Shown here: in pieces, positions 1 to 64,000 of the stretch
Position numbering within the stretch: position 1 is the stretch's first letter
How the letters are laid out: the number at the start of each line of letters is the position of its first letter
Assembly: GCF_030733685.1 (NCBI RefSeq)
Contig: NZ_JASHIM010000004.1
Span: 124,001-188,000, forward strand
Direction of reading: 5' to 3'
Length of the DNA: 64,000 bases
Source: Roseovarius sp. MMSF_3281
GTDB lineage: Bacteria > Pseudomonadota > Alphaproteobacteria > Rhodobacterales > Rhodobacteraceae
Translations under genes and position numbers: made by a program
Notes under the pieces: model-generated
Database searches by the model: none
What the model was told of the DNA's origin: nothing
The model's input: the letters and a program-made list of their open reading frames with translations, nothing else

Positions 1-1
1 T

Positions 2-3000
2 GCCCGAAACCTGATGTATGGCGATGACGCCAATGAGGCACATATGGCGGAGGCGGTGACGTGGTACAAGCTTGCGGCCAAGGGCCGGTCACCGCGTGCC
101 ATGGCCGAGCTGGGGCGGGCTTACCGGTATGAGAAAGGGGTCAAGCGCGACGATGCCGTCGCGCGGGCGTGGTGGGAAAAGGGGGATGCGCTGGGGAACA
201 ACTATTCCACTTATCAACTGGCAAACCTCTATCGTTTCGGCAACGGGGTTGCGAAAGACCTCGACAAGGCCGCCGCGCTGTTCACCAAGGCGGGCGACAA
301 TGGCTATGCCAAGGCCTATTACGCCTTGGGCAGATTGTATCGGTTCGATACTGCCGGGGCGCATGAGAAAGCCGTCAAAGCATGGCGCAAGGCCGCGAAA
401 CTGGGGTATGCCGCCGCCTATGACGAGCTTGGGGTGGCCTATTACTTCGGGCGTGGTGTGCCGCAGGATTATGCCGAGGCCGCGCGGCTGAGCATGATCG
501 GGGCCGAGATGGGGAACCGCCGGACGCAGGCGACGATTGCCGACATGTTGTTCAACGGCATCGGCGTGACCCGCGACGAGCAGACCGCCGTGAAGTGGTA
601 CCAGGAGGCGGTTGAGGACGGATACGCCTATGCCATGCATAAACTGGCGATTGCCTATGGTGATGGACGCGGGGTTGAGCAGGACCTTGAAAAGGCATTC
701 GAGTTGTATTCGCAAGCCGCGCAAAAGGATGAAGAGCGGGCCTTTCTGTCGTTGGGTTATGCGCTGACCAATGGGGCGGGTACCGAGGCCGACCCCGAGG
801 CGGGGATCAAGTGGTATTTCAAAAGCAATAGTGCCGTCGCCAAGTCCAACATCGCCGAGCTTTATCAAAAGGGTCTGGGGGTGGAGCAGAGCGACAAGAA
901 GGCAAGGTATTGGTATCGCCGGTCTTCCAATCAGAAGCATCCGCGCGCCATGCGCAAATATGCCGAGATACTGATCGAGGATGGCACGCCCGACGCCTTG
1001 CAAGAGGCGGCCGCGTTGTACCTGACGGGGGCGTCGCGGGGGGATATCAAGGCCGAGCGGCGCTTGAACCGGGCGTTCGCGCAAGACGATGATCCCTTGG
1101 CGCCGGTCTTGCAGGCGGTGTTCGACGAGAACACCAAGGATGTGATCAAGCTGGGCCGCCGGTACGAAGAGGTGCGCGTGAGTTGCCTTGTTCTGTTGGT
1201 GGATTGTGGCAAGCTGGCCAAGCAGAAGCTGCATTTGGCCAATGCCGCCAACTGGTATCGCCGGGCGGGAGGGGCCCCGGAGGCGCAGTTCCGCCTTGGC
1301 CGGTTGCTGAGCGCCAATCCGCAGGTTGCGCAAGGCCCGACCGAAGCGGCGGATGTCTTGGCCGCCGCCAAGGCGGCGGGCAATGCCGATGCGGGCCTGT
1401 GGCTGGCCATGCAGGGGGGTGCGTCACCGCGGGACGCTTCCGAGGCCATGCGCGGCGCACTGGATGGATTGGAGGCGGAGGAGGCCGCGCGGCTGGCGCT
1501 GTTGTCGGTGGTGGGCCGGTTCGGGGATGATGCCATCGGCCCGGGCTGGACATGGTTGGAGGCCAAGGCGGACGCGGGCGAGGCCGAGGCGCAGGCGGCA
1601 ATCGTGGGCGCGGCGCTGTTCCTGGGCAATTTCGACATGGCCGCCAAGCGGATCAAGGCGCTGGGCCCGGGGGCCGCCAGCTTCGATCTTGAGGCGGTGG
1701 ATTACACGTTGCGCCAGGCGCTGACCTTCCTGATGGGGTCCGTGCGCGACGGGGTGACGCCGGATGCCGGGCAATTGGACGATATCGGCACGCTTTTGGA
1801 TGTGCTGGCCGAAACCCGCGCCGAACAGACCGGTGAATTGCGCCTGATGCTGAAGGAGGTGCGCTATCGCCTGGCGACGCGGGAGGATTTCACCCCGCTT
1901 CGGATCGAAAGCACGCAGCCTGCCGATCTGCGGTTGACGGGTATCGACGAGCGTATCGCGGACAAGACCAAGGGGCTGGGAGAATCGGCTTTGCTTGTGC
2001 CGCTTTACCAAGAGCGGGCGCGGATCCTGGCCGAGCTGGGCAACCTTGGACAGGCCGAGGAAGCGGTTTACAAATCGGTCGCCATTGCCAAATCCATCAA
2101 TGACCAAAGCCGCCATATCACCGGGTCCTTGGTGTATCACATGGAGATGGCCTGTAATCAGCGGAAGGGCAGCGACCTGTTGTTCGACATCGGGGCCGAG
2201 GCCGCCGGGTTGGCCCTGGCCAAATCCGCGGTGAACCACCTGCAATCGGCGCGTGGCAAGTTGTTGGAATTGCCGCAGAACCTGCAAAACTGTTTCCGCG
2301 ATCTGCTGTCCGATCAATACCGGCGGATGGCCGATCTTTTGATCCGCAACGATTACTTCGACGAGGCGCAGGTCATCCTGGCGCAGTTGAAGGATTTCGA
2401 GACCTATCGCTATTCCGGGGGGGACAGCGGGCGCGTTGGCGCGGCCTTTGACCCGGTGCCCATGTCGGGCGAGCAGGAGGCGATCATGACGCGTATTCAC
2501 GGGTTGCCCATGCGCGAGATGATCGCCTTGGAGCAGCGCCTTGAGGCCCTGCCCGAGGAGGAGGCCGATGCGATCGCGGAGGTCGAGGCCAAGTTGGACG
2601 CAGCACACCTCGCCTTGTCCGACAGCCTTGATGAATTGTCCGATGCGTTGGACGCGATGGATACCGACGCCAGCGTCGACTTGGCGCGCGAGGTGTCGTC
2701 GCGGACCCTGCGGCGGTTGGCGGGGCGGTTGGACCGTTTGGACAGCGTGGCCATGGTCTATTCCGTGTCGCTGCCCGAGCGGACGCATTTCCTGATCGTG
2801 ACGGGCGCGGGCACCGAGCACCGCGAACTTGAAATCGGACAGGAGGCCCTGACCCGGGATATCGAGGATTTGCGCGCCGCGCTGGGCAATCCGCGGATGG
2901 ACCCGGCCCCGGCAGCGGAAGCCTTTTACAAGGCGGTTTGGGCACCTGTGGAAGAGGCGCTTGACGTTTTGCCCGCCGACGGTCAGGTGCTTTTGGTGCT

Positions 3001-3820
3001 GGACGGTGTGATGCGTTACGTGCCGGTGGCGGCCCTGCGCGACGCGCGCGGCTGGCTTGTGGAGCGGCGCAATTACGTCACGTTTACCCCGGCCTCTCGC
3101 GATCTGCTTCTGGATGACGAGCCGCTGGAGGATCTTGAGGTCGAGGCGCTGGGCGCGTCGCGGGGCGGCGATGGGTTTGAGCCATTGCCCTACGTGCGGC
3201 AGGAGTTGGAAAGCATCGTCGGCATTGAAGGCAAGCAGGCCGCTATCCTGCCCGGGCGTGCCTGGCTGGATGACCGCTTTGATGCCGGGACCTTGGAAAC
3301 GGCCCTGGAGTCGGGCGCGCCGATTGTCCATGTCGCCACGCATTTCGATTTGACCGAAAGCGAAGATACCTCGCGTCTGCTGTTGGGGAACGGTGAGACC
3401 GTCAGTATCGCGGAGTTGAAAAAGGGCGCGCGGCGGGGCCGGTTCGATTTCGCCGATGTGCATATGCTGGTGCTGTCGGCCTGTCGGACAGGGGTTGGCA
3501 ATGGATCGGAATTGGAAAGCCTTGCCACCGAAATGCAATACGAGGGCGTGCGCAGTGTGCTGGCCACGCTTTGGCCGGTGGCCGATGTCTCGACGGCGGC
3601 CTTCATGGGGCGGTTTTACGAACAGTTGAAAGCCGGTGCGAGCCGGTCAGAGGCGCTTCATTCCACGCAGCGGTTCTTCGCCAAGGGCGCGAACCTGGCC
3701 GATGCGGGCGGGGCCCTGCGCGGCGGTGCCGCCTTGCAAGAGTCCAAGGCCGATGCCTATCCCGGTGTGACGCATCCCTTTTATTGGGCCGGGTTTCGGA
3801 TGATTGGGCAGTGGCGGTAG
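2..3820 (+). CDS. Sel1-repeat protein with C-terminal CHAT protease domain (5' end outside window)
   Basis: The reading frame is open to the left edge, and the first in-window ATG (14) lies inside a Sel1 repeat, so the true start is upstream. Residues about 1-340 (counted from 14) are Sel1-type repeats with the usual A..LG..Y..G pattern. The middle is alpha-helical and TPR-like. The last ~300 residues are a CHAT domain. Its caspase-like dyad is the His in HVATHF (codon at 3341) and the Cys in LSACRTG (codon at 3482), followed by ATLWPVAD. Known CHAT proteins are cysteine peptidases whose repeat domains sense partners or stress. The substrate here is unknown. The next gene is convergent and unrelated, so any operon partner must lie upstream. 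Confidence 0.85.
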   Translation, partial: ARNLMYGDDANEAHMAEAVTWYKLAAKGRSPRAMAELGRAYRYEKGVKRDDAVARAWWEKGDALGNNYSTYQLANLYRFGNGVAKDLDKAAALFTKAGDNGYAKAYYALGRLYRFDTAGAHEKAVKAWRKAAKLGYAAAYDELGVAYYFGRGVPQDYAEAARLSMIGAEMGNRRTQATIADMLFNGIGVTRDEQTAVKWYQEAVEDGYAYAMHKLAIAYGDGRGVEQDLEKAFELYSQAAQKDEERAFLSLGYALTNGAGTEADPEAGIKWYFKSNSAVAKSNIAELYQKGLGVEQSDKKARYWYRRSSNQKHPRAMRKYAEILIEDGTPDALQEAAALYLTGASRGDIKAERRLNRAFAQDDDPLAPVLQAVFDENTKDVIKLGRRYEEVRVSCLVLLVDCGKLAKQKLHLANAANWYRRAGGAPEAQFRLGRLLSANPQVAQGPTEAADVLAAAKAAGNADAGLWLAMQGGASPRDASEAMRGALDGLEAEEAARLALLSVVGRFGDDAIGPGWTWLEAKADAGEAEAQAAIVGAALFLGNFDMAAKRIKALGPGAASFDLEAVDYTLRQALTFLMGSVRDGVTPDAGQLDDIGTLLDVLAETRAEQTGELRLMLKEVRYRLATREDFTPLRIESTQPADLRLTGIDERIADKTKGLGESALLVPLYQERARILAELGNLGQAEEAVYKSVAIAKSINDQSRHITGSLVYHMEMACNQRKGSDLLFDIGAEAAGLALAKSAVNHLQSARGKLLELPQNLQNCFRDLLSDQYRRMADLLIRNDYFDEAQVILAQLKDFETYRYSGGDSGRVGAAFDPVPMSGEQEAIMTRIHGLPMREMIALEQRLEALPEEEADAIAEVEAKLDAAHLALSDSLDELSDALDAMDTDASVDLAREVSSRTLRRLAGRLDRLDSVAMVYSVSLPERTHFLIVTGAGTEHRELEIGQEALTRDIEDLRAALGNPRMDPAPAAEAFYKAVWAPVEEALDVLPADGQVLLVLDGVMRYVPVAALRDARGWLVERRNYVTFTPASRDLLLDDEPLEDLEVEALGASRGGDGFEPLPYVRQELESIVGIEGKQAAILPGRAWLDDRFDAGTLETALESGAPIVHVATHFDLTESEDTSRLLLGNGETVSIAELKKGARRGRFDFADVHMLVLSACRTGVGNGSELESLATEMQYEGVRSVLATLWPVADVSTAAFMGRFYEQLKAGASRSEALHSTQRFFAKGANLADAGGALRGGAALQESKADAYPGVTHPFYWAGFRMIGQWR

Positions 3821-3908
3821 GTCGTGGTTTTTCGGCGTGCCCCCGGGAAGGTCTGGAACGTACAGACGCCGCCGACGAGCCTGAAGGCGATATCGTCAGT
3901 GGAAAGAG

Positions 3909-3972
3909 CGCCCTTGGCCCCCGTGACGTGCCCAAGGGCGGCAATTGACCGGCGGCGGGATGGCCCGCCGCC
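3909..3972. terminator. Two hairpins between convergent genes
   Basis: Hairpin 1 pairs CGCCCTTGG with CCAAGGGCG (3909-3940). Hairpin 2 pairs GGCGGCGGG (3951-3959) with CCCGCCGCC (3964-3972) over a 4-nt loop. They sit between the CHAT gene stop and the znuA stop and could end transcription from both sides. Neither is followed by a clear T run. Confidence 0.5.
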
Positions 3973-3983
3973 GAACGGAGGCG

Positions 3984-5099
3984 TCAGAGGCAGGTGGCCA
4001 AGGCCTGTGCGAGGTTGCGCAGGATCTGCGGATAGAGGGCCGGGCCGGGTTCAAGGCTTGCCCCGAGCGGGTCAAGCACGCCTGTCTTCACCTCGGACCC
4101 TTGCAGGATGGCCGATACGACACCGGGGTCGAACTGTGGCTCGGACAAGACGCAGGTGATGCCCTCTTGGGTGACGCGCGCCCGGATCTCCTCGATTCGC
4201 GCCGGGCTTGGATCGCTGGCGTCGGAGACCGAGATGGCACCGGAGGCCGGGATATCGAAGCTGTCTTCGAAGTATTGATAGGCATCGTGGAACACGACGA
4301 AGTTCTTGCCGCGCACAGGGGCCAGCGTGATGTTGATCTCTTGTGACAGGGCGGTCAGCTCGTCCCGGGCCGCTGCGGCATTGGCGTAATAGGTGCTCGC
4401 GTTTTCGGGATCGGCGGCGGAGAGTTTGGCCGCGATGGCGTTCAGCCATGCGGCGGCGTTTTCCGGGGAGAGCCAGACATGGGGGTCATATGCGCCATGG
4501 TGGTGGCCGTGGCCTTCGGCGTGGCCGTCTTCCTGCGCATGGTCGTGTGTGTCGTGATCATGGGAATGATCATGCGTGTCGTGATCGTGATCGTGATCAT
4601 GCGCTTCATCGTGGCCATGGTCATGACCGTGGTCGTGGTCATGATCGTGGTCATGGCTGTCTTCGTGGCCATGCGCGTGGTCTTCTTCGCCGTGTCCGTG
4701 ATCATCGTGGGCGCTGCCATGATCGTGATTGTGGGCTTCGAAAAGCGCGCTTTCGCGTGTTGGCAGGGTCTTGGTCTTGTCCAGCTTGGCCAGCGCTGTC
4801 ACCTCGGCGTTGCCGGCAAGCGTTTCAATGGCGTCATCGAGCCATGGTGTCAGGTCCGGCCCGATCCAGAATACAAGGTCCGCGTCTTGCAGGGCCTGGG
4901 CTTCGGAGGGGCGGAGGCTGTATTCATGCGGGCTTGCGCCGGGCTGCACGATCAGGTCGGGGGTGCCCACATCGGCCATCACCCGCGCGACAAGGGAATG
5001 AACCGGTGCGATATCGGTTGCGACCTCGGGGACATCGGCCATGGCCGTGCCCGCCAGAAGCGCAGCGGCAAAGGAAAGCGGGAGAAGGTTTCTGGACAT
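3984..5099 (-). CDS. znuA: Zinc ABC transporter periplasmic binding protein ZnuA
   Basis: 371 aa. It has an N-terminal signal peptide (cleavage near AMA-DVP) and belongs to the cluster A-I metal-binding protein family. Likely zinc ligands are H58 (SPHEYSLRPS), H207 (DPHVWLSP), H271 (VVFHDAYQ) and D343 (LDPLG). C316 and C370 could form the disulfide seen in ZnuA proteins. Residues 121-202 are an unusually long His/Asp-rich loop, which in this family is thought to capture or buffer zinc. The gene is divergent from zur-znuC-znuB across a 56-bp gap, so shared zinc control by Zur is expected. Confidence 0.95.
   Translation of the reverse strand: MSRNLLPLSFAAALLAGTAMADVPEVATDIAPVHSLVARVMADVGTPDLIVQPGASPHEYSLRPSEAQALQDADLVFWIGPDLTPWLDDAIETLAGNAEVTALAKLDKTKTLPTRESALFEAHNHDHGSAHDDHGHGEEDHAHGHEDSHDHDHDHDHGHDHGHDEAHDHDHDHDTHDHSHDHDTHDHAQEDGHAEGHGHHHGAYDPHVWLSPENAAAWLNAIAAKLSAADPENASTYYANAAAARDELTALSQEINITLAPVRGKNFVVFHDAYQYFEDSFDIPASGAISVSDASDPSPARIEEIRARVTQEGITCVLSEPQFDPGVVSAILQGSEVKTGVLDPLGASLEPGPALYPQILRNLAQALATCL
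4494..4739 (-). repeat. Low-complexity His/Asp-coding tract in znuA
   Basis: About 246 bp of repeated CAY/GAY codons encode the charged loop of ZnuA (residues 121-202). It is a coding microsatellite-like tract, likely to vary in length between strains, and not a CRISPR array or intergenic repeat. Confidence 0.8.
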
Positions 5100-5104
5100 C
5101 CTGG

Positions 5105-5155
5105 GCTCCGTGTGATTTTATAACATTGATGCCGCGATATATGATATGAGATAAC
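5105..5155. promoter_or_regulatory. Divergent znuA/zur control region, possible Zur box
   Basis: The 56-bp gap is AT-rich. It holds TTTTATAACATT (around 5116-5127) and GATATGAGATAACATGAC (around 5142-5159). Both resemble the TTATAA/ATAACAT core of alphaproteobacterial Zur boxes but are imperfect dyads. The location between znuA and zur is what supports the assignment. Confidence 0.4.
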
Positions 5156-5674
5156 ATGACAAGCCCCGTATCTTCGAAGTCCGACCCCGCAACGGAAGCC
5201 TTGGGATTTGCCGCGCATGACCATGATCATTGCGTCGAGACAGCGATGGCCGCCGCCGAAGCACGTTGTAACGCCGAGGGGCTGCAATTTACGCCGGTGC
5301 GTCGCAAGGCGCTTGAAATCCTGTTGCAGGAGCATCGCGCGCTTGGGGCCTACGAGGTGCTTGACCGTTTGCGCGATGCGGGCTTCGGCTCGCAGCCGCC
5401 GGTGGCCTATCGCGCGCTTGATTTCCTTGTGGCGAATGGTTTTGCCCATAAGATCGAGCGGCTGAATGCCTTCATTGCCTGTGCCCATCCGGGGACCAGC
5501 CATTCCCCGGTTTTCATGATCTGCCGGCTGTGCGATTCGGTGGCTGAGGCCAGCGCAGGGCCGACGCGGGGGGCCTTGGGCCAAGCCGCGCGTGACGCCG
5601 GGTTCCAGATCGAGCGCACGGTGGTCGAGGCCGAGGGCATTTGCCCGGCCTGTTCGGAAAAGGCGCAGGCATGA
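5156..5674 (+). CDS. zur: Zinc uptake regulator Zur (Fur family)
   Basis: 172 aa. It has a Fur-type winged helix (about residues 45-100) followed by the dimerisation half. Two CxxC pairs, C123/C126 (MICRLC) and C163/C166 (ICPAC), form the structural zinc site typical of Fur/Zur. The His-rich AHDHDHC near the N terminus is an extra possible metal ligand cluster. With zinc bound, the protein is expected to repress znuA and its own operon. Its stop overlaps the znuC start (ATGA at 5671-5674), so zur, znuC and znuB are translationally coupled. Assignment to Zur rather than Fur or Mur rests on the znu context. Confidence 0.92.
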   Translation: MTSPVSSKSDPATEALGFAAHDHDHCVETAMAAAEARCNAEGLQFTPVRRKALEILLQEHRALGAYEVLDRLRDAGFGSQPPVAYRALDFLVANGFAHKIERLNAFIACAHPGTSHSPVFMICRLCDSVAEASAGPTRGALGQAARDAGFQIERTVVEAEGICPACSEKAQA

Positions 5675-6429
5675 GCCTTTTGTCGCTTCAGAACCTGAGC
5701 GTCCGTTACGGCGCGTCCACGGTGCTGCACGATGTATCGGTCACGATCGAGCCGGGCGAGATCGTGACGGTTGTCGGCCCCAATGGATCGGGCAAGACCA
5801 GTTTGCTGCGGGCGATCATCGGGGCGGTGACCCCATCGGCGGGGCGGGTCACCCGGAAACCGGGCCTGCGGATCGGCTATGTTCCGCAAAGACTGCATAT
5901 TGACCCGACCTTGCCGATCACGGTGGAGCGGTTTTTGCGCCTGCCGGGGCCGGTGGACAAGCGGGCCTGTCTCAAGGCGCTTGAAGCCGCAGGGGTGCCC
6001 GACCTTGCCGCGCGGCAGATGTCGGGCCTGTCGGGGGGGCAGTTCCAGCGGGTTCTTCTGGCGCGTGCGCTGATCAACCTGCCCGATCTCATCTTGCTGG
6101 ATGAGGCCACGCAGGGCCTTGACCAACCCGGATCGGCCGCTTTTTACCGGCGCATCGAGGAGGTACGGCGCGAAACCGGCTGTGCCGTCTTGATGATCAG
6201 CCATGAATTGCACGTGGTGATGAGCGCCTCGGACAGGGTGATTTGCCTGAATGGGCATGTCTGCTGTGAGGGGACGCCGGAAAAGGTATCCTCGGCGCCG
6301 GAATACCGGGCGCTGTTCGGCAGCGGAACGGGCGGGGCGCTGGCGCTTTATCGACACGATCACGACCATGCCCACGATGGGGCCTGCGATCACGATCACG
6401 CACACGATCATACCGAGGCTGCCGAATGA
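5671..6429 (+). CDS. znuC: Zinc ABC transporter ATPase ZnuC
   Basis: 252 aa. Walker A is GPNGSGKT (residues 36-43), the signature is LSGGQFQR (about 120-127) and Walker B is LILLDEATQGLD (about 140-151). The switch His is in ISHEL. The C-terminal tail (about 228-248) is His-rich (RHDHDHAH, CDHDHAHDH), which is not part of the core ATPase fold and may bind zinc. The ATG at 5671 is chosen over an upstream TTG because it gives the standard N terminus and the ATGA overlap with zur. It drives zinc import through ZnuB. Confidence 0.95.
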   Translation: MSLLSLQNLSVRYGASTVLHDVSVTIEPGEIVTVVGPNGSGKTSLLRAIIGAVTPSAGRVTRKPGLRIGYVPQRLHIDPTLPITVERFLRLPGPVDKRACLKALEAAGVPDLAARQMSGLSGGQFQRVLLARALINLPDLILLDEATQGLDQPGSAAFYRRIEEVRRETGCAVLMISHELHVVMSASDRVICLNGHVCCEGTPEKVSSAPEYRALFGSGTGGALALYRHDHDHAHDGACDHDHAHDHTEAAE

Positions 6430-7223
6430 TACTGGACGATTTCATGATGCGCGCCACGCTGGCGGGGCTTGGCGTGGCCTGTGCCGCCGCCCCCTTGGGC
6501 AGTTTCGTCGTCTGGCGGCGGATGGCCTATTTCGGGGATGCCACGGCGCATGCCGCCGTTTTGGGGGTGGCGCTGTCGCTGGCGTTGCAAATCTCGGTTT
6601 TTGCCGGGGCGATGGCGGTGGCCCTGGTGATGGCCTTGGCGGTGACCCTGTTGACCGGGCGCGGCTATGCCATGGATACGTTGCTTGGGGTGCTGGCGCA
6701 TTCGGCCCTGGCCTTCGGGCTGGTCGCGGTGTCGTTCCTGTCGGGCATTCGGATTGACCTGATGGCCTATCTTTTCGGTGATATTCTGGCGGTATCAACG
6801 GGTGATCTTGCGGTAATCTGGGGTGGGGCCGCCTTGGTTGTCGGCTTGATCGGCTGGCGGTGGTCGGGGCTTTTGACCTCGACCCTGAACGAGGATTTGG
6901 CCCATGCCAGCGGGATTGATCCCAAGCGTGAGAAACTGATCCTGACGCTGGCCTTGGCGATTACGGTTGCGGTGGCGATCAAGGTGGTGGGGGTGTTGTT
7001 GATCGCGGCGATGTTGATCATTCCCGCCGCCGCCGCACGGCCGCTTTCGCGCACGCCCGAGGGCATGGCATTCGCGGCGGCCGCCCTGGGGGCAGGGGCG
7101 GCGGTGATCGGGCTGCGCGCGGCCTATATGTTCGACACGCCCGCAGGCCCGACCATCGTTTGTGTCGCGGCACTGTTTTTCGTGGCTACAAGCCTTTTGG
7201 GCAGCGTATCGCGCGCGGGCTGA
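6426..7223 (+). CDS. znuB: Zinc ABC transporter permease ZnuB
   Basis: 265 aa, hydrophobic throughout, with the 7-9 membrane spans of the ABC-3 metal permease family. It contains the family-typical DATAHAAVLGVAL near the N terminus and the loop SGIDPKREK before the last helices. The start overlaps the znuC stop by ATGA (6426-6429). It forms the inner-membrane channel for zinc received from ZnuA. Confidence 0.95.
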   Translation: MILDDFMMRATLAGLGVACAAAPLGSFVVWRRMAYFGDATAHAAVLGVALSLALQISVFAGAMAVALVMALAVTLLTGRGYAMDTLLGVLAHSALAFGLVAVSFLSGIRIDLMAYLFGDILAVSTGDLAVIWGGAALVVGLIGWRWSGLLTSTLNEDLAHASGIDPKREKLILTLALAITVAVAIKVVGVLLIAAMLIIPAAAARPLSRTPEGMAFAAAALGAGAAVIGLRAAYMFDTPAGPTIVCVAALFFVATSLLGSVSRAG

Positions 7224-7323
7224 AGCGGGCGGGCGTGCAGGCCCGCGGCGCATCTGCCGGCTGGTGGCCCGGGTGGTGCCCTGGGGCAAAACCTGCCATT
7301 CTGTGCCGGTCGAGGTGCGAGAA

Positions 7324-7848
7324 ATGAACATTGCCTACACGATGTCGCCGGGGCGCGGCGATACGGACCTTATTCTGGCGCGGCTTGCGGGGGCCCTTGA
7401 GGCGCGTGGCATTCGGTGCCGTGGCACCGTGCAGATCAATACCGAGCGCCCGGACACGCATCTGTGCGATATGGATGTGATGGTTTTGCCCAAGGGGCCG
7501 GTGTTACGCATCAGCCAGAACCTTGGGGCCAATGCGCGTGGTTGCCGGCTTGATCCTTCGGGGCTGGAGGCCTCGGTGGGTCTTGTCGAAGAGGGGCTGA
7601 CGCCGCAGGCGGATTTGCTGATCATCAACAAGTTCGGTAAGCATGAAGCAGAGGGGCGCGGGTTTCGCGATATTATCGGCAAGGCCCTTGCGATGGAGGT
7701 GTCGGTGCTTGTCGGCCTGAACGCGATGAACAAGCCCGCCTTCGAGGATTTTGCAGGCGATCTGGCGGTGCAGGTGGAGCCGACGCAAGAGGCCCTTTTG
7801 GCGTGGGTTCAATCGGTCACGGCCCTGTCATCCCCGGTGGCGGTCTGA
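7324..7848 (+). CDS. DUF2478 family protein
   Basis: 174 aa from ATG 7324, which is preceded by a GA-rich stretch. Longer versions of the frame lack a sensible N terminus. It begins with a degenerate nucleotide-binding strand (IAYTMSPGRGDTD) and carries DLLIINKFGKHEAEGRGFR, which I recognise as the DUF2478 signature. The family resembles small P-loop NTPases and is often found near metal or molybdenum transport genes. The function is unknown. It lies 100 bp downstream of znuB on the same strand, so a link to metal handling is possible but unproven. Confidence 0.7.
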   Translation: MNIAYTMSPGRGDTDLILARLAGALEARGIRCRGTVQINTERPDTHLCDMDVMVLPKGPVLRISQNLGANARGCRLDPSGLEASVGLVEEGLTPQADLLIINKFGKHEAEGRGFRDIIGKALAMEVSVLVGLNAMNKPAFEDFAGDLAVQVEPTQEALLAWVQSVTALSSPVAV

Positions 7849-7886
7849 CCTTCGGCGCAGGCAATACAAGCAAGATGGGATGATCC

Positions 7887-7904
7887 GCCCGGCCTGTGCC
7901 GGGC
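7887..7904. terminator. Hairpin between convergent genes
   Basis: A perfect GCCCGGC/GCCGGGC stem with a 4-nt loop lies in the 65-bp gap between the DUF2478 gene and the acyl-CoA ligase, which face each other. It probably terminates one or both. There is no T run. Confidence 0.45.
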
Positions 7905-7913
7905 AGGGTGGTG

Positions 7914-9548
7914 TCAGGTTGTCAACTCCGACGCGCGGTCGCGCAGGACGAATTTCTGAATCTTGCCGGTCGAGGTGCGGGGGATGGTTTCGAAGATGAT
8001 CCGCCCGGGCACCTTGTAGTGCGCCAGATGCGCGCGGCACCATATGCGCAGGGTTGCCTCGTCCGCCTTATGGCCTGCGTTCAACTCGACGAAGGCACAG
8101 GGGGTTTCGCCCCATTTCTCGTGCGGCATGGCCACCACGGCGGCCACGGCCACCGCCGCGTGGCGGTAGAGCGCCTCTTCCACTTCGATAGAGGAAATAT
8201 TCTCGCCTCCCGAGATGATGATGTCCTTGGAACGGTCCTTGAGCTGGATATAGCCATCGGGATGCACGACGCCCAGGTCGCCGGAATGGAACCAGCCGCC
8301 CGACAGGGCCTTTTGCGTGGCGTCCGCGTTACGGAAATAGCCCTTCATCACCACGTTGCCGCGGAACATGACCTCGCCCATGGTTTCACCGTCGCGCGGG
8401 ACGGGCTGCATGGTGTCGGGGTCCAGCACGTCAAGCTGTTCAAGCGGCAGGTAGCGCACGCCTTGCCGCGCCTTCAGGCGGGCCTGTTCGGTGGCGGGCA
8501 GGGCGGACCAATCGCCGTGCCATTCGTTGACCACCGCCGGGCCATAGGTTTCGGTCAGGCCATAGAGGTGTGTTACGTCGAACCCGGCGGCATCCATGCT
8601 GGCCAGAAGGCTTTCGGGGGGCGGGGTGGCGGCGGTGAAGAACTGCACCCGGCGGTCAAGTTCGCGCTTTTCGTCGGCCGGGGCGCTTTCAATGAGCGAC
8701 ATCACGATGGGCGCGCCGCACAGATGCGTGACCCCTTCTTCGGCTAGCGCGCGCCAGATCGGTTCGGACCGGACCTGCCGCAGGCAGACGTGGGTGCCGA
8801 TGATGGCCGAGAGCGTCCAGGGAAAGCACCAGCCGTTGCAATGGAACATCGGCAGGGTCCAGAGGTAAACACTGTGCTTGGCCATCGAGGTGGTCAGCGC
8901 GTTGCCCTGCGCCAGAAGATAGGCCCCGCGATGGTGCGAGACCACGCCCTTGGGATCACCCGTGGTGCCGGAGGTGTAGTTGATCGAGATCGCGTCCCAT
9001 TCATCCTCGGGCATGAGCCATTCGAATGCGGGATCGCCCGAGGCGACGAAATCCTCGTAATCCTCGGCCCCGTCCATGGTGCCGGGGCCGGTGTATTCGG
9101 GATCGTCGTATTGGATCACCTCGGGGGTGACCTTGGCCAGCGCCAAAGCCTCGGCCATCAGGGGTGCGAATTCGCGGTCCACGATGACGATTTTCGCCAT
9201 GGCATGATCCAGTTGAAAGGCGATGATCGCCGCATCAAGGCGGGTATTGATCGAATGCAGGACCGCGCCGCACATTGGCACGCCGTAATGGCATTCCAGC
9301 ATCGCGGGAGTATTGGCAAGCATGGCCGAGACCGTATCGCCGCGCCCCATGCCCCGCGATGCCAGTGCCGAGGCCAAAGCCCGCGAGCGGGCGTAGAAAT
9401 CCCTGTAATCGCGGCGTAAATCACCGTGGACCATGGCGGTGTGATCGGGGAAGACGCTGGCCGCGCGTTCCAGGAAGCTGAGTGGGGTCAGTGGCTGAAA
9501 GTTGGCCGGGGTCCGGTCGAGGCCGGTGTTGTAGGGGCTTTGGGTCAT
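7914..9548 (-). CDS. AMP-forming acyl-CoA synthetase
   Basis: 544 aa, full length for the class I adenylate-forming family. The phosphate loop is YTSGTTGDPKG (191-201). LYGLTETYGP and GWFHSGDLGV follow, then the hinge region KDRSKDIIISGGENIS. The catalytic lysine is K529 in PRTSTGKIQKF. It activates a carboxylic acid with ATP and ligates it to CoA in the cytoplasm. Length and style fit medium-chain or methylmercaptopropionate (DmdB-like) ligases common in roseobacters, but the substrate cannot be read from sequence. It lies ~80 bp downstream of the TRAP operon on the same strand and may act on the imported acid. Confidence 0.85.
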   Translation of the reverse strand: MTQSPYNTGLDRTPANFQPLTPLSFLERAASVFPDHTAMVHGDLRRDYRDFYARSRALASALASRGMGRGDTVSAMLANTPAMLECHYGVPMCGAVLHSINTRLDAAIIAFQLDHAMAKIVIVDREFAPLMAEALALAKVTPEVIQYDDPEYTGPGTMDGAEDYEDFVASGDPAFEWLMPEDEWDAISINYTSGTTGDPKGVVSHHRGAYLLAQGNALTTSMAKHSVYLWTLPMFHCNGWCFPWTLSAIIGTHVCLRQVRSEPIWRALAEEGVTHLCGAPIVMSLIESAPADEKRELDRRVQFFTAATPPPESLLASMDAAGFDVTHLYGLTETYGPAVVNEWHGDWSALPATEQARLKARQGVRYLPLEQLDVLDPDTMQPVPRDGETMGEVMFRGNVVMKGYFRNADATQKALSGGWFHSGDLGVVHPDGYIQLKDRSKDIIISGGENISSIEVEEALYRHAAVAVAAVVAMPHEKWGETPCAFVELNAGHKADEATLRIWCRAHLAHYKVPGRIIFETIPRTSTGKIQKFVLRDRASELTT

Positions 9549-9628
9549 GTCTTTTCTCGCTTCTGCCGTTTGGGCATGCGGGTTACGTTTCTTTTGGCCA
9601 AGGCCGAAGCGCGCGCAGGCCCAAGACG

Positions 9629-10924
9629 CTACATTTGCTGCGGCAGGTAGGTGACGATCTGTGGAAAGACAGTAATCAACACCAAGGCGGCCACCATCAA
9701 CAGGAAAAACGGCAGTGCAGCCAAGGCGACGAACAGGATATCCCGCCCCGTCAGGGATTGGATGACGAAAAGGTTGAACCCGACAGGCGGTGTGATCTGG
9801 GACATTTCCACGACGATCACCAGAAAGATGCCGAACCAGAGCGGGTCGATCCCCGCCTCCAGGACCATGGGCATGATCACCGAGGCCGTCAGCACGACGA
9901 CGGAAATGCCATCAAGAAAACATCCCATGATGACGAAGAACACCGTCAGCGCCGCCAAAAGCGTGAAGGTCGAAAGGCCCAGTGAGCCGATCCATTCGGC
10001 AAGGATGCGGGGAATGCCGGTAAAGCCCATGGCAACCGTCAGGAAGGACGCCCCGGCCAGGATGAAGGCGATCATGCAGGATGTGACCGTGGCGCCCATC
10101 AACCCGTCGATAAAGCTTTGCCGGGTGAGTGACCCGCTGCTCCATGACATCAAAAGCGCCAGCACGACCCCCACGGCGGCCGCGTCCGTGGGCGAGGCCA
10201 GACCGGCATAGATCGACCCGATCACGCCGAGGATCAAAAGCACGACCGGAATAAGCCGCCGGGACCGCCGAAGCCGTTCCGCCAGGCCGACGGAAAGCGA
10301 TTCGTCCGGCAGGCGGCGCCGGTTGATCAGTGCCCAGACGATCACGTAGCCCACGAAAAGCGAGACCAGCACGATCCCCGGCAAGACACCGGCCACGAAA
10401 AGCCGGGCGATGGATTGCTCGGTGGCCACGCCGTAAACGATCAGGATGATCGACGGCGGGATGAGCAGGCCAAGGGTTGCCGAGCCGGCCAGCGTGCCGA
10501 TGACCATTTTCTCGGGGTAGCCCCGCCGTGACAGTTCCGGGATCGACAGTTTGCCGATGGTTGCGGCGGTGGCCGCCGAAGAACCGGAAACCGCCGCGAA
10601 AATCCCGCAGGCAAAGACATTCACGTGCAACAACTGCCCCGGAAGGCGGGTCATCCATGGCGACAGCCCTGAAAACATATCGTCCGACAGGCGTGACCGG
10701 AACAGGATTTCGCCCATCCATATGAACAGGGGCAGCGCGGCCAGCGCCCATGAATTGCCGTGGCCCCAGATGGTTGTCGCCATGACAAGGCCCAGCGGCG
10801 CGTCGGTGAAAAGTGCCATGGCGGCGACGCCGACCCCAAGCAGCGCAAAGGCAACCCAGAGCCCCGCGCCAAGAAACGCGAACAGCAACATCAGCAGGAT
10901 GATGGAGAGCAGTGCAACAGACAT
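9629..10924 (-). CDS. TRAP transporter large permease (DctM family)
   Basis: 431 aa, with about 12 predicted membrane spans and the DctM features GSSAATAATIG, LIPPSI and SPTDAAAVG. It is the ion-coupled translocating subunit of a TRAP importer. It sits 9 bp downstream of the small permease gene in a P-Q-M operon on the minus strand. The substrate is unknown; the neighbouring acyl-CoA ligase suggests an organic acid. Confidence 0.92.
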   Translation of the reverse strand: MSVALLSIILLMLLFAFLGAGLWVAFALLGVGVAAMALFTDAPLGLVMATTIWGHGNSWALAALPLFIWMGEILFRSRLSDDMFSGLSPWMTRLPGQLLHVNVFACGIFAAVSGSSAATAATIGKLSIPELSRRGYPEKMVIGTLAGSATLGLLIPPSIILIVYGVATEQSIARLFVAGVLPGIVLVSLFVGYVIVWALINRRRLPDESLSVGLAERLRRSRRLIPVVLLILGVIGSIYAGLASPTDAAAVGVVLALLMSWSSGSLTRQSFIDGLMGATVTSCMIAFILAGASFLTVAMGFTGIPRILAEWIGSLGLSTFTLLAALTVFFVIMGCFLDGISVVVLTASVIMPMVLEAGIDPLWFGIFLVIVVEMSQITPPVGFNLFVIQSLTGRDILFVALAALPFFLLMVAALVLITVFPQIVTYLPQQM

Positions 10925-10933
10925 GGCGGGGCC

Positions 10934-11482
10934 TCACTCGTTCAGAAGGTTTTCGCCTTTGCCGCTCCAACTGGCCTCGTGGCCGCGCAGCAGGCTGAAA
11001 AGCTCATCGGCCAAGGCAAGGGTAAGAATGGAAAGGCCCGCCGCGACGGGCAGTTGCGGAATCCACAGCGGCACCGAAACCATGCCGGCGCTTTTGTCGC
11101 CGAATTCATGGGATTCGATGACCAGAAGGATCATGTAGTAGGCCGCGAAGGCGGACATCGCCAAGGCCAGCGCCGTGATCCCGATTTCGAAGACATGCTG
11201 CATGCGTGGGCTGAAGCTGCGGGTGACAAGCGTCACCCGGATATGACCGCCCGCGCGCAGCGTGTAGGCCAGCGCCATGAAACTGGCCGCCGCAAGGAAG
11301 AACCCCGTGAAATCCGAATAGGAGGGGATGGTCACGCCAAGGCCCGCGCCGGTCACCGCCGCGGTGATCTTGTCGGCAAGGTTCAAGACGACCTGCGCAA
11401 AGACCAAGGCCACGATGGCCACGATGAAAAGGGCCGCAAGCCCACCGGCCAGCCGGTAGAGCGTATCGAGAAAGCGCCGCAT
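10934..11482 (-). CDS. TRAP transporter small permease (DctQ family)
   Basis: 182 aa with four hydrophobic helices, the usual size for DctQ. The central LRAGGHIRVTLV matches the conserved R.G.HI.V motif of the family. It lies between the binding protein and large permease genes and helps dock the binding protein. Confidence 0.9.
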   Translation of the reverse strand: MRRFLDTLYRLAGGLAALFIVAIVALVFAQVVLNLADKITAAVTGAGLGVTIPSYSDFTGFFLAAASFMALAYTLRAGGHIRVTLVTRSFSPRMQHVFEIGITALALAMSAFAAYYMILLVIESHEFGDKSAGMVSVPLWIPQLPVAAGLSILTLALADELFSLLRGHEASWSGKGENLLNE

Positions 11483-11516
11483 CTGGGGATCCTCCCTGTG
11501 GATCGCAAAGGAAATT

Positions 11517-11549
11517 GGCCCGGGCGCGTCTTGCCGCGCGCCTCGGGCC
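11517..11549 (-). repeat. Intercistronic hairpin after TRAP binding-protein gene
   Basis: An imperfect stem pairs GGCCCG..CGCG with CGCG..CGGGCC in the 75-bp gap between the binding protein and small permease genes. It probably acts as a partial terminator or mRNA 3'-end stabiliser that raises binding protein over permease levels. Confidence 0.4.
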
Positions 11550-11557
11550 GGGGCCGC

Positions 11558-12529
11558 TTAGCCTTTGTAGGCGTCGAGAAGCTGCTGACCGGCATCACCG
11601 GCGTCGGATTTCCAGCTTTCCAGCATCTGGTCCCCGATGGCGCGCAGGCCATTCATCAGCTCGTCGGAGGGTTGGCTGACGGAAATTCCGTTTTCTTCCA
11701 GGACCTTCACCATTTCCTGCGACTCGGCCATGCTCATTTCCCAACCGCGTGCTTCGGCGGCTTCGGCGGCCTCGAGGACGGCATTGCGGGTGTCTTCATC
11801 CAACCTGCGGAAGGCGCGCTTGTTCACCACGACGATATTTTTGGGAATCCAGGCCTGAATGTCGGTGTAATGCGACAGGAAATCCCAGGCTTTCGAGTTC
11901 ACGCCGGTCGAGGGCGAGGTGATCATCGCCTCGACGCGCCCGGTGCTGAAGGCCTGTGGAATGTCGGGCACTTCAACCTGTGTGGGGGCGGCCCCGGCAA
12001 GGTTGGCGAACTGTTCCAGCGTGGCGTTGTAGGTGCGGAATTTCAGGCCGGCCAGATCATCGACCGAGGTGATTTCCTTGGTGGTATAAAGCCCCTGCGG
12101 CGGCCAGGGCACGGCGTAAAGCGCCATCAGGCCCTGGGCATCCAGAAGATCGGTGATCACTTCGTTCTGGGCTTCCCACAGTTGGCGGGCCTGATCGTAG
12201 CTGGTTGCCAGGAACGGCAGCGAATCCGCGCCGAAGACCGGGTTGTCATTGGCCAGAAGCGACAGGAAGAATTCCCCGGCCGGGACTTGGCCGCTGCGAA
12301 CCGCTTTGCTGATTTCGGGATGTTTGAACAAGGACCCGGCGGAATGGACCTTGATGGTCAGGTCGCCGCCTGTCGCCTCGTCGATGTCATTGGCGAATTC
12401 CTGGATGTTCACCGTGTGGAAGGTGGCATCGGGATAGGGCGTGGGCATATCCCAGGTCTCGGCCTTGGCGGAAAAGGCAAAGGCCGTCAGTGCGACGGCC
12501 GCGCTGCCCAGAATGCGTGTCATGGTCAT
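11558..12529 (-). CDS. TRAP transporter substrate-binding protein (DctP family)
   Basis: 323 aa from the ATG at 12529, which follows a GGGAG ribosome site; the frame runs further upstream without a plausible start. It has a signal peptide ending FSAKA-ETWDM. DctP features are present, including LKFRTYN with the conserved substrate-gripping arginine. It delivers a small carboxylate-type ligand from the periplasm to the QM permease. The ligand is not identifiable. The operon promoter must lie in the 193-bp gap shared with the divergent MarR-like gene. Confidence 0.9.
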   Translation of the reverse strand: MTMTRILGSAAVALTAFAFSAKAETWDMPTPYPDATFHTVNIQEFANDIDEATGGDLTIKVHSAGSLFKHPEISKAVRSGQVPAGEFFLSLLANDNPVFGADSLPFLATSYDQARQLWEAQNEVITDLLDAQGLMALYAVPWPPQGLYTTKEITSVDDLAGLKFRTYNATLEQFANLAGAAPTQVEVPDIPQAFSTGRVEAMITSPSTGVNSKAWDFLSHYTDIQAWIPKNIVVVNKRAFRRLDEDTRNAVLEAAEAAEARGWEMSMAESQEMVKVLEENGISVSQPSDELMNGLRAIGDQMLESWKSDAGDAGQQLLDAYKG

Positions 12530-12573
12530 TTTTAGCTCCCTGATTATGGTTGTTCTTTGCGCAAGGCTTACGT

Positions 12574-12596
12574 AACGTTGGCATTTTGTCAACGTT
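12574..12596. promoter_or_regulatory. Candidate operator AACGTTG-N9-CAACGTT
   Basis: A perfect 7-bp inverted repeat with 9-bp spacer lies about 45 bp upstream of the TRAP binding-protein start, in the divergent gap. Its size and place suit binding by the adjacent MarR-like regulator. Confidence 0.45.
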
Positions 12597-12705
12597 TTAT
12601 AATTATAGGGGGTGGCAAGCAAAGCCCTTTGCTGGGGCATTACTCGGTTAGACCCATTGGCTTGACGAAAAACGTCAGCCGCTTCAAAGTGGGAAAAAGT
12701 TTTCG

Positions 12706-12719
12706 AAACGCTTGCGTTT
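12706..12719. promoter_or_regulatory. Second dyad AAACGC-tt-GCGTTT before the regulator
   Basis: A perfect 6-bp inverted repeat just upstream of the regulator start. It may serve autoregulation, though it shares only the ACG core with the other dyad. Confidence 0.3.
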
Positions 12720-12722
12720 TGA

Positions 12723-13265
12723 ATGCAAAAAGGGTCCGAATTCATGACAAATCCGCAATCCGAAAGCCGCCGTATCGTTTCATCCCGACACCTTGCCGAG
12801 GGCGAAGGTTGGGAGATGTCGGAGTTCGAATTCGGGTTGATCATTGCCTTCAACGCCTTTTCCCGGTGGATGACGCGATGCATGGCGGCGGCGGGGCATG
12901 CCGACCTTAACCCGCTTGATATCCTGATCTTGCACAATGCGAACCACCGCAATCGCGACAAGCGGCTTTCGGATATTTGCTTTCTTCTCAACATCGAGGA
13001 TACCCACACGGTGAATTATGCCCTGCGCAAGCTGTCCAAGGCGGGGCTGATCGTATCCGAAAAGCGTGGCAAGGAAGTGTTTTACAGAACGTCCAGCGAA
13101 GGCGCCTCGCTTTGCGAGGCCTATCGCGATGTGCGGCGGCAGTGTTTGCTGGACGTGTCCGGGGGCACCGGGTTGAGCGGTGAGGAACTGCGGGATTTCG
13201 CCCGCGTCCTGCGGGGGCTTTCCGGGCAATACGACCAAGCCAGCCGCGCGGCGGCATCGCTTTAG
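12723..13265 (+). CDS. Winged-helix MarR-like transcriptional regulator
   Basis: 180 aa from ATG 12723 (an in-frame ATG at 12744 is also possible). The winged helix covers roughly residues 55-125, with DICFLLNIEDTHTVNYALRK as recognition region and LIVSEKRGKEVFYRTS as wing. It is divergent from the first TRAP operon and is its most likely regulator, perhaps responding to the imported acid or its CoA ester. The ligand is unknown. Confidence 0.75.
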   Translation: MQKGSEFMTNPQSESRRIVSSRHLAEGEGWEMSEFEFGLIIAFNAFSRWMTRCMAAAGHADLNPLDILILHNANHRNRDKRLSDICFLLNIEDTHTVNYALRKLSKAGLIVSEKRGKEVFYRTSSEGASLCEAYRDVRRQCLLDVSGGTGLSGEELRDFARVLRGLSGQYDQASRAAASL

Positions 13266-13422
13266 GCGGGGTCTGCACCTGTTGGACCACCCCGGCGCGA
13301 GACGGATTTTGCGGGGCGCGGCGGGTGACCGGTGGTAAAGCGATTCGCGGGCTTTTGTGATTTGCAATCAAAGGTCGAAGCCTTCATATGCCTTCCCAAA
13401 CGTAGATACGCGGGGCCTGTCG

Positions 13423-14493
13423 ATGCGAATTCTTGTTGCAACTCTGGTTGGTCTTGGTCTGCTGTTTCCCATCGGCGCCGCTGCGCAGGACGCCGATGCG
13501 CCAATGCCGAAGCCGGTCAAGACCACCGTTGTCGATGCAGGCACCGACAGGATAACCCGGCAATTCTTCGGCACGGTCTCGGCGCGGGAAACGGTTGATC
13601 TTAGTTTCCAGGTTTCCGGGCAATTGCTTGAATTCCCGGTGCTCGAAGGGGACGCGATCGAAAAAGGCGGCCTGATCGCCAAGCTTGATCTTGAACCCTT
13701 CCAACTTGCGCTTGACCGCGCAAGGGCCGAACAGGCACGGGCCCAGAGGACATTGCGCAGGCTGGAACAACTTTCGGCCAATTCGCGTAGTCAGGCCAGC
13801 CTTGAGGATGCCCAGACCGCCGCCGAACTGGCCGGTATTGCCGTGCGCGACGCCGAGCGCGCGTTGGAACTTGCGACGCTGTCGGCGCCGTTCACCGGGC
13901 TTGTTGCATCGCGGAACGTGGCGAATTTCACGACCGTGCAAGCCGGCACGCCGGTGGTGCGTCTGCATGATGTCAGCGAATGGCACGTCGAAATTGATGT
14001 GCCTGAACAACTGTTCCGGCAGGTCAGCGGCGAAAATGGCGGTGATCCCAAAAGCATCGACCTGAAACTGCGCTTTCCGGGGGAGAGCCGAACAATCCCG
14101 CTTGTGCCGCGCGAATTCAACGCCGAAGCCAGCCAGATCGGTCAAAGCTTTTCGATCACCCTTGCCATGCAAGAGGCCCCCGGGCCGGGCATCCTTCCCG
14201 GTACGGTGGCGTCGGTCATCGCGCAGATCCCGGTGCGGAATGCCCCGATCGTCCTGCCGCCCGCGGCCATCGTGATCGCGCCGGATGGCGGAACCTCGGT
14301 GATGGTTTTCGAAGCCTCCGGCGGGGATGGCACAGGGGTTGTCTCCGAGGTGCCTGTCGAACTCGAAAGCGGGCAGGATGGGGAATATGTCCTGCGTGAA
14401 GGGTTGGAACCGGGCGCCGAAATCGTTGTTGCGGGGGCGAATATGCTTCGGGACGGGCAAAGCGTGCGCCGTTTCACCGGCCTGTCGAATTGA
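13423..14493 (+). CDS. RND efflux periplasmic adaptor (membrane fusion protein)
   Basis: 356 aa from ATG 13423, chosen because it starts a clean signal peptide (cleavage near AAA-QDADA). It has the lipoyl/barrel-sandwich half motifs around GQLLEFPVLEGDAIEKGGLIAKLD, an alpha hairpin, and the second half LSAPFTGLVASRNV, followed by beta-barrel and membrane-proximal domains. It bridges the inner-membrane pump to an outer-membrane channel. No outer-membrane factor gene is present, so a TolC-like protein from elsewhere is needed. The stop is 11 bp from the pump start. Confidence 0.92.
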   Translation: MRILVATLVGLGLLFPIGAAAQDADAPMPKPVKTTVVDAGTDRITRQFFGTVSARETVDLSFQVSGQLLEFPVLEGDAIEKGGLIAKLDLEPFQLALDRARAEQARAQRTLRRLEQLSANSRSQASLEDAQTAAELAGIAVRDAERALELATLSAPFTGLVASRNVANFTTVQAGTPVVRLHDVSEWHVEIDVPEQLFRQVSGENGGDPKSIDLKLRFPGESRTIPLVPREFNAEASQIGQSFSITLAMQEAPGPGILPGTVASVIAQIPVRNAPIVLPPAAIVIAPDGGTSVMVFEASGGDGTGVVSEVPVELESGQDGEYVLREGLEPGAEIVVAGANMLRDGQSVRRFTGLSN

Positions 14494-14504
14494 AAGGCGC
14501 GCAG

Positions 14505-17500
14505 ATGTCAATCGCACGCGCCTCCATTGATCGGCCCCTTTTCATCTGGATTCTTATCCTCGGTCTTCTTTTCGGTGGCATCTGGGCTTTCCTGACGCTG
14601 GGGCGGCTTGAAGACCCCGACTTTACCATCAAGCAGGCCGTCGTCGTGACCCAGTACCCCGGCGCAAGCGCCGAGGAAGTCGCAATTGAAGTCAGCGAAC
14701 GACTGGAATCGGCAATCCAGCAGATGGGCGAAGTTGACGAGATCAACTCGATCAACCAGCCGGGACTGTCGACGATTGACGTGATCATTCGCGATACCAT
14801 CGGCGGTGACGAGCTGCCCCAAATCTGGGACAAGCTGCGCGCCCGCGTGGCCGAGGCCGCGCCCCGGCTGCCGGATGGCGCCGGTACGCCAACGGTCAAC
14901 GACCAGTTCGGCGATGTGTTCGGGGTGTATTATGCGCTGACGGCACCGGGCTTCACGGATGCCGAGATACACCAGATCGCCACCTACCTGCGGCGTGAAA
15001 TCCTTGCTGTCGACGGTGTCGCCGATGTCAGTGTCGGTGGCCTGCCTGAAGAGGCGATCTTTGTCGATGCGATCCCGGCGCTTTACGCCACGCAGGACAT
15101 TTCACCCCTGGCTTTCGTGGACGCGATCAACAATGCCAATTCCGTGGCGGATGCTGGAACGGTCAAGCAGGGCGGCGTGCGCGCGCGCATCACCTATCCC
15201 GAGGGATCGGACAGCGTGGGCGAGATCGCGGGATTGACCATCGGGGTCGAGGGGCAGGTGCTTAACCTTGCGGATTTTGCGCAGGTGCACCGCGAGCGGG
15301 TCGAAACACCCGGCCTGATGATCCGGTACAATGGGCAAGAGGCGATCACGCTGGGCATTGCGGGGATTTCGACCGAGAATATCGTGGATGTCGGCAACCG
15401 TGTCGATGCGCGGCTTGATACGTTGATGGACAATCTGCCGGTCGGTGTGCAGCTGCAAACGATCTATGCGCAACATGAGGTTGTCGACGAAAGCTCGCAG
15501 GCCTTTCTGATCAATCTTGCCACATCCGTTGCCATCGTCGTGGTGGTGTTGGCGCTGTTCATGGGCTGGCGGGCCGCGGTCGTGGTCGGTGGAACGCTTC
15601 TTCTGACGGTTGTGGGCACGCTGTTTTTCATGGGGATTTTCGCGATCCAGATGGAGCGCATATCGCTGGGCGCATTGATCATCGCGATGGGGATGCTGGT
15701 GGACAACGCCATCGTGGTCGCCGAGGGGATGCAGAAATCCATGGCGCAGGGCAAATCCTCACGCGGGGCCGCCGACGAGACGACCCAGCGCACGCAGGTG
15801 CCGCTTCTGGGGGCCACGGTTATCGGGATCATGGCCTTTGCCGGGATCGGGCTGTCGCCGGACAGCACGGGCGAATTCCTGTTTTCGCTTTTCGCGGTCA
15901 TAGGTATCTCGCTGTTGCTGAGCTGGATTCTTGCGATCACGGTGACGCCGCTTTTGGCGCATATGCTGTTCCTGCGAGGGACCGAAGATGCGGGCGACCC
16001 TTATGGCGGGGCCCTCTTCCAAGCCTATGGCGCGATACTGCGGCGGGCGTTGCGCGCGCGCTGGATGGTGGTGCTGCTGCTGATCGGGATCACCGCGGCA
16101 TGTTACGCGGGCTTTGGCCGGGTTGCGCAGCAGTTCTTTCCCAATTCCAACACGCCGCTTTTCCTTGTGCATTACAAGCTGCCTCAGGGTACGGATATCC
16201 ACAGCACGAGCGAAGACCTTGCAAAGGTCGAAAACTGGCTGTTGGCACGTGACGAGGTTGTCAGTGTCAGCGCCTTCGTGGGCGAGGGGGCGGACCGTTT
16301 CCTGTTGACATACCAGGGGGAGCGACCGAACCCCAGCTACGGACACTTGATCATTCGTACCGAAACGCTGGAGGATATCCCGCCGCTGCGGGCCGATCTG
16401 GACGCCTTCGGGACACAATCCTTGCCCGGTGAATTCCGCACCGAGCGCATGGTCTTTGGCCCCGGCGGCGGGGCGCCGATTGCGGCACGTTTCTCCGGGC
16501 CCGACCCGGTGACGCTTCGCCGGCTTGCCGCGCAGGCAGAAGCCGCCATGCGCGAGGCCAGCGACAACCTTAGCCACCTGCGCAACGATTGGCGGGAACA
16601 GGAATTGGCCTTGCGCCCGCTATACGCCGAAGACCGGGCGCAAACGGCGGGTGTGACGCGCGACGACATCGCCACGACCCTGCGGGTCGCCAACGACGGT
16701 ATCACCGTTGGCAACTATCGCGAGGACGACCGCAGTGTCCCGATCGTGATACGGGACAAGGACACCCCCCAACTGTCGCTGATGGACCGGGTCGTCTTTT
16801 CCGACAGCGCGGGCAGTTTCGTGCCGCTGCAACAGGTGATCGACGGCTTCGACCTTGTTCCCGAGAATACGCTTTTGATGCGGCGGGACCGGGTGCCGAC
16901 GATCACCGTGCAGGCCGGTATTCCCGCCGATATGACCGCCGCGCAGGTCCATGCCGAGATTCGGGATGCCGTTGAGGCAATCGAACTGCCGCGGGGCTAT
17001 ACCTTCGAATGGGGCGGGGAGTATGAGAACGCGCGCAACGCCAACGAAAGCCTTGCCGGTCAGCTGCCGGTGAGCATCCTGATCATGGTACTGATCTCGG
17101 TGCTGCTGTTCAATGCGCTGCGCCAGCCCTTGATCATCTGGCTGCTTGTCCCGATGAGCGTGAACGGCGTCGTACTGGGCCTGCTGGGCACCGGGCTGCC
17201 GTTCACCTTCACGGCGCTTCTGGGGTTGCTGAGCCTGTCCGGGATGCTGATCAAGAACGGGATCGTTCTGGTCGAGGAAATCGACCTTGTCCGCGCCGAG
17301 GAACCGGATCTGGATCGCGCCATTGAAAGTGCCTCGGTCTCGCGTCTGCGTCCGGTGATGCTGGCCGCTGCGACGACGATCCTTGGCATGGCCCCGCTGC
17401 TGGGTGATGCGTTCTTCGTTTCCATGGCGATCACCATCATGGGCGGGCTTGCCTTTGCGTCGATCCTGACGCTTATCGCGGCACCGGCCTTGTACCGCAT

Positions 17501-17549
17501 CCTGTTCCAAGGCGATGCGCAGGGCAAGCGTTCGGAGGTGCCGCAATAA
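14505..17549 (+). CDS. RND efflux pump permease (AcrB/HAE-like)
   Basis: 1014 aa, full length for the RND superfamily. There is one N-terminal helix, two large periplasmic loops and two blocks of membrane helices. TM4 carries the proton-relay aspartate in MGMLVDNAIVVAEG. The second half has the matching TALLGLLSLSGMLIKNGIVLVEE. It exports lipophilic compounds using the proton gradient. ATG 14505 is preferred over the overlapping TTG 14490. No local regulator gene is evident, and the substrate is unknown. Confidence 0.93.
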   Translation: MSIARASIDRPLFIWILILGLLFGGIWAFLTLGRLEDPDFTIKQAVVVTQYPGASAEEVAIEVSERLESAIQQMGEVDEINSINQPGLSTIDVIIRDTIGGDELPQIWDKLRARVAEAAPRLPDGAGTPTVNDQFGDVFGVYYALTAPGFTDAEIHQIATYLRREILAVDGVADVSVGGLPEEAIFVDAIPALYATQDISPLAFVDAINNANSVADAGTVKQGGVRARITYPEGSDSVGEIAGLTIGVEGQVLNLADFAQVHRERVETPGLMIRYNGQEAITLGIAGISTENIVDVGNRVDARLDTLMDNLPVGVQLQTIYAQHEVVDESSQAFLINLATSVAIVVVVLALFMGWRAAVVVGGTLLLTVVGTLFFMGIFAIQMERISLGALIIAMGMLVDNAIVVAEGMQKSMAQGKSSRGAADETTQRTQVPLLGATVIGIMAFAGIGLSPDSTGEFLFSLFAVIGISLLLSWILAITVTPLLAHMLFLRGTEDAGDPYGGALFQAYGAILRRALRARWMVVLLLIGITAACYAGFGRVAQQFFPNSNTPLFLVHYKLPQGTDIHSTSEDLAKVENWLLARDEVVSVSAFVGEGADRFLLTYQGERPNPSYGHLIIRTETLEDIPPLRADLDAFGTQSLPGEFRTERMVFGPGGGAPIAARFSGPDPVTLRRLAAQAEAAMREASDNLSHLRNDWREQELALRPLYAEDRAQTAGVTRDDIATTLRVANDGITVGNYREDDRSVPIVIRDKDTPQLSLMDRVVFSDSAGSFVPLQQVIDGFDLVPENTLLMRRDRVPTITVQAGIPADMTAAQVHAEIRDAVEAIELPRGYTFEWGGEYENARNANESLAGQLPVSILIMVLISVLLFNALRQPLIIWLLVPMSVNGVVLGLLGTGLPFTFTALLGLLSLSGMLIKNGIVLVEEIDLVRAEEPDLDRAIESASVSRLRPVMLAAATTILGMAPLLGDAFFVSMAITIMGGLAFASILTLIAAPALYRILFQGDAQGKRSEVPQ

Positions 17550-17550
17550 A

Positions 17551-17579
17551 GGGCGGCCTGACAATTGCAGACGCCGCCC
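17551..17579 (+). terminator. Hairpin after RND operon
   Basis: GGGCGGC (17551-17557) pairs with GCCGCCC (17573-17579) immediately after the pump stop codon. It probably separates the efflux operon from the cobalamin leader. No T run follows. Confidence 0.45.
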
Positions 17580-17687
17580 AATGCGTTGCGCGAAAGACCC
17601 GCTATGCGCCACCGCGACAGATTGAGCATGTAAAGATTTTTCTTTTCATGGCCGTGGTTCCGCGATATCCACCACGCGCTTCGGTCC

Positions 17688-17866
17688 GAACGATGCAAGG
17701 TTCGGGTAATAGGGAACACGGTGCGGTTTAGCCATCAGGCGCCAAATCCGTGACTGCCCCCGCAACTGTAGGCGGCAAGTGAAGCCGGAATATGTCACTG
17801 CGGCGCGCAAGCGCGGTGGGAAGACCCGGCCAAGCAATGACCCGCAAGTCAGGAGACCTGCCGAGG
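17688..17866 (+). ncRNA. Cobalamin (B12) riboswitch
   Basis: It shows the conserved blocks of the class in order: GGGAAC followed by GGTGCGG, AAATCCGTGACTGCCCCCGC with CAACTGTA, GAAGCC, the CACTG...GGGAAG pair, and the B12 box AAGTCAGGAGACCTGCC at about 17846-17862. It precedes a btuB-btuFCD-cbiZ operon by 140 bp. In known systems adenosylcobalamin binding lowers expression. The stretch to the start codon contains GCGG/CCGC and GGTG/CACC stems that could form the expression platform. Confidence 0.95.
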
Positions 17867-18005
17867 TGATCACCCTGTCCGGACGCGGGGCGCGTCGCGG
17901 GCAACGGACCTTCCGTAGTGGTGGCATTATCACCGTTTGCGGGAGGGGATTCCTCCGCAGGCCACAATAAACACTACGCGCCGTGCGCGAGCCGAGGAAT
18001 TTGCG

Positions 18006-19970
18006 ATGTCCAAACAGATATCAACACCACTGAAAGCGGCACTTGCAGTTTTTGCTACGCTCCATTCCGGATCAGCTTTGGCCCAGGAGGGCACGTTTGA
18101 CCTGGGTGAAATCGTTATCACCGCCACGACAAAGCCCATCGAGAAATTGCGCTCGGGCGCATCTGTCGAGGTTCTGGGCGAGGACGAGACCGTCGCCCAA
18201 AGCGGTGATTTGCAGTTGAAATCGTCGTTGCAGCGCCTGCCGGGCGTGACCGCGCAGCAAAACGGCCCCGCGGGCACTCCGTCCAACATCGGCATTCGTG
18301 GCGCGCAGGAACGGTATACGGCGATCTATATCGACGGCATCAAAGTGAACGATCCGTCCTCGACCTCGGGCCAGTACAGCAATCTTGGCGGGCTTACGGC
18401 CAGCGGCCTCAGCCGGGTTGAGGTTCTGAAAGGATCTCAATCGGCGCTTTACGGCGGCTCGGCCGTTGCGGGGGTGGTCAATGTCTTCACCATGCCCGAT
18501 CTTGATGGCCCCGAGGGAACACAGCATCGCGCCGAAGTGATGTACGGAAGCCATGGCACTTTCACGGGCTCCTATTCTTTTAGTCGACGGGTCGGCGACC
18601 TGAGCCTTTCTTTGGGCCTTTCCCATGCCGAAAGCGATGGCTTCTCGGCAGGAGATGAAAACCGTGGCAATACCGAGGATGACGGATACAGCAACGACCG
18701 CCTCAGCTTTGGTTTGGCCTACCAGGCATCGGATGCGGTGCGTGTCGGCGTGAACGGGTTCTATTCGGTCGGGCGCTCGGAATTCGACGAAGGCACCGGC
18801 GCGGGCCCCGTGGACGGCACGCCCGGAGACGAACGCGGCAAACGCACCGAACGGGGCATACGGACCTTTGCCGAGATCGACAACGGCGGGGCCTGGACAC
18901 ATGAATTTTCCGTGTCCTATTACGATGTTGACCGCAGTCAATCCTCGATAACCGTGGCCCCCGGTAGCTTCAGCCCCTACACGAGCCGCTTCAAAGGGGA
19001 ACGCCGTCGTCTGGACTGGCAGTCGAATGTCGAAGTGTCCGAACAGTTCAGCCTCAGCTTTGGCGGTGATCATGAAAAACTCACGTCGAAGGACAGCTCG
19101 ATTCCAGGCGGCAGAGCCAGCACCAGCAATAGTGGGGTCTTTGCGGAAGCGATCTATAGCCCGCGCGATGATCTCGATGTGATCGGAACCCTGCGCTACG
19201 ATGACAATTCGCAATTCGGGGATAAGACCACCGGCAGGCTTGCCGTCAGCTATCGCCCGACCGAGGCACTGACCTTGCGGGGTGCAATCGCGAATGGTTT
19301 CCGTGCGCCTGTTCCTTCGGAACTTTACAGTGCCTTCCCCGATCCGCTTTACCCGTATCAAGGCAACCCGAACTTGGCCCCCGAGGAAAGCGAAAGCATC
19401 GAAGTCGGTTTCGATCTGGCGCTTGGTGGCGATACCACCATCAGCACAACCGCCTTTCACAAGGGCATCAGCAACCTCGTGCAATACGACCCATGCCCCG
19501 TGACGATCGATTTCACGCTGTTTTCCTGCGATCCGGGCACTTTTTCCACGGTCACGAACACCCCCGGAACGACCACGTTCCAAGGTTTGGAATTCCAGCT
19601 TGAGCACAGTTTTTCCGAGCATTTGGGAGTGATCTTGGCCTATACTTATATCGACGCGGAAACCGCCGCGGGCGCGCGGTTGCCCCGCGTGGCCCAACAC
19701 GAGGCCTTCCTTGGCCTTGACGCCGCGTTGACGGATCGCGTGAATGGGCAGCTTTCGGTGACCCATGTCGCGGACCGCGCGCCCGACAACAACCCGGCGC
19801 AGGCCATGCCGGATTACACGGTGGTCGATTTGGGCTTTGATTATGAGATAAACGAAGGCACTACGGCCTATCTATCGGTGCACAATGTACTGGATGAACA
19901 GTATCAACAGGTTGGCGGCTATGGCACGTCCGACAGGGCTGTCTTTGTCGGGCTTCGTGCGGAATACTAA
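18006..19970 (+). CDS. btuB: TonB-dependent cobalamin receptor BtuB
   Basis: 654 aa from ATG 18006. It has a signal peptide (cleavage near ALA-QEG), a TonB box (GEIVITATT), a plug domain containing NIGIRGAQERYTAIYIDGIKV and a 22-strand type barrel ending in an aromatic-poor GLRAEY. It imports cobalamin across the outer membrane using TonB energy. The assignment rests on size, the upstream B12 riboswitch and the downstream btuFCD-cbiZ genes, with which it forms one transcription unit. Confidence 0.92.
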   Translation: MSKQISTPLKAALAVFATLHSGSALAQEGTFDLGEIVITATTKPIEKLRSGASVEVLGEDETVAQSGDLQLKSSLQRLPGVTAQQNGPAGTPSNIGIRGAQERYTAIYIDGIKVNDPSSTSGQYSNLGGLTASGLSRVEVLKGSQSALYGGSAVAGVVNVFTMPDLDGPEGTQHRAEVMYGSHGTFTGSYSFSRRVGDLSLSLGLSHAESDGFSAGDENRGNTEDDGYSNDRLSFGLAYQASDAVRVGVNGFYSVGRSEFDEGTGAGPVDGTPGDERGKRTERGIRTFAEIDNGGAWTHEFSVSYYDVDRSQSSITVAPGSFSPYTSRFKGERRRLDWQSNVEVSEQFSLSFGGDHEKLTSKDSSIPGGRASTSNSGVFAEAIYSPRDDLDVIGTLRYDDNSQFGDKTTGRLAVSYRPTEALTLRGAIANGFRAPVPSELYSAFPDPLYPYQGNPNLAPEESESIEVGFDLALGGDTTISTTAFHKGISNLVQYDPCPVTIDFTLFSCDPGTFSTVTNTPGTTTFQGLEFQLEHSFSEHLGVILAYTYIDAETAAGARLPRVAQHEAFLGLDAALTDRVNGQLSVTHVADRAPDNNPAQAMPDYTVVDLGFDYEINEGTTAYLSVHNVLDEQYQQVGGYGTSDRAVFVGLRAEY

Positions 19971-20811
19971 AGCCATACGGCGTGCGGCGCACAGCCTTGT
20001 GCTGTGCGCTTGTCTTATCGCGGGCGCGGCGCAGGCCGCCGCGCCCGAGCGCGTGGTGTCGATCAACCTGTGTACCGATCAACTCTCCATGCTGCTGGCC
20101 GACAAGGGGCAACTCCATTCGGTCAGCCATATTGCGCTTGATCCGCGGGTTTCGGCCATGGTCGACACGGCCCGCGACTACAAGGTCAACCACGGGCTTG
20201 CCGAGGAAATCTATCTTATGCAACCGGACCTCGTGGTGGCCGGGGCATGGTCTGATCGCGCAACGGTGGATTTGCTGCGGCAGCTCGATATTCCGGTGGC
20301 GCTTTTCAAACCGGCGAATTCCTTGGACGATGTGCGCGAGCGTATCCGGCAAATGGGCACCGTTTTGCACCGTCAAGACACCGCAGAGGCCGTGATCGAA
20401 GGGTTCGATGCCCGCCTTGCCACCCTTGGGCCCGGGGGCACCCCCAATCCTAGCGCGGTGGTCTATTATGCGAATGGCTACACGGCGGGCGACGACACGC
20501 TGGCCGGGGAAATCCTGCGTGTGGCGGGGTTCGATAATCCCGTGGGTACAGGCGGCTACGCCATGGGCCGTAAGCTTTCGCTTGAAATATTGGCGATGAC
20601 CGACCCCGATATCGTCATCACCGCACGGCCCTATCCGGGTGCGTCGCGATCCGAGGCGATTCTCGAACATCCGGTGGTCAAGGCGCTGCGGCACGATCGC
20701 GCCAATGCCACGATGGCCGACCACGATTGGGTGTGTGGGACGCCTTATGTGTTACGCGCCATCGAACAGCTTGCGGCGGCCCGCAAAGACATCACCGGGC
20801 AGGCCGAATGA
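19957..20811 (+). CDS. btuF: Cobalamin ABC transporter binding protein BtuF
   Basis: 284 aa from GTG 19957, which overlaps the btuB end by 14 bp and opens a good signal peptide (cleavage near AQA-AAPERV). An in-frame ATG at 19921 is the alternative start. It is a class III helical-backbone binding protein, with the start RVVSINLCTDQL and the middle EEIYLMQPDLVVAGAWS typical of BtuF/FecB folds. It captures cobalamin or cobinamide in the periplasm for BtuCD. Confidence 0.88.
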   Translation: MRNTKAIRRAAHSLVLCACLIAGAAQAAAPERVVSINLCTDQLSMLLADKGQLHSVSHIALDPRVSAMVDTARDYKVNHGLAEEIYLMQPDLVVAGAWSDRATVDLLRQLDIPVALFKPANSLDDVRERIRQMGTVLHRQDTAEAVIEGFDARLATLGPGGTPNPSAVVYYANGYTAGDDTLAGEILRVAGFDNPVGTGGYAMGRKLSLEILAMTDPDIVITARPYPGASRSEAILEHPVVKALRHDRANATMADHDWVCGTPYVLRAIEQLAAARKDITGQAE

Positions 20812-21791
20812 GCCGGCTGATGATCGTTCTTTGGGTCTTGGTGGTGGCCCTCGCATCGGTTTCGCTGCTGACCGGCCCGGCGGGCATCGGTCCGGGCGAC
20901 AGCCTTGCGGCCCTTGTCACCGGCGATGGTGGGCCGATCACGCTGGTCATGCGCGAGATTCGCCTGCCGCGCATGATCCTTGCGCTTCTGATCGGTGGCT
21001 CGCTTGGGTTGGCGGGGGCGGCGATGCAGGGCTACCTGCGCAACCCGCTGGCCGAACCGGGGCTGATCGGGGTTTCGGGCTCGGCCGCGTTTGGCGCGGT
21101 GCTGGCGATCCAGACGGGTCTCTCGGCGACTTTCGCCCTTGGCCTGCCGCTTATGGCATTGGGTGGGGCACTGGCGGGCGTCATGCTTGTGATGCTGCTT
21201 GCCGGGCCAAGGGGCGGGTCGCTGACGCTTATTCTTGCAGGCATTGCTGTCTCGGCGCTTGCCGGTGCGCTGACCTCGCTGGTGCTTAACCTTTCGCCCA
21301 ATCCCTTTGCCGCCAATGAGATCGTCTTCTGGATGATGGGCTCGCTTGCCGACCGCTCGATGACCCATGTCTGGCTTGTCCTGCCCTTCATGGCGGTGGG
21401 TATCGCGATCCTTGCATCGCTTGGCCGTGGGCTTGATGCCCTCACTCTTGGCGAGGACGCCGCCGAGGCCTTGGGCATGGCCCCCAAGGGCCTGCGCCTC
21501 AAGTTGGTGCTTGGCACGGCCTGCGTGGTGGGGGCCGGAACGGCGGTGGCCGGTGCGATCGGTTTCGTGGGGCTGGTGGTGCCGCATATACTGCGCCCAC
21601 TGGTGGGCGCGCGGCCCTCGCGGTTGCTTTGGGCCTCGGCGCTTGGTGGTGCGGCAATGGTCCTGGCCGCCGATATTGCCGTGCGCGTTATCCTGCCTGA
21701 ACGCGACCTCAAGCTCGGCGTTCTTACGGCGCTTGTGGGCGCGCCGCTTTTCCTGCACCTGATCCTCAAACTCAGACAGGAGCGGATATGA
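20808..21791 (+). CDS. btuC: Cobalamin ABC transporter permease BtuC
   Basis: 327 aa from ATG 20808, which overlaps the btuF stop (ATGA). It is a hydrophobic FecCD-family permease with about ten helices. Family features are IRLPRMILALLIGGSLGLAG, AMQGYLRNPLAEPGLIGVS, and GFVGLVVPHILRPLVG near the end. It forms the inner-membrane channel for cobalamin with BtuD. Confidence 0.93.
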   Translation: MSRLMIVLWVLVVALASVSLLTGPAGIGPGDSLAALVTGDGGPITLVMREIRLPRMILALLIGGSLGLAGAAMQGYLRNPLAEPGLIGVSGSAAFGAVLAIQTGLSATFALGLPLMALGGALAGVMLVMLLAGPRGGSLTLILAGIAVSALAGALTSLVLNLSPNPFAANEIVFWMMGSLADRSMTHVWLVLPFMAVGIAILASLGRGLDALTLGEDAAEALGMAPKGLRLKLVLGTACVVGAGTAVAGAIGFVGLVVPHILRPLVGARPSRLLWASALGGAAMVLAADIAVRVILPERDLKLGVLTALVGAPLFLHLILKLRQERI

Positions 21792-22543
21792 GCCTTCTGA
21801 CCCTGTCCAACCTCTCGGTGTGCTTGCGCGGGCGTGACGTGTTTCGCGATATCTCGCTTTCCATCGGGACTGGCGAACTTGTCGGCCTGATCGGCCCGAA
21901 CGGTGCCGGCAAGACAACGCTGATGCGGGCGGCGCTTGGCCTTTTGCCGTCCTCCGGGCAAAGCACGCTGGCCGCCCTGTCGCAGGCCGAGCGCGCCCGG
22001 CAGGTGGCGTGGATGCCCCAATCGCGCGAGATTGCCTGGCCGGTCAGCGTGGCAGACGTGGTCATGCTGGGCCGTTTGCCGCATATGACCAGCCGCCAGC
22101 CATCGCAGGTGGACCGGCAGCGCCGGGACGAGGCGCTGGCGTGGATGGAGCTTGAGAATATGCGCGACCGCGCCGCGACCCGGCTGTCGGGCGGGGAGCA
22201 GGCGCGGGTGCTGATCGCGCGGGCGCTTGCGCAGGACACACCGCTTTTGATGGCCGATGAACCGGTTGCCGGTCTTGATCCGGCACATCAGATTTCCACC
22301 ATGCAAACCTTTGGCAACCTGGCGAAGGCGGGTAAATCCGTACTTGTCTCGCTTCACGATCTCAGCCTTGCGGCGCGGCATTGTACGCGGATCGTGATGC
22401 TGGGCGAGGGCGGGCTGGTGGCCGATGGCCCGCCCGCAGAGGTGCTTACGCCTGAACGCATTGCGCATGTTTTCCATATCACCGCGTGGTACCGCAGCAC
22501 CGAAGACGGCCCGATTTACCAACCGCTTGAGGTGATCCGATGA
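21788..22543 (+). CDS. btuD: Cobalamin ABC transporter ATPase BtuD
   Basis: 251 aa. Walker A is GPNGAGKTT, the signature LSGGEQARV and Walker B LLMADEPVAGLD, followed by the switch histidine in LVSLHDLS. It overlaps both neighbours by ATGA (21788-21791 and 22540-22543), so translation is coupled along the operon. It powers BtuC. Confidence 0.93.
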   Translation: MSLLTLSNLSVCLRGRDVFRDISLSIGTGELVGLIGPNGAGKTTLMRAALGLLPSSGQSTLAALSQAERARQVAWMPQSREIAWPVSVADVVMLGRLPHMTSRQPSQVDRQRRDEALAWMELENMRDRAATRLSGGEQARVLIARALAQDTPLLMADEPVAGLDPAHQISTMQTFGNLAKAGKSVLVSLHDLSLAARHCTRIVMLGEGGLVADGPPAEVLTPERIAHVFHITAWYRSTEDGPIYQPLEVIR

Positions 22544-23202
22544 GCGCGGTGATGCTTGATCGTCCTTGGCTTGAATTCGATCTGGGACGTGAAATGCAGG
22601 TCTTAAGCTGGGCCGTGCATCGCCCCGGTCTTGTGAAGGCCCGGCGTATCCTCTGGCGCGAAGTGCGTAACGCCGACCTGCCCCCGGACCTTGATGTCGA
22701 GGCGTGGCTTGAACGTCAGCTTGCACAGCGCGGCGCCGAAGATGCCGTTACCTTCCTGACGTCGCGGGATATCCGGCAGGTGACACAAGCCACAGTCGCC
22801 TCCGGCGCAACCGAGGCCCAAGCCGTGGCCACGGTGGGCCTGTCCAATGCCGAACGGGTGGGCCACAGGTTGGACCGTTCCGGTCAGGACTGGGGCACGA
22901 TCAACGTGGCGCTGCGCCTGAACCGCAGTTTGACCCAGCCCGCCTTGCTGGAAGCGATGAGTGTCGCGGTGCAGGCGCGCACCGCCGCCGTCATGGATGT
23001 CGACATGCCGCTTGCCCCCGGGCGGGCGACGGGCACGGGCACCGATTGCGTTGCCATCGCCGCTTTCGAGGGGGGCGTCAAATATGCTGGGCTGCACACC
23101 GAGATCGGCGAGGCCACGGGCCGCGCCGTCTATACCGCCGTTTTTGAAGGGGCGCGTCAGTGGATGGCGACGCAGGGGCGAAGCCTCGATGCGATGATAT
23201 GA
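22540..23202 (+). CDS. cbiZ: Adenosylcobinamide amidohydrolase CbiZ
   Basis: 220 aa. It matches the CbiZ family along its length, with FLTSRDIRQ, VGLSNAERVG, TINVALRLNRSL, and the C-terminal GTGTDCVAIAA and YAGLHTEIGEATGRAV. CbiZ cleaves the aminopropanol side chain of adenosylcobinamide or pseudocobalamin precursors to give adenosylcobyric acid, so imported corrinoids can be remodelled. This archaeal-type route is known in some Rhodobacteraceae. It is the last gene of the riboswitch-controlled operon. Confidence 0.9.
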   Translation: MSAVMLDRPWLEFDLGREMQVLSWAVHRPGLVKARRILWREVRNADLPPDLDVEAWLERQLAQRGAEDAVTFLTSRDIRQVTQATVASGATEAQAVATVGLSNAERVGHRLDRSGQDWGTINVALRLNRSLTQPALLEAMSVAVQARTAAVMDVDMPLAPGRATGTGTDCVAIAAFEGGVKYAGLHTEIGEATGRAVYTAVFEGARQWMATQGRSLDAMI

Positions 23203-23306
23203 CGGTGCGCCGCTTAGATATCGGGTCGACATGATGGCATCCCAAAGGCCTGCGCCAACCCTCCTCTGACCTGCCACACCAACGTCAACCCCATGAGGAA
23301 AGCGCG

Positions 23307-23444
23307 ATGAACCCGGCGGAATGGCTGTTGCGCACGGCCCGCCGGATGCCCAAGGCCCCGGCGTTGGTACTGGGAACCGGCATCGTGGCGGATTACCATG
23401 AATTCGAACGCCGGGCAGCGGCCATGCGGTCCAAAGGGCCTTGA
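23307..23444 (+). pseudogene. N-terminal remnant of an acyl-CoA synthetase
   Basis: A 45-codon frame with a good ribosome site (GAGGAAAG, 23295-23302). It starts MNPAEWLLRTARRMPKAPAL and continues YHEFERRAAAM before a stop. This is the usual N terminus of class I acyl-CoA ligases of ~500 aa, and nothing of the rest is found downstream. I read it as a decayed gene end left by a deletion or rearrangement. A short expressed peptide cannot be excluded. Confidence 0.55.
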
Positions 23445-23758
23445 CGACGCGAAGCGCGTGACCGGTGTCTAGGGGCCGGTCGCGTCCATCTTTCGGTGTC
23501 CGACCGCCTCTTTTCACGACAACCCGCGGGGGAATTCCTGTTTTGCGCCCAGATCAGCTTTTATTTTCCTAAGCACTTCCAGGCGTTGGCAAAATTTGGA
23601 GATCACTTAGTAACACATTGATAATAATAGGGTATTTCCATCACTGCGCTGGTGGCATGCACGCGGTTTTACTTTGGAGTTATTTGTAATGGATCATTGA
23701 CAGGTTACAATCACGGCGTCAGCTTAGACGAAATGACGCAGTAATAAGGAGATTGGCC
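23445..23758. other. AT-rich leader region of the TeaABCD-like operon
   Basis: No gene seen. GACCGG (23460-23465) pairs with CCGGTC (23476-23481), and further GGTCG/CGACC pairing ends near a TCTTTT, probably a terminator for upstream transcription. The next 200 bp are AT-rich. TTGACA at 23697-23702 is a possible -35 element, but no convincing -10 at the right spacing was found. Confidence 0.4.
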
Positions 23759-24772
23759 ATGGCTAGATTTTTGCACACATCCTTGGCGGCAGCCATTGCA
23801 ACCGGCATGACGTTCAGCGCAAGCGTCGCTCAGGCAGACACTTGGCGATATGCTTTTGAAGAGGCGCTCGACGAGGTGCAGGGTGTTTATGCCCAGAAGT
23901 TCAAGGAAGAGGTCGAGGCCAATTCCGACCACACCGTGCAACTCTTTCCCTACGGCACTCTTGGCGAATCCGCCGACACGATGGAACAGGCCCAGACCGG
24001 TATCCTGCAATTCGTCGACCAAAGCCCGGGTTTCACCGGGTCGCTTATCCCCGAGGCACAGGTTTTCTTCGTGCCCTACCTGCTGCCGCAGAGCACCGAA
24101 AAGCTGGGCGAGTTTTTCCGCACCTCGAAGGCCATCAACGAGATGTTCCCAGAGCTTTACGCCGAGCAGGGTCTGGAACTCCTGACAATGTTCCCCGAGG
24201 GCGAGGTCTGCATGACCACGCAGGAACCGGTCACCGGGCCGCCCGATCTCGACCAGGTCAAGTTCCGCGTGATGACCAACCCGCTGTTGGTTGAAAGCTA
24301 CAAAGCCTTCGGTGCCACGCCCACGCCGCTGCCGTGGGGCGAAGTTTACGGCGCGCTTCAGACCGGTATCATCCAGGGTCAGGAAAACCCGATGTTCTTC
24401 ATCGATTCGACCAAGATGTACGAGGTGACCGAGGTCATCACCTGTGCCGGCCACAACAACTTTACCACCGCCGTGATGGCCAACAAGGATTTCTATGACG
24501 GTCTGTCCGAAGAGGATCAGCAGGTGGTCCAGGACGCGATCGACGTCGCCTTCGACCACATCATCGACTACCAGAAGGGCCTTCACGAACAGAGCATCGA
24601 GAACATCAAGGAAGCCAAGCCCGAGATGGAGGTGAATACCCTCAGCGAAGAACAGCGTCAGCCTTTCGTCGAGGCCGGTGCTTCGGTCGAGGAAACCTTC
24701 CTTGAAATGACCGGCGACGGCGGGAAGAAGATTCTTGACCAGCTGAAGGCCGATCTCGAAGCCGTGCAATAA
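23759..24772 (+). CDS. teaA: TRAP substrate-binding protein, TeaA-like (ectoine type)
   Basis: 337 aa from ATG 23759, which lies 8 nt after AAGGAG. It has a signal peptide ending VAQA-DTWRYA. The mature part closely follows my memory of Halomonas TeaA: WRYA.EE, GILQFV.QSPGFTGSLIP, KAINEMFP.LYAE.GLELL and GATPTPLPWGEVYG.LQTGII.GQENP. TeaA binds ectoine and hydroxyectoine. No ectoine degradation genes are in this window, so uptake may be for osmoprotection, or the true ligand may be a relative. The family and gene order are firm; the ligand is inferred. Confidence 0.72.
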   Translation: MARFLHTSLAAAIATGMTFSASVAQADTWRYAFEEALDEVQGVYAQKFKEEVEANSDHTVQLFPYGTLGESADTMEQAQTGILQFVDQSPGFTGSLIPEAQVFFVPYLLPQSTEKLGEFFRTSKAINEMFPELYAEQGLELLTMFPEGEVCMTTQEPVTGPPDLDQVKFRVMTNPLLVESYKAFGATPTPLPWGEVYGALQTGIIQGQENPMFFIDSTKMYEVTEVITCAGHNNFTTAVMANKDFYDGLSEEDQQVVQDAIDVAFDHIIDYQKGLHEQSIENIKEAKPEMEVNTLSEEQRQPFVEAGASVEETFLEMTGDGGKKILDQLKADLEAVQ

Positions 24773-24786
24773 TTATAAAAGACCAT

Positions 24787-24817
24787 ACGGCGGCTGCGCC
24801 TTTCGCGTGGCCGCCGT
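24787..24817 (+). repeat. Intercistronic hairpin after teaA-like gene
   Basis: ACGGCGGC pairs with GCCGCCGT in the 72-bp gap before the small permease gene. It is likely a partial terminator or mRNA stabiliser favouring binding-protein expression. Confidence 0.5.
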
Positions 24818-24844
24818 GGCATCTATTGAACGCGGGGACAGCCA

Positions 24845-25471
24845 ATGTCAGACGAACACGGCTCTCAGATTCAGTCGCAGACCGACACGACGGGAATGGA
24901 CGACGAACCCACGGGCGAATACGTATCCACGCTGCCCGGTTTTCTTGGAACCATTGATATTCTCATAAGTAAGATCGAGGCGGTGATGCTTGCCGTCGGC
25001 GTATTGCTGATGGCGGCCAATACCATTGCCAACGTGATCGGGCGCTTCGTTTTTCAGAACAGCATTTTCTTCTCCGAGGAACTTAACCGTATCCTCATCA
25101 TCCTCATTACCTTCGCCGGGATCAGCTATGCGGCACGCCACGGGCGGCACATCCGAATGTCGGCGATCTACGACACCATGCCGCCCAAGGGGCGCAAGTT
25201 GATGATGATCGTCATCACGCTTGTCACGGCGGTCTTCATGTTGGGCCTTGCCTGGTACGCCTATGGCTACATTCTTACGCAGGCCGGACGCGGCCGCGTG
25301 CTGCCCTCGCTTCAGATCCCGGTCTGGATCACGCTGGTCTGGGTGCCCGTGGGCTTTTTCATGACCGGCGTGCAGTACCTGCTGACGGCCATCAAGAACA
25401 TCATCGACAAAGATATCTACCTCTCGACCGCCGTGCTCGAAGGGTATGACGACGACGAGAAGGAGGTCTGA
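24845..25471 (+). CDS. teaB: TRAP small permease, TeaB-like
   Basis: 208 aa. A hydrophilic N-terminal extension of about 40 residues precedes four hydrophobic helices. The DctQ family motif is [14 protein letters not shown]. It lies between the TeaA-like and TeaC-like genes. As in TeaABC, it should form the Q subunit of a sodium-driven importer. Confidence 0.8.
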
Positions 25472-25474
25472 GAC

Positions 25475-26761
25475 ATGGCCCTGACCATCTTTTCCATCAT
25501 GATCGTACTTTTGCTGCTGGGCTTTCCGATGATGATCCCGCTCATTGTCGGTGCCTTCGTGGGGTTTTACACCATGTTCGGCGGCTTCGGGCAGCTTGAA
25601 ACCATGATCCAGCAGATCATGGCCGGTATCCGGCCCGCCTCGCTGATTGCGGTGCCAATGTTCATTTTCGCCGCCGATATCATGACACGCGGGCAGTCGG
25701 CCAACCGTCTGATCGACCTTGTCATGTCCTTCGTGGGCCACCTAAAGGGCGGGCTTGCCGTATCCACCGCCGCCGCATGTACCATGTTCGGCGCGGTCTC
25801 GGGCTCCACGCAGGCGACCGTGGTCGCCGTCGGCTCTCCGCTGCGCCCCCGGATGCAGAAGGCGGGTTACAACGACAGCTTCATCCTTGCGCTTATCGTC
25901 AATTCCTCGGATATCGCCTTCCTGATCCCGCCCTCTATCGGCATGATCATCTACGGCGTTGTCTCCAACACCTCGATCGCCGAGCTTTTCATCGCCGGTA
26001 TCGGGCCGGGCCTGCTGATCCTGTTCCTGTTCTCGATCTACGCCTGGATCTACGCTGTTCGCAACAACGTGCCGACCGAACCGAAATACAGTTGGGGCGA
26101 ACGCCTCGTCGCCGGGCGCAAGGCGCTTTGGCCGCTGGGCTTTCCGCTGATCATCATCGGCGGCATCTACGGCGGCATCTTCAGCCCGACCGAGGCGGCC
26201 GCCGCCTGTGTGTTTTACGCGCTGGTGCTCGAGGTTCTCATATTCCGCGAACTCGACCTCAAGGGCGTCTACGAAACCGCGAAATCCACCGGTCTCATCA
26301 CCGCCGTGGTCTTCATCCTCGTGGGTGTCGGCGCGGCCTTCTCATGGGTGATTTCCTTCGCCCAGATCCCGCAGCAGATCCTTGGGTCCATCGGCATCGA
26401 CGAGATGGGCCAGATCGGGGTGCTGTTCGTGATCTCGGTGGCATTCTTCGTCGGCTGCATGTTCGTCGACCCGATCGTGGTGATCCTCGTTCTGGTCCCG
26501 ATCTTCGCCCCCGTGGTCGATTCCGTCGGCCTCGACCCGGTTCTGGTCGGCACGATCATCACGCTGCAGGTCGCTATCGGGTCGGCCACACCGCCCTTCG
26601 GATGCGATATTTTCACGGCCATCGCCGTGTTCAAGCGTCCGTACATGGAGGTGATCCGCGGTACGCCACCCTTCATTTTCATCCTGCTATCGGTCGCCGT
26701 GCTGCTGATCTTCTTCCCCCAGATCGCCTTGTTCCTGCGGGACCTTGCCTTCGCGAAATAA
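25475..26761 (+). CDS. teaC: TRAP large permease, TeaC-like
   Basis: 428 aa, DctM family. It has the motifs MFGAVSGSTQATVVAVGSP, FLIPPSIGMIIYGV, FSPTEAAAACVFYALV and ITLQVAIGSATPPFG. The start is 3 bp after the small permease stop. It is the translocating subunit; ion coupling and substrate are inferred from the Tea-like context. Confidence 0.85.
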   Translation: MALTIFSIMIVLLLLGFPMMIPLIVGAFVGFYTMFGGFGQLETMIQQIMAGIRPASLIAVPMFIFAADIMTRGQSANRLIDLVMSFVGHLKGGLAVSTAAACTMFGAVSGSTQATVVAVGSPLRPRMQKAGYNDSFILALIVNSSDIAFLIPPSIGMIIYGVVSNTSIAELFIAGIGPGLLILFLFSIYAWIYAVRNNVPTEPKYSWGERLVAGRKALWPLGFPLIIIGGIYGGIFSPTEAAAACVFYALVLEVLIFRELDLKGVYETAKSTGLITAVVFILVGVGAAFSWVISFAQIPQQILGSIGIDEMGQIGVLFVISVAFFVGCMFVDPIVVILVLVPIFAPVVDSVGLDPVLVGTIITLQVAIGSATPPFGCDIFTAIAVFKRPYMEVIRGTPPFIFILLSVAVLLIFFPQIALFLRDLAFAK

Positions 26762-26774
26762 ACGGGAGACAGAG

Positions 26775-27215
26775 ATGTACAAGTCCATACTGGTACCCTT
26801 CGACGGGTCGCCCAATTCCGAGCTGGCCCTCGACCGGGCCCTTGAAATGGCCGAGCTTTGCGGCGGCGCGGCTGTCACCATCCTGACGGTCTATCGCCAC
26901 CATTCCATGCTGGAGGCGTCGCTTTCGATGGTGCGCCAGGAAGATCCGGGTAACATGGACGACGCCATGCGCAGCCACGCCGAAGAGGTCGTGGCCACCG
27001 CGAAGAAACGCGCGCAGGACGCCGGCAAGACCGACGTCCGCGCCTTCGTCAAATCCGGTGCCACGTCGCGTAACATCGTCAAGTTCGTCAAGGAACACGA
27101 CATCGACCTCATCGTGATCGGCCGCCGTGGCATGGGATCAATGGAAGGTTATCTTCTGGGCAGTGTCTCGCAGAAGGTCACATACCTGTCTCCGGTGCCG
27201 GTGTTGATCGTCTGA
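26775..27215 (+). CDS. teaD: Universal stress protein, TeaD-like
   Basis: 146 aa from ATG 26775, preceded by GGGAGA. It is a single UspA domain with the ATP-binding motif G-2x-G-9x-G-S in GRRGMGSMEGYLLGSVS. It closes the operon 13 bp after the large permease. In Halomonas the fourth gene teaD encodes an ATP-binding Usp that moderates TeaABC activity, and the same role is likely here. Confidence 0.85.
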   Translation: MYKSILVPFDGSPNSELALDRALEMAELCGGAAVTILTVYRHHSMLEASLSMVRQEDPGNMDDAMRSHAEEVVATAKKRAQDAGKTDVRAFVKSGATSRNIVKFVKEHDIDLIVIGRRGMGSMEGYLLGSVSQKVTYLSPVPVLIV

Positions 27216-27483
27216 CCCGCGCGATTTCGCGAAAATTCGAACACGGACCCGCAAAGGTGCTCGAACCGGTATGCGGTCAATGACGCTTGGCCTGCCGTAG
27301 GCGCTCTATGCGTCGGTGGGTTGCGCATGCCGGATTCCGCGCCCCGGACCATCCCGCCGCTTGGGGTGTCGCCCTTGCCGGGGCGCGAGTGGTTCTCATT
27401 GCAATTCCGGGCGCCTTGTGAAAAGTGTGGCGAACAGGCAGCCAATTATCCGCTACCCAGAACAAGACCAAATCTACTGGGGA

Positions 27484-29433
27484 ATGGATATGCGCACTGT
27501 CACGCCGTTTGCGTCGGCTATTTTCATCATCGGAACCGGGGGCGCGTTGGCGCAAGCACCCGAACCATTCGTACTCGGCACGATTTTTATCGGGTCGGAT
27601 GCCACCACCTCCATCGGGATCGACAACGAGGACCTGACGCGCACGACGCCGAAGGATCTGCAGGAAGTCTTCAAGTCCGAGCCGTCGGTATCGGTTGGAA
27701 GTTCGCTGCCCATCTCGCAAAAGATCTACGTGAATGGGGTTGAAGAGAATAACCTGAACGTCACCATTGACGGTGCGCGTCAGAACAACCGGATCTTTCA
27801 CCACAGCGCCACGACCTATATCGACCCCGAACTGCTGAAGGCGGTGCGGGTGGACCCGGGTGTTGCGCCGGCGGATGCGGGACCGGGGGCCATGGCCGGT
27901 GCCATTGCGTTCGAAACGAAGGACGTACAAGACCTGTTGGAGGAGGGGCGCACATTCGGCGGGCGCTTCATCACCGAGTACCAAAGCAACGGCGATGTCT
28001 TCACCAACAGCCTGGCGCTTTTCGGCGTGTCGGGGCAGTTCGAATACCTTGCCTTCGGCAAATACGCGGATGGGGGCCTGCGCGAGGACGGCTCGGGCGT
28101 CGATATCACGGGGTCTGGTACGGGGCTGACCAGCGGGTTGGCCAAGGTCGCGTATAACGCGGAAAATGGCGGTCGGCTGGAGCTGAGCTACGAGTCCGTG
28201 CGCGACGATGCCCAAAGACCGTTAAGGGCGGATTTCGCGGGCCTTCGCGGCGTTTTGGCGACGCGGACCTATACACTGGAACGCCAGAACCTTGTCCTGT
28301 CTTACGATTTCGGCAACACCACCGAGATGTGGAACCCCTCGGTGCAGGTCGCCTATAATTCGACCGAGCTTTACACCGGGCCGATGCCGGGCGCGACGGA
28401 TGCCTATTCAGGCGAGACCACCAGTTTCACCGGCAAGGTCCAGAACGAGTTTCAACTGGCGAACGGCACCGTCAACGCGGGTCTCGATTTCTATAGTGAC
28501 GTGGCGGATATCAACGGCGAGGGCACGGCGGTCTTCTTTGCCGAGGAGAAGGCCACGAATATCGGCCTGTTCGCACAAGCGGAACTGGACATAACCGAGC
28601 GGCTTCGCCTGTCCTCGGGCGCGCGCTACGATTTCCAGGAGTTCGAGGGCGTCGATGGCACGAGTTATGACAATGACGGGCTGTCGGCGAATATCGCCGG
28701 GGATTTCGACGTGACCGATGCGCTTACGATCAGCGCCGGGGCCTCGCGCGTGTGGGGCGGTATCGCGCTGGCGGAAAGCTTCCTCTTCGATCCGGCCTGG
28801 GCATACCCTGCCTCGATCGAGCCGGTGACCTCCGAGAACTATTACCTCGGGGCCAACTACCGGGTTGGCAGGTGGGACTTCAACGCCAAGCTGTTCAAGA
28901 CGGATATCGACAACGCGCGGACCCTGCTTGATCCGACAACGGGTCTCTTCAACGGCGGACCGGGGCAGGTTTCGGACCTCGACACCGAAGGTTTCGAGGT
29001 TGGCGCGGCCTACACATGGTCGAGCGGGTTTGCGCGGATCGCCTATGCCGATATCGACACCAAGGTCAATGGCGGCCCCGCCGACAGTTATACCGGGCGG
29101 TACCTGTCGACGCCCCTTGGCGACAACCTTGTCTTCGAGGTGGCCAATACCTGGGACAGGTCGGGCCTGACGCTGGGTGCGGATGCGCAGATCGTCTTCG
29201 ACAAATCGGCGGCGGGTGCACCCGGCGGCAAGATCGGCGGGTTCGAGGTGGTCAATGCCTTTGCCGAGTATACCCCCCGCCAGATGGAGAACCTGACCGT
29301 GCGGGCGGAGATCGACAACATCTTCGACGAAACCTACACCGAGCGGGCGACCTATGGTCAGGACTTCGCGACGGTCACACCGCTGCGCGAACCGGGCCGG
29401 TCCTTCAACCTGCGGGCCACGCTGCGGTTCTGA
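27484..29433 (+). CDS. TonB-dependent receptor (siderophore/heme type), copy 1
   Basis: 649 aa from ATG 27484 (27490 also possible), giving a signal peptide that ends ALA-QAPEP. The plug contains KIYVNGVEENNLNVTIDGAR and DPELLKAVRVDPGVAPADAG. The barrel ends in ATLRF, with a terminal aromatic typical of outer-membrane proteins. It imports an iron chelate or heme across the outer membrane. The receptor at 33595 is a clear paralog, and a siderophore ABC transporter lies between the two. The ligand is unknown. No clear Fur or Irr box was found in the 268-bp leader. Confidence 0.85.
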   Translation: MDMRTVTPFASAIFIIGTGGALAQAPEPFVLGTIFIGSDATTSIGIDNEDLTRTTPKDLQEVFKSEPSVSVGSSLPISQKIYVNGVEENNLNVTIDGARQNNRIFHHSATTYIDPELLKAVRVDPGVAPADAGPGAMAGAIAFETKDVQDLLEEGRTFGGRFITEYQSNGDVFTNSLALFGVSGQFEYLAFGKYADGGLREDGSGVDITGSGTGLTSGLAKVAYNAENGGRLELSYESVRDDAQRPLRADFAGLRGVLATRTYTLERQNLVLSYDFGNTTEMWNPSVQVAYNSTELYTGPMPGATDAYSGETTSFTGKVQNEFQLANGTVNAGLDFYSDVADINGEGTAVFFAEEKATNIGLFAQAELDITERLRLSSGARYDFQEFEGVDGTSYDNDGLSANIAGDFDVTDALTISAGASRVWGGIALAESFLFDPAWAYPASIEPVTSENYYLGANYRVGRWDFNAKLFKTDIDNARTLLDPTTGLFNGGPGQVSDLDTEGFEVGAAYTWSSGFARIAYADIDTKVNGGPADSYTGRYLSTPLGDNLVFEVANTWDRSGLTLGADAQIVFDKSAAGAPGGKIGGFEVVNAFAEYTPRQMENLTVRAEIDNIFDETYTERATYGQDFATVTPLREPGRSFNLRATLRF

Positions 29434-29478
29434 ACTGGGCGCTGCCCGGGCCGGTGCGGTCCGGGCAGAGCACCCGCG

Positions 29479-29766
29479 TCAGGCTGCGGCCCATTCCATG
29501 CCCTGGATATTTTCGCGGTGGGCGAAGGTCACGAGGTGATTGTCGATGACGCCCTTGGCGGCGGGCACGTTCTCGTCCTTGTCCACTTCGAAGCGGATCG
29601 TAAGCCCCTGCGGATCGGCCTCCATGATCGCGGGGCCGAAGACAAAGTCGGCCCGGCCATGGTTGCCATCGTATTCGGCGTCGATCTTGTGGGCGAAATG
29701 CTTGCATAGCTGCGTAAGGTATTTCGCGCCGTTCTCGGTTTCGATGCGTCCGATGATGGTGGGCAT
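29479..29766 (-). CDS. DUF2218 family protein
   Basis: 95 aa from the ATG at 29766; the frame extends 20 codons further without family similarity. KYLTQLCKHFAHKIDAEYDG and the end with LVTFAHRENI match the small DUF2218 family, which is often found beside siderophore and iron-uptake genes. Several conserved His and Cys residues suggest metal or heme contact, but no function is established. It is convergent with the first receptor and divergent from the ABC operon. Confidence 0.75.
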   Translation of the reverse strand: MPTIIGRIETENGAKYLTQLCKHFAHKIDAEYDGNHGRADFVFGPAIMEADPQGLTIRFEVDKDENVPAAKGVIDNHLVTFAHRENIQGMEWAAA

Positions 29767-29891
29767 GGCCGCCTCCGTTTCGTGATCTCTTGGCCGTAGA
29801 CTCTTCTTTTGTCTCCGGTTAAGCAAGCCGAAATCGCACCTGCAAAGCCAGACTTCCCAGCCATGCGGGTATTACAAGACAGAGGGAAGAC

Positions 29892-30779
29892 ATGTTCCGA
29901 AAATTCGCCTTTGCGCTTTGCCTTTCGGCAGGCCCCGTCGTCGCGCAGGACGTGACCGTCGACACGTTTCGCGGGGCCGTGTCCGTGGCGCCGAACCCCG
30001 AGACCGTCGCCGTCTACGACATGGCCGTACTCGATACGCTGGAGGCGTTGGGCGTCGAAGTGGGCGGCACGATTTCCAATGTCTACCTTGATTACCTCGA
30101 GGATGCGGCCGCGGATGCAGAGCGTATCGGCACCCTGTTCGAGCCGGACATGGAGGCGCTGTATGCCTTGCAGCCCGACCTGATCATCGCCGGGGGGCGC
30201 AGCCATGACAAGGTGCCTGACCTTGGCAGGATTGCCCCGACGATCGACATGACGATCCACGACAGGACGCTGGCGACAGGGCTGAAACGGTTGGAGGCCT
30301 ATGGCGCGATTTTCGACAAGAAGGCCGAGGCCGCGGCACTGGCCGAGACCCTGACGCGCAAGCAGGCCGAGGTCACAAAGGCCGCTTCGGGCGCGGGGCG
30401 CACGCTGATCGTGATGACGAACGGCCCGAAGGTATCGGCCTATGGCGCGTCGGGGCGCTTCGGTTGGCTTCACACCGCCTTCGGGCTGGAGGTGGCCTCC
30501 GAAGAGATTTCCGGCTCGGACCATGGCGAGGCGATCAGTTTCGAATTCATTCGCCAGGTTGACCCCGACGTGATCCTGGTGATCGACCGCAGCGCCGCGA
30601 TCGGGGATGTCGAGACGGCGAAATCGACGCTGGACAACGCGTTGGTGCGCGAAACGAAAGCGTGGCAATCGGGCAGGGTCGTTTACCTGGACAGCGCGCC
30701 CATTTATATCGCGGCGGGTGGGGTGCAGGCCCTCGAGGCCACCATGGACCAGATGATCGCCGCGTTTTCCGGAAACTGA
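29892..30779 (+). CDS. Siderophore ABC transporter binding protein (FatB/CeuE/YclQ type)
   Basis: 295 aa with a signal peptide ending VVA-QDVTV. It is a class III binding protein with PNPETVAVYDMAVLDTLEALG and EALYALQPDLIIAGGRS, as in FatB/CeuE-like catecholate or citrate-type siderophore binders. It has no lipobox cysteine, so it is probably soluble in the periplasm. It is the first gene of a four-gene operon with two permeases and an ATPase. Confidence 0.88.
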   Translation: MFRKFAFALCLSAGPVVAQDVTVDTFRGAVSVAPNPETVAVYDMAVLDTLEALGVEVGGTISNVYLDYLEDAAADAERIGTLFEPDMEALYALQPDLIIAGGRSHDKVPDLGRIAPTIDMTIHDRTLATGLKRLEAYGAIFDKKAEAAALAETLTRKQAEVTKAASGAGRTLIVMTNGPKVSAYGASGRFGWLHTAFGLEVASEEISGSDHGEAISFEFIRQVDPDVILVIDRSAAIGDVETAKSTLDNALVRETKAWQSGRVVYLDSAPIYIAAGGVQALEATMDQMIAAFSGN

Positions 30780-30782
30780 CGT

Positions 30783-31736
30783 ATGTGGAGGGTCGTCCTC
30801 GGGCTGGTGGGGCTGCTGGCGCTTTCGGGCCTGTCGCTTTTCATCGGCGTGATTGATTTGCGCCCCAGTGCGCTGTTGCGAGACTCCGAAGCCTTGCAAC
30901 TGCTTGCGGTGAGCCGCGCACCGCGCCTGTTCGCCGTGCTGATCACCGGCGCGTCGCTGGCGGTGGCCGGAACGATCCTGCAGATGCTGGTGCGCAACCG
31001 GTTCGTCGAACCGATGACGGTTGGCACGGGGGAGGGCGCGGCGCTGGGTATCCTGCTGGTCACGCTTTACGCGCCGGCGGCATCGCTTTTTGCAAAGATC
31101 GCGATGGCCTCGGCGACGGCGTTCGCCTCGACCGCCGGCTTCCTGGTCCTCGCGCGGCGGCTGCCCCCGACGCAGCCATATATGGTTGCGCTTGTGGGGC
31201 TGGTCTATGGCGGGGTGATCGGGGCCGGCGTGACCTTCGTGGCCTACCAGAACGACCTGTTGCAGATGATCGGCGTCTGGGTGACCGGGGAATTCTCGGG
31301 CGTGTTGCAGGGCCGGTACGAAACCCTTTGGCTTGCCGCCGTGGCCGCAGTGCTGTGCTTCGTGGCCGCCGACCAGTTCTCGATCCTGGGGCTGGGGCAC
31401 GCGGCCAGCATCAACCTTGGGCTCAATTACCGGCAGGTGATACTGTTCGGGCTTCTGGCCGTGTCGCTGGTCAGCGGGCTGACCGTGGTCAGCGTCGGTA
31501 TCATTCCCTTTGTCGGGCTGATCGTGCCCAACATCGTGTCGCGCATGATGGGCGACAACCTGCGCCGCACCCTGCCGGTGATCGCGATGACGGGCGCGGG
31601 GCTGGTGTTGGTGGCGGACATCTTGGCCCGTGTGCTGCGCTATCCGTTCGAGATGCCCTCGGCCACGGTTCTGGGGGTGATCGGGTCGGTCGTCTTTATC
31701 TGGCTGCTTTACCGCCCGGCGCGTCATGCACCGTAG
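30783..31736 (+). CDS. Siderophore ABC transporter permease 1 (FatD/CeuB type)
   Basis: 317 aa, FecCD family. Motifs are SRAPRLFAVLITGASLAVAG, LVRNRFVEPMTVGTGEGA and GIIPFVGLIVPNIVSRMMGDN. The start is 3 bp after the binding-protein stop, and the end overlaps the next permease by 11 bp. It forms one half of the heterodimeric inner-membrane channel. Confidence 0.9.
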   Translation: MWRVVLGLVGLLALSGLSLFIGVIDLRPSALLRDSEALQLLAVSRAPRLFAVLITGASLAVAGTILQMLVRNRFVEPMTVGTGEGAALGILLVTLYAPAASLFAKIAMASATAFASTAGFLVLARRLPPTQPYMVALVGLVYGGVIGAGVTFVAYQNDLLQMIGVWVTGEFSGVLQGRYETLWLAAVAAVLCFVAADQFSILGLGHAASINLGLNYRQVILFGLLAVSLVSGLTVVSVGIIPFVGLIVPNIVSRMMGDNLRRTLPVIAMTGAGLVLVADILARVLRYPFEMPSATVLGVIGSVVFIWLLYRPARHAP

Positions 31737-32670
31737 GCGGCTGATCGTTCTTGCGGTGCTGTGCGTGGCGTCGGCGGTGGCGTACATGACGATCGGCGCG
31801 CGCGGCAACTGGGGTTTCGTGCTGGAGTTCCGGGGCGCGAAGCTGGCGGCGCTATGCCTTGTGGCGGTGGCGCTGTCGACTTCGACGGTTCTGTTCCAGA
31901 CCATCACGCAGAACCGCATCCTGACCCCGTCGATCATGGGGTTCGACGAGTTGTTCGTGCTGATTGTGGCGATGGGGGTATTCGTCTTCGGGATGACGGA
32001 TGAGCTTGTCGTCACCTCGTGGATACAGTTCACCGTGTCGCTGGTGCTGATGACCGGGGCGTCGCTGCTGCTGTTCGGAACGCTTTTGTTGCAAGAGCGG
32101 CCCGACCTGATGCGAATGATCCTGACCGGGCTGGTGCTGACCGTGCTGTTCCGGTCGCTGCGCACCCTGTTGGTGCGGATGCTGGACCCCAACGAATTCA
32201 GCGTCGTGCAGGTATCGTCCTATGCCCGGTTCCACCAGATCGAGACCGGCCTGCTGGCCATTTCGGCCGTGACAATCGGTGCGGCGCTGATCGGTGCGTG
32301 GCGCATGCGGCATCGGCTGGACGTGCTGTCGCTGGGGCGCGAGGCGGCGATCAACCTGGGCGAGGACGTGCGCCGCGGCACGTTGCAGGTGTTGGTCCTG
32401 ATCGGCGTGCTGGTGTCGGTGGCGACCGCGCTGGTGGGGCCGACGGCGTTCCTGGGGCTGTTGGTGGTCAGCATCGCCCATGCGGTGACGCCGACGGGGC
32501 GGCACGCGGTGTTGCTGATATCTGCCGCGCTGATTTCGGCCACGACGCTGATCGGGGGGCAGGCCCTGCTTGAACGTGTGTTCGGGCTGGTGACGCCGCT
32601 GACCGTGGTGATCGACCTTGCGGGGGGCGTGCTGTTCCTGTTCCTGGTGATGAAAGGATTGAAGCGATGA
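31726..32670 (+). CDS. Siderophore ABC transporter permease 2 (FatC/CeuC type)
   Basis: 314 aa, the second FecCD-family subunit. It has FRGAKLAALCLVAVALSTST, QTITQNRILTPSIMGFDELF and a C-terminal ALVGPTAFLGLLVVSIAHAV. The pairing of two divergent permeases with one ATPase is characteristic of the Fat/Ceu/Ycl transporters. The start overlaps permease 1, and the stop overlaps the ATPase start (ATGA 32667-32670). Confidence 0.9.
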   Translation: MHRRRLIVLAVLCVASAVAYMTIGARGNWGFVLEFRGAKLAALCLVAVALSTSTVLFQTITQNRILTPSIMGFDELFVLIVAMGVFVFGMTDELVVTSWIQFTVSLVLMTGASLLLFGTLLLQERPDLMRMILTGLVLTVLFRSLRTLLVRMLDPNEFSVVQVSSYARFHQIETGLLAISAVTIGAALIGAWRMRHRLDVLSLGREAAINLGEDVRRGTLQVLVLIGVLVSVATALVGPTAFLGLLVVSIAHAVTPTGRHAVLLISAALISATTLIGGQALLERVFGLVTPLTVVIDLAGGVLFLFLVMKGLKR

Positions 32671-33419
32671 TTTCCGTGACGGGTGTAAGCCATGCGCTGG
32701 GCGGTAGCACGGTGCTGCACGATATCGAACTGGAGATTCCGAAGGGTAAGGTCACCGCGCTGATCGGGCCGAACGGGGCGGGCAAAAGTACGCTTCTGTC
32801 GCTGATCGCGCGGCTGGCGCGGCACCGGACGGGGCGCATCATGGTGGACGAGCTAGAGGTCGGGGCCTGCGCGTCAAACACGCTGGCGCGGCGGCTGGCT
32901 ATCTTGCCGCAAAGTTCCGAGATCGCGCCGCGCCTGACCATCGCGGAGCTGGTGGCATTCGGGCGCTACCCGCATCACCTGGGGCGTCCCGGCAAGCATG
33001 ACCGCGAAAAGGTCGCCGAGGCGCTGACGCTGTTCGATCTGGACGGGCTGGCGCAGCGGACGCTGGATACCGTGTCGGGCGGCCAGAGACAGCGCGCGCT
33101 ACTGGCCATGATCTTTGCGCAGGATACCGACTACTTGCTGTTGGACGAGCCGTTGAACAACCTCGATATCGCGGCGTCGCGGTCGCTTATGGCGCTGTTG
33201 CAAAGGCTGGCGCGGGAACATGGGCGCACGGTGGTGATCGTGCTGCATGACATCAATTATGCCTGTGCCTACGCCGATCATATCGTGACCATGAAAGGCG
33301 GGCAAATCGGCCCGCAGGGCGATGCCGAAACGCTGGTGGATGGCAGGCTGATGCACGATGTTTTCGGAACCGACGCGGCTGTGCACAGGATTGGCGGACA
33401 GACCTTCGTGGCTGTCTGA
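32667..33419 (+). CDS. Siderophore ABC transporter ATPase (FatE/CeuD type)
   Basis: 250 aa. Walker A is GPNGAGKST, the signature VSGGQRQRA and Walker B YLLLDEPLNNLD, with the switch histidine in VLHDIN. It powers ferric-siderophore import through the two preceding permeases. It ends the operon, and the second TonB receptor follows after 175 bp. Confidence 0.92.
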   Translation: MISVTGVSHALGGSTVLHDIELEIPKGKVTALIGPNGAGKSTLLSLIARLARHRTGRIMVDELEVGACASNTLARRLAILPQSSEIAPRLTIAELVAFGRYPHHLGRPGKHDREKVAEALTLFDLDGLAQRTLDTVSGGQRQRALLAMIFAQDTDYLLLDEPLNNLDIAASRSLMALLQRLAREHGRTVVIVLHDINYACAYADHIVTMKGGQIGPQGDAETLVDGRLMHDVFGTDAAVHRIGGQTFVAV

Positions 33420-33594
33420 ACCCGCGCCGGGGCCGCCAGAGCGGCGGCATTGATGCAATATTACCAGCCCGGCCATGGGTTGCGGATGATGATGCTTGCA
33501 CTTTGCGCACCGGCGCTTAAACGTCGCCGCAGAACCGCCAGGGAAGCATGACCGCACGTACCCAGCTTCGACAAGAATGAAATGGGACACAGTC

Positions 33595-35550
33595 ATGAAC
33601 CTCTCTCGCCTCAGCGTTTTGCTGATCACGACCGCTTTCGTTCCCGTGCCTGCCGCTTTCGCGCAGGACGCCGAAGGCGCCGGTTTCCTCGGTACGATCC
33701 GCATCGGCTCACCAGAAGCGCAGGCGCTTCTGGGCAACGACGAGATTTCGGAAGAAGAAATCGAACAGCGCAACCCGCAATCCATCCGCGATGTATTCGA
33801 CGGCGAAACCTCGGTCACCACCAGCGGCGGCGCGGCGATTGCCAACAAGGTCTTCGTCAACGGTGTCGAGGAAAGCCTGTTGTCGGTCACGATTGACGGG
33901 GCGCGGCAGAACAAATCGGCGTTTCACCACACCGGCAACGTTCTGATCGACCCGGCGCTTCTGAAGAAGGTCGAGGTCAGCAAGGGGCTGGCTCCGGCGG
34001 ATGCCGGGCCAAACGCATTGGCCGGCTCGCTGGCCTATGAAACCAAGGATGCCGCCGACCTTCTGGAAGACGGCGACAATTTCGGTGGCATGACGACGCT
34101 GAGTTTCGGCAGCAACAAGGACCGGGGCCGCGCCGGGCTGACGGTGTTCGGGCGCAATGGCGGGTTCGAATACCTGATAAGCGGCACGCGATCGGACAGC
34201 GACAGCTACGAAGACGGCAGCGGCGTGACAGTGCCCGGTTCGGGGGCCGATCTCGCCAGCTACCTGGGCAAGTTCGCCTATACCTCTCCGACGGGTCACC
34301 GGCTGGAATTCGCGGCCTCCCAGACCGAGGATACGGGCCTGCGGGCCGGGCAGGCGGGGCCCGGCGGCATCATATTCATCCGGCCCGACTTTAGCGGCGT
34401 GGTGGGCCGGCCCAGCGTGCTTGTCCCGGCGCTGTCGAAGCGCACTTCCTATACGCTGACCTATACCAAGGACACGGCGACAGATTGGTTCGATCCGTTT
34501 TTCCAACTGAGCTATAACGAGCAGGAGATCGACGCTTCGGGTGTCTTCGGCAAGAACGAAAGCTTCAGCGGGACGTTCAAGAACCGCTTTGCCATCGCTG
34601 GCGGCGACCTTTCGGTGGGTGTCGATTTCTTCGACGAATCCGCCTCGGGTTTCGGTCGTGGCCCGGGTCCGTTCGGCAGTTCGGGGCGCGAGGATCATCG
34701 CAACATCGGGATATTTGCACAGGCGCGGCAGGATCTCGGCGCGCGTGTCTCGGTGTCCTATGGCGCACGCTATGACTGGCAGGAGTTCGAGGCCGCCACC
34801 GGCCAGACCTTCAAGGACGACGGTGGCAGCGCCAACGGCTCGGTCGATTTCAAGATCACCGATGCGCTGACCCTGAATGCGGGCTACGCCCACAGCTGGG
34901 GCGGGTACGAACTGGGCGAAGCGGCATTGATCAATTTCGGCGGGGCCTGGACCTATAACGGCTTTACCACGTCTCGGTCGGATGCGGGCCGGATCGGCCT
35001 GCGCTATGAGCAGGGTCCGTGGCAGGTGAGCGGCGCGTATTTCGAAACCTACGTCAACGATATCAACGCCGTGCTACCCGCCAGCGGTGCCCGGGGCGCG
35101 ATTGCTGACCTCTCATCCAAGGGCTGGGAGGCGTCGGTCGGCTATAACTGGGGCAACGGGTTCATCCGGGCCAACTACACCGATGCGGATGTCGACCTGA
35201 ACAGCACGACCATCGGTTCGACGGCGTATTACCTTGGCCGGCCCGTCGGCAAGGCGATTGCCTTCGAAGGTGCCATTGATGTGAGCAACGAGTGGACCCT
35301 TGGCGGCACGGCAGAGCTTGCCTTCGAGAACCGCGATACCCCGGTGCCGCTGTCGGGCTACGAGGTGGTCAACCTTTACGCAACTTACACGCCAAGCAGC
35401 TTCGACCGGCTTGAGATGCGCCTGGACCTGCGCAACGTCTTTGACGAAACCTACACGAGTCGCTCGTCCGACGGGGTCGGGCAGGGTAACGTGATCGCGT
35501 TGACAGAACCGGGCCGCGCGATCAGCCTGACGGCGAACCTCGCTTTCTGA
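33595..35550 (+). CDS. TonB-dependent receptor (siderophore/heme type), copy 2
   Basis: 651 aa from ATG 33595, which starts the signal peptide ending AFA-QDAEG; ATG 33577 is an alternative. The plug reads KVFVNGVEESLLSVTIDGAR with DPALLKKVEVSKGLAPADAG, aligning block by block with the receptor at 27484. The barrel ends TANLAF. It probably serves the same ABC transporter with a different chelate, or arose as a local duplication that moved to the other side of the operon. It ends in a strong terminator. Confidence 0.85.
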   Translation: MNLSRLSVLLITTAFVPVPAAFAQDAEGAGFLGTIRIGSPEAQALLGNDEISEEEIEQRNPQSIRDVFDGETSVTTSGGAAIANKVFVNGVEESLLSVTIDGARQNKSAFHHTGNVLIDPALLKKVEVSKGLAPADAGPNALAGSLAYETKDAADLLEDGDNFGGMTTLSFGSNKDRGRAGLTVFGRNGGFEYLISGTRSDSDSYEDGSGVTVPGSGADLASYLGKFAYTSPTGHRLEFAASQTEDTGLRAGQAGPGGIIFIRPDFSGVVGRPSVLVPALSKRTSYTLTYTKDTATDWFDPFFQLSYNEQEIDASGVFGKNESFSGTFKNRFAIAGGDLSVGVDFFDESASGFGRGPGPFGSSGREDHRNIGIFAQARQDLGARVSVSYGARYDWQEFEAATGQTFKDDGGSANGSVDFKITDALTLNAGYAHSWGGYELGEAALINFGGAWTYNGFTTSRSDAGRIGLRYEQGPWQVSGAYFETYVNDINAVLPASGARGAIADLSSKGWEASVGYNWGNGFIRANYTDADVDLNSTTIGSTAYYLGRPVGKAIAFEGAIDVSNEWTLGGTAELAFENRDTPVPLSGYEVVNLYATYTPSSFDRLEMRLDLRNVFDETYTSRSSDGVGQGNVIALTEPGRAISLTANLAF

Positions 35551-35569
35551 GGCGTGTTCGCTTGCACGG

Positions 35570-35600
35570 AAAGGCCGCCGCGCTACGCGGCGGCCTTTAT
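35570..35600 (+). terminator. Strong terminator after second TonB receptor
   Basis: A perfect 13-bp stem (AAAGGCCGCCGCG with its complement at 35586-35598) with a CTA loop ends in TTTAT. This is the clearest intrinsic terminator in the window. Confidence 0.85.
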
Positions 35601-35809
35601 TCGTTCACCGGCATCTTGCCGATGGGGCGCGAGTGGGGGGCAAGGATAAGGCCCTCAATAATATCGCATCCAAGGGGCCGCCGCTCAGCAGCGCGTGAAC
35701 GGTCCTTCACGCCTTTCCATCCAAATTGATTCCGCCATGCTGGCCGTCCGCCGAACCGGGGGGCGTGGGCTGTTGCCTTGGTACCCGGTCCGATGGTGCC
35801 GGGGGCGGG

Positions 35810-36703
35810 TTATTCGGCCTGCTTGCTGGCGTTCTCCCGCGGTCGGGGCTCTGCACAGAAATCGACGAAGGCGTTGATCGCCGCGATGCGGGCGCTGGAG
35901 GACGACCACAGGATGCCGGTTTCGCGCACTCCGCACCCGGACAGGCGCTTTTTGCGAAGTGTCAAACCCTCGGGCCAGGGTGGGGCCCAGTCCGGCACGA
36001 TCGAGACGCCAAGCCCCCGGTTGACCATCGAGGCAATGGCATCCAGCGCATCAAGCTCCAGCCATTCCTGTACCCTCAAACGGTTCCTTTGCAGGTAACG
36101 CTCAACGATCTGGCCGCCCCACTGGTTGCGGTCATAGCGGATGAAAGGATGGCTCATGATGGCCGCGTGAGGATCGCCCAGATCGACGTCGCCGGCGGCG
36201 ATAAGCAACATGTCCTCTTCCCTGATCGTAAGCCAGTTAAGCGATTTCGGGATCGGGAAATGGGGGCGTACGATCACGGCGGCATCCAGCTCGCCGTCAA
36301 GTAGCCCGCGATACAGCGCCGCCGATGAGCCCGGCTGCAGGAAATACTCGATCTTGGGGTGTGAAACGCGCAGCCGGGCGATGGCATCGGGCAAAAGGCC
36401 CAACAGGGTGGTCGCCGTGGCGCCTATCCTCAGTTGCCCGGCGGGTTCTTCGTTGGCCGCGATGGAGCGTAGATCGCGAACGCTTTCGATCACCGACGGT
36501 GCATGGCTCAGCACCGCCAGCCCGGATGCCGTCGGGCGCACGGTCCGCCCGGCGCGCCGAACAAGGTCGTGGCCCAGCTCATGTTCAAGGGCGCGTAACC
36601 GCTGTGCCATGGCGGCAGGGGTAAGGTTGAACCGCCGCGCCGCCTCGGCGATCGAGCCGCATTCGGCGATGGCCACGAAAGATTCCAGAAATCGAATATC
36701 CAT
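35810..36703 (-). CDS. LysR-family transcriptional regulator
   Basis: 297 aa. The N-terminal helix-turn-helix is FVAIAECGSIAEAARRFNLT with AAMAQRLRALEHELG. The remainder is a LysR substrate-binding domain. It is divergent from the aminotransferase-RidA pair and probably controls it in response to an amino or keto acid. A GATAGAA/TTCTATC dyad lies directly upstream of its start. Confidence 0.9.
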   Translation of the reverse strand: MDIRFLESFVAIAECGSIAEAARRFNLTPAAMAQRLRALEHELGHDLVRRAGRTVRPTASGLAVLSHAPSVIESVRDLRSIAANEEPAGQLRIGATATTLLGLLPDAIARLRVSHPKIEYFLQPGSSAALYRGLLDGELDAAVIVRPHFPIPKSLNWLTIREEDMLLIAAGDVDLGDPHAAIMSHPFIRYDRNQWGGQIVERYLQRNRLRVQEWLELDALDAIASMVNRGLGVSIVPDWAPPWPEGLTLRKKRLSGCGVRETGILWSSSSARIAAINAFVDFCAEPRPRENASKQAE

Positions 36704-36705
36704 AA

Positions 36706-36720
36706 GATAGAATTTCTATC
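36706..36720. promoter_or_regulatory. Candidate LysR operator GATAGAA-t-TTCTATC
   Basis: A perfect 7-bp inverted repeat with 1-bp spacer abuts the LysR start in the divergent gap. Its dyad form and place fit autoregulation by the adjacent LysR protein. Confidence 0.45.
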
Positions 36721-36830
36721 GTTTGAAAATACATATGACAACTTTTTCTGCATTTGTTTCGGGCCTAGACTGGCGGTCGAAACGCGAACCATGGGGTGTT
36801 CGCGGCCATTCGCATTTTCAGGAGGACATC

Positions 36831-38048
36831 ATGTCGATAGAAGACAAGTTCCGCAGGTTGGGCACCGATAACGCACCGGGGCAAGAGGTCCGCCAGACCT
36901 CAACCGGGATCGAAGAAATACTGCGCGGAGACCCCCTGGAGGGGCGGCCCGTCGATTTCTCACATGGGGATGTCGACGCGCATGAACCCACCCCGGGGGC
37001 CTTCGAACTGTTCGAGGCCGGGTTCAAGGCAGGCGGTGCGCAGGCCTATACCGAGTACCGCGGCGATATGGGCATCCGGGAAATGCTGGCGCCGCGTCTG
37101 GCCGATTTTACCGGCGCGCCGGTGGATGCGGCGGATGGGCTCTTTATCACGCCCGGAACGCAAGGGGCCCTGTTCCTTGCCATCGCCTCGACCGTGACCA
37201 CGGGCGACAAGGTGGCCATCGTACAGCCCGACTATTTTGCGAACCGTAAACTGGTCGAGTTTTTCGAGGGCGAGATCCTCCCGGTGCAGATGAACTACAC
37301 CGAGGCCAGCGGCGACGAAGCCGGGCTCGACCTTGGAGAGCTGGAAGAGGCGTTCAAGGCGGGGGCGAAGACCTTCCTTTTCTCGAACCCGAACAACCCG
37401 GCCGGGGTGATCTATTCCCCCCGGGAAATTCAACAGATCGCGGCCCTTGCCGACCGCTACGGGGCGACGGTGATCGTCGATCAGCTATACTCGCGTCTGC
37501 GCTATAGCGGGGTGGACTATACCCATCTGCGCGCCGAAAGCATCGACCCCGAAAACGTCGTGACGATCATGGGCCCATCGAAAACCGAATCCCTGTCGGG
37601 GTTTCGTCTCGGGGTCGCCTTCGGCTCGAAGACGATCATCTCGCGGATGGAAAAGCTTCAGGCCATCGTCAGCCTGCGTGCGCCGGGGTATTCCCAGGCC
37701 GTGCTGCGCGGATGGTTCGACGAGCCGCAAGGCTGGATGGACGAGCGTATCCGCCAGCACCAGCGTATTCGCGATGACCTCATGGAGATCCTGCGCGGTA
37801 TCGAAGGTGTCTTCGCCCGCACGCCGCGCGCGGGAAGCTACCTGTTTCCGCGCCTGCCCGAACTGGCGGTCAGCCCGGCGGATTTCGTGAAGATCCTGCG
37901 CCTGCAGGCCGGGGTGATCGTGACACCCGGCACGGAATTCAGCCCGCATACCGCCCGCAGCATTCGGTTCAACTTCTCCCAGGATCACGCGGCGTCGGTG
38001 GCTGCGCTGGAACGCATGGCCACCCTGATCGAAAGATACCGCGCGTGA
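36831..38048 (+). CDS. PLP-dependent aminotransferase class I/II
   Basis: 405 aa from ATG 36831, which follows AGGAGG at ideal spacing. It is a fold-type I aminotransferase: TPGTQGALFLAIAS in the cofactor-binding region, SNPNNPAGVIYS, VDQLYSRLRYSG with the PLP aspartate nearby, and the PLP lysine in GPSKTESLSGFRLG. It transfers an amino group between an amino acid and a keto acid; the substrate is not determinable. It overlaps the downstream RidA gene, which points to a reactive enamine or imine intermediate in the pathway. Confidence 0.88.
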   Translation: MSIEDKFRRLGTDNAPGQEVRQTSTGIEEILRGDPLEGRPVDFSHGDVDAHEPTPGAFELFEAGFKAGGAQAYTEYRGDMGIREMLAPRLADFTGAPVDAADGLFITPGTQGALFLAIASTVTTGDKVAIVQPDYFANRKLVEFFEGEILPVQMNYTEASGDEAGLDLGELEEAFKAGAKTFLFSNPNNPAGVIYSPREIQQIAALADRYGATVIVDQLYSRLRYSGVDYTHLRAESIDPENVVTIMGPSKTESLSGFRLGVAFGSKTIISRMEKLQAIVSLRAPGYSQAVLRGWFDEPQGWMDERIRQHQRIRDDLMEILRGIEGVFARTPRAGSYLFPRLPELAVSPADFVKILRLQAGVIVTPGTEFSPHTARSIRFNFSQDHAASVAALERMATLIERYRA

Positions 38049-38464
38049 CAGCCGCGATTCCGGTCCCGCAAGGCCATTACAGGCCGGCCATGCGCCACGG
38101 GGCGATCATTTACACCTCTGGTATGACGCCACGGGTGCAGGGTCGTCTGGTGGCGTCCGGTCCGGTGCGGGCCGACGTCCCGCTTGAGGACTACCGGGAT
38201 GCGGTCGTGCTGGCCTGTTCAAACGCATTGACGGCGGCCCGCGCGCAGTTGGCCGAGGGCGAGGCGCTTGCCGCCGTCCTGACCCTTTCGGTCTTCATCG
38301 CGGCCGAGCCGGGCTTTACGGCGCATGCAAGGCTTGCCGATTTCGCGTCGCACTACCTGCAATCCGAACTCGGGGCCGATGGGGTCGGGGCGCGGGCGGC
38401 AATCGGTGTTGCCACGTTGCCGGGAAACGCGCCGGTCGAGGTTCAATTGACCGCCGCGGTTTGA
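38045..38464 (+). CDS. RidA/YjgF-family enamine/imine deaminase
   Basis: 139 aa from GTG 38045, which overlaps the aminotransferase stop (GTGA). The core fold strings are IIYTSGMTP, VLACSNALTAARAQL and VLTLSVFIAAEPGF. RidA proteins hydrolyse reactive 2-aminoacrylate-type intermediates formed by PLP enzymes. The typical arginine near the C terminus may be replaced in VGVATLPGNAPVEVQ-type context (here RAAIGVATLPGNAPVEVQL), so catalytic activity is not certain. Confidence 0.85.
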   Translation: MTAAIPVPQGHYRPAMRHGAIIYTSGMTPRVQGRLVASGPVRADVPLEDYRDAVVLACSNALTAARAQLAEGEALAAVLTLSVFIAAEPGFTAHARLADFASHYLQSELGADGVGARAAIGVATLPGNAPVEVQLTAAV

Positions 38465-38488
38465 CGACACGCTGAAATCATCGCCTTC

Positions 38489-38521
38489 GGGCCGGTCGCT
38501 CCTTTCCACGGCGACCGGCCC
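38489..38521 (+). terminator. Hairpin after aminotransferase-RidA operon
   Basis: GGGCCGGTCGC pairs perfectly with GCGACCGGCCC over an 11-nt loop, 24 bp after the RidA stop. It is a probable terminator, without a T run, just before the 118-bp repeat. Confidence 0.55.
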
Positions 38522-38533
38522 GGGCCATTGGCC

Positions 38534-38651
38534 CTAAAGCGTTTCGCGAAAAACCTGAGTAACAGATTTTCGCGAAACGCAGTGCTCCACTCAATCGTTC
38601 TACGCGTTCCGCCTTTAGCTGATGCCTCAGGTTAAAGGCGGAACGCTTTAG
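38534..38651. repeat. 118-bp double-hairpin palindromic repeat, copy 1
   Basis: It begins CTAAAGCGTT and ends AACGCTTTAG (perfect 10-bp terminal inverted repeat). It contains two hairpins: a 14-bp stem GCGTTTCGCGAAAA (38539-38552 with 38567-38580) and a 14-bp stem GCGTTCCGCCTTTA (38604-38617 with 38633-38646). A copy at 48567-48684 has the same length and orientation and differs at 8 positions. Its right end supplies the TAA stop of the adjacent LysR gene. It is probably a non-autonomous (REP/MITE-like) element or a genome-wide intergenic repeat. Confidence 0.85.
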
Positions 38652-39532
38652 TTTTGCTCGGTCACGGTGGTGAAAAACATCTTTGCAAGCTTGGACATGG
38701 GCCTGTGGCGTGCACGGTATAGCAGGGCGGTGACCGTCAGGTTCGGTTCGAACGGCACAACCGCAAGGCCCCCCATCTCGATCTGCTGGGTGGCATAACT
38801 GTCCACCAGCGCCACGCCAAACCCCGCCTTGACCAGATTGCACGCCGATGCGCTATAGGGCGTTTCCACCGCCCAGTTCAGCGGTAGCCGCGCGTCATCG
38901 AATGCCGAGGCGATCAAGGAATGCAAAGGCGATCCGCGGGTCATCATGATCAGCCGATGCCGGGAAAAGTCGCTTGGCCGAACGACAGTGTTGGCCGCAA
39001 GCGGATGATCGGCCGGGCAGACACAGATAATGCGGCCGCTGCCAATCGGGGTCGACACGATGTCGGGCGCATCGGTCGGCAACAGGCCCAGGCCAAGTTC
39101 GGCCACGTTGGCGCGCACCATCTGCAGCACGTTCTCGCGTCGGCGGATGTCCAGCGAGGTTTTCATCCCCGGCCGCTTGCGCAACACCTTTTCCAGCGTC
39201 AGGGGCACAACCGAATGGGCAAGGCCGGGCGTCGCCGCGATCCGCAATATCCCAAGCCGACCTTCGCGAATATCGACGACGCGTTCCTGCACCGACCGGA
39301 ACGAGGTGATGAACGGGTCGATCTCCTGGAACAGCTGCTCGGCCTCCTCGGTGGGCACAAGGCGGCGACCGACCTTTTCGAACAGGGTCAGGCCCAGTTC
39401 GGCTTCGGCGGCTTGCAACATTCGGCTGATGGCGGGTTGCGTCACCGACAGTACATCCGCCGCCGCCACAACCCCACCATGCGAGATGACGGCATGAATA
39501 ACCTGTAGATGGCGCATCTTCATTATATGCAT
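38648..39532 (-). CDS. LysR-family regulator of the hydantoin island
   Basis: 294 aa. The helix-turn-helix is GGVVAAADVLSVTQPAISRM, followed by a LysR effector domain. The start may be 39532, 39523 or 39517, because the N terminus reads MHIMKM. It is divergent from the aspartate dehydrogenase gene and is the likely regulator of the whole downstream operon. Its stop codon TAA lies inside the terminal repeat of the 118-bp element, so the element overlaps the coding end. Confidence 0.9.
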   Translation of the reverse strand: MHIMKMRHLQVIHAVISHGGVVAAADVLSVTQPAISRMLQAAEAELGLTLFEKVGRRLVPTEEAEQLFQEIDPFITSFRSVQERVVDIREGRLGILRIAATPGLAHSVVPLTLEKVLRKRPGMKTSLDIRRRENVLQMVRANVAELGLGLLPTDAPDIVSTPIGSGRIICVCPADHPLAANTVVRPSDFSRHRLIMMTRGSPLHSLIASAFDDARLPLNWAVETPYSASACNLVKAGFGVALVDSYATQQIEMGGLAVVPFEPNLTVTALLYRARHRPMSKLAKMFFTTVTEQN

Positions 39533-39549
39533 TTCCCTTATGTGAAATG
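39530..39549. promoter_or_regulatory. Candidate LysR operator CATTTC-N8-GAAATG
   Basis: A perfect 6-bp inverted repeat lies between the LysR start and the aspartate dehydrogenase gene. Its TTTC-N8-GAAA form fits the T-N11-A type of LysR binding site. Confidence 0.4.
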
Positions 39550-39561
39550 GAAAGAATTCAT

Positions 39562-40449
39562 ATGATATTATATCTCAAGACAGGTATGAATTGCCACATG
39601 GGTAATGCTACCAATGAACAGACTACGCAGAAATCGGATGCCGGGGGCCTGACCGTTGGCATCGCGGGGCTGGGCGCGATAGGCCTGCCCGTGGCGCGCT
39701 GGCTGGATGCCGGGGTGCCGGGCCTGACACTGACCGCCGCCTCGTCTTCCTCGAATGACAAGGTCCGCACCCTGACGCAGGATTTTCGCCGCCTCCCCTC
39801 GGCCGTTGCGCTGGGCGAGCTTGCGGATCATGCCGACGTGGTGGTCGAGGCGCTACCGCCTGACCGTTTCGCCGAACTGGCCGAGCCGGTCATCCGCGCC
39901 GGCAAAACGCTGATCGTCGTGTCGATGACGCAGCTTCTGGCAAACCGGCATCTTGTCGATCTGGCACGTCAGACAGGCGCCCGGATCATCGGGGCAACCG
40001 GTGCCCTGGCCGGGCTGGATGCGGTCCGCGCCGCGGCCAAGGGCACGCCGGGGCGGGTCATCATGCGCACCCGCAAGCCACCGGCCGGCCTGGCAAACGC
40101 GGCCTTCGTGCGCGAATCCGGCATCGACATGGCCGGGCTGAAAGAACCCAAGCGTCTTTACGCGGGCACCGTCACCGATGCCGCACAGAAATTTCCCGCC
40201 AATGTGAATGTCGCCGTCGCCCTTTCGCTGGCGGCCTGGGGGCCGGAAAAGACGGAATACGAAGTCTGGGCCGATCCGACGCTGGATCGCAACACCCACA
40301 CGGTTCGGGTCGAAACCGACGATGTCCGGCTCGAAATCACCATGGAAAACATCCCCAGCGATGAAAACCCGGCCACCGGGCGCATCACGCCTTTGTCGGT
40401 GATGGCAACATTGGAACGCCTTGTCGCTCCGCTAACGATAGGAACCTGA
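39562..40449 (+). CDS. Aspartate dehydrogenase-like NAD(P) oxidoreductase
   Basis: 295 aa from ATG 39562, which follows GGAAAG at 7 nt; ATGs at 39547, 39586 and 39598 are alternatives. The Rossmann motif is VGIAGLGAIGLPVA. The C-terminal half has KFPANVNVAVALSLA, WADPTLDRNTHTV and MENIPSDENPATGRITPLS, which are hallmarks of the L-aspartate dehydrogenase (DUF108) family. Such enzymes interconvert aspartate and oxaloacetate/iminosuccinate, or act on related amino acids. It lies 3 bp upstream of a PLP dehydratase gene, so the pair may work on one metabolite. Confidence 0.82.
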   Translation: MILYLKTGMNCHMGNATNEQTTQKSDAGGLTVGIAGLGAIGLPVARWLDAGVPGLTLTAASSSSNDKVRTLTQDFRRLPSAVALGELADHADVVVEALPPDRFAELAEPVIRAGKTLIVVSMTQLLANRHLVDLARQTGARIIGATGALAGLDAVRAAAKGTPGRVIMRTRKPPAGLANAAFVRESGIDMAGLKEPKRLYAGTVTDAAQKFPANVNVAVALSLAAWGPEKTEYEVWADPTLDRNTHTVRVETDDVRLEITMENIPSDENPATGRITPLSVMATLERLVAPLTIGT

Positions 40450-40452
40450 CCG

Positions 40453-41466
40453 GTGAAACTCGACACCAACCTGCACGCCTCCGCCATGACGCCACCGGCC
40501 TTTGCCGATGTTCTGGGCGCGGCCCAACGAATCCAGGGCATCGCCCTGCGCACCCCGCTTGTCGAATGCCACGCGTTGAACGAGCGGCTGGGCGGTCGCG
40601 TCTTCCTGAAGTTGGAAAGCCTGCAGCGCACCGGGGCCTTCAAGTTTCGCGGCGCGGTCAACCGCCTGTCGAGGCTGGCGGAAGACGGGGTTGAATCGGT
40701 CATTGCCTATTCCACGGGCAACCACGGTCAGGCCATTGCAACCGCGGCCCGGCTGTTCGGACAGCAGGCCACCATCGTCATGCCGCAGGACGCCCCGCAA
40801 TCCAAGATTGCCCGGGCAAAGGCCGCCGGGGCGACGATCCGGTTTTACGACCGCAGCACCGAGTCACGCGAAGGGATCGCGGCCGAAATCCGTGAACAGC
40901 AGGGCGGCGTGATCGTGCCGCCCGGCGACGATCCGGCCATCATCGCGGGCCAGGGCACCGTGGCCCTTGAGGCGGTTCAAGATTTGCAGCGCCTTGGGCT
41001 GACCCCCGATGTGCTGCTGACCCCCTGCGGCGGCGGCGGGCTGAGCGCGGGCTGTGCCATCGTTCTGAACGCGATCTCCGCACAGACAGAGCTCTACGCG
41101 GTCGAACCCGCACAGTTCAACGATACCGAACGGTCGCTGGCGGCTGACGCGCGGCTGGAAATCGCGGACCGCAATGCGCGTTCGATCTGTGACGCACTGC
41201 TGGCCCCGATCCCGGCCGAGCTGCCGTTCAGCGTCAATCGTCATCACCTGAAAGGGGTGCTGACAGTCACCGATGCCGAAGTGATGCGCGCGATGCGGTT
41301 CGGTCTTGAGGACGCCAAGGTTCTGATCGAACCGGGCGGCGCCGTTGCCCTGTCAGCAGCCCTTGAAAAGCGCATCTCGCTGGAGGGGCGCACCGCGATC
41401 ATTGTCTGTTCAGGCGGCAATGTCGATACCGACCTGATCGCGCGACTCTTGGAACAGGAAGGCTGA
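40453..41466 (+). CDS. PLP-dependent threonine/serine dehydratase-like enzyme
   Basis: 337 aa from GTG 40453. It is a fold-type II PLP enzyme, with the cofactor lysine in RTGAFKFRGA, YSTGNHGQA and the phosphate-binding loop PCGGGGLSAG. There is no regulatory ACT domain, so it is a catabolic type such as threonine dehydratase, EutB or 3-hydroxyaspartate dehydratase. Coupling with an aspartate dehydrogenase makes a hydroxyaspartate-to-iminosuccinate step possible, but serine or threonine deamination is equally compatible. Confidence 0.85.
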   Translation: MKLDTNLHASAMTPPAFADVLGAAQRIQGIALRTPLVECHALNERLGGRVFLKLESLQRTGAFKFRGAVNRLSRLAEDGVESVIAYSTGNHGQAIATAARLFGQQATIVMPQDAPQSKIARAKAAGATIRFYDRSTESREGIAAEIREQQGGVIVPPGDDPAIIAGQGTVALEAVQDLQRLGLTPDVLLTPCGGGGLSAGCAIVLNAISAQTELYAVEPAQFNDTERSLAADARLEIADRNARSICDALLAPIPAELPFSVNRHHLKGVLTVTDAEVMRAMRFGLEDAKVLIEPGGAVALSAALEKRISLEGRTAIIVCSGGNVDTDLIARLLEQEG

Positions 41467-41543
41467 TCCCGGCTTTTCGAACACCATCCAAATTGCCGCG
41501 ATCCGGAAACCGGGTGCGGCGCATTAGTTGAGGAGAGAATAAA

Positions 41544-42473
41544 ATGAGCCGAAAACTGATCGTGGGCGGCGCCCAACTCGGACCGATCCAGCCAGACGAA
41601 AGCCGTGAAAGCGCGGTGGCCCGCATGGTCGAACTTCTGCGTGAGGCCAAATCGCACGGCTGTGGCCTCGTGGTATTCCCCGAAATGGCGCTCAGCACCT
41701 TCTTTCCGCGCTATTACGCGGAAGACATCACCGAGATGGACCACCATTTCGAACGCGAAATGCCGAATGACGCTGTTCGCCCGCTGTTCGAGGCCGCCGC
41801 CGAGGCCGACATCGCCTTCTATCTTGGCTATTGCGAACTGACACCGGATGGCCACCACTACAACACGTCGATCCTTGTCGATAAGGGCAAGATCATCGGC
41901 AAGTACCGCAAGATCCACTTGCCCGGCCATGCCGAACTGGATGAAAACCGGCCATGGCAGCACCTTGAAAAACGCTATTTCGAGCCGGGCAATCTGGGCT
42001 GGCCGGTGTGGCGCTGCAAGGGCGGCATCATGGGCATGGGGCTGTGCAACGATCGCCGCTGGCCCGAAACCTACCGCGTGATGTCCCTGAAAGGCGTCGA
42101 GATGACGATGTTCGGCTACAACACGCCGGATCGCAACACCGCCGCCCCCGAGCCGAACCACCTGCGGATGTTCCACAACCACCTGACCATGCAGGCCGGG
42201 GCATATCAGAATTCCACCTTCGTCGTCGGCGTGGCCAAGGCGGGCCTCGAAGACGGCTGCATGTTGATCGGCGGCTCGTGCATCGTTCAGCCATCGGGCG
42301 AAATCATCGCCCAGGCCTCGACCGTCGAGGACGAGTTGATCGTCGCGACATGCGATCTGGATCTGGCAAAGATGGGCAAGGAAACGGTGTTCAACTACGC
42401 CAAGCACCGGCGTATCGAACATTACGGTATCATCTGCAGCCAGACCGGCGTTGAGATTCCGGAAGGCGTCTGA
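41544..42473 (+). CDS. N-carbamoyl-D-amino acid amidohydrolase (D-carbamoylase)
   Basis: 309 aa, nitrilase superfamily. The catalytic triad is E47 (VFPEMALSTFFP), K123 (GKYRKIHLPGH) and C168 (MGLCNDRRWPET). The order and wording, including STFFPR, NTSILVDK, LEKRYFEPG, GYNTP and MQAGSYQN-like AGAYQN, closely follow my memory of the Agrobacterium D-carbamoylase. It hydrolyses N-carbamoyl-D-amino acids to D-amino acid, CO2 and ammonia. It sits in an operon with a hydantoinase and a hydantoin racemase, which supports the assignment. Confidence 0.85.
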   Translation: MSRKLIVGGAQLGPIQPDESRESAVARMVELLREAKSHGCGLVVFPEMALSTFFPRYYAEDITEMDHHFEREMPNDAVRPLFEAAAEADIAFYLGYCELTPDGHHYNTSILVDKGKIIGKYRKIHLPGHAELDENRPWQHLEKRYFEPGNLGWPVWRCKGGIMGMGLCNDRRWPETYRVMSLKGVEMTMFGYNTPDRNTAAPEPNHLRMFHNHLTMQAGAYQNSTFVVGVAKAGLEDGCMLIGGSCIVQPSGEIIAQASTVEDELIVATCDLDLAKMGKETVFNYAKHRRIEHYGIICSQTGVEIPEGV

Positions 42474-42522
42474 ACGTGAATAAGCCGATACAAAAAAGAC
42501 CAACCAACAGGAGAATGAAAAC

Positions 42523-43566
42523 ATGAGTATTTTCTCACAGATCAAGAAGGGCCTTGTCGCAGGGGCGATCCTTGCAACGACGGCGCTGACCGCTCAGGCC
42601 GATACCCTGAAGTATTCGGACCACGACGCGACGGGCGGTATGCGTACCGATTTCGTCAACGACGTCTGGCTGCCCGAGATCGAAAAGCGCACCGACGGCG
42701 AAATCAACATTCGCCCCTTCTTCGGCGGCACGCTGCTTGGCTCCAAGGAGGTGCTGGGCGGCGTTGGCGACAACATCGCGCAACTCGGTTTCGTGTTCCC
42801 GGGGCACTACCCCAACCGGATGGTTGCACATTCCGTCTTTGCCATGTTCCCGACCGGCCCCGCGGCGTTCGAGGATCAGGCATGGATGTACAACCAAGCC
42901 TACGAACAGATTCCCGCGCTCAAGAACGAACTGGCCAAGGCAGGCGTCGTGCCGCTGATGATCACCGCCGGTTTGCCGGGGGCCTTCTTCGGCAACAACG
43001 AACTCAACGGCCTGGACGACATCCAGGGCGACAACTGGCGGGCAGGCGGCAAATGGCTGCTGCGCTATCTGGAAGCGGCAGGTGCGAATCCGGTTTCGGT
43101 CCCGTGGGGGGACGTCTACGTGGCCCTGCAGACCGGCACCATCGACGGGGTGTTCGCCAATTATGACGGGATGCACCTGATGAAGTTCGACGAGGTCGCA
43201 AGCAACATCATGATCTCCAAGCGCCTCTGGTACGCGACCCCCTTCGTTCACTTCATCAACAAAGATATCTACGACTCGATGTCGGAAGAGACGCGCCAGC
43301 AACTGCACGACGCATCGCGTTATGCCGAACAACAGTTTGCGGGCGTCTACGAAGAAGCCTTCAACACGGTCCGCTCGGAACAGGAAGAGGCAGGCTATTC
43401 CATCGTCGAACTGTCGGACGAGGACATCGCGAAGTGGTCCGACCCCGACAAGCTGACGGCACTGCAGGAAGCATGGGTCGAGGATGCCAAGGCCGTCGGG
43501 CTGGAAAATGCCGACGAAGTGATGGCCAAGATGCGTGACCTGCACGCCCAGGCCATGGCACGCTAA
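42523..43566 (+). CDS. TRAP substrate-binding protein of the hydantoin island
   Basis: 347 aa, DctP family, with a signal peptide ending LTAQA-DTLKYS. Its ligand region differs from classic dicarboxylate DctP: DNWRAGGKWLLRYLEAAG stands where the binding arginine strand usually is, and VPWGDVYVALQTGTIDGVF follows. With its permease genes it should import the substrate of the neighbouring enzymes, plausibly a hydantoin or N-carbamoyl amino acid. That ligand is an inference from context only. Confidence 0.88.
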   Translation: MSIFSQIKKGLVAGAILATTALTAQADTLKYSDHDATGGMRTDFVNDVWLPEIEKRTDGEINIRPFFGGTLLGSKEVLGGVGDNIAQLGFVFPGHYPNRMVAHSVFAMFPTGPAAFEDQAWMYNQAYEQIPALKNELAKAGVVPLMITAGLPGAFFGNNELNGLDDIQGDNWRAGGKWLLRYLEAAGANPVSVPWGDVYVALQTGTIDGVFANYDGMHLMKFDEVASNIMISKRLWYATPFVHFINKDIYDSMSEETRQQLHDASRYAEQQFAGVYEEAFNTVRSEQEEAGYSIVELSDEDIAKWSDPDKLTALQEAWVEDAKAVGLENADEVMAKMRDLHAQAMAR

Positions 43567-43587
43567 GCAACACACCCAGGCCCCGCG

Positions 43588-44088
43588 ATGCGAAGAGTTG
43601 TCTCTGCCGTAAACGCCGCCATGTCGGGTTTTACCGGCTGGCTGTTATTCGCGATGATGTTGATACTGGTGGCGGATTTCGTTGCGCGACTGTTCGGTTG
43701 GCCGCTACAGGACATGGCGCAGATCTCGGTTTTCGTGATGATGATCGTGATCTACCTCGGGTTCTCGCGTTGCGAGGAACACCACGACCACGTCGGCCTT
43801 GAATTCCTTGCCAATGCCCTTCCCGATGCTGCGCGGCGACGCTTGGCGCAGTTTTCCCAGGTTCTCGCGGTGCTGACGGTGTGCTTGCTGCTTTACGCGG
43901 CCGCCAAGAATGCCGGCAAGGCCTATGTCGACAACGAGGCGATTGCCGGTGCGGTACAGATTCCCACCTGGCCCACCAAGTTCATCATGGTTCTGGGGCT
44001 GGTCGTCTTTCTTGTGCAGGCAATCCTGAACATCGCCACACCACCCGGACGCGGCGAAGTCGAGACCCCGGATGGCGGCTATGAATAG
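43588..44088 (+). CDS. TRAP small permease of the hydantoin island
   Basis: 166 aa with four hydrophobic helices, DctQ family. RCEEHHDHVGLEFL occupies the place of the conserved loop motif. It lies 21 bp after the binding-protein gene; unlike the other TRAP operons here, there is no hairpin in between. Confidence 0.88.
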   Translation: MRRVVSAVNAAMSGFTGWLLFAMMLILVADFVARLFGWPLQDMAQISVFVMMIVIYLGFSRCEEHHDHVGLEFLANALPDAARRRLAQFSQVLAVLTVCLLLYAAAKNAGKAYVDNEAIAGAVQIPTWPTKFIMVLGLVVFLVQAILNIATPPGRGEVETPDGGYE

Positions 44089-44131
44089 CCCGGTCTCCTT
44101 CACCGTTTTTTCGTCACGAGAGGACACCTAG

Positions 44132-45457
44132 ATGGACTTCATTCTCGCCGGAACGATCTGCATCGTCTTGTTGCTGATCCTGATGTCCATCGGGTTGCAG
44201 ATCGGCCTTTCCTTCCTGCTCAGCGGGTTCATCGTTTCCTACCTGCTGCTGGGGTTCGACAGCTCGGTGTCGCTGCTGGGACAGGCGTCCTATTTTTCCA
44301 TCGCGACGCCGACATGGGGCGCGATTCCGCTGTTTATCCTGATGGGGACATTCGCCTCCAACGGCGGGTTGGCACAGCGCGCCTATGACGGGGTGCATGC
44401 GCTGGCGCATCGCCTGCCGGGCTCACTGATGATCGCCACCTGTTTCAGTTGCGGTGTCTTCGGCGCGATTTCGGGGTCGTCCATCGCGACCACCGCCATC
44501 TTCGGGCGGATGGCCCTGCCGGAAATGAACCGCCTTGGATACGACAAATCGTTGTCCATCGGGGTCATCGCCTCGGCCGGGACATTCGCGTCGATGATCC
44601 CGCCCTCGATGATGATGATCATCTACGCCCTGTTCACCCAGCAATCCATCGGCAAGCTTTTCGCGGCGGGTATCCTGCCCGGCGTGATCACCGCGCTTGC
44701 CTATGCCGTGCTGATCATGTTCATGGTCAAGCGGAACCCCGCGCTCGCGCCCGCGATCAAGGCCGGGGCCGAGGCGCGCAAGATCAACAAGCGGCGCGAG
44801 GTCGGGCGCATGTGGCCGGTTCTGACCATCGCGTTCATCGTGCTGGGCGGGCTGTATTCAGGGGTCTTCACCCCCACTGAATCCGCGGCCGCGGGGGCCT
44901 TGGTGTCGCTGTTCTTCGCTTGGTATCTCAAGGCCTTTACCAAGTTCTCCGATGTCACCGGCTCGATGCGCGAAGCCGCCAACATCACGGCGATGCTTTT
45001 CCTGATCAACATCGGCGCGCTGTTCTACAGCCGTGTGCTGGCCGTCACCGGGCTGCCCTCGGAACTGACGATGATCCTGCAGGATTCAAGCCTGCCGCCG
45101 CTGGTGATCCTGATCGGGATCATGGTCATCTTTTTCCTGCTGGGAATGATCATGGTGCCGGTCGGCATCTACGCGCTGACCCTGCCGATCGTCCTGCCGA
45201 TCCTGCAAAGCCTTGGCTATGATCCGATCTGGTTTGGCGTGATCGCGTTGAAACTGACCGAGATCGGGGCAATCACGCCGCCCGTGGGCCTGAACGTCTT
45301 CGCGATCAAGGGCGCGGTGCCAAAGGACATGAAGGTATCCTTGGAACAGGTCTACAAGGGATGCATGCCCTTCCTGGCCTGTGATGTCGTGGTGCTGATC
45401 GTCCTTGTCGCCTTCCCCGCCATAAGCCTCTGGCTGCCTGGCGTCCTGATGAACTGA
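44132..45457 (+). CDS. TRAP large permease of the hydantoin island
   Basis: 441 aa, DctM family. Motifs include FGAISGSSIATTAIFGRMA, SMIPPSMMMIIYALF, FTPTESAAAGALVSLFFA and EIGAITPPVGLNVFAIKG. It is followed after 20 bp by the hydantoinase gene, so transporter and catabolic enzymes are almost certainly co-transcribed. Confidence 0.92.
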   Translation: MDFILAGTICIVLLLILMSIGLQIGLSFLLSGFIVSYLLLGFDSSVSLLGQASYFSIATPTWGAIPLFILMGTFASNGGLAQRAYDGVHALAHRLPGSLMIATCFSCGVFGAISGSSIATTAIFGRMALPEMNRLGYDKSLSIGVIASAGTFASMIPPSMMMIIYALFTQQSIGKLFAAGILPGVITALAYAVLIMFMVKRNPALAPAIKAGAEARKINKRREVGRMWPVLTIAFIVLGGLYSGVFTPTESAAAGALVSLFFAWYLKAFTKFSDVTGSMREAANITAMLFLINIGALFYSRVLAVTGLPSELTMILQDSSLPPLVILIGIMVIFFLLGMIMVPVGIYALTLPIVLPILQSLGYDPIWFGVIALKLTEIGAITPPVGLNVFAIKGAVPKDMKVSLEQVYKGCMPFLACDVVVLIVLVAFPAISLWLPGVLMN

Positions 45458-45477
45458 AAACAAAGGAAACTGCCGAA

Positions 45478-46941
45478 ATGGCCCAATTCGATACACTTAT
45501 CACCGGCGGCACAATCGCAACGGCCAGCGATACGTTCGAGGGGGATGTTGCAATCCGCGATGAAAAGATCGTGGCGCTTGGCAAGGACCTTGGCGATGCC
45601 GAAAAGGTCATCGACGCCAAGGGCAAGCTGGTGCTGCCCGGCGGGATCGAGGCCCATTGCCACATCGCCCAGGAAAGCGCGACCGGCGGTATGACCTCGG
45701 ACGACTACCGCAGCGGCTCCATCTCGGCGGCCTTCGGGGGCAATTCAAGCTTCGTGCCCTTCGCCGCGCAGCATGTCGGCATGGGCGTGACCGAAACGCT
45801 GGATCTTTACGACAGCCGTGCGCAGGGGGAATCGGTCATCGACTATGGCTATCACCTGATCGTCGCGGACCCGACCGAAAAGGCGCTGAACGAAGAACTG
45901 CCGCTTGCCTTCGCGCGCGGCGTCACCTCGTTCAAGGTCTTCATGACCTATGACCTGATGAAGATCGACGATAACCAGTTTCTCGACATTCTGACCGTCG
46001 CCAGGGAACACGGCGCATTAACCATGGTCCATGCCGAGAATTCCGGCATCATCAAATGGATTTCGGACCGGCTTGTTTCCGGGGGGCATACCGCGCCGCG
46101 CTATCATGCCATCAGCCATCCGGCCGCGGCCGAGATCGAGGCGATCAACCGCGCCATCACCCTGGCCCGCTTCGTCGATGCGCCGCTTCTGCTCGTCCAT
46201 GTCTCCACCCCTGAAGGTGCCGGATTGGTGGCCAACGCCCGTCTGGAGGGGGCTAAGATCTTTGGCGAAACCTGCCCACAGTACCTGTTCCTGACCAAGG
46301 AGGATCTGGACCGTCCCGGCATGGAAGGGGCCAAGTTCATGTGCTCGCCCCCCCTGCGCGACACGGCCACGCAGGAGGCGCTTTGGCGCCATGTTCAGGC
46401 CGGTACATTCTCGGTCGTGTCGTCGGATCATGCGCCCTATCGCTATGACGAAACGGGCAAGCTGGCGAACGGGCCGCAGGCCACCTTCAAACAGATCGCC
46501 AACGGCATGCCCGGTATCGCCGCGCGCCTGCCGCTCTTGTTCTCCGAAGGCGTCAACGGTGGCCGGATCACCTTGAACCAGTTCGTGGCGCTCAGTTCCA
46601 CCAATGCGGCGAAGGTTTACGGCATGCACCCGCGCAAAGGCACCATCGCCATCGGCTCTGACGCGGATATCGCCATCTGGGATCCCACGGAAAAGCGGCA
46701 AATCAGCGTCGAGAACCAGCATGACAACATGGATTACAGCCCCTTCGAAGGCCGCGAAGTCACCGGCTGGCCGGTGACCGTTCTGTCGCGCGGCGAGGCG
46801 GTGATCGAGAACGGCGCGCTCGTGGCAAAACCCGGCCAGGGCAAGTTCATCCACCGCGAACGCCCCGATTTCACCGGCTATCCCGGAACGCGTACGCCCG
46901 AACTTGACCCTCAATGGAACTTCGGCGCGGAGCTTCTTTGA
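45478..46941 (+). CDS. Hydantoinase/dihydropyrimidinase-family cyclic amidohydrolase
   Basis: 487 aa. It is an amidohydrolase barrel with all binuclear metal ligands: H60 and H62 (EAHCHI), the carboxylatable lysine K153 (SFKVFMTYD), H185 (MVHAEN), H241 (LVHVST) and D317 (SSDHAPY). It opens cyclic amides such as hydantoins or dihydropyrimidines to N-carbamoyl acids. The presence of a D-carbamoylase and a racemase in the operon favours D-hydantoinase over a strict dihydropyrimidinase. Confidence 0.88.
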   Translation: MAQFDTLITGGTIATASDTFEGDVAIRDEKIVALGKDLGDAEKVIDAKGKLVLPGGIEAHCHIAQESATGGMTSDDYRSGSISAAFGGNSSFVPFAAQHVGMGVTETLDLYDSRAQGESVIDYGYHLIVADPTEKALNEELPLAFARGVTSFKVFMTYDLMKIDDNQFLDILTVAREHGALTMVHAENSGIIKWISDRLVSGGHTAPRYHAISHPAAAEIEAINRAITLARFVDAPLLLVHVSTPEGAGLVANARLEGAKIFGETCPQYLFLTKEDLDRPGMEGAKFMCSPPLRDTATQEALWRHVQAGTFSVVSSDHAPYRYDETGKLANGPQATFKQIANGMPGIAARLPLLFSEGVNGGRITLNQFVALSSTNAAKVYGMHPRKGTIAIGSDADIAIWDPTEKRQISVENQHDNMDYSPFEGREVTGWPVTVLSRGEAVIENGALVAKPGQGKFIHRERPDFTGYPGTRTPELDPQWNFGAELL

Positions 46942-46943
46942 TC

Positions 46944-47609
46944 ATGACCCTGATCCGCGTTATCAACCCGAACTCCAATCAGGACATCACCGACCGCATG
47001 GCCGAGGCCCTTGCGCTTTATGCACAGCGCAGCGGGTTTCGCATTGACTGCGCCACGCTGGCCGAAGGTCCGGCCGGTATCGCAAGCGATGCGGATATCG
47101 AGAATGTCGCGATGCCGGTTGCGCAATACGTCGCAGAAGACAAGGACGCCGATGCTTTCGTGATCGCCTGCTACAGCGATCCGGGGCTGGACGAGGCACG
47201 CGCCCGGACGGATCGTCCGGTGATCGGCATGGGCGAGGCGGCCATCGCCACCGCTCTTGCCCTTGGCAACCGTTTCGGCGTCATCTCCGTGTCCGACTGG
47301 TCCGTGGGGCGACATGCACAGGATATGGCCGCGCGCCAGGTCGGATCGCGCTGCGCCGGGGACCGGCCGCTTGGGTTCAGCGTGGCGGAAACCGAGCGCG
47401 CGAATGCCTTCGACAGGATCGCACAGGTCGCGCGCACCCTGCGCGAGGTCGATGGCGCGGATGTGCTGATTACCGCCTGTGCAGGCCTGTCGCGGCACCT
47501 GCCGCGCCTGGAACAGGCAATAGGCGTCCCCGTGGTTGATCCGGTGCGGGCCGCCACCGCCATGGCCATTGGCCTACTGACAGCACGAGAGGCCGCATCA
47601 AATGGATAA
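46944..47609 (+). CDS. Asp/Glu/hydantoin racemase family protein
   Basis: 221 aa from ATG 46944, 2 bp after the hydantoinase stop. It starts with the family motif RVINPNSNQDIT and has the two acid/base cysteines C76 (IACYSDPG) and C179 (ITACAGLS). In hydantoin clusters this enzyme equilibrates 5-substituted hydantoins so the whole racemate can be used. Aspartate or allantoin racemase activity is an alternative. Confidence 0.85.
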   Translation: MTLIRVINPNSNQDITDRMAEALALYAQRSGFRIDCATLAEGPAGIASDADIENVAMPVAQYVAEDKDADAFVIACYSDPGLDEARARTDRPVIGMGEAAIATALALGNRFGVISVSDWSVGRHAQDMAARQVGSRCAGDRPLGFSVAETERANAFDRIAQVARTLREVDGADVLITACAGLSRHLPRLEQAIGVPVVDPVRAATAMAIGLLTAREAASNG

Positions 47610-48570
47610 CAAGACGCAAGTTCTGATCATCGACGACAGTGCACAGCCCTACCTGCCACGCCTGCGCGAACAGGCCCCGACCTGCGAATTCCACGGCTGC
47701 CAAGCCGGGGAAAGCGTGTCGGATGCGCTTGCCCGCGTGCAGCCCGAGATCGTCTTTGGCCTGCACGGCGGGCGCTACCCGGCCTTCAGCCATGCGGTCG
47801 CGCTCGATTATCCATCGGTCAAATGGATGCATAACGGCGGCGCCGGGATCGACCACCTGACCGGCTGGGATTCGGACCGGATCACCGTAACGAACAGTGC
47901 AGGCGTCTCCAGCCGCTTCATGGCCGAAACCGTGACCGGCGCCATCCTGATGATGAATTTCGGGTTCCCGAAATACCTTGAGCAGCAACAACAGCACATC
48001 TGGGAAAAACAGCCCTGGGAAAGCCTGTCCACCAAGACGGTGCTGGTGATCGGCCTGGGCGGCATCGGAACGCTGGTCGCCAACCGGATGCGGATGTTCG
48101 GTGCCCATGTCATCGGGGCGCGCCGAACCGCCCGCGCCTGCGACGAGGTGGATGAACAGGTGGCCATGTCGGATGTGCCCGAGGTTCTGCCCCGCGCCGA
48201 TTACGTGTGCATCCATGTCCCCAACACCGAGGAAACCCAGAACCTTGTCGATGCCGAGTTCCTGTCGCGCATGAAGCCCACGGCGCGGCTGATCAATACC
48301 GCGCGCGGCGCCCAGGCGGACGAAGCCGCATTGATCAGCGCCCTGCAAGAGCGCCGGATCGCCGGGGCTTATCTTGACGTGTTCCGCACCGAACCCCTTC
48401 CGGCCGACTCGCCGTTCTGGGATCTGCCGGGCGTCCTGATCACGCCGCACCACGCGGATGCCGCCGAGGGCTGGAAATCCGTGTCCGCCGCCTTCTTCGC
48501 GGAAAACCTCAAGCGATTCCTGCAGGGGCGCGCGCTGCAAAACATCTGCAATCCCGCAAGCGGATACTAA
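47602..48570 (+). CDS. D-2-hydroxyacid dehydrogenase (NAD-dependent)
   Basis: 322 aa, overlapping the racemase by 8 bp. The cofactor loop is GLGGIG (151-156). The catalytic triad is intact: R235 (NTARG), E264 (FRTEP) and H283 (TPHHAD). Members reduce 2-keto acids to D-2-hydroxyacids or the reverse; here it may handle the keto acid formed from the released amino acid. Its TAA stop lies within the first bases of the 118-bp repeat copy 2, which leaves a short ASGY end, so the original C terminus may have been altered by the insertion. Confidence 0.88.
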   Translation: MDNKTQVLIIDDSAQPYLPRLREQAPTCEFHGCQAGESVSDALARVQPEIVFGLHGGRYPAFSHAVALDYPSVKWMHNGGAGIDHLTGWDSDRITVTNSAGVSSRFMAETVTGAILMMNFGFPKYLEQQQQHIWEKQPWESLSTKTVLVIGLGGIGTLVANRMRMFGAHVIGARRTARACDEVDEQVAMSDVPEVLPRADYVCIHVPNTEETQNLVDAEFLSRMKPTARLINTARGAQADEAALISALQERRIAGAYLDVFRTEPLPADSPFWDLPGVLITPHHADAAEGWKSVSAAFFAENLKRFLQGRALQNICNPASGY

Positions 48571-48684
48571 AGCGTTTCGCGAAAAACCTGAATCACAGAT
48601 TTTCGCGAAACGCAGTGCTCCGCTCAATCGTTGCACGCGTTCCGCCTTTCGCTGATGCATCAGGTTAAAGGCGGAACGCTTTAG
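48567..48684. repeat. 118-bp double-hairpin palindromic repeat, copy 2
   Basis: It has the same length, orientation and terminal CTAAAGCGTT/AACGCTTTAG as copy 1, about 93% identical by eye. Stem 1 is intact; stem 2 has lost two pairs (CTTTC instead of CTTTA). Its left end provides the stop codon of the 2-hydroxyacid dehydrogenase. Together the two copies bracket the hydantoin island. Confidence 0.85.
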
Positions 48685-48692
48685 GGCCGGTG

Positions 48693-48715
48693 GTGGCGGG
48701 GGCCATCCCCGCCAC
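48693..48715. terminator. Hairpin between the island and lepA
   Basis: GTGGCGGGG pairs with CCCCGCCAC over a 5-nt loop, directly after repeat copy 2. Another GCCGAA/TTCGGC stem follows at about 48716-48734. It is a probable terminator of the island operon. Confidence 0.45.
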
Positions 48716-48846
48716 GCCGAAACGACCTTCGGCGCGGAATCCCGGGGGCTGTTCAACCTCATGCCGCGCGGCAAAGGCAGAGTTATCTGCCGCTTTGGCC
48801 GCCATTGGCTTGACCACTCCTGAAAACCCCTCCATATCCCTCACTC

Positions 48847-50646
48847 ATGACACCGCTTTCGCATATCCGCAATTTCTCGATCGTGGCCCATATCGACCAT
48901 GGGAAATCCACGCTGGCTGACCGTTTGATCCAGATGACCGACACCGTCGCCGAACGCGACATGAAGGATCAGTTGCTTGATAGCATGGACATCGAACGCG
49001 AACGCGGCATCACCATCAAGGCCAACACCGTCCGCATCGACTATACCGCCGATGACGGGCAGCAATACGTGCTCAACCTCATCGACACCCCCGGCCACGT
49101 CGACTTTTCCTACGAGGTTTCCCGCTCCATGCGCGCGGTTGAAGGCTCGCTTCTGGTGGTGGATTCCACCCAAGGGGTCGAGGCGCAGACGCTGGCCAAT
49201 GTCTACCAGGCCATCGACGCCGATCACGAGTTGATCCCGGTGCTCAACAAGATCGACCTGCCGGCCAGTGACCTTGACCGCGTCGCCGAACAGATCGAAG
49301 AGGTGATCGGCATCGACGCCTCGGGCGCCATCCCCGTTTCGGCCAAGACGGGGCAGGGCATCCGCGAAACCCTGCAAGCCATCGTCGATCACCTGCCCGC
49401 CCCCACGGGCGAGCGTGACGCGCCCCTCAAGGCCATGCTGGTCGACAGTAAATACGATCCCTACCTTGGCGTCGTCGTCCTTGTCCGGATCATGGACGGG
49501 GTGATGAAAAAGGGCGACAAGATCCGCATGATGCAAACCGGCGCCACCTATGGCGTGGACCGCATCGGCGTCTTCCGTCCCGCGATGACCGTGGTGGATG
49601 AGCTTGGCCCGGGCGAGATCGGCTTTATCACCGCCTCGATCAAACAGGTGCGCGATACCCGCGTGGGCGACACGATCACCCACGAGAAAAAGCAATGCGA
49701 AACCCCGCTGCCGGGCTTCAAACCCTCGATCCCGGTGGTCTTCTGCGGGCTTTTCCCGGTGGATTCCTCGGAATTCGAAAGCCTGCGCGACGCGATCGAG
49801 AAACTGGCCCTCAACGACGCCTCCTTCTCCTATGAAATGGAAAACTCCGCCGCCCTCGGCTTCGGCTTCCGCTGCGGCTTCCTCGGGCTTTTGCACCTTG
49901 AGGTGATCCGCGACCGGATCGAACGCGAGTATGACATCGAACTCATTACCACCGCGCCCTCGGTGGTCTATCACGTCTACATGAAAGACGGCACGATGGA
50001 GGAGTTGCACAACCCCGCCGATATGCCCGACCTAACCCTCGTCGACCACGTCGAAGAGCCGCGCATCAAGGCCACCATCCTCGTGCCCGACGAGTTTTTG
50101 GGCGACGTCCTGAAACTCTGCCAGGACCGCCGCGGCATCCAGCAAGAGCTTACCTATGCCGGGTCGCGGGCCATGGTGGTCTATGACCTGCCGCTGAACG
50201 AGGTGGTTTTTGACTTCTACGACCGCCTGAAATCGGTGACCAAGGGCTATGCCTCGTTCGATTACGAGATCATCGGCTACCGTGCCGACAACCTTGTGAA
50301 AATGCAGCTTCTGGTGAATGACGAACCCGTCGATGCGCTGTCCATGATGGTCCACCGCGACCGCGCCGAGATGCGCGGGCGGGCGATGTGCGAAAAGCTC
50401 AAGGGCCTCATTCCGCGCCACATGTTCAAGATCCCGATCCAGGCCGCCATCGGCGGCAAGGTCATCGCCCGCGAGACGCTCTCGGCCATGCGCAAGGACG
50501 TCACCGCCAAATGCTACGGCGGCGACGCGAGCCGTAAGAAGAAACTTCTGGAGAAACAGAAGGCCGGTAAGAAAAAGATGCGCCAGTTCGGCAAGGTTGA
50601 TATACCTCAGGAGGCGTTTATTAGCGCGCTCAAAATGGACGAGTGA
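48847..50646 (+). CDS. lepA: Elongation factor 4 (LepA)
   Basis: 599 aa, the standard length. It is a translational GTPase with AHIDHGKST (G1), RERGITI (G2), [15 protein letters not shown] (G3) and NKIDLPASD (G4). The C-terminal LepA-specific domain ends [17 protein letters not shown]. It acts on ribosomes, back-translocating or helping assembly under stress. It is a core housekeeping gene and marks the return to conserved chromosome after the accessory island. Confidence 0.98.
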
Positions 50647-50843
50647 GGCCCGTCTTGGAAACGCTCCGGGGGAGCGTTTCAGGGCCGAACGGGCGGAGCC
50701 CCCATTTTGGCGCGAGTGGGCGAAAGCGATTGACAAAGCCAATTGCGTGCCCACCCCGGGTGCAGTATCTCGCCTGCCAATTAAAATATCTCGAATGCAT
50801 TGCGGCCCCGGCGCGGAATCAAGGCGCACAGCGCCGCCGCGCC

Positions 50844-50875
50844 AAAGCCGACGCGCCCCCACGCGGCGGCTTTTT
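50844..50875 (+). terminator. Intrinsic terminator, probably of lepA
   Basis: AAAGCCG-a-CGCG pairs with CGCG-g-CGGCTTT over a short loop and is followed by a T run. It lies about 200 bp after lepA. Confidence 0.7.
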
Positions 50876-51236
50876 GGTCACTGCCGAGCACCGCATTAGG
50901 TTTCTCGGACACCGCAACCATAAAGCACATCCGCCCACACGCCCCAACCGCCCCCGCGCGCGTCGTCTTTGGCGCGGCTTACAACTCAAATTCACCGTTT
51001 CGCCCGGGCCTGCTGGCTTTGACCGTAGGGGGTGCATCGGCTTTAGAACGGCGGGGCTACGCGCTTTGACACCACGCCAGCTCTCCGCTCCACACGCCCC
51101 GGGCCTGACCCGGGGCCTCTCGCCATCTTTCCCATCATTGCCAAACCTCCAAAAACCAAACCTCTCGCCTCACGCAAACCACCATACCCCGAACCCCTTA
51201 CCATCCGGTAAATCCTCCGCACGGGGCAGGGGTGTT

Positions 51237-51316
51237 TCGTACGACTCGTACGACCCCACAAACCAAACCCCCGATTTTCGTACGAAAACCGGGGGTGAAG
51301 CGTACGACTCGTACGA
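51237..51316. repeat. Cluster of TCGTACGA palindromes around a long hairpin
   Basis: TCGTACGA occurs at 51237-51244, 51246-51253, 51278-51285 and 51309-51316, with a GCGTACGA at 51300-51307. The central copy is the core of a hairpin whose outer arms are CCCCCG (51268-51273) and CGGGGG (51290-51295). It lies just beyond the 3' end of the GMC oxidoreductase gene and may be its terminator or a protein-binding site. Confidence 0.6.
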
Positions 51317-51328
51317 AAATTTAGGGCC

Positions 51329-52960
51329 TCAGGCCGAGCGTTGCAGGGCGCCTGCTTTGCGGTCTTCCAATATCATGTCCGAGGCCTTCTCGCCGATCAT
51401 GATCGCCGGGGCATTGGTGTTGCCGGAAACGATCTCGGGCATGATCGAACAATCCGCCACCCGCAGCCCCTCAACCCCATGCACCCGCAAACGCGGGTCC
51501 ACAACCGCGTCGGCCCCGGGGCCCATCTTGCAGGTTCCCGTCGGGTGATAGATCGTGGTCGAATAGTTCCGCGCCCAGTCCAGCGTGCCGTCATAGTCCT
51601 CGATATCAAGGCTGGCATCCGGGCGAAATTCCCCTGAAATCTTATGCTTAAGCGGTTCGCACCGGGCAATCCGGCGGGCGATATTGATACCTTCCACGAT
51701 GGTCCGGCAATCGGTTTCCGTCGACAGGTAATTGGGGTGGATCTTGGGGTATGTCACCGCATCCGGCCCCGCCAACCGGATCTCGCCCCGGCTTTCCGGG
51801 CGCAGCTGACAAACCGACATGGTAAAGGCCGAGAAGGGGTGCACACCCTCACCGGGGCTATCGGCCGACCACGGTTGCACATGAAACTGGATATCCGGGG
51901 TCTCCACATGGTCGCCGGTGCGCATGAACCCCGTCGCCAAACTCGCCGCCATGGCCATCGGCCCCGCCCGAAACATCATATATTTCAAGGCGATACGGGC
52001 TTGGTCCACAAGGCTGCGCACCTCGTCGTTCAGCGTGGGTTCATTGCATTTGAACACCAGCCGCGCCTGCAAATGGTCCTGCATGTGCTTGCCCACCGAA
52101 GGGCGGTCGCGCAGCACCTCGATGCCATGTTCCTTGAGTTGCGCCGCCTCGCCGATCCCCGACACCATCAACAGTTGCGGCGATCCGATCGCCCCCGACG
52201 ACAGGATCACCTCGGCCTTGGCCTTGACCACATGCTCCTGCCCCGACGGGTCGCGATAGGCCACGCCCGTCGCCCGCTTGCCGTCGAACACGATCCGGCT
52301 CGCCGCCGCCTTGGTCAGGATGGTCAGGTTCTCGCGCTTGCGCGCGGGGTTCAAGAACGCCACCGCCGAAGAACACCGCCGCCCATTGCGGGTGGTCAGT
52401 TGGAAATACCCCACGCCTTCCTGCGTGGCCCCGTTGTAATCGGGGTTGAACGGGTATCCGGCCTCCTGCGCGGCGGCGACCCATGCATCGCATATGGGCC
52501 GTTGCAGCCGCATGTTCGAAACCGACAAAGGCCCCTCATCCCCGTGAAAATCGTCCGCCCCGCGCTCCTGGTTTTCCGAGCGTTTGAACAGCGGCAGCAC
52601 ATCGTCCCAGCCCCAGCCGGGGTTGCCCATCTGTTGCCAGCGGTCGTAATCCTCGGGCTGGCCGCGCACGTAAAGCAACCCGTTCAACGAGGATGACCCC
52701 CCCAAAACCTTGCCGCGCGGCCAGTCAAGCTGCCGCCCGTTCAGCCCGGGGTCGGGCTCGGTGCGATAACACCAGTCGACCGAGGGGTTATGCATGGTCT
52801 TGAAATACCCCACGGGGATGTGAATCCACGGGTTCCAGTCACGGCCGCCCGCTTCCATGAGAACCACCTTGATGGACGGATCCGCAGAGAGGCGATTCGC
52901 CAGGACACAGCCCGCCGAGCCGGCGCCGACGATCACGTAATCCGCTGATATCTCTGACAT
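51329..52960 (-). CDS. GMC-family FAD oxidoreductase (choline dehydrogenase-like)
   Basis: 543 aa from the ATG at 52960, which has GGAGGT upstream; the frame extends further without similarity. FAD is bound by YVIVGAGSAGCVLANRLS. The first GMC signature is PRGKVLGGSSSLNGLLYVRG. Catalytic histidine and asparagine lie in YHPTGTCKMG and SGNTNAPAIMIGE. It oxidises an alcohol to an aldehyde, passing electrons to the respiratory chain. It is divergent from a TRAP operon, so the imported compound may be the alcohol or its precursor. Choline is not implied. Confidence 0.92.
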   Translation of the reverse strand: MSEISADYVIVGAGSAGCVLANRLSADPSIKVVLMEAGGRDWNPWIHIPVGYFKTMHNPSVDWCYRTEPDPGLNGRQLDWPRGKVLGGSSSLNGLLYVRGQPEDYDRWQQMGNPGWGWDDVLPLFKRSENQERGADDFHGDEGPLSVSNMRLQRPICDAWVAAAQEAGYPFNPDYNGATQEGVGYFQLTTRNGRRCSSAVAFLNPARKRENLTILTKAAASRIVFDGKRATGVAYRDPSGQEHVVKAKAEVILSSGAIGSPQLLMVSGIGEAAQLKEHGIEVLRDRPSVGKHMQDHLQARLVFKCNEPTLNDEVRSLVDQARIALKYMMFRAGPMAMAASLATGFMRTGDHVETPDIQFHVQPWSADSPGEGVHPFSAFTMSVCQLRPESRGEIRLAGPDAVTYPKIHPNYLSTETDCRTIVEGINIARRIARCEPLKHKISGEFRPDASLDIEDYDGTLDWARNYSTTIYHPTGTCKMGPGADAVVDPRLRVHGVEGLRVADCSIMPEIVSGNTNAPAIMIGEKASDMILEDRKAGALQRSA

Positions 52961-52991
52961 TTCTGACCTCCCACTGCCATCGAGCAATTTT

Positions 52992-53005
52992 GCAAAAGAT
53001 TTTGC
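52992..53005. promoter_or_regulatory. Candidate operator GCAAAA-ga-TTTTGC
   Basis: A perfect 6-bp inverted repeat in the 118-bp gap between the divergent GMC oxidoreductase and TRAP genes. The IclR-type regulator encoded at the end of the TRAP operon is the obvious candidate to bind here. Confidence 0.4.
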
Positions 53006-53078
53006 TTGCCAGACGAAGCATAGTTCGACCAATATTGAGACTGCAAGTATCAAAAATTGCGCAACATGGGAGGAGACC

Positions 53079-54314
53079 ATGAAAGTATCGAAAACCCTGA
53101 GCGGGATTTCCCGCCGGGATCTTTTCCGTCTTTCCGGCCAATTCGGCCTATCGTCGGTTCTATTGGGGGCAGGGGCGCTGACCGGCGCCGCGACGCTGCC
53201 CAATCTCGCGAAAGCGGCTGAAAGCACATATGACAAGCGTTTCGGGAAAGAACCCAAACACACCCTGAAACTGGGCGCATCGGGCTTCAACGCACGCAAC
53301 CTGTTGATCGAACGGGCGGGCGTTCTGGAGTTTGCCCGCGACCTCGAGGAACGCACCGAGGGCGAGATCCGGGTCGAGTTCATCGGCGACAACCAGATCT
53401 GCGGGCAGCTCAACTGCGTTGAGAAAACCCAGCTTGGCGTGGTGGACATGTATGCCGCCTCGACCCAGAACTCGGCGGGCGGCGCGCCCTATCTGAACGT
53501 GCTGGACTATGCCTATATGTTCCCCAGCCGGGCATCGCAGTATCACTTCCTCTATAGCCCGGAATCGCAGCGAATCCTGCGTGATCCGCTTGAAAAGCGC
53601 CACGGCCTGAAGTTCCTCTTCAGTCACTGCGAACTGCGCGGCATCCAGTTGGGCCAGTCCTTTGCCGACAAGCCCAAGGTGACCAAGCTGGAAGAACTCT
53701 TTGGCACCAAGAACCGTGTCACGGGCACACAGCTTGGCCGCATCGCGATGCAGCTTCTCAACCTCAACCCGGTGCCGGTGGCCTGGGAAGAAACCCTCGA
53801 CGGCCTCAAGCAGGGCCTGATCGACGGGGCGGAAACATGGGCATCGGCCGTGGCCTACGCCAACATGTCGCCCGTGGTCAGCCAATCGGTCGACCTCAAG
53901 TTCTTCTGCGGGACCGAGCACACCTCGATGTCGGCCAAGGTCTTCGACGCGATGGAGCCGCATCTTCAGGATGCGATCATGGAATCGGCCTATCTGGCAC
54001 AGGTCCACGTGCAGGCCGCGAACGAGGCCGCCCTGGTCAAGACCGTCGGCTTCAGCGACCCGCAACTGCCCGGTACCATCTTCGACGAACACAACGTGAC
54101 GCCGGCCTTCCTTGCCGACGATCAGATCAAGATGGCCGAAGAGATGTGCTCGCCCGAGTTCAACCCCGAACCTTGGGCGCAGTGGCGCGAACGCCTCAAC
54201 AACTGGGCCGGTGGCATCGACACCTACCAGGAGATCTACGACGTTGCCCGTCAGATCCCCAAAGATACTCTGCCCGAGAATGTCGAACCGCGCCGCTGGT
54301 GGCGCTCGGCCTGA
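53079..54314 (+). CDS. TRAP substrate-binding protein with Tat-type signal
   Basis: 411 aa, longer than usual for DctP. The N terminus has a twin-arginine motif (SRRDLF) and a hydrophobic stretch ending LAKAAEST, so it is probably exported folded. The DctP core includes LKLGASGFNARN, TGTQLGRIAMQLLNLNPVPV and LKQGLIDGAETW. The ribosome site is GGGAGGAGA. The substrate is unknown; the partner oxidoreductase suggests an alcohol or hydroxyacid. Confidence 0.85.
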   Translation: MKVSKTLSGISRRDLFRLSGQFGLSSVLLGAGALTGAATLPNLAKAAESTYDKRFGKEPKHTLKLGASGFNARNLLIERAGVLEFARDLEERTEGEIRVEFIGDNQICGQLNCVEKTQLGVVDMYAASTQNSAGGAPYLNVLDYAYMFPSRASQYHFLYSPESQRILRDPLEKRHGLKFLFSHCELRGIQLGQSFADKPKVTKLEELFGTKNRVTGTQLGRIAMQLLNLNPVPVAWEETLDGLKQGLIDGAETWASAVAYANMSPVVSQSVDLKFFCGTEHTSMSAKVFDAMEPHLQDAIMESAYLAQVHVQAANEAALVKTVGFSDPQLPGTIFDEHNVTPAFLADDQIKMAEEMCSPEFNPEPWAQWRERLNNWAGGIDTYQEIYDVARQIPKDTLPENVEPRRWWRSA

Positions 54315-54333
54315 TCCGGCATAGTTGAATTTG

Positions 54334-54364
54334 ATCCGGGCCGCCCCAAGCGGGCGGCCCGGAT
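54334..54364 (+). repeat. Intercistronic hairpin after Tat-TRAP binding protein gene
   Basis: A perfect 13-bp stem (ATCCGGGCCGCCC with its complement) and a 5-nt loop lie between the binding-protein and small-permease genes. Partial termination or mRNA protection is likely. Confidence 0.6.
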
Positions 54365-54421
54365 TCGCAGGTGGCGCGAAAGACCGCCGTGACATACGGC
54401 AACCAGAAGGGAGGACTGGGA

Positions 54422-55090
54422 ATGACAGGCTGGTTTCAGGGCACGGGCGATATCCTGAGCGCCCTTGCCGCAGGCGATTCATGGATGTTGAGCGAGGCAA
54501 TGCGCCAACCGGCGATCTGGCCGCTGGGCCTGATCGCGATGCTGGCGGCTGCCGCGGCGCTGCTGGTGGTCTATCACTTCGTGCCCTGGATCGAACGCAA
54601 CTTCGAGAAAACGGTGATGGTGGTCTCGTACCTTGCCATCGGCGGGATCATCTTCGTCGAGGTGTTTCGCCGTTTCGTGCTCTCCGAACAGGCGCCTTGG
54701 TCCACCACGCTACCGCCCTTCCTGTTTCTTATCATGACGTGGTTCGGCTGTACCTATAACGTCCAGCTGCGTACCCACCTCGCCTTTGCCGAGTTTCGCG
54801 GTGCCATGGGGCGGGGCGGGCAGATGGCCTGCCTTGTGCTGGATGCGCTGCTCTGGGCGGGCTTTGCCTGGATCGTCGTCGTCACCTCAAGCCGCGTTGC
54901 CGCCAATTCGGCCTCGAATTTCCAGATCATGCTTGGCACCGACAACGTCATGCAATGGTGGTTCCTGATCGCGGTGCCGCTGGCCTTCACGATGCTGGTG
55001 GCCCGGGTCCTGGAGAACCTCATCACCGACCTGCGCAATTTCCGCACGGGCGCACCTTTGATCAAACAAGCCGTCATCGGGGGCGACTGA
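54422..55090 (+). CDS. TRAP small permease
   Basis: 222 aa from ATG 54422 after GGGAGGA; a longer frame from 54371 has no ribosome site. It has four or five hydrophobic helices, with RTHLAFAEFR as the DctQ loop motif. It is larger than a typical DctQ because of an N-terminal extension with an extra hydrophobic segment (about residues 30-55). It is followed 1 bp later by the large permease. Confidence 0.85.
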   Translation: MTGWFQGTGDILSALAAGDSWMLSEAMRQPAIWPLGLIAMLAAAAALLVVYHFVPWIERNFEKTVMVVSYLAIGGIIFVEVFRRFVLSEQAPWSTTLPPFLFLIMTWFGCTYNVQLRTHLAFAEFRGAMGRGGQMACLVLDALLWAGFAWIVVVTSSRVAANSASNFQIMLGTDNVMQWWFLIAVPLAFTMLVARVLENLITDLRNFRTGAPLIKQAVIGGD

Positions 55091-55091
55091 C

Positions 55092-56450
55092 ATGAGCGAT
55101 CCAACCATCATCACCGCCATCTCCGTCGGCGTGACCATCCTGTTCATGCTTGGCGTGCCGGTCTTTCTGGTTATCGGCTACTGGGTGATCGGCATGTCCT
55201 TCCTGCTGGACCTGCCGCTCGACAATATCGGCGCGGCACTGGCCGATGTCTTTACCGATGGCTTCGCCCTGCTGGCGATGCCGCTTTTCATCCTGACCGG
55301 AGACCTCATCAACCGCTCCGGCATCGCCCGGCGCCTGTCGGATTTCGCCTATGCCTGCCTTGGCTGGATTCGCGGCGGGCTTGCCATGGCCTCGCTGGGG
55401 GCTTGCGGGCTTTTTGCCGCTATTTCGGGGTCGAACTCGGCCACCACGGCCACCATCGGCTCGATGCTGCACCCGGAAATGGTCAAGGGCGGCTACGACG
55501 AACGGTTTTCGGCGGCCACGGCGGCGGCGGGCGGCACGGTGGGCATCATCATCCCGCCCTCCATCATCTTCATTGTCTACGGGTTCCTCCTCAACCTCCC
55601 GATTTCCGACCTCTTCGTCGCCGGGATCATCCCCGGGTCGCTGATGGTGGGTGGCATGATGTTTGCCTGCTTCCTCATCTGCTGGCGCAACGGCTGGGGC
55701 TACCTGATCGCCCTCAGCCCGCTGCGCGTGATCAAAACCGCCGTCGGCGCGTGGCTGGGCTTTTTCGCCATCGGCCTTGTCCTCTGGGGTATCTACACCG
55801 GTAAATTCTCGCCCACCGAGGCGGCGGGCGTGACCGTTGGCTTCTGTGTGATCGTCGGCTTCCTCTGCCTGCCCATTCACAAACTGATGGGGGCCAGGAA
55901 AGACGCCGAACTCTCCGAGAAATCGGTGGCCAGCATGCTGGTGGTCCAAGGCTTCAGCCCGATTGAACTGCCCTCGATCACCATGCGCTCGGCCCAGATC
56001 ACCGGTATCCTTGCCCCGCTGATCGCGGTCTCGGTGGTGATGCAGCAAATCCTGTCGGTCCTCGGCGCGCAGGAGGCGATCGGCGGCTTCGTGACCTCGA
56101 TGGGCGGCTATCACGCGGTGCTGTTCACCTCCATGGCCATCGTCTTTGTTTCGGGCATGGTGCTGGAAAGCCTACCGGTGACGATCATCTTGGCCCCAAT
56201 CCTCGCCCCTATCGCTCATGAGGTCGGGGTCGAGCCGGTGCAATTCGCGGTGGTCTTCCTTGTCGGTGCCTCCATCGGGTTCATCACGCCGCCCTATGGC
56301 CTGAACCTATACGTGGCCTCGGGGGTGACAGGTGTCCCGTATTTCAGGCTTTTGAAGTACACTGTGCCTTATTTGGTGGCACTGATTTCGGTGTGGCTTG
56401 TGATTGCCCTTGTGCCTGAGTTATCGACGGCGCTGCTACCGAACAGATAA
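55092..56450 (+). CDS. TRAP large permease
   Basis: 452 aa, DctM family. It has ISGSNSATTATIGSMLHPEM, IIIPPSIIFIVYGFLL, FSPTEAAGVTVGFCVIVGF and FITPPYGLNLYVASG. It completes the TRAP system, and the IclR regulator follows after 13 bp. Confidence 0.92.
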   Translation: MSDPTIITAISVGVTILFMLGVPVFLVIGYWVIGMSFLLDLPLDNIGAALADVFTDGFALLAMPLFILTGDLINRSGIARRLSDFAYACLGWIRGGLAMASLGACGLFAAISGSNSATTATIGSMLHPEMVKGGYDERFSAATAAAGGTVGIIIPPSIIFIVYGFLLNLPISDLFVAGIIPGSLMVGGMMFACFLICWRNGWGYLIALSPLRVIKTAVGAWLGFFAIGLVLWGIYTGKFSPTEAAGVTVGFCVIVGFLCLPIHKLMGARKDAELSEKSVASMLVVQGFSPIELPSITMRSAQITGILAPLIAVSVVMQQILSVLGAQEAIGGFVTSMGGYHAVLFTSMAIVFVSGMVLESLPVTIILAPILAPIAHEVGVEPVQFAVVFLVGASIGFITPPYGLNLYVASGVTGVPYFRLLKYTVPYLVALISVWLVIALVPELSTALLPNR

Positions 56451-56463
56451 GAGTGGGTGATGC

Positions 56464-57243
56464 ATGGACGGGGATAAATCGGAAACCATACCAACCAACC
56501 TCAGGTTGCTCATGGTGATCGAAGAGATCGCCCGCGCGGGCGTTCCCGTCACGCCGACCGATGTGAACATGCACCTCGGTCTGCCCAAGCCGACCATTCA
56601 CCGCCTGTTCAACACGCTGGAGGAAGAGGGCTTCCTCCAGCGTGACCTTGATGGGCGGACCTATTCACCGGGGCCCCGCCTGCGCACCATGGCCGGCGGG
56701 GTGATATCCTCTCTACGCATCCGTACGGCACGGCAGGCCATCCTCAAACGCCTGAGCCGTGAAATCGGCGAGACCTGCAACATCGCCCTGCCGGATCGCG
56801 ATGCCATGACCTATCTGGAACGCGTCGAAACCGAATGGCCCCTGCGCATCCAGCTTCCCATCGGCACTCGCGTGCCCTTTTACTGCACCGCCAGCGGCAA
56901 GATGTACCTTAGCTCCTTGGCCCGCGCCCATGTGGTCAAATACCTTGAAAGCATCGACCTTGAGGCGAAAACCCCCAACACCCTGACCCAACATGACGAT
57001 CTTTTCGAAGAACTCCGCGTGATCCGCAAACAGGGCTATTCCCTCGACCGCGAGGAATTCATGCCCGACATGATCGCGCTTGCGGTGCCGATCATGGATA
57101 AGAACGACAGGCTCATGGCCACCTTGGCCTTCCACGCCCCGTCGCAGCGTATTTCCATCGACGAGGCACTGAATTATCTCGACGATATGCGCGCCGCCTC
57201 CAAGGATTTGTCCGAACTGGTCTCGGGCTCTGCCGATATCTAA
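56464..57243 (+). CDS. IclR-family transcriptional regulator
   Basis: 259 aa. The winged helix is at residues 12-75 (MVIEEIARAGVPVTPTDVNM, then LPKPTIHRLFNTLEEEGFL). An IclR effector domain follows, with CNIALPDRDAMTYLERV and YCTASGKMYLSSL. It probably controls the TRAP operon that it ends and the divergent GMC oxidoreductase gene, in response to the transported compound. Confidence 0.9.
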   Translation: MDGDKSETIPTNLRLLMVIEEIARAGVPVTPTDVNMHLGLPKPTIHRLFNTLEEEGFLQRDLDGRTYSPGPRLRTMAGGVISSLRIRTARQAILKRLSREIGETCNIALPDRDAMTYLERVETEWPLRIQLPIGTRVPFYCTASGKMYLSSLARAHVVKYLESIDLEAKTPNTLTQHDDLFEELRVIRKQGYSLDREEFMPDMIALAVPIMDKNDRLMATLAFHAPSQRISIDEALNYLDDMRAASKDLSELVSGSADI

Positions 57244-57291
57244 CCCTCCGGCAGCCAAAAACCCCTTTATCCTCGCGCCGCTTGGGTCATT

Positions 57292-59268
57292 ATGGCCCGC
57301 ATGACGTTTTTCCGCTCGCTGTTCCAATCGGTCCGAATGCGCCTTCTGGTCATCGCGCTCTTGCCGATGCTGGTGCTCATGCCCCTGCTTCTGGGAGGGG
57401 CGATTGCCCGCTGGACGGGCCGGGTGGATGAACTTCTGATCACCAAGGTCAACGGCGACCTGACCATCGCCGATCAATACCTGCAACGCTTGCTGGAAAA
57501 TTCGGGTGAACGTCTGGATGCGCTGGCTCAATCGGCTAAGCTGCGCGATGTGATGAGCCGCCCCGCCGACCGCCGCGCCCACCTGCGCGCGGCGCGCAAC
57601 AACCTGGGGCTTGATTTTCTCTATCTCACCGATGGCACCACCGGCCCCGAGGGCCTGCGCCCCGGTGATTGGCCGGTGGTCGCAACCGCGCTTGACGGGG
57701 CGCAATGGGGCAGTGTCGTGGACATCATGGATCAAGACACCCTTACCGCGCTTGACCTTGGTCTTGGCCAACAGGCGGCGATCCAACTGGTCCCCACGCG
57801 CGCCGCCGTGCCCACCGACCGCACCGTCGAAGACCGCGGCATGGTGATCCACTCCGCCGCGCCCGTGGTCCTGCCCGATGGCCGCCCCGGCGCGCTTGTG
57901 GGGGGGCATCTTCTCAATCGCAACCTCGATTTCATCGACACCATCAACAACCTCGTCTACCGCGATCAAAGCCTGCCCGACGGCAGCCAAGGCACCGCCA
58001 CCCTGTTCCTTGAAGATGTCCGCGTCTCTACCAACGTGCGCCTTTTCGAGGATGTCCGCGCGCTGGGCACCCGCGTTTCTGCCGAGGTCCGCGCGCGGGT
58101 TCTGGGCGAGGGGCGCACATGGCTTGACCGGGCCTTCGTGGTCAACGATTGGTATATCTCGGCCTACCAACCCATCACCGACAGTTTCGGCAAGCGCGTC
58201 GGCATGCTCTACGTTGGCTTCCTCGAAACCCCGTTTCGCGAGGCGAAAACCCGCTCCGCCCTCACGATGGGCCTGATCTTTCTGGCCATTGCCGGGCTGT
58301 CTATTCCGATTTTCCTGCGCTGGGCCGGGCGCATCTTCGGCCCGCTGGAATCCATGACCAAAACCATCGCCCGCGTCGAAGGCGGCGATCTGGCGGCCCG
58401 CAACGGCCCCACCGGCGATAGCGGCGAGATTGCTCAGGTGGCGGGCCACCTAGACGACCTCCTTGACCAGGTCCAGGAACGCGACAAGCAATTGCGCGAC
58501 TGGGCCGAAAGCCTTGAACGCAAGGTCGAGGAACGCACCCAAGACCTGCGCGAGGCGAACCGCAAGCTCGAAGACACCACCGAGCAACTCATCATGTCCG
58601 AAAAACTGGCCACCGTGGGCGAAATCACCGCCAGCGTCGCCCATGAAATCAACAATCCCGTGGCCGTGATCCAAGGCAATCTGGATGTCGCCCGTAGCCT
58701 CCTGGCCGAGGCCGAGGCGGAAAAGGTCAAGACCGAGTTCAAATTGATCGACGATCAAATCTACCGCATCGGGGTGATCGTCTCGAAACTCCTGCAGTTC
58801 GCCCGCCCCGAGGAATACTCGGGCGAAGGCGCGCTGATCTATCCTGCCGATGTGGTCCGCGATTGCCTTGTGCTGACCGCGCACCAGACCGAGAAGGCGG
58901 GCGTCGAGGTCACGACCGATTTCCAAAGCGACCGGCAGGTTGCGATCTCGCGTACCGAGCTACAGCAGGTGATCGTCAACCTGACCATCAACGCCGTCCA
59001 TGCCATGCCTGACGGCGGGGATTTGCAGATCACGGTTTCTGATGCCGGTGGCATGGTCCGGGTCGTGGTGTCAGATACCGGGCGCGGTATCGCGCCGGAT
59101 GTCCTCAAGCGCATTTTCGACCCGTTCTTTACCACCAAACAGGCCGAAGGCACCGGCCTCGGCCTGTCGATCAGTCAACGGTTGGTCTCCCGCGTGGGGG
59201 GCGAGATTTCGGCCAGTTCCACCCCGGGGCAGGGCAGCCGTTTCACCGTCACCCTGCCTGCCGCCTGA
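57292..59268 (+). CDS. Sensor histidine kinase with Cache-type sensor and HAMP domain
   Basis: 658 aa (ATG 57301 is an alternative start). A first membrane helix is at about 18-40, then a ~280-residue periplasmic sensor. A second helix leads to HAMP (RIFGPLESMTKTIARVEGGD), a coiled coil, HisKA with the phospho-histidine in ASVAHEINNPVAV, and HATPase with NAVHAMPDGG, DTGRGIAPDVL and GTGLGLSI. It is 56 bp upstream of dctB and has no response regulator of its own, so it may feed into the DctD-like protein. Confidence 0.9.
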   Translation: MARMTFFRSLFQSVRMRLLVIALLPMLVLMPLLLGGAIARWTGRVDELLITKVNGDLTIADQYLQRLLENSGERLDALAQSAKLRDVMSRPADRRAHLRAARNNLGLDFLYLTDGTTGPEGLRPGDWPVVATALDGAQWGSVVDIMDQDTLTALDLGLGQQAAIQLVPTRAAVPTDRTVEDRGMVIHSAAPVVLPDGRPGALVGGHLLNRNLDFIDTINNLVYRDQSLPDGSQGTATLFLEDVRVSTNVRLFEDVRALGTRVSAEVRARVLGEGRTWLDRAFVVNDWYISAYQPITDSFGKRVGMLYVGFLETPFREAKTRSALTMGLIFLAIAGLSIPIFLRWAGRIFGPLESMTKTIARVEGGDLAARNGPTGDSGEIAQVAGHLDDLLDQVQERDKQLRDWAESLERKVEERTQDLREANRKLEDTTEQLIMSEKLATVGEITASVAHEINNPVAVIQGNLDVARSLLAEAEAEKVKTEFKLIDDQIYRIGVIVSKLLQFARPEEYSGEGALIYPADVVRDCLVLTAHQTEKAGVEVTTDFQSDRQVAISRTELQQVIVNLTINAVHAMPDGGDLQITVSDAGGMVRVVVSDTGRGIAPDVLKRIFDPFFTTKQAEGTGLGLSISQRLVSRVGGEISASSTPGQGSRFTVTLPAA

Positions 59269-59324
59269 ACCGCGTGCGCCGAAAAACTGGTCAACCCCCG
59301 GCAAGCGTTGCTAAAACAAACGCC

Positions 59325-61088
59325 ATGACGTCCGACTCCCGCCTGCGCCTTGCGGTCATAGCCCTCTTTGTCACAGTCGTCGCCCTCTGTGCGGCGGGCA
59401 TTTGGCGCTATGGCTATGGCCAAGCGCTCGACCAGTTGGAAAAACAGGGGCGCGCCGACCTTGCGCTGGCTTCCGACCGCTTCACCGGCCAGTTGCGCCG
59501 CTATCAGGAACTTGCCGTGCTCATGGCCGACCACCCCACCTTGGCGCGGGTCTCGGCGGGGCGCGATGCGCAAGCGGCCCGTGCCCTCCTGCTCGAAGCG
59601 GCGGATAAAACCGGGGCCATGGGGCTGGCCTATGTCGATGCCAGCGGCCGTATTCTGGCCCAAGCGGGGAATGCCCCGCGCGACCCCGCGCAAATCCCCG
59701 CCTTCACCCGTGCGATCAACGGCGCGCTGGGCGTGGGCTATGGACGGTTGGGCGCACGGGGCGGCCGGGCCTACATCTACGCCGCGCCGGCCTTTGCAGC
59801 CGATGGGCTGGTGCGCGGCGCGCTGATCGTCCTGGTCGATATCGCCGAACTGGAATGGGACTGGATCGGTGGCCAGCCGCCTGTCTTCTTCACCGAGGAA
59901 AAGGACGAAATCTTTGTCTCCAACCGCTCCGAACTGCTTTTCTGGCGGGCCCGTGATGATGGCCCCGGCTACAGCCCTGCCAACGCCCCCGCGCCCGATT
60001 TCACCACCCATGACATCGCCGGTCACGAGGTCTGGAAAATCGACTGGGGCGATTACCTGCCCAAACGCGCGCTGCACCTGACGCAAGACCTGCCGGTAAT
60101 CGACATGACCGGCCATGTCCTGATCAACGTGGCCCCGGCCCGGCGCCTTGCCGCGCTGCAAAGCCTTATGTTCGCCGTGATCTGCCTCGCCTTCGGCGCG
60201 GTCATCCTGCAAATCACCGAACGCCGCCGCACGCTGGCCCGCGCCAATGCCCAGCTTGAACAGCGGGTCACCGAACGTACCGGGGAACTGACCGTCACCA
60301 ACCGCGCCCTGCGCCGCGAAATCCGCGAACGGCTCGAGGCCGAAGCGGCCCTGAAAAAGGCGCAGGACGACTTGGTGCAGGCGGGCAAGCTTTCGGCGCT
60401 TGGCCAAATCTCCGCCGGGATCAGCCACGAGTTGAACCAACCCCTGATGGCCATCCGCCAATACGCCGACAACGGCGCGCAATTCCTTGACCGCGCCAAG
60501 CCCGAGAAAGCCGGCGAAAACCTGACCCGCATTTCGGCGCTGGCCGCCCGCATGGCGCGGATCATCCGCAACCTGCGCGCCTTCGCCAAACAGGAAAGCG
60601 AGCCGGTGGCGCGGGTGGATATCGTCACCGTGATCGAACAGGTCCTCGAACTCTCCGAGGCGCGGCTCGAAGCCGATGGTGTCACCGTCCACTGGGCCCC
60701 GCCCCAGGCCCCGGTCTACGTCATGGGCGGCGAGGTCCGGCTTGGGCAGGTGCTCATCAACCTGATCTCAAACGCCGCCGACGCCATGTCGCACAGCCCC
60801 ACAAAGGAAATCAGCATCACCGTCACCCCGGGCAACCCGGTGGTGGTCGAAGTTCAGGATACCGGCCCCGGCATCGACGAGCCGGAAAAGATATTCGACC
60901 CCTTCTATTCCACCAAGGAGGTCGGCAGCACCGAAGGCATGGGCCTTGGCCTGTCGATCTCTTACGGCTTGGTGCAAAGCTTCGGCGGCGATATCAAGGG
61001 GCGCAACACGCCCCAGGGCGGCGCCGCCTTCCGCATCGAACTGGAAGCCGCCCTTGAAACACCCCCCGCGCAAGAGGCCGCCGAATGA
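59325..61088 (+). CDS. dctB: C4-dicarboxylate sensor kinase DctB
   Basis: 587 aa from ATG 59325. A membrane helix at the N terminus is followed by a periplasmic tandem-PAS (Cache) sensor with GYGRLGARGGRAYIYAAPAF, and a second helix near MFAVICLAFGAVIL. A coiled coil, HisKA with ISAGISHELNQPLMAIRQYA (the DctB-typical ELNQPL.AIR.YA) and HATPase with STEGMGLGLSISYG follow. It senses external succinate, fumarate or malate and phosphorylates DctD. The stop overlaps the dctD start (ATGA). Confidence 0.9.
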   Translation: MTSDSRLRLAVIALFVTVVALCAAGIWRYGYGQALDQLEKQGRADLALASDRFTGQLRRYQELAVLMADHPTLARVSAGRDAQAARALLLEAADKTGAMGLAYVDASGRILAQAGNAPRDPAQIPAFTRAINGALGVGYGRLGARGGRAYIYAAPAFAADGLVRGALIVLVDIAELEWDWIGGQPPVFFTEEKDEIFVSNRSELLFWRARDDGPGYSPANAPAPDFTTHDIAGHEVWKIDWGDYLPKRALHLTQDLPVIDMTGHVLINVAPARRLAALQSLMFAVICLAFGAVILQITERRRTLARANAQLEQRVTERTGELTVTNRALRREIRERLEAEAALKKAQDDLVQAGKLSALGQISAGISHELNQPLMAIRQYADNGAQFLDRAKPEKAGENLTRISALAARMARIIRNLRAFAKQESEPVARVDIVTVIEQVLELSEARLEADGVTVHWAPPQAPVYVMGGEVRLGQVLINLISNAADAMSHSPTKEISITVTPGNPVVVEVQDTGPGIDEPEKIFDPFYSTKEVGSTEGMGLGLSISYGLVQSFGGDIKGRNTPQGGAAFRIELEAALETPPAQEAAE

Positions 61089-62326
61089 CGCCCGAACCGC
61101 ATAAGATCCTGCTGGTCGATGATGACGCCGCCGTGCGCGAGGCGCTGACCCAAACGCTGGAACTCAACGATCTCACCCCGGTCCCCTGCGGCTCCTTCAT
61201 CGAGGCCAAGGATCACATCGCCCGCGATTTCGAAGGCGTGATCCTGTCGGATATCCGCATGCCCGGGCGCGATGGGTTCCACCTGTTGCGCCACACCCAT
61301 GGGCTTGATCCCGACTTGCCGGTGATCCTGCTGACCGGCGAGGGCGATATTCCCATGGCGGTCGAGGCCATGGCACAGGGCGCCTTCGACTTCCTTGAAA
61401 AACCATGCGCACCCGATGACCTGTTGCCGGTGCTGCATCGCGCCTTGCAAACCCGGGCGCTGGTCATGGAAAACCGCCGCCTCAAGCATCAGCTTGAAAC
61501 CGGCGATCCGGCGGCGCGCATGCTTTTTGGCACCTCGCAACTGGCTGAAGGGCTGCGCGCCCGGGTCCGTGCCGTGGCCCGCGCGGGGGCCGAGGTTCTG
61601 GTCACCGGCCCGCCCGGCGCAGGGGTGTCCAAGGTGGCCGAGGTCATCCACCTGATAACCCCGAACGCCTCGGGCCCTTTCGTCAAACGGCCCGCCGCCT
61701 CGCTGGATGTTGCCGCGCTCAACGACAGCCTTGCCGCGGCCCAGACCGGCAGCCTGTTCCTCGATGAAATCGCGGCCCTTCCCGATGCCGCGCAATACAG
61801 CCTTCTGGAACGGCTTGAGGCCGGTGGCACCGCCCGGGTGATCGCCGGCACAACCTCCGATCTGGCCGCCGCCGCCCAAGAAGGCCGCTTCAACGCCGAA
61901 CTTTACTACCGCCTTGACGTCATGCCGGTACGCATTCCGGCCCTCTCGGAACGGCCCGAGGATATCCCGGTGCTGTTTCGCCACTACGTGGCGCAAGCCG
62001 CCGAACAGGCGGGCCTGCCCACGCCGGAAATCCCGCCTGAGCATCTTTCGAACCTCATGGCGCAGGATTGGCCGGGCAACGCCCGGTCCCTCATGTCGGC
62101 GGCGATGCGCTTTACCCTTGGTATGCCCGAAGAAACCCAGGGCGCCGCCGAACTGGGCCTTGCCGAACAAATGGCCCGCGTCGAACGCTCGCTTCTGGCC
62201 GCGGCACTTGGCCGTCAGAACGGCCGCGCCGCGCAGGCGGCCAAGGCCCTCAAGCTGCCGCGCAAGACGTTTTACGACAAACTGGCCCGCTACGGTTTGA
62301 AACCCGAGGATTTCAAACGCGGCTGA
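61085..62326 (+). CDS. dctD: DctD-like response regulator with degenerate AAA+ domain
   Basis: 413 aa. The receiver has phospho-site D56 (LSDIRMPG) and K106. The AAA+ region is abnormal. Walker A reads GPPGAGVSK (175-183), so the lysine is displaced. The stretch from GPFVKRPAASL (about 197) to Walker B GSLFLDEI (222-229) is some 30 residues shorter than in other DctD proteins and lacks the GAFTGA loop that contacts sigma-54. The C-terminal Fis-type helix-turn-helix (AAKALKLPRKTFYDKLARYG) is intact. It probably binds upstream of dctP but may not activate sigma-54 promoters, like the Rhodobacter capsulatus NtrC. Confidence 0.88.
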   Translation: MTPEPHKILLVDDDAAVREALTQTLELNDLTPVPCGSFIEAKDHIARDFEGVILSDIRMPGRDGFHLLRHTHGLDPDLPVILLTGEGDIPMAVEAMAQGAFDFLEKPCAPDDLLPVLHRALQTRALVMENRRLKHQLETGDPAARMLFGTSQLAEGLRARVRAVARAGAEVLVTGPPGAGVSKVAEVIHLITPNASGPFVKRPAASLDVAALNDSLAAAQTGSLFLDEIAALPDAAQYSLLERLEAGGTARVIAGTTSDLAAAAQEGRFNAELYYRLDVMPVRIPALSERPEDIPVLFRHYVAQAAEQAGLPTPEIPPEHLSNLMAQDWPGNARSLMSAAMRFTLGMPEETQGAAELGLAEQMARVERSLLAAALGRQNGRAAQAAKALKLPRKTFYDKLARYGLKPEDFKRG

Positions 62327-62330
62327 CCCA

Positions 62331-62426
62331 CCAAGGTCTTTCGAAACACCTTGGCCAAGCGCCTTGCAAGGCGCTTTCCGACGCGATTTCGAAATCGCGT
62401 GGCCCAAGGCTTTTCGAAAAGCCTTG
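62331..62426. repeat. Four tandem palindromes with ~24-bp period
   Basis: Perfect palindromes are AAGCGCCTTGCAAGGCGCTT (62357-62376), ACGCGATTTCGAAATCGCGT (62381-62400) and a 22-bp one built on GGCTTTTCGAAAAGCC (62405-62426). They are preceded by an imperfect 24-bp one with CCAAGG/CCTTGG ends (62331-62354). Centres are spaced 24, 24 and 25 bp. The array begins 5 bp after the dctD stop and may act as terminator hairpins or as a protein-binding array. Confidence 0.75.
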
Positions 62427-62445
62427 CCCAAGCGGGCATGAGTCG

Positions 62446-62494
62446 TGTGCGGAAATCCGCACAGTTTGCTGAAATACCGTGCGAGATCCCGCAC
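62446..62494. promoter_or_regulatory. Two GTGCG-N6-CGCAC dyads, probable DctD sites
   Basis: Site 1 (62446-62463) is the perfect palindrome TGTGCGGA-aa-TCCGCACA. Site 2 (62479-62494) is GTGCGAGATCCCGCAC with one mismatch. Centres are 32 bp apart, about three helical turns. They lie ~190-235 bp upstream of the dctP start, the usual distance for enhancer sites of DctD/NtrC proteins. Confidence 0.65.
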
Positions 62495-62638
62495 AATGCC
62501 GCCATGCAGCATCGCCGCCCGGTTGGGTATTTTGATATATCCTGTTGAATTCATTTAGGATTTCAAAATCTTCCATTTTTTTATCGCCATGACTTGAGCG
62601 AATAGCCGCCATGCGAAAATCTCTGCCCGTCGCGCCCC

Positions 62639-62654
62639 TGGGGCGCTGATTGCA
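62639..62654 (+). promoter_or_regulatory. Possible sigma-54 (-24/-12) promoter of dctP
   Basis: TGGGGCGCTGATTGCA matches TGG..C-N5-TTGCA with correct GG-to-GC spacing. Transcription would start about 62665, leaving a very short leader before the ribosome site GGGAGGAGA and the ATG at 62683. The match at CA of the -24 box is lost, so support is moderate. Confidence 0.35.
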
Positions 62655-62682
62655 ACGTCTCAAGATATGGGAGGAGACACCG

Positions 62683-63684
62683 ATGAAATTCCTGACAGCC
62701 GCTGCCACGGCGCTGGCCCTGAGTGTTTCGGCCACCGCCGTTTCCGCTGCCTGTGACGATGGTGAAATCGTCGTCAAGTTCAGCCACGTCACCAACACCG
62801 ACAAGCACCCCAAGGGCATCGCCGCCTCGCTGCTGGAAAAGCGCGTGAACGAGGAGATGGACGGCAAGATGTGCATGGAGGTCTTCCCGAACTCCACGCT
62901 CTACAACGACAACAAGGTGCTCGAAGCCATGCTTCAGGGCGATGTGCAACTCGCCGCGCCCTCGCTGTCGAAGTTCGAGAAGTTCACCAAGCAGTTCCGC
63001 CTGTTTGACCTGCCCTTCATGTTCAAGGACATCAACGCCGTGGATGCTTTCCAGGCCTCCGACAACGGTCAGGCCCTGCTCGATTCCATGCAGCGCCGCG
63101 GCCTGCAGGGGCTCGCCTACTGGCACAACGGCATGAAGCAGATGTCGGCCAACGTGCCGCTGATCGAACCCTCGGATGCCGAAGGCCTCAAGTTCCGCGT
63201 GCAGTCCTCCGACGTGCTTGTCGCGCAAATGGAAGCCATCGGCGGCAGCCCGCAGAAAATGGCCTTCTCCGAGGTTTACGGCGCGCTGCAACAGGGTGTT
63301 GTCGACGGTCAGGAAAACACCTGGTCCAACATCTACGGCAAGAAGTTCTTCGAGGTGCAGGACGGGATCACCGAGACCAACCACGGCATCATCGACTATC
63401 TTGTCGTGACCAACATCGACTGGCTCAACGGTCTGGACGAGGACGTGCGCGAGCAGTTCCTCACCATCCTTGACGAAGTGACCACCACCCGCAACAGCGA
63501 GTCGGCCAAGGTCAACCAGGAGGCCAAGCAGGCGATCGTCGATGCCGGTGGCGAGGTGCGTCAGCTGACCGCCGAACAGCGCGCGGCGTGGGTCGAAGTG
63601 ATGAAGCCCGTCTGGGAGCAATTCAAGGATGACGTCGGCCAGGAAAACATCGACGCCGCGCAAGAGATCAACGCCAGCATGTAA
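62683..63684 (+). CDS. dctP: C4-dicarboxylate TRAP binding protein DctP
   Basis: 333 aa from ATG 62683, with GGGAGGAGA upstream and a signal peptide ending VSA-ACDDG. It follows the Rhodobacter capsulatus DctP pattern: FSHVTN, VFPNSTLYNDNKVLEAMLQG, APSLSKFEKFT, LAYWHNGMKQMSAN and LKFRVQSSDVL with the carboxylate-binding arginine, then QENTWSNIY. It binds malate, succinate or fumarate in the periplasm. The position right after dctBD supports the substrate. Confidence 0.92.
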   Translation: MKFLTAAATALALSVSATAVSAACDDGEIVVKFSHVTNTDKHPKGIAASLLEKRVNEEMDGKMCMEVFPNSTLYNDNKVLEAMLQGDVQLAAPSLSKFEKFTKQFRLFDLPFMFKDINAVDAFQASDNGQALLDSMQRRGLQGLAYWHNGMKQMSANVPLIEPSDAEGLKFRVQSSDVLVAQMEAIGGSPQKMAFSEVYGALQQGVVDGQENTWSNIYGKKFFEVQDGITETNHGIIDYLVVTNIDWLNGLDEDVREQFLTILDEVTTTRNSESAKVNQEAKQAIVDAGGEVRQLTAEQRAAWVEVMKPVWEQFKDDVGQENIDAAQEINASM

Positions 63685-63716
63685 ACCGCCGCGCGTGTCC
63701 TGACACGCAAGGCTTG

Positions 63717-63748
63717 GGGCGGGCCTGTGGCAATGGGCCCGCCCTTTT
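63717..63748 (+). repeat. Intercistronic hairpin after dctP
   Basis: GGGCGGGCC (63717-63725) pairs with GGCCCGCCC (63736-63744), followed by TTTT. It sits between dctP and dctQ and probably causes partial termination, so that binding protein exceeds permease. Confidence 0.65.
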
Positions 63749-63774
63749 CACACCCAATCCGCGGGAGGGGGCAA

Positions 63775-64000
63775 ATGCAAACCGCACGCAGCTTCGGCGA
63801 CAAGATCGAGGAAACGATCATCGCCACGCTTCTGGGCCTGATGACGGTGGTGACCTTCGCCAATGTCGTTGCCCGGTACCTGTTCAATTCCAACATTCTC
63901 TGGGCGCTCGAACTGACCGTATTCATGTTCGGCTGGCTGGTGCTTCTGGGCGCATCCTACGCGGTCAAGAAACACGCGCACCTCGGTGTCGATGCCATCG
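63775..64000 (+). CDS. dctQ: TRAP small permease DctQ (3' end outside window)
   Basis: The first 75 codons are in the window, from ATG 63775 after GGGAGGGGG. The text MQTARSFGDKIEETI, then a hydrophobic helix and VARYLFNSNILWALELTVFM, then VKKHAHLGVDAI, matches the DctQ family, including the conserved lysine/histidine loop. It is the small membrane subunit of the dicarboxylate TRAP system; dctM is expected next. Confidence 0.9.
   Translation, partial: MQTARSFGDKIEETIIATLLGLMTVVTFANVVARYLFNSNILWALELTVFMFGWLVLLGASYAVKKHAHLGVDAI

Follow-up and report, generated by a model that had tools for sequence, protein, structure and literature searches.

DctD of Sinorhizobium meliloti, a sigma-54 activator, is encoded in a dctB-dctD pair and contains a receiver, an AAA+ domain and a Fis-type HTH, in that order. 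It keeps the GAFTGA loop, the Walker A lysine and the arginine-finger string FREDLYYR. Its locus carries the 18-bp palindrome TGTGCGGATTTCCGCACA and, at a distance of 33 bp, a second site. A perfect TGGCACGCATGTTGC lies 84 bp on; in Azospirillum, too, perfect -24/-12 elements lie 84 bp from the palindrome site. A second relevant protein is NtrC of Rhodobacter capsulatus, which shares a loop deletion with NtrC of other Rhodobacterales and acts from distal tandem sites, over 100 bp ahead of a -35/-10 promoter. R. capsulatus NtrC is reported to act with sigma-70 and to need ATP binding (PMC10274813). HupR, TyrR, DhaR and VpsR are likewise NtrC-family relatives without a working GAFTGA; the first three are reported to be sigma-70 dependent (PMC3162934) and VpsR to be ATP-independent (PMC10274813). 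These four proteins respond through other input domains or signals, however, and none is a DctB-DctD pair with the shared palindrome.

The DNA analysed here (the window) is a stretch of 64,000 nucleotides from Roseovarius sp. MMSF_3281 (contig NZ_JASHIM010000004.1 of GCF_030733685.1, positions 124,001-188,000), a marine Roseovarius-like bacterium whose genome is 99.97% complete. The window contains dctB, dctD and dctP in this order (Table 1), and has two traits of the DctD lineage: the pairing with a dctB-like kinase beside dicarboxylate transporter genes, and a DctD-type palindrome pair 5' of the transporter gene. Among 70 fetched loci (L095-L164), a dctB-like match adjoins dctD in 69 and a dctP match is present in 57. 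A further kinase at 57292-59268 was considered as a regular part of the system and rejected, as no match above 45% identity reaches its N-terminal part in 80 named-contig loci, which include up to 4 kb of upstream DNA and in some cases less. Our analysis favours, on balance, the view that DctD, its ATPase dead, activates sigma-70 polymerase while bound to an enhancer; on this best reading it would stand one step beyond R. capsulatus NtrC.

Table 1. Features of the dctB-dctD-dctP region (window coordinates)
Feature	Position	Strand	Remarks
dctB-like sensor kinase	59274..61088	+	DctD partner by position; end overlaps dctD start
dctD-like response regulator, 413 aa	61085..62326	+	no GAFTGA; ATPase residues partly lost
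Receiver domain, residues 8-115	61106..61429	+	Pfam; D56 and K106 intact (D in 134/135 rows, K in 135/135)
Walker A, GPPGAGVS	61607..61630	+	Lys replaced by V181
Segment without GAFTGA loop	61655..61747	+	19 residues fewer than L129 (19 gap columns in alignment)
Walker B, LFLDE	61754..61768	+	kept (D227, E228)
Arginine-finger segment, FNAELYYR	61889..61912	+	N270 in place of the first Arg; second Arg kept (R276)
Sensor II, GNAR	62075..62086	+	R334 kept
Fis-type HTH, residues 363-403	62171..62293	+	Pfam
Palindrome 1, TGTGCG-N6-CGCACA	62446..62463	+	0 mismatches
Palindrome 2	62478..62495	+	one mismatch; 32 bp from palindrome 1
IHF-like word, midway	62538..62550	-	two mismatches; group position profile; uncertain
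Putative -35 element, TTGAGC	62594..62599	+	107 bp from palindrome 2 centre
Putative -10 element, AAATCT	62617..62622	+	weak; last T conserved in group; 17-bp spacer
Predicted leader hairpin, GCGCCCC-T-GGGGCGC	62632..62646	+	3' arm forms false sigma-54 match 62639-62653
dctP, TRAP solute-binding protein	62683..63684	+	presumed DctD target

The dctD frame opens with ATG and encodes an NtrC-type response regulator in which Pfam recognizes Response_reg, AAA_lid_14 and HTH_8, while the Sigma54_activat match is broken, its best stretch aligning residues 216-282 with profile positions 89-167. An earlier note had claimed that the protein lacks GAFTGA, that its Walker A lysine is replaced and that receiver and Fis-type HTH are intact, and the translation bears this out; since the Walker A string reads GPPGAGVSK, the lysine position is V181. 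The stretch between the Walker motifs is indeed shortened, although by 19 residues rather than the 30 or so that had been estimated, both against the intact relative L129 and against S. meliloti DctD. Among seven segments compared, the loop segment has the lowest pairwise identity (0.433) and the HTH the highest (0.78). The loss of the first arginine finger is an additional observation, absent from the earlier note. All three elements kept in S. meliloti are therefore lost or altered here.

The best PDB match of the DctD model is NtrX (Brucella structure 5m7p). The NtrX proteins that we read also lack GAFTGA but keep the Walker A lysine (GPAGSGKE) and have a different regulon, and the NtrC proteins read keep it too (GESGTGKS), whereas DctD has neither this lysine nor the first finger. 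The best NCBIfam profile is PgtA (NF047793; residues 2-411 on positions 2-414 of 414), but membership was rejected because the score, 278 bits, falls short of the 650-bit cut-off. Judged as a strict sigma-54 activator (bEBP), DctD lacks the GAFTGA loop as well as the Walker A lysine and the full set of arginine fingers. Judged as an R. capsulatus NtrC-type protein, it lacks the loop while its receiver and HTH are intact, and by sequence its tandem sites lie over 100 bp ahead of a -35/-10 promoter, but it does not have the intact ATP-binding P-loop. The R. capsulatus precedent named in the earlier note thus applies to loop loss with sigma-70 activation and fails for ATP, since that NtrC is reported to need ATP binding and DctD has lost the lysine and finger.

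Orthologues were compared in a first set of 81 sequences (the window's and those of 80 loci kept out of 457 found) and in a larger group of 135 rows, equal to 125 distinct sequences, from which L125-L139 were kept out. Some genes were fetched twice (L105/L155, L111/L154, L113/L156 and L119/L153), and two collections both contributed some of the genomes; all counts are raw and ignore kinship among rows or loci. None of the 81 sequences has a GAFTGA loop between the Walker motifs, the lysine position being V, I or L in every one. A loose motif test for GAFTGA gave a single positive, in L058, and this was discarded because it falls on residue 269, within the arginine-finger segment. In the larger group the lysine position is hydrophobic or T/N/S throughout (lysine in 0/135), and the first arginine finger is likewise found in 0/135. 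As far as the sequences tell, loop, lysine and first finger are lost across the orthologue group, so that the supposed lineage-wide degeneration is supported and a sequencing error is excluded.

That dctD is a decaying pseudogene, as the loss of several catalytic residues might imply, is scarcely credible. Internal stops do occur in four DctD matches (G009, G036, G112 and G133) among those listed at 56% identity or more, a list that sets no threshold separating error from decay. In the window, by contrast, the frame is open; mean column identity over 31 orthologues is 78%, receiver and sensor II residues are all but invariant over the 135 rows, and the upstream palindromes are conserved in parallel. 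The combination of a lost lysine and finger with a retained receiver, lid and HTH argues for the ATPase-dead activator of sigma-70 polymerase, in which the AAA+ domain would have given up its role as a sigma-54 remodelling motor and been retained as a folded assembly scaffold, and ATP hydrolysis would be unneeded.

What counts against this view is the rest of the ATPase site. Walker B is largely kept (D in 128/135 rows, E in 120/135), as are sensor II (R in 135/135) and the second finger (119/135), and nucleotide binding could therefore be retained. In addition, Caulobacter NtrC without GAFTGA is reported to require its Walker residues (PMC10274813). DctD might then resemble R. capsulatus NtrC in activating sigma-70 polymerase with ATP binding but not hydrolysis, by means of the kept Walker B and sensor II and perhaps of K183, which lies two residues beyond the lost lysine in the string GxxGxG[VI]SK common among the 81 sequences. 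We regard this as unlikely, given the uniform loss of the Walker A lysine and first finger; Walker B itself is gone in the L019-type rows, which read LEDV, and in a few others.

The genome context points away from sigma-54. The window's genome has no match to the RpoN profiles PF04552, PF04963 and TIGR02395, and none of its eight NtrC-family regulators, read with Clp-like and other weak PF00158 matches set aside, carries GAFTGA. Sigma-54 and a -24/-12 target promoter, both expected for a strict sigma-54 activator, are missing, and the lack of a sigma-54 gene strengthens the earlier argument that DctD should not remodel sigma-54 polymerase. With neither that gene nor a regulator carrying GAFTGA, dctP cannot be sigma-54 dependent here; for this genome the missing factor rules out the strict sigma-54 dependence of dctP that the note had named as a refutation. 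Continued sigma-54 control, through DctD or another intact activator, is accordingly among the least probable explanations, although some mutants of the loop-less Caulobacter NtrC have an influence on sigma-54 genes (PMC12421884), which also counts against activation through sigma-70, and rpoN accompanies a loop-less DctD in 5 of 16 named genomes (R. pacificus, R. mucosus, R. pomeroyi SZCCDBG043, L. aquimarina and T. litoralis). The sequence TGGGGCGCTGATTGC at 62639-62653, with GG-N10-GC, could be taken for a sigma-54 promoter. This candidate was rejected because the 3' arm of the leader hairpin accounts for it, its upstream bases are unconserved among the aligned Roseovarius regions inspected, and such matches number 84 in the window against 84.06 in shuffles.

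The palindromes upstream of dctP are shared more widely than the promoter. A pair 31-34 bp apart, matching the S. meliloti DctD-locus site, is present in 129 of 133 loci (of 150 loci, 17 yielded no region, 12 lacking a dctP match in the stretch and 5 having dctP not downstream); at a stricter setting 121 loci pass, as against 3 of 2660 shuffled regions. The 18-bp palindrome is common to S. meliloti, Azospirillum and the window group, and its conservation beside -24/-12 elements in the first two and a -35/-10 promoter in the third supports activation through sigma-70. Against it, palindromes counted singly are no more frequent in the window than chance predicts (4 found, 5.72 expected), and the window's -10 is weak.

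Promoter regions were compared after identical downstream sequences had been collapsed (129 to 119), 115 of them with at least 53% identity. In this Roseobacter group the TTG of the -35 lies at 105-109 bp in 100 of the 115 loci, other 5-bp windows having a mean of 10.0 and a maximum of 34; the spacer is 17 bp, and the last T of the -10, a column not used for selection, reaches 89%. Sigma-54 scores upstream of dctP equal those of shuffles (9.67 and 9.56). The fixed TTG distance, the conserved T and these shuffle-level scores favour a sigma-70 promoter, although the window's own region is among the 3 of 115 scoring 12 or more, a value reached by 3.0% of shuffles. IHF involvement is suggested by an exact consensus in 6 of 115 regions and a looser strict pattern in 17, with 0.8 expected in each case.

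Taken as a mechanism, dicarboxylate would be sensed and DctB would phosphorylate DctD, whose HTH would bind the two palindromes; DctD would then activate the housekeeping (sigma-70 type) polymerase at the -35/-10 promoter beginning 107 bp further on, and the intervening DNA would be looped, perhaps with IHF. We infer activation rather than repression, and an alternative is that DctD has turned into a repressor or competitor at the dctP promoter; repression of some sigma-70 promoters is reported for Caulobacter NtrC without GAFTGA (PMC10274813). This alternative is decidedly improbable. Measured from the -35, the sites are about 107-148 bp upstream at conserved spacing, an activator-like layout. 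In R. pomeroyi, moreover, mutation of a TRAP regulatory gene, by gene order the likely dctD counterpart, shifts fitness in the same direction as mutations in dctQ and dctM (PMC10041152), which also supports the activator of sigma-70 polymerase.

The DctD lineage offers ordered intermediates of a sigma-factor change, and hence, very probably, a readable example of a regulator switching sigma factor: the enhancer is retained, whereas promoter and motor are altered. The series runs from an intact activator with -24/-12, through a loop-less form with intact ATPase residues and a -35 at +107, to two ATPase-damaged kinds. It also opens to experiment how an ATPase-less NtrC-family protein can act on a distant sigma-70 polymerase. 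The rule that the DctD loop was lost because the same genome lost rpoN is contradicted by genomes with both rpoN and a loop-less DctD, namely the five named above and 12 fetched ones that match PF04552 (G027 and G031 with just a partial or broken match); 43 of 149 genomes were counted as rpoN-bearing, with five weak matches omitted (G022, G075, G095, G110 and G115, of which G075 is just over the cut-off). The regulators appear to have parted from sigma-54 while rpoN was still present, and the series suggests that uncoupling precedes, rather than follows, rpoN loss. A fuller scheme is possible, if doubtful: phosphorylated DctD on the ancestral sigma-54 enhancer pair, with an IHF-bent loop to the -35/-10 promoter 107 bp away and an inert AAA+ scaffold, would form an ATP-free sigma-70 enhancer, and the family's regulators would have left sigma-54 successively, making rpoN losable. 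On the trees the loop is lost first and the first arginine finger next, after which one branch loses Walker A and another Walker B. This order, together with L125, in which the loop is the only loss and TTGATC is already present at +107, supports the sigma-70 activator.

The dctD-like gene encodes an NtrC-family regulator with a receiver (residues 8-115), a broken sigma-54 interaction domain, an AAA+ lid and a Fis-type helix-turn-helix (HTH), so the receiver and DNA-binding domains listed in the earlier note are indeed present. The protein also lacks, as that note had claimed, both the GAFTGA loop that contacts sigma-54 and the Walker A lysine: the motif reads GPPGAGVSK, which places V181 at the lysine position, and Walker B (LFLDE) is intact. 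Compared with the intact relative L129, the Walker-to-Walker segment lacks 19 residues, fewer than the roughly 30 proposed earlier. The first arginine finger is lost (N270); R276 and the sensor II R334 are retained. In an AlphaFold2 model (mean pLDDT 84.5, pTM 0.52, 31 sequences) the strand 199-203, helix 209-218 and Walker B strand 223-227 of the AAA+ core are directly consecutive. Among solved structures the best matches are, in order, Brucella NtrX (5m7p), NtrC1 (1ny5), FleQ (8p53) and VpsR (7v2b); whole-chain TM-scores against the best structures are about 0.45, and isolated AAA+ domains such as FlrC reach 0.74 on target.

Features around dctD, in window coordinates
Feature	Position	Remarks
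TRAP large permease gene (DctM), then IclR-type regulator	55092-57243	upstream of the kinases
Second sensor kinase	57292-59268	sCache_3_3, HAMP, HisKA, HATPase; immediately upstream of dctB
dctB-like sensor kinase	59274-61088	directly precedes dctD
dctD-like NtrC-family response regulator	61085-62326	413 aa ORF
Short TTCGAAA-based palindromic stretches	62327-62445	several, just 3' of dctD; also in locus L015
Short predicted hairpin	62632-62646	just 3' of predicted dctP -10
dctP	62683-63684	downstream of dctD

The earlier suggestion that the degeneration is lineage-wide holds. Among the window protein and the best 80 of 457 relatives, kept from named genome contigs (Roseovarius, Ruegeria, Tateyamaria, Leisingera and others), the loop occurs in 0 of 81 sequences and V, I or L occupies the lysine position in all 81. 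A wider comparison of 135 rows (125 distinct) finds the Walker A lysine and first arginine finger absent throughout (0/135 each). The receiver Lys and the sensor II Arg are present in all 135 rows, the receiver Asp in 134, Walker B Asp in 128 and Glu in 120, and the Arg of the second finger in 119. Mean pairwise identity peaks in the HTH (0.78), followed by the lid at 0.745 and the receiver at 0.743, and is at its minimum, 0.433, at the missing-loop segment. Together with the residue counts, this pattern of sequence conservation shows that the protein is maintained. In four genomes (G009, locus L121; G036; G112; G133) the DctD match is interrupted by a single stop codon, which may be an error, an early stop or an end effect.

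The order of losses was examined in two trees, one of 59 rows with all columns and one of 45 rows that omits the columns of the Walker-to-Walker segment, the finger and sensor II. In both, L129 (genome G004) and L138 (G017), which have GAFTGA and the ATPase residues intact and come from genomes with rpoN, adjoin the loop-less group; support is 100/97 for the loop-less group in both trees, and 96/84 and 94/90 when L129 and L138 are included. The first branch within it, L125 (G057), has lost only the loop; support for grouping the remaining loop-less rows is 95/82 and 98/94. In a group of five rows (L126-L128, L134, L139), Walker B, the fingers and sensor II are gone and the Walker A lysine remains; the Roseobacter group, to which the window DctD belongs, has lost that lysine and kept Walker B. 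The fewest changes on the second tree, counted with outgroups whose branches are long, are one for the Walker A lysine, three for Walker B, two for the loop and one for the first finger, which puts the first-finger loss before the split of the five-row and Roseobacter groups. The loop is also missing from two plasmid relatives, of Paracoccus sp. MA and Sphingomonas parapaucimobilis, that keep GxGKE and FRxDL, so it was probably lost more than once. In a separate six-row group, five rows read G[AS]FPGA and the sixth G-FAGS; two of the six genomes have rpoN.

Sigma-54 itself is missing from the window's genome (4.30 Mb, 61 contigs, 99.97% complete), which has no match to profiles PF04552, PF04963 or TIGR02395, each search being positive in 4 of 14 control genomes. 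None of its eight NtrC-family proteins carries G[AS]F[TS]G[AS]. The seven besides DctD (L001-L006 and L008) also lack GAFTGA; L001 reads GAFHGA, and in L008 Walker B is gone too. PF04552 was found in 48 of 149 family genomes with an E-value of at most 1e-3, 44 of them over cut-off, and in 9 of 60 genus genomes (8 over cut-off). In genomes picked by rpoN state and assembly quality, a GAFTGA-type motif occurs in 0 of 50 NtrC-family proteins from nine rpoN-less genomes versus 21 of 76 from ten rpoN-bearing ones (raw counts, kinship ignored). Each of the ten has at least one motif-carrying protein; six have exactly one, always starting VFI[TS]GESGTGKE and reading GSFTGA, which may be AprX, a protein linked to rpoN in PMC11999139. 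Regulators seem to have been uncoupled from sigma-54 ahead of rpoN loss, since loop-less NtrC, NtrX and DctD types are present in rpoN-bearing genomes too, and rpoN is over cut-off in 5 of 16 named genomes with loop-less DctD (raw count, kinship ignored).

In published work, sigma-54 and GAFTGA proteins are reported to occur together almost without fail, Jannaschia being one of the exceptions, and TyrR, DhaR and HupR are named as sigma-70 dependent (PMC3162934). Loop loss in NtrC of Caulobacter and Rhodobacterales is reported, with discussion of ATP needs, in PMC10274813, which cites the R. capsulatus NtrC work (Bowman and Kranz 1998); PMC12421884 cautions that loop-less NtrC can influence sigma-54 genes. 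No report of a loop-less DctD was found in the mostly open-access literature searched, papers that mention both DctD and GAFTGA included.

The dctD-dctP region, extractable in 133 of 150 loci, contains a pair of TGTGCG-N6-CGCACA palindromes (sites 1 and 2) 31-34 bp apart in 129 of the 133, with spacings of 32 bp in 75 loci and 33 bp in 49. Both palindromes have at most three mismatches in 121 loci, versus 3 of 2660 regions after single-base shuffling; single palindromic sites in the window are no more numerous than expected by chance. Beside its dctB, S. meliloti 1021 carries TGTGCGGATTTCCGCACA with a weaker site at a distance of 33 bp, and a perfect TGGCACGCATGTTGC lies 84 bp beyond its site, and Azospirillum argentinense has a perfect palindrome site and a perfect TGGCACACCGCTTGC, likewise 84 bp beyond (distances counted by hand in records unannotated there). 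The L129 locus carries the pair, followed after 60 bp by TGGCATGGATTCTGC, a match whose score 3% of shuffles reach. In the five-row group dctP is divergent from dctBD, and L126 and L127 have paired palindromes spaced by about 41 bp near the divergent starts.

Sigma-54 scores in the Roseobacter group match those of shuffles (9.67 vs 9.56; 115 loci), and 12 or more is reached in 3 of 115 loci, the window included, versus 3.0% of shuffles. At 105-109 bp from the site 2 centre, TTG is present in 100 of the 115 loci (mean 10.0 and maximum 34 in other windows) and TTGA[GC] in 72 (mean 0.4, maximum 3). This predicted -35 is followed by a 17-bp spacer and a hexamer that ends in T in 89% of those 100 loci. 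L125 has TTGATC at +107. An AT-rich stretch between site 2 and the -35 includes a word resembling an IHF site, at about +51 to +63. It is found with at most one mismatch in 53 of 115 loci, against an expectation of 12.8, and 32 of these fall within a single 5-bp bin, though kinship may inflate the count; in the window itself the word deviates at two positions. The simplest account would be that phosphorylated DctD occupies the ancestral enhancer pair and, with no need to hydrolyse ATP, activates sigma-70 polymerase at a promoter lying a fixed distance away. Support for an activator role is only indirect and comes from R. pomeroyi fitness values in PMC10041152: a mutant of SPO2630, annotated as a C4-dicarboxylate TRAP regulatory protein and inferred from gene order to be the DctD orthologue, changes by -0.25, the same sign as dctQ (SPO2627; -0.17, -0.65) and dctM (SPO2626; -0.13, -0.12) mutants.

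Many loci have a short hairpin after the -10 (best stem at least 7 in 56 of 114 vs 18% of shuffles); the arms of the window's hairpin differ in other loci yet still pair, and it is perhaps a leader stabiliser. No close counterpart of the second sensor kinase was seen among the 80 named-contig loci, so DctD may take input from both kinases here, or this kinase may belong with the preceding TRAP genes.
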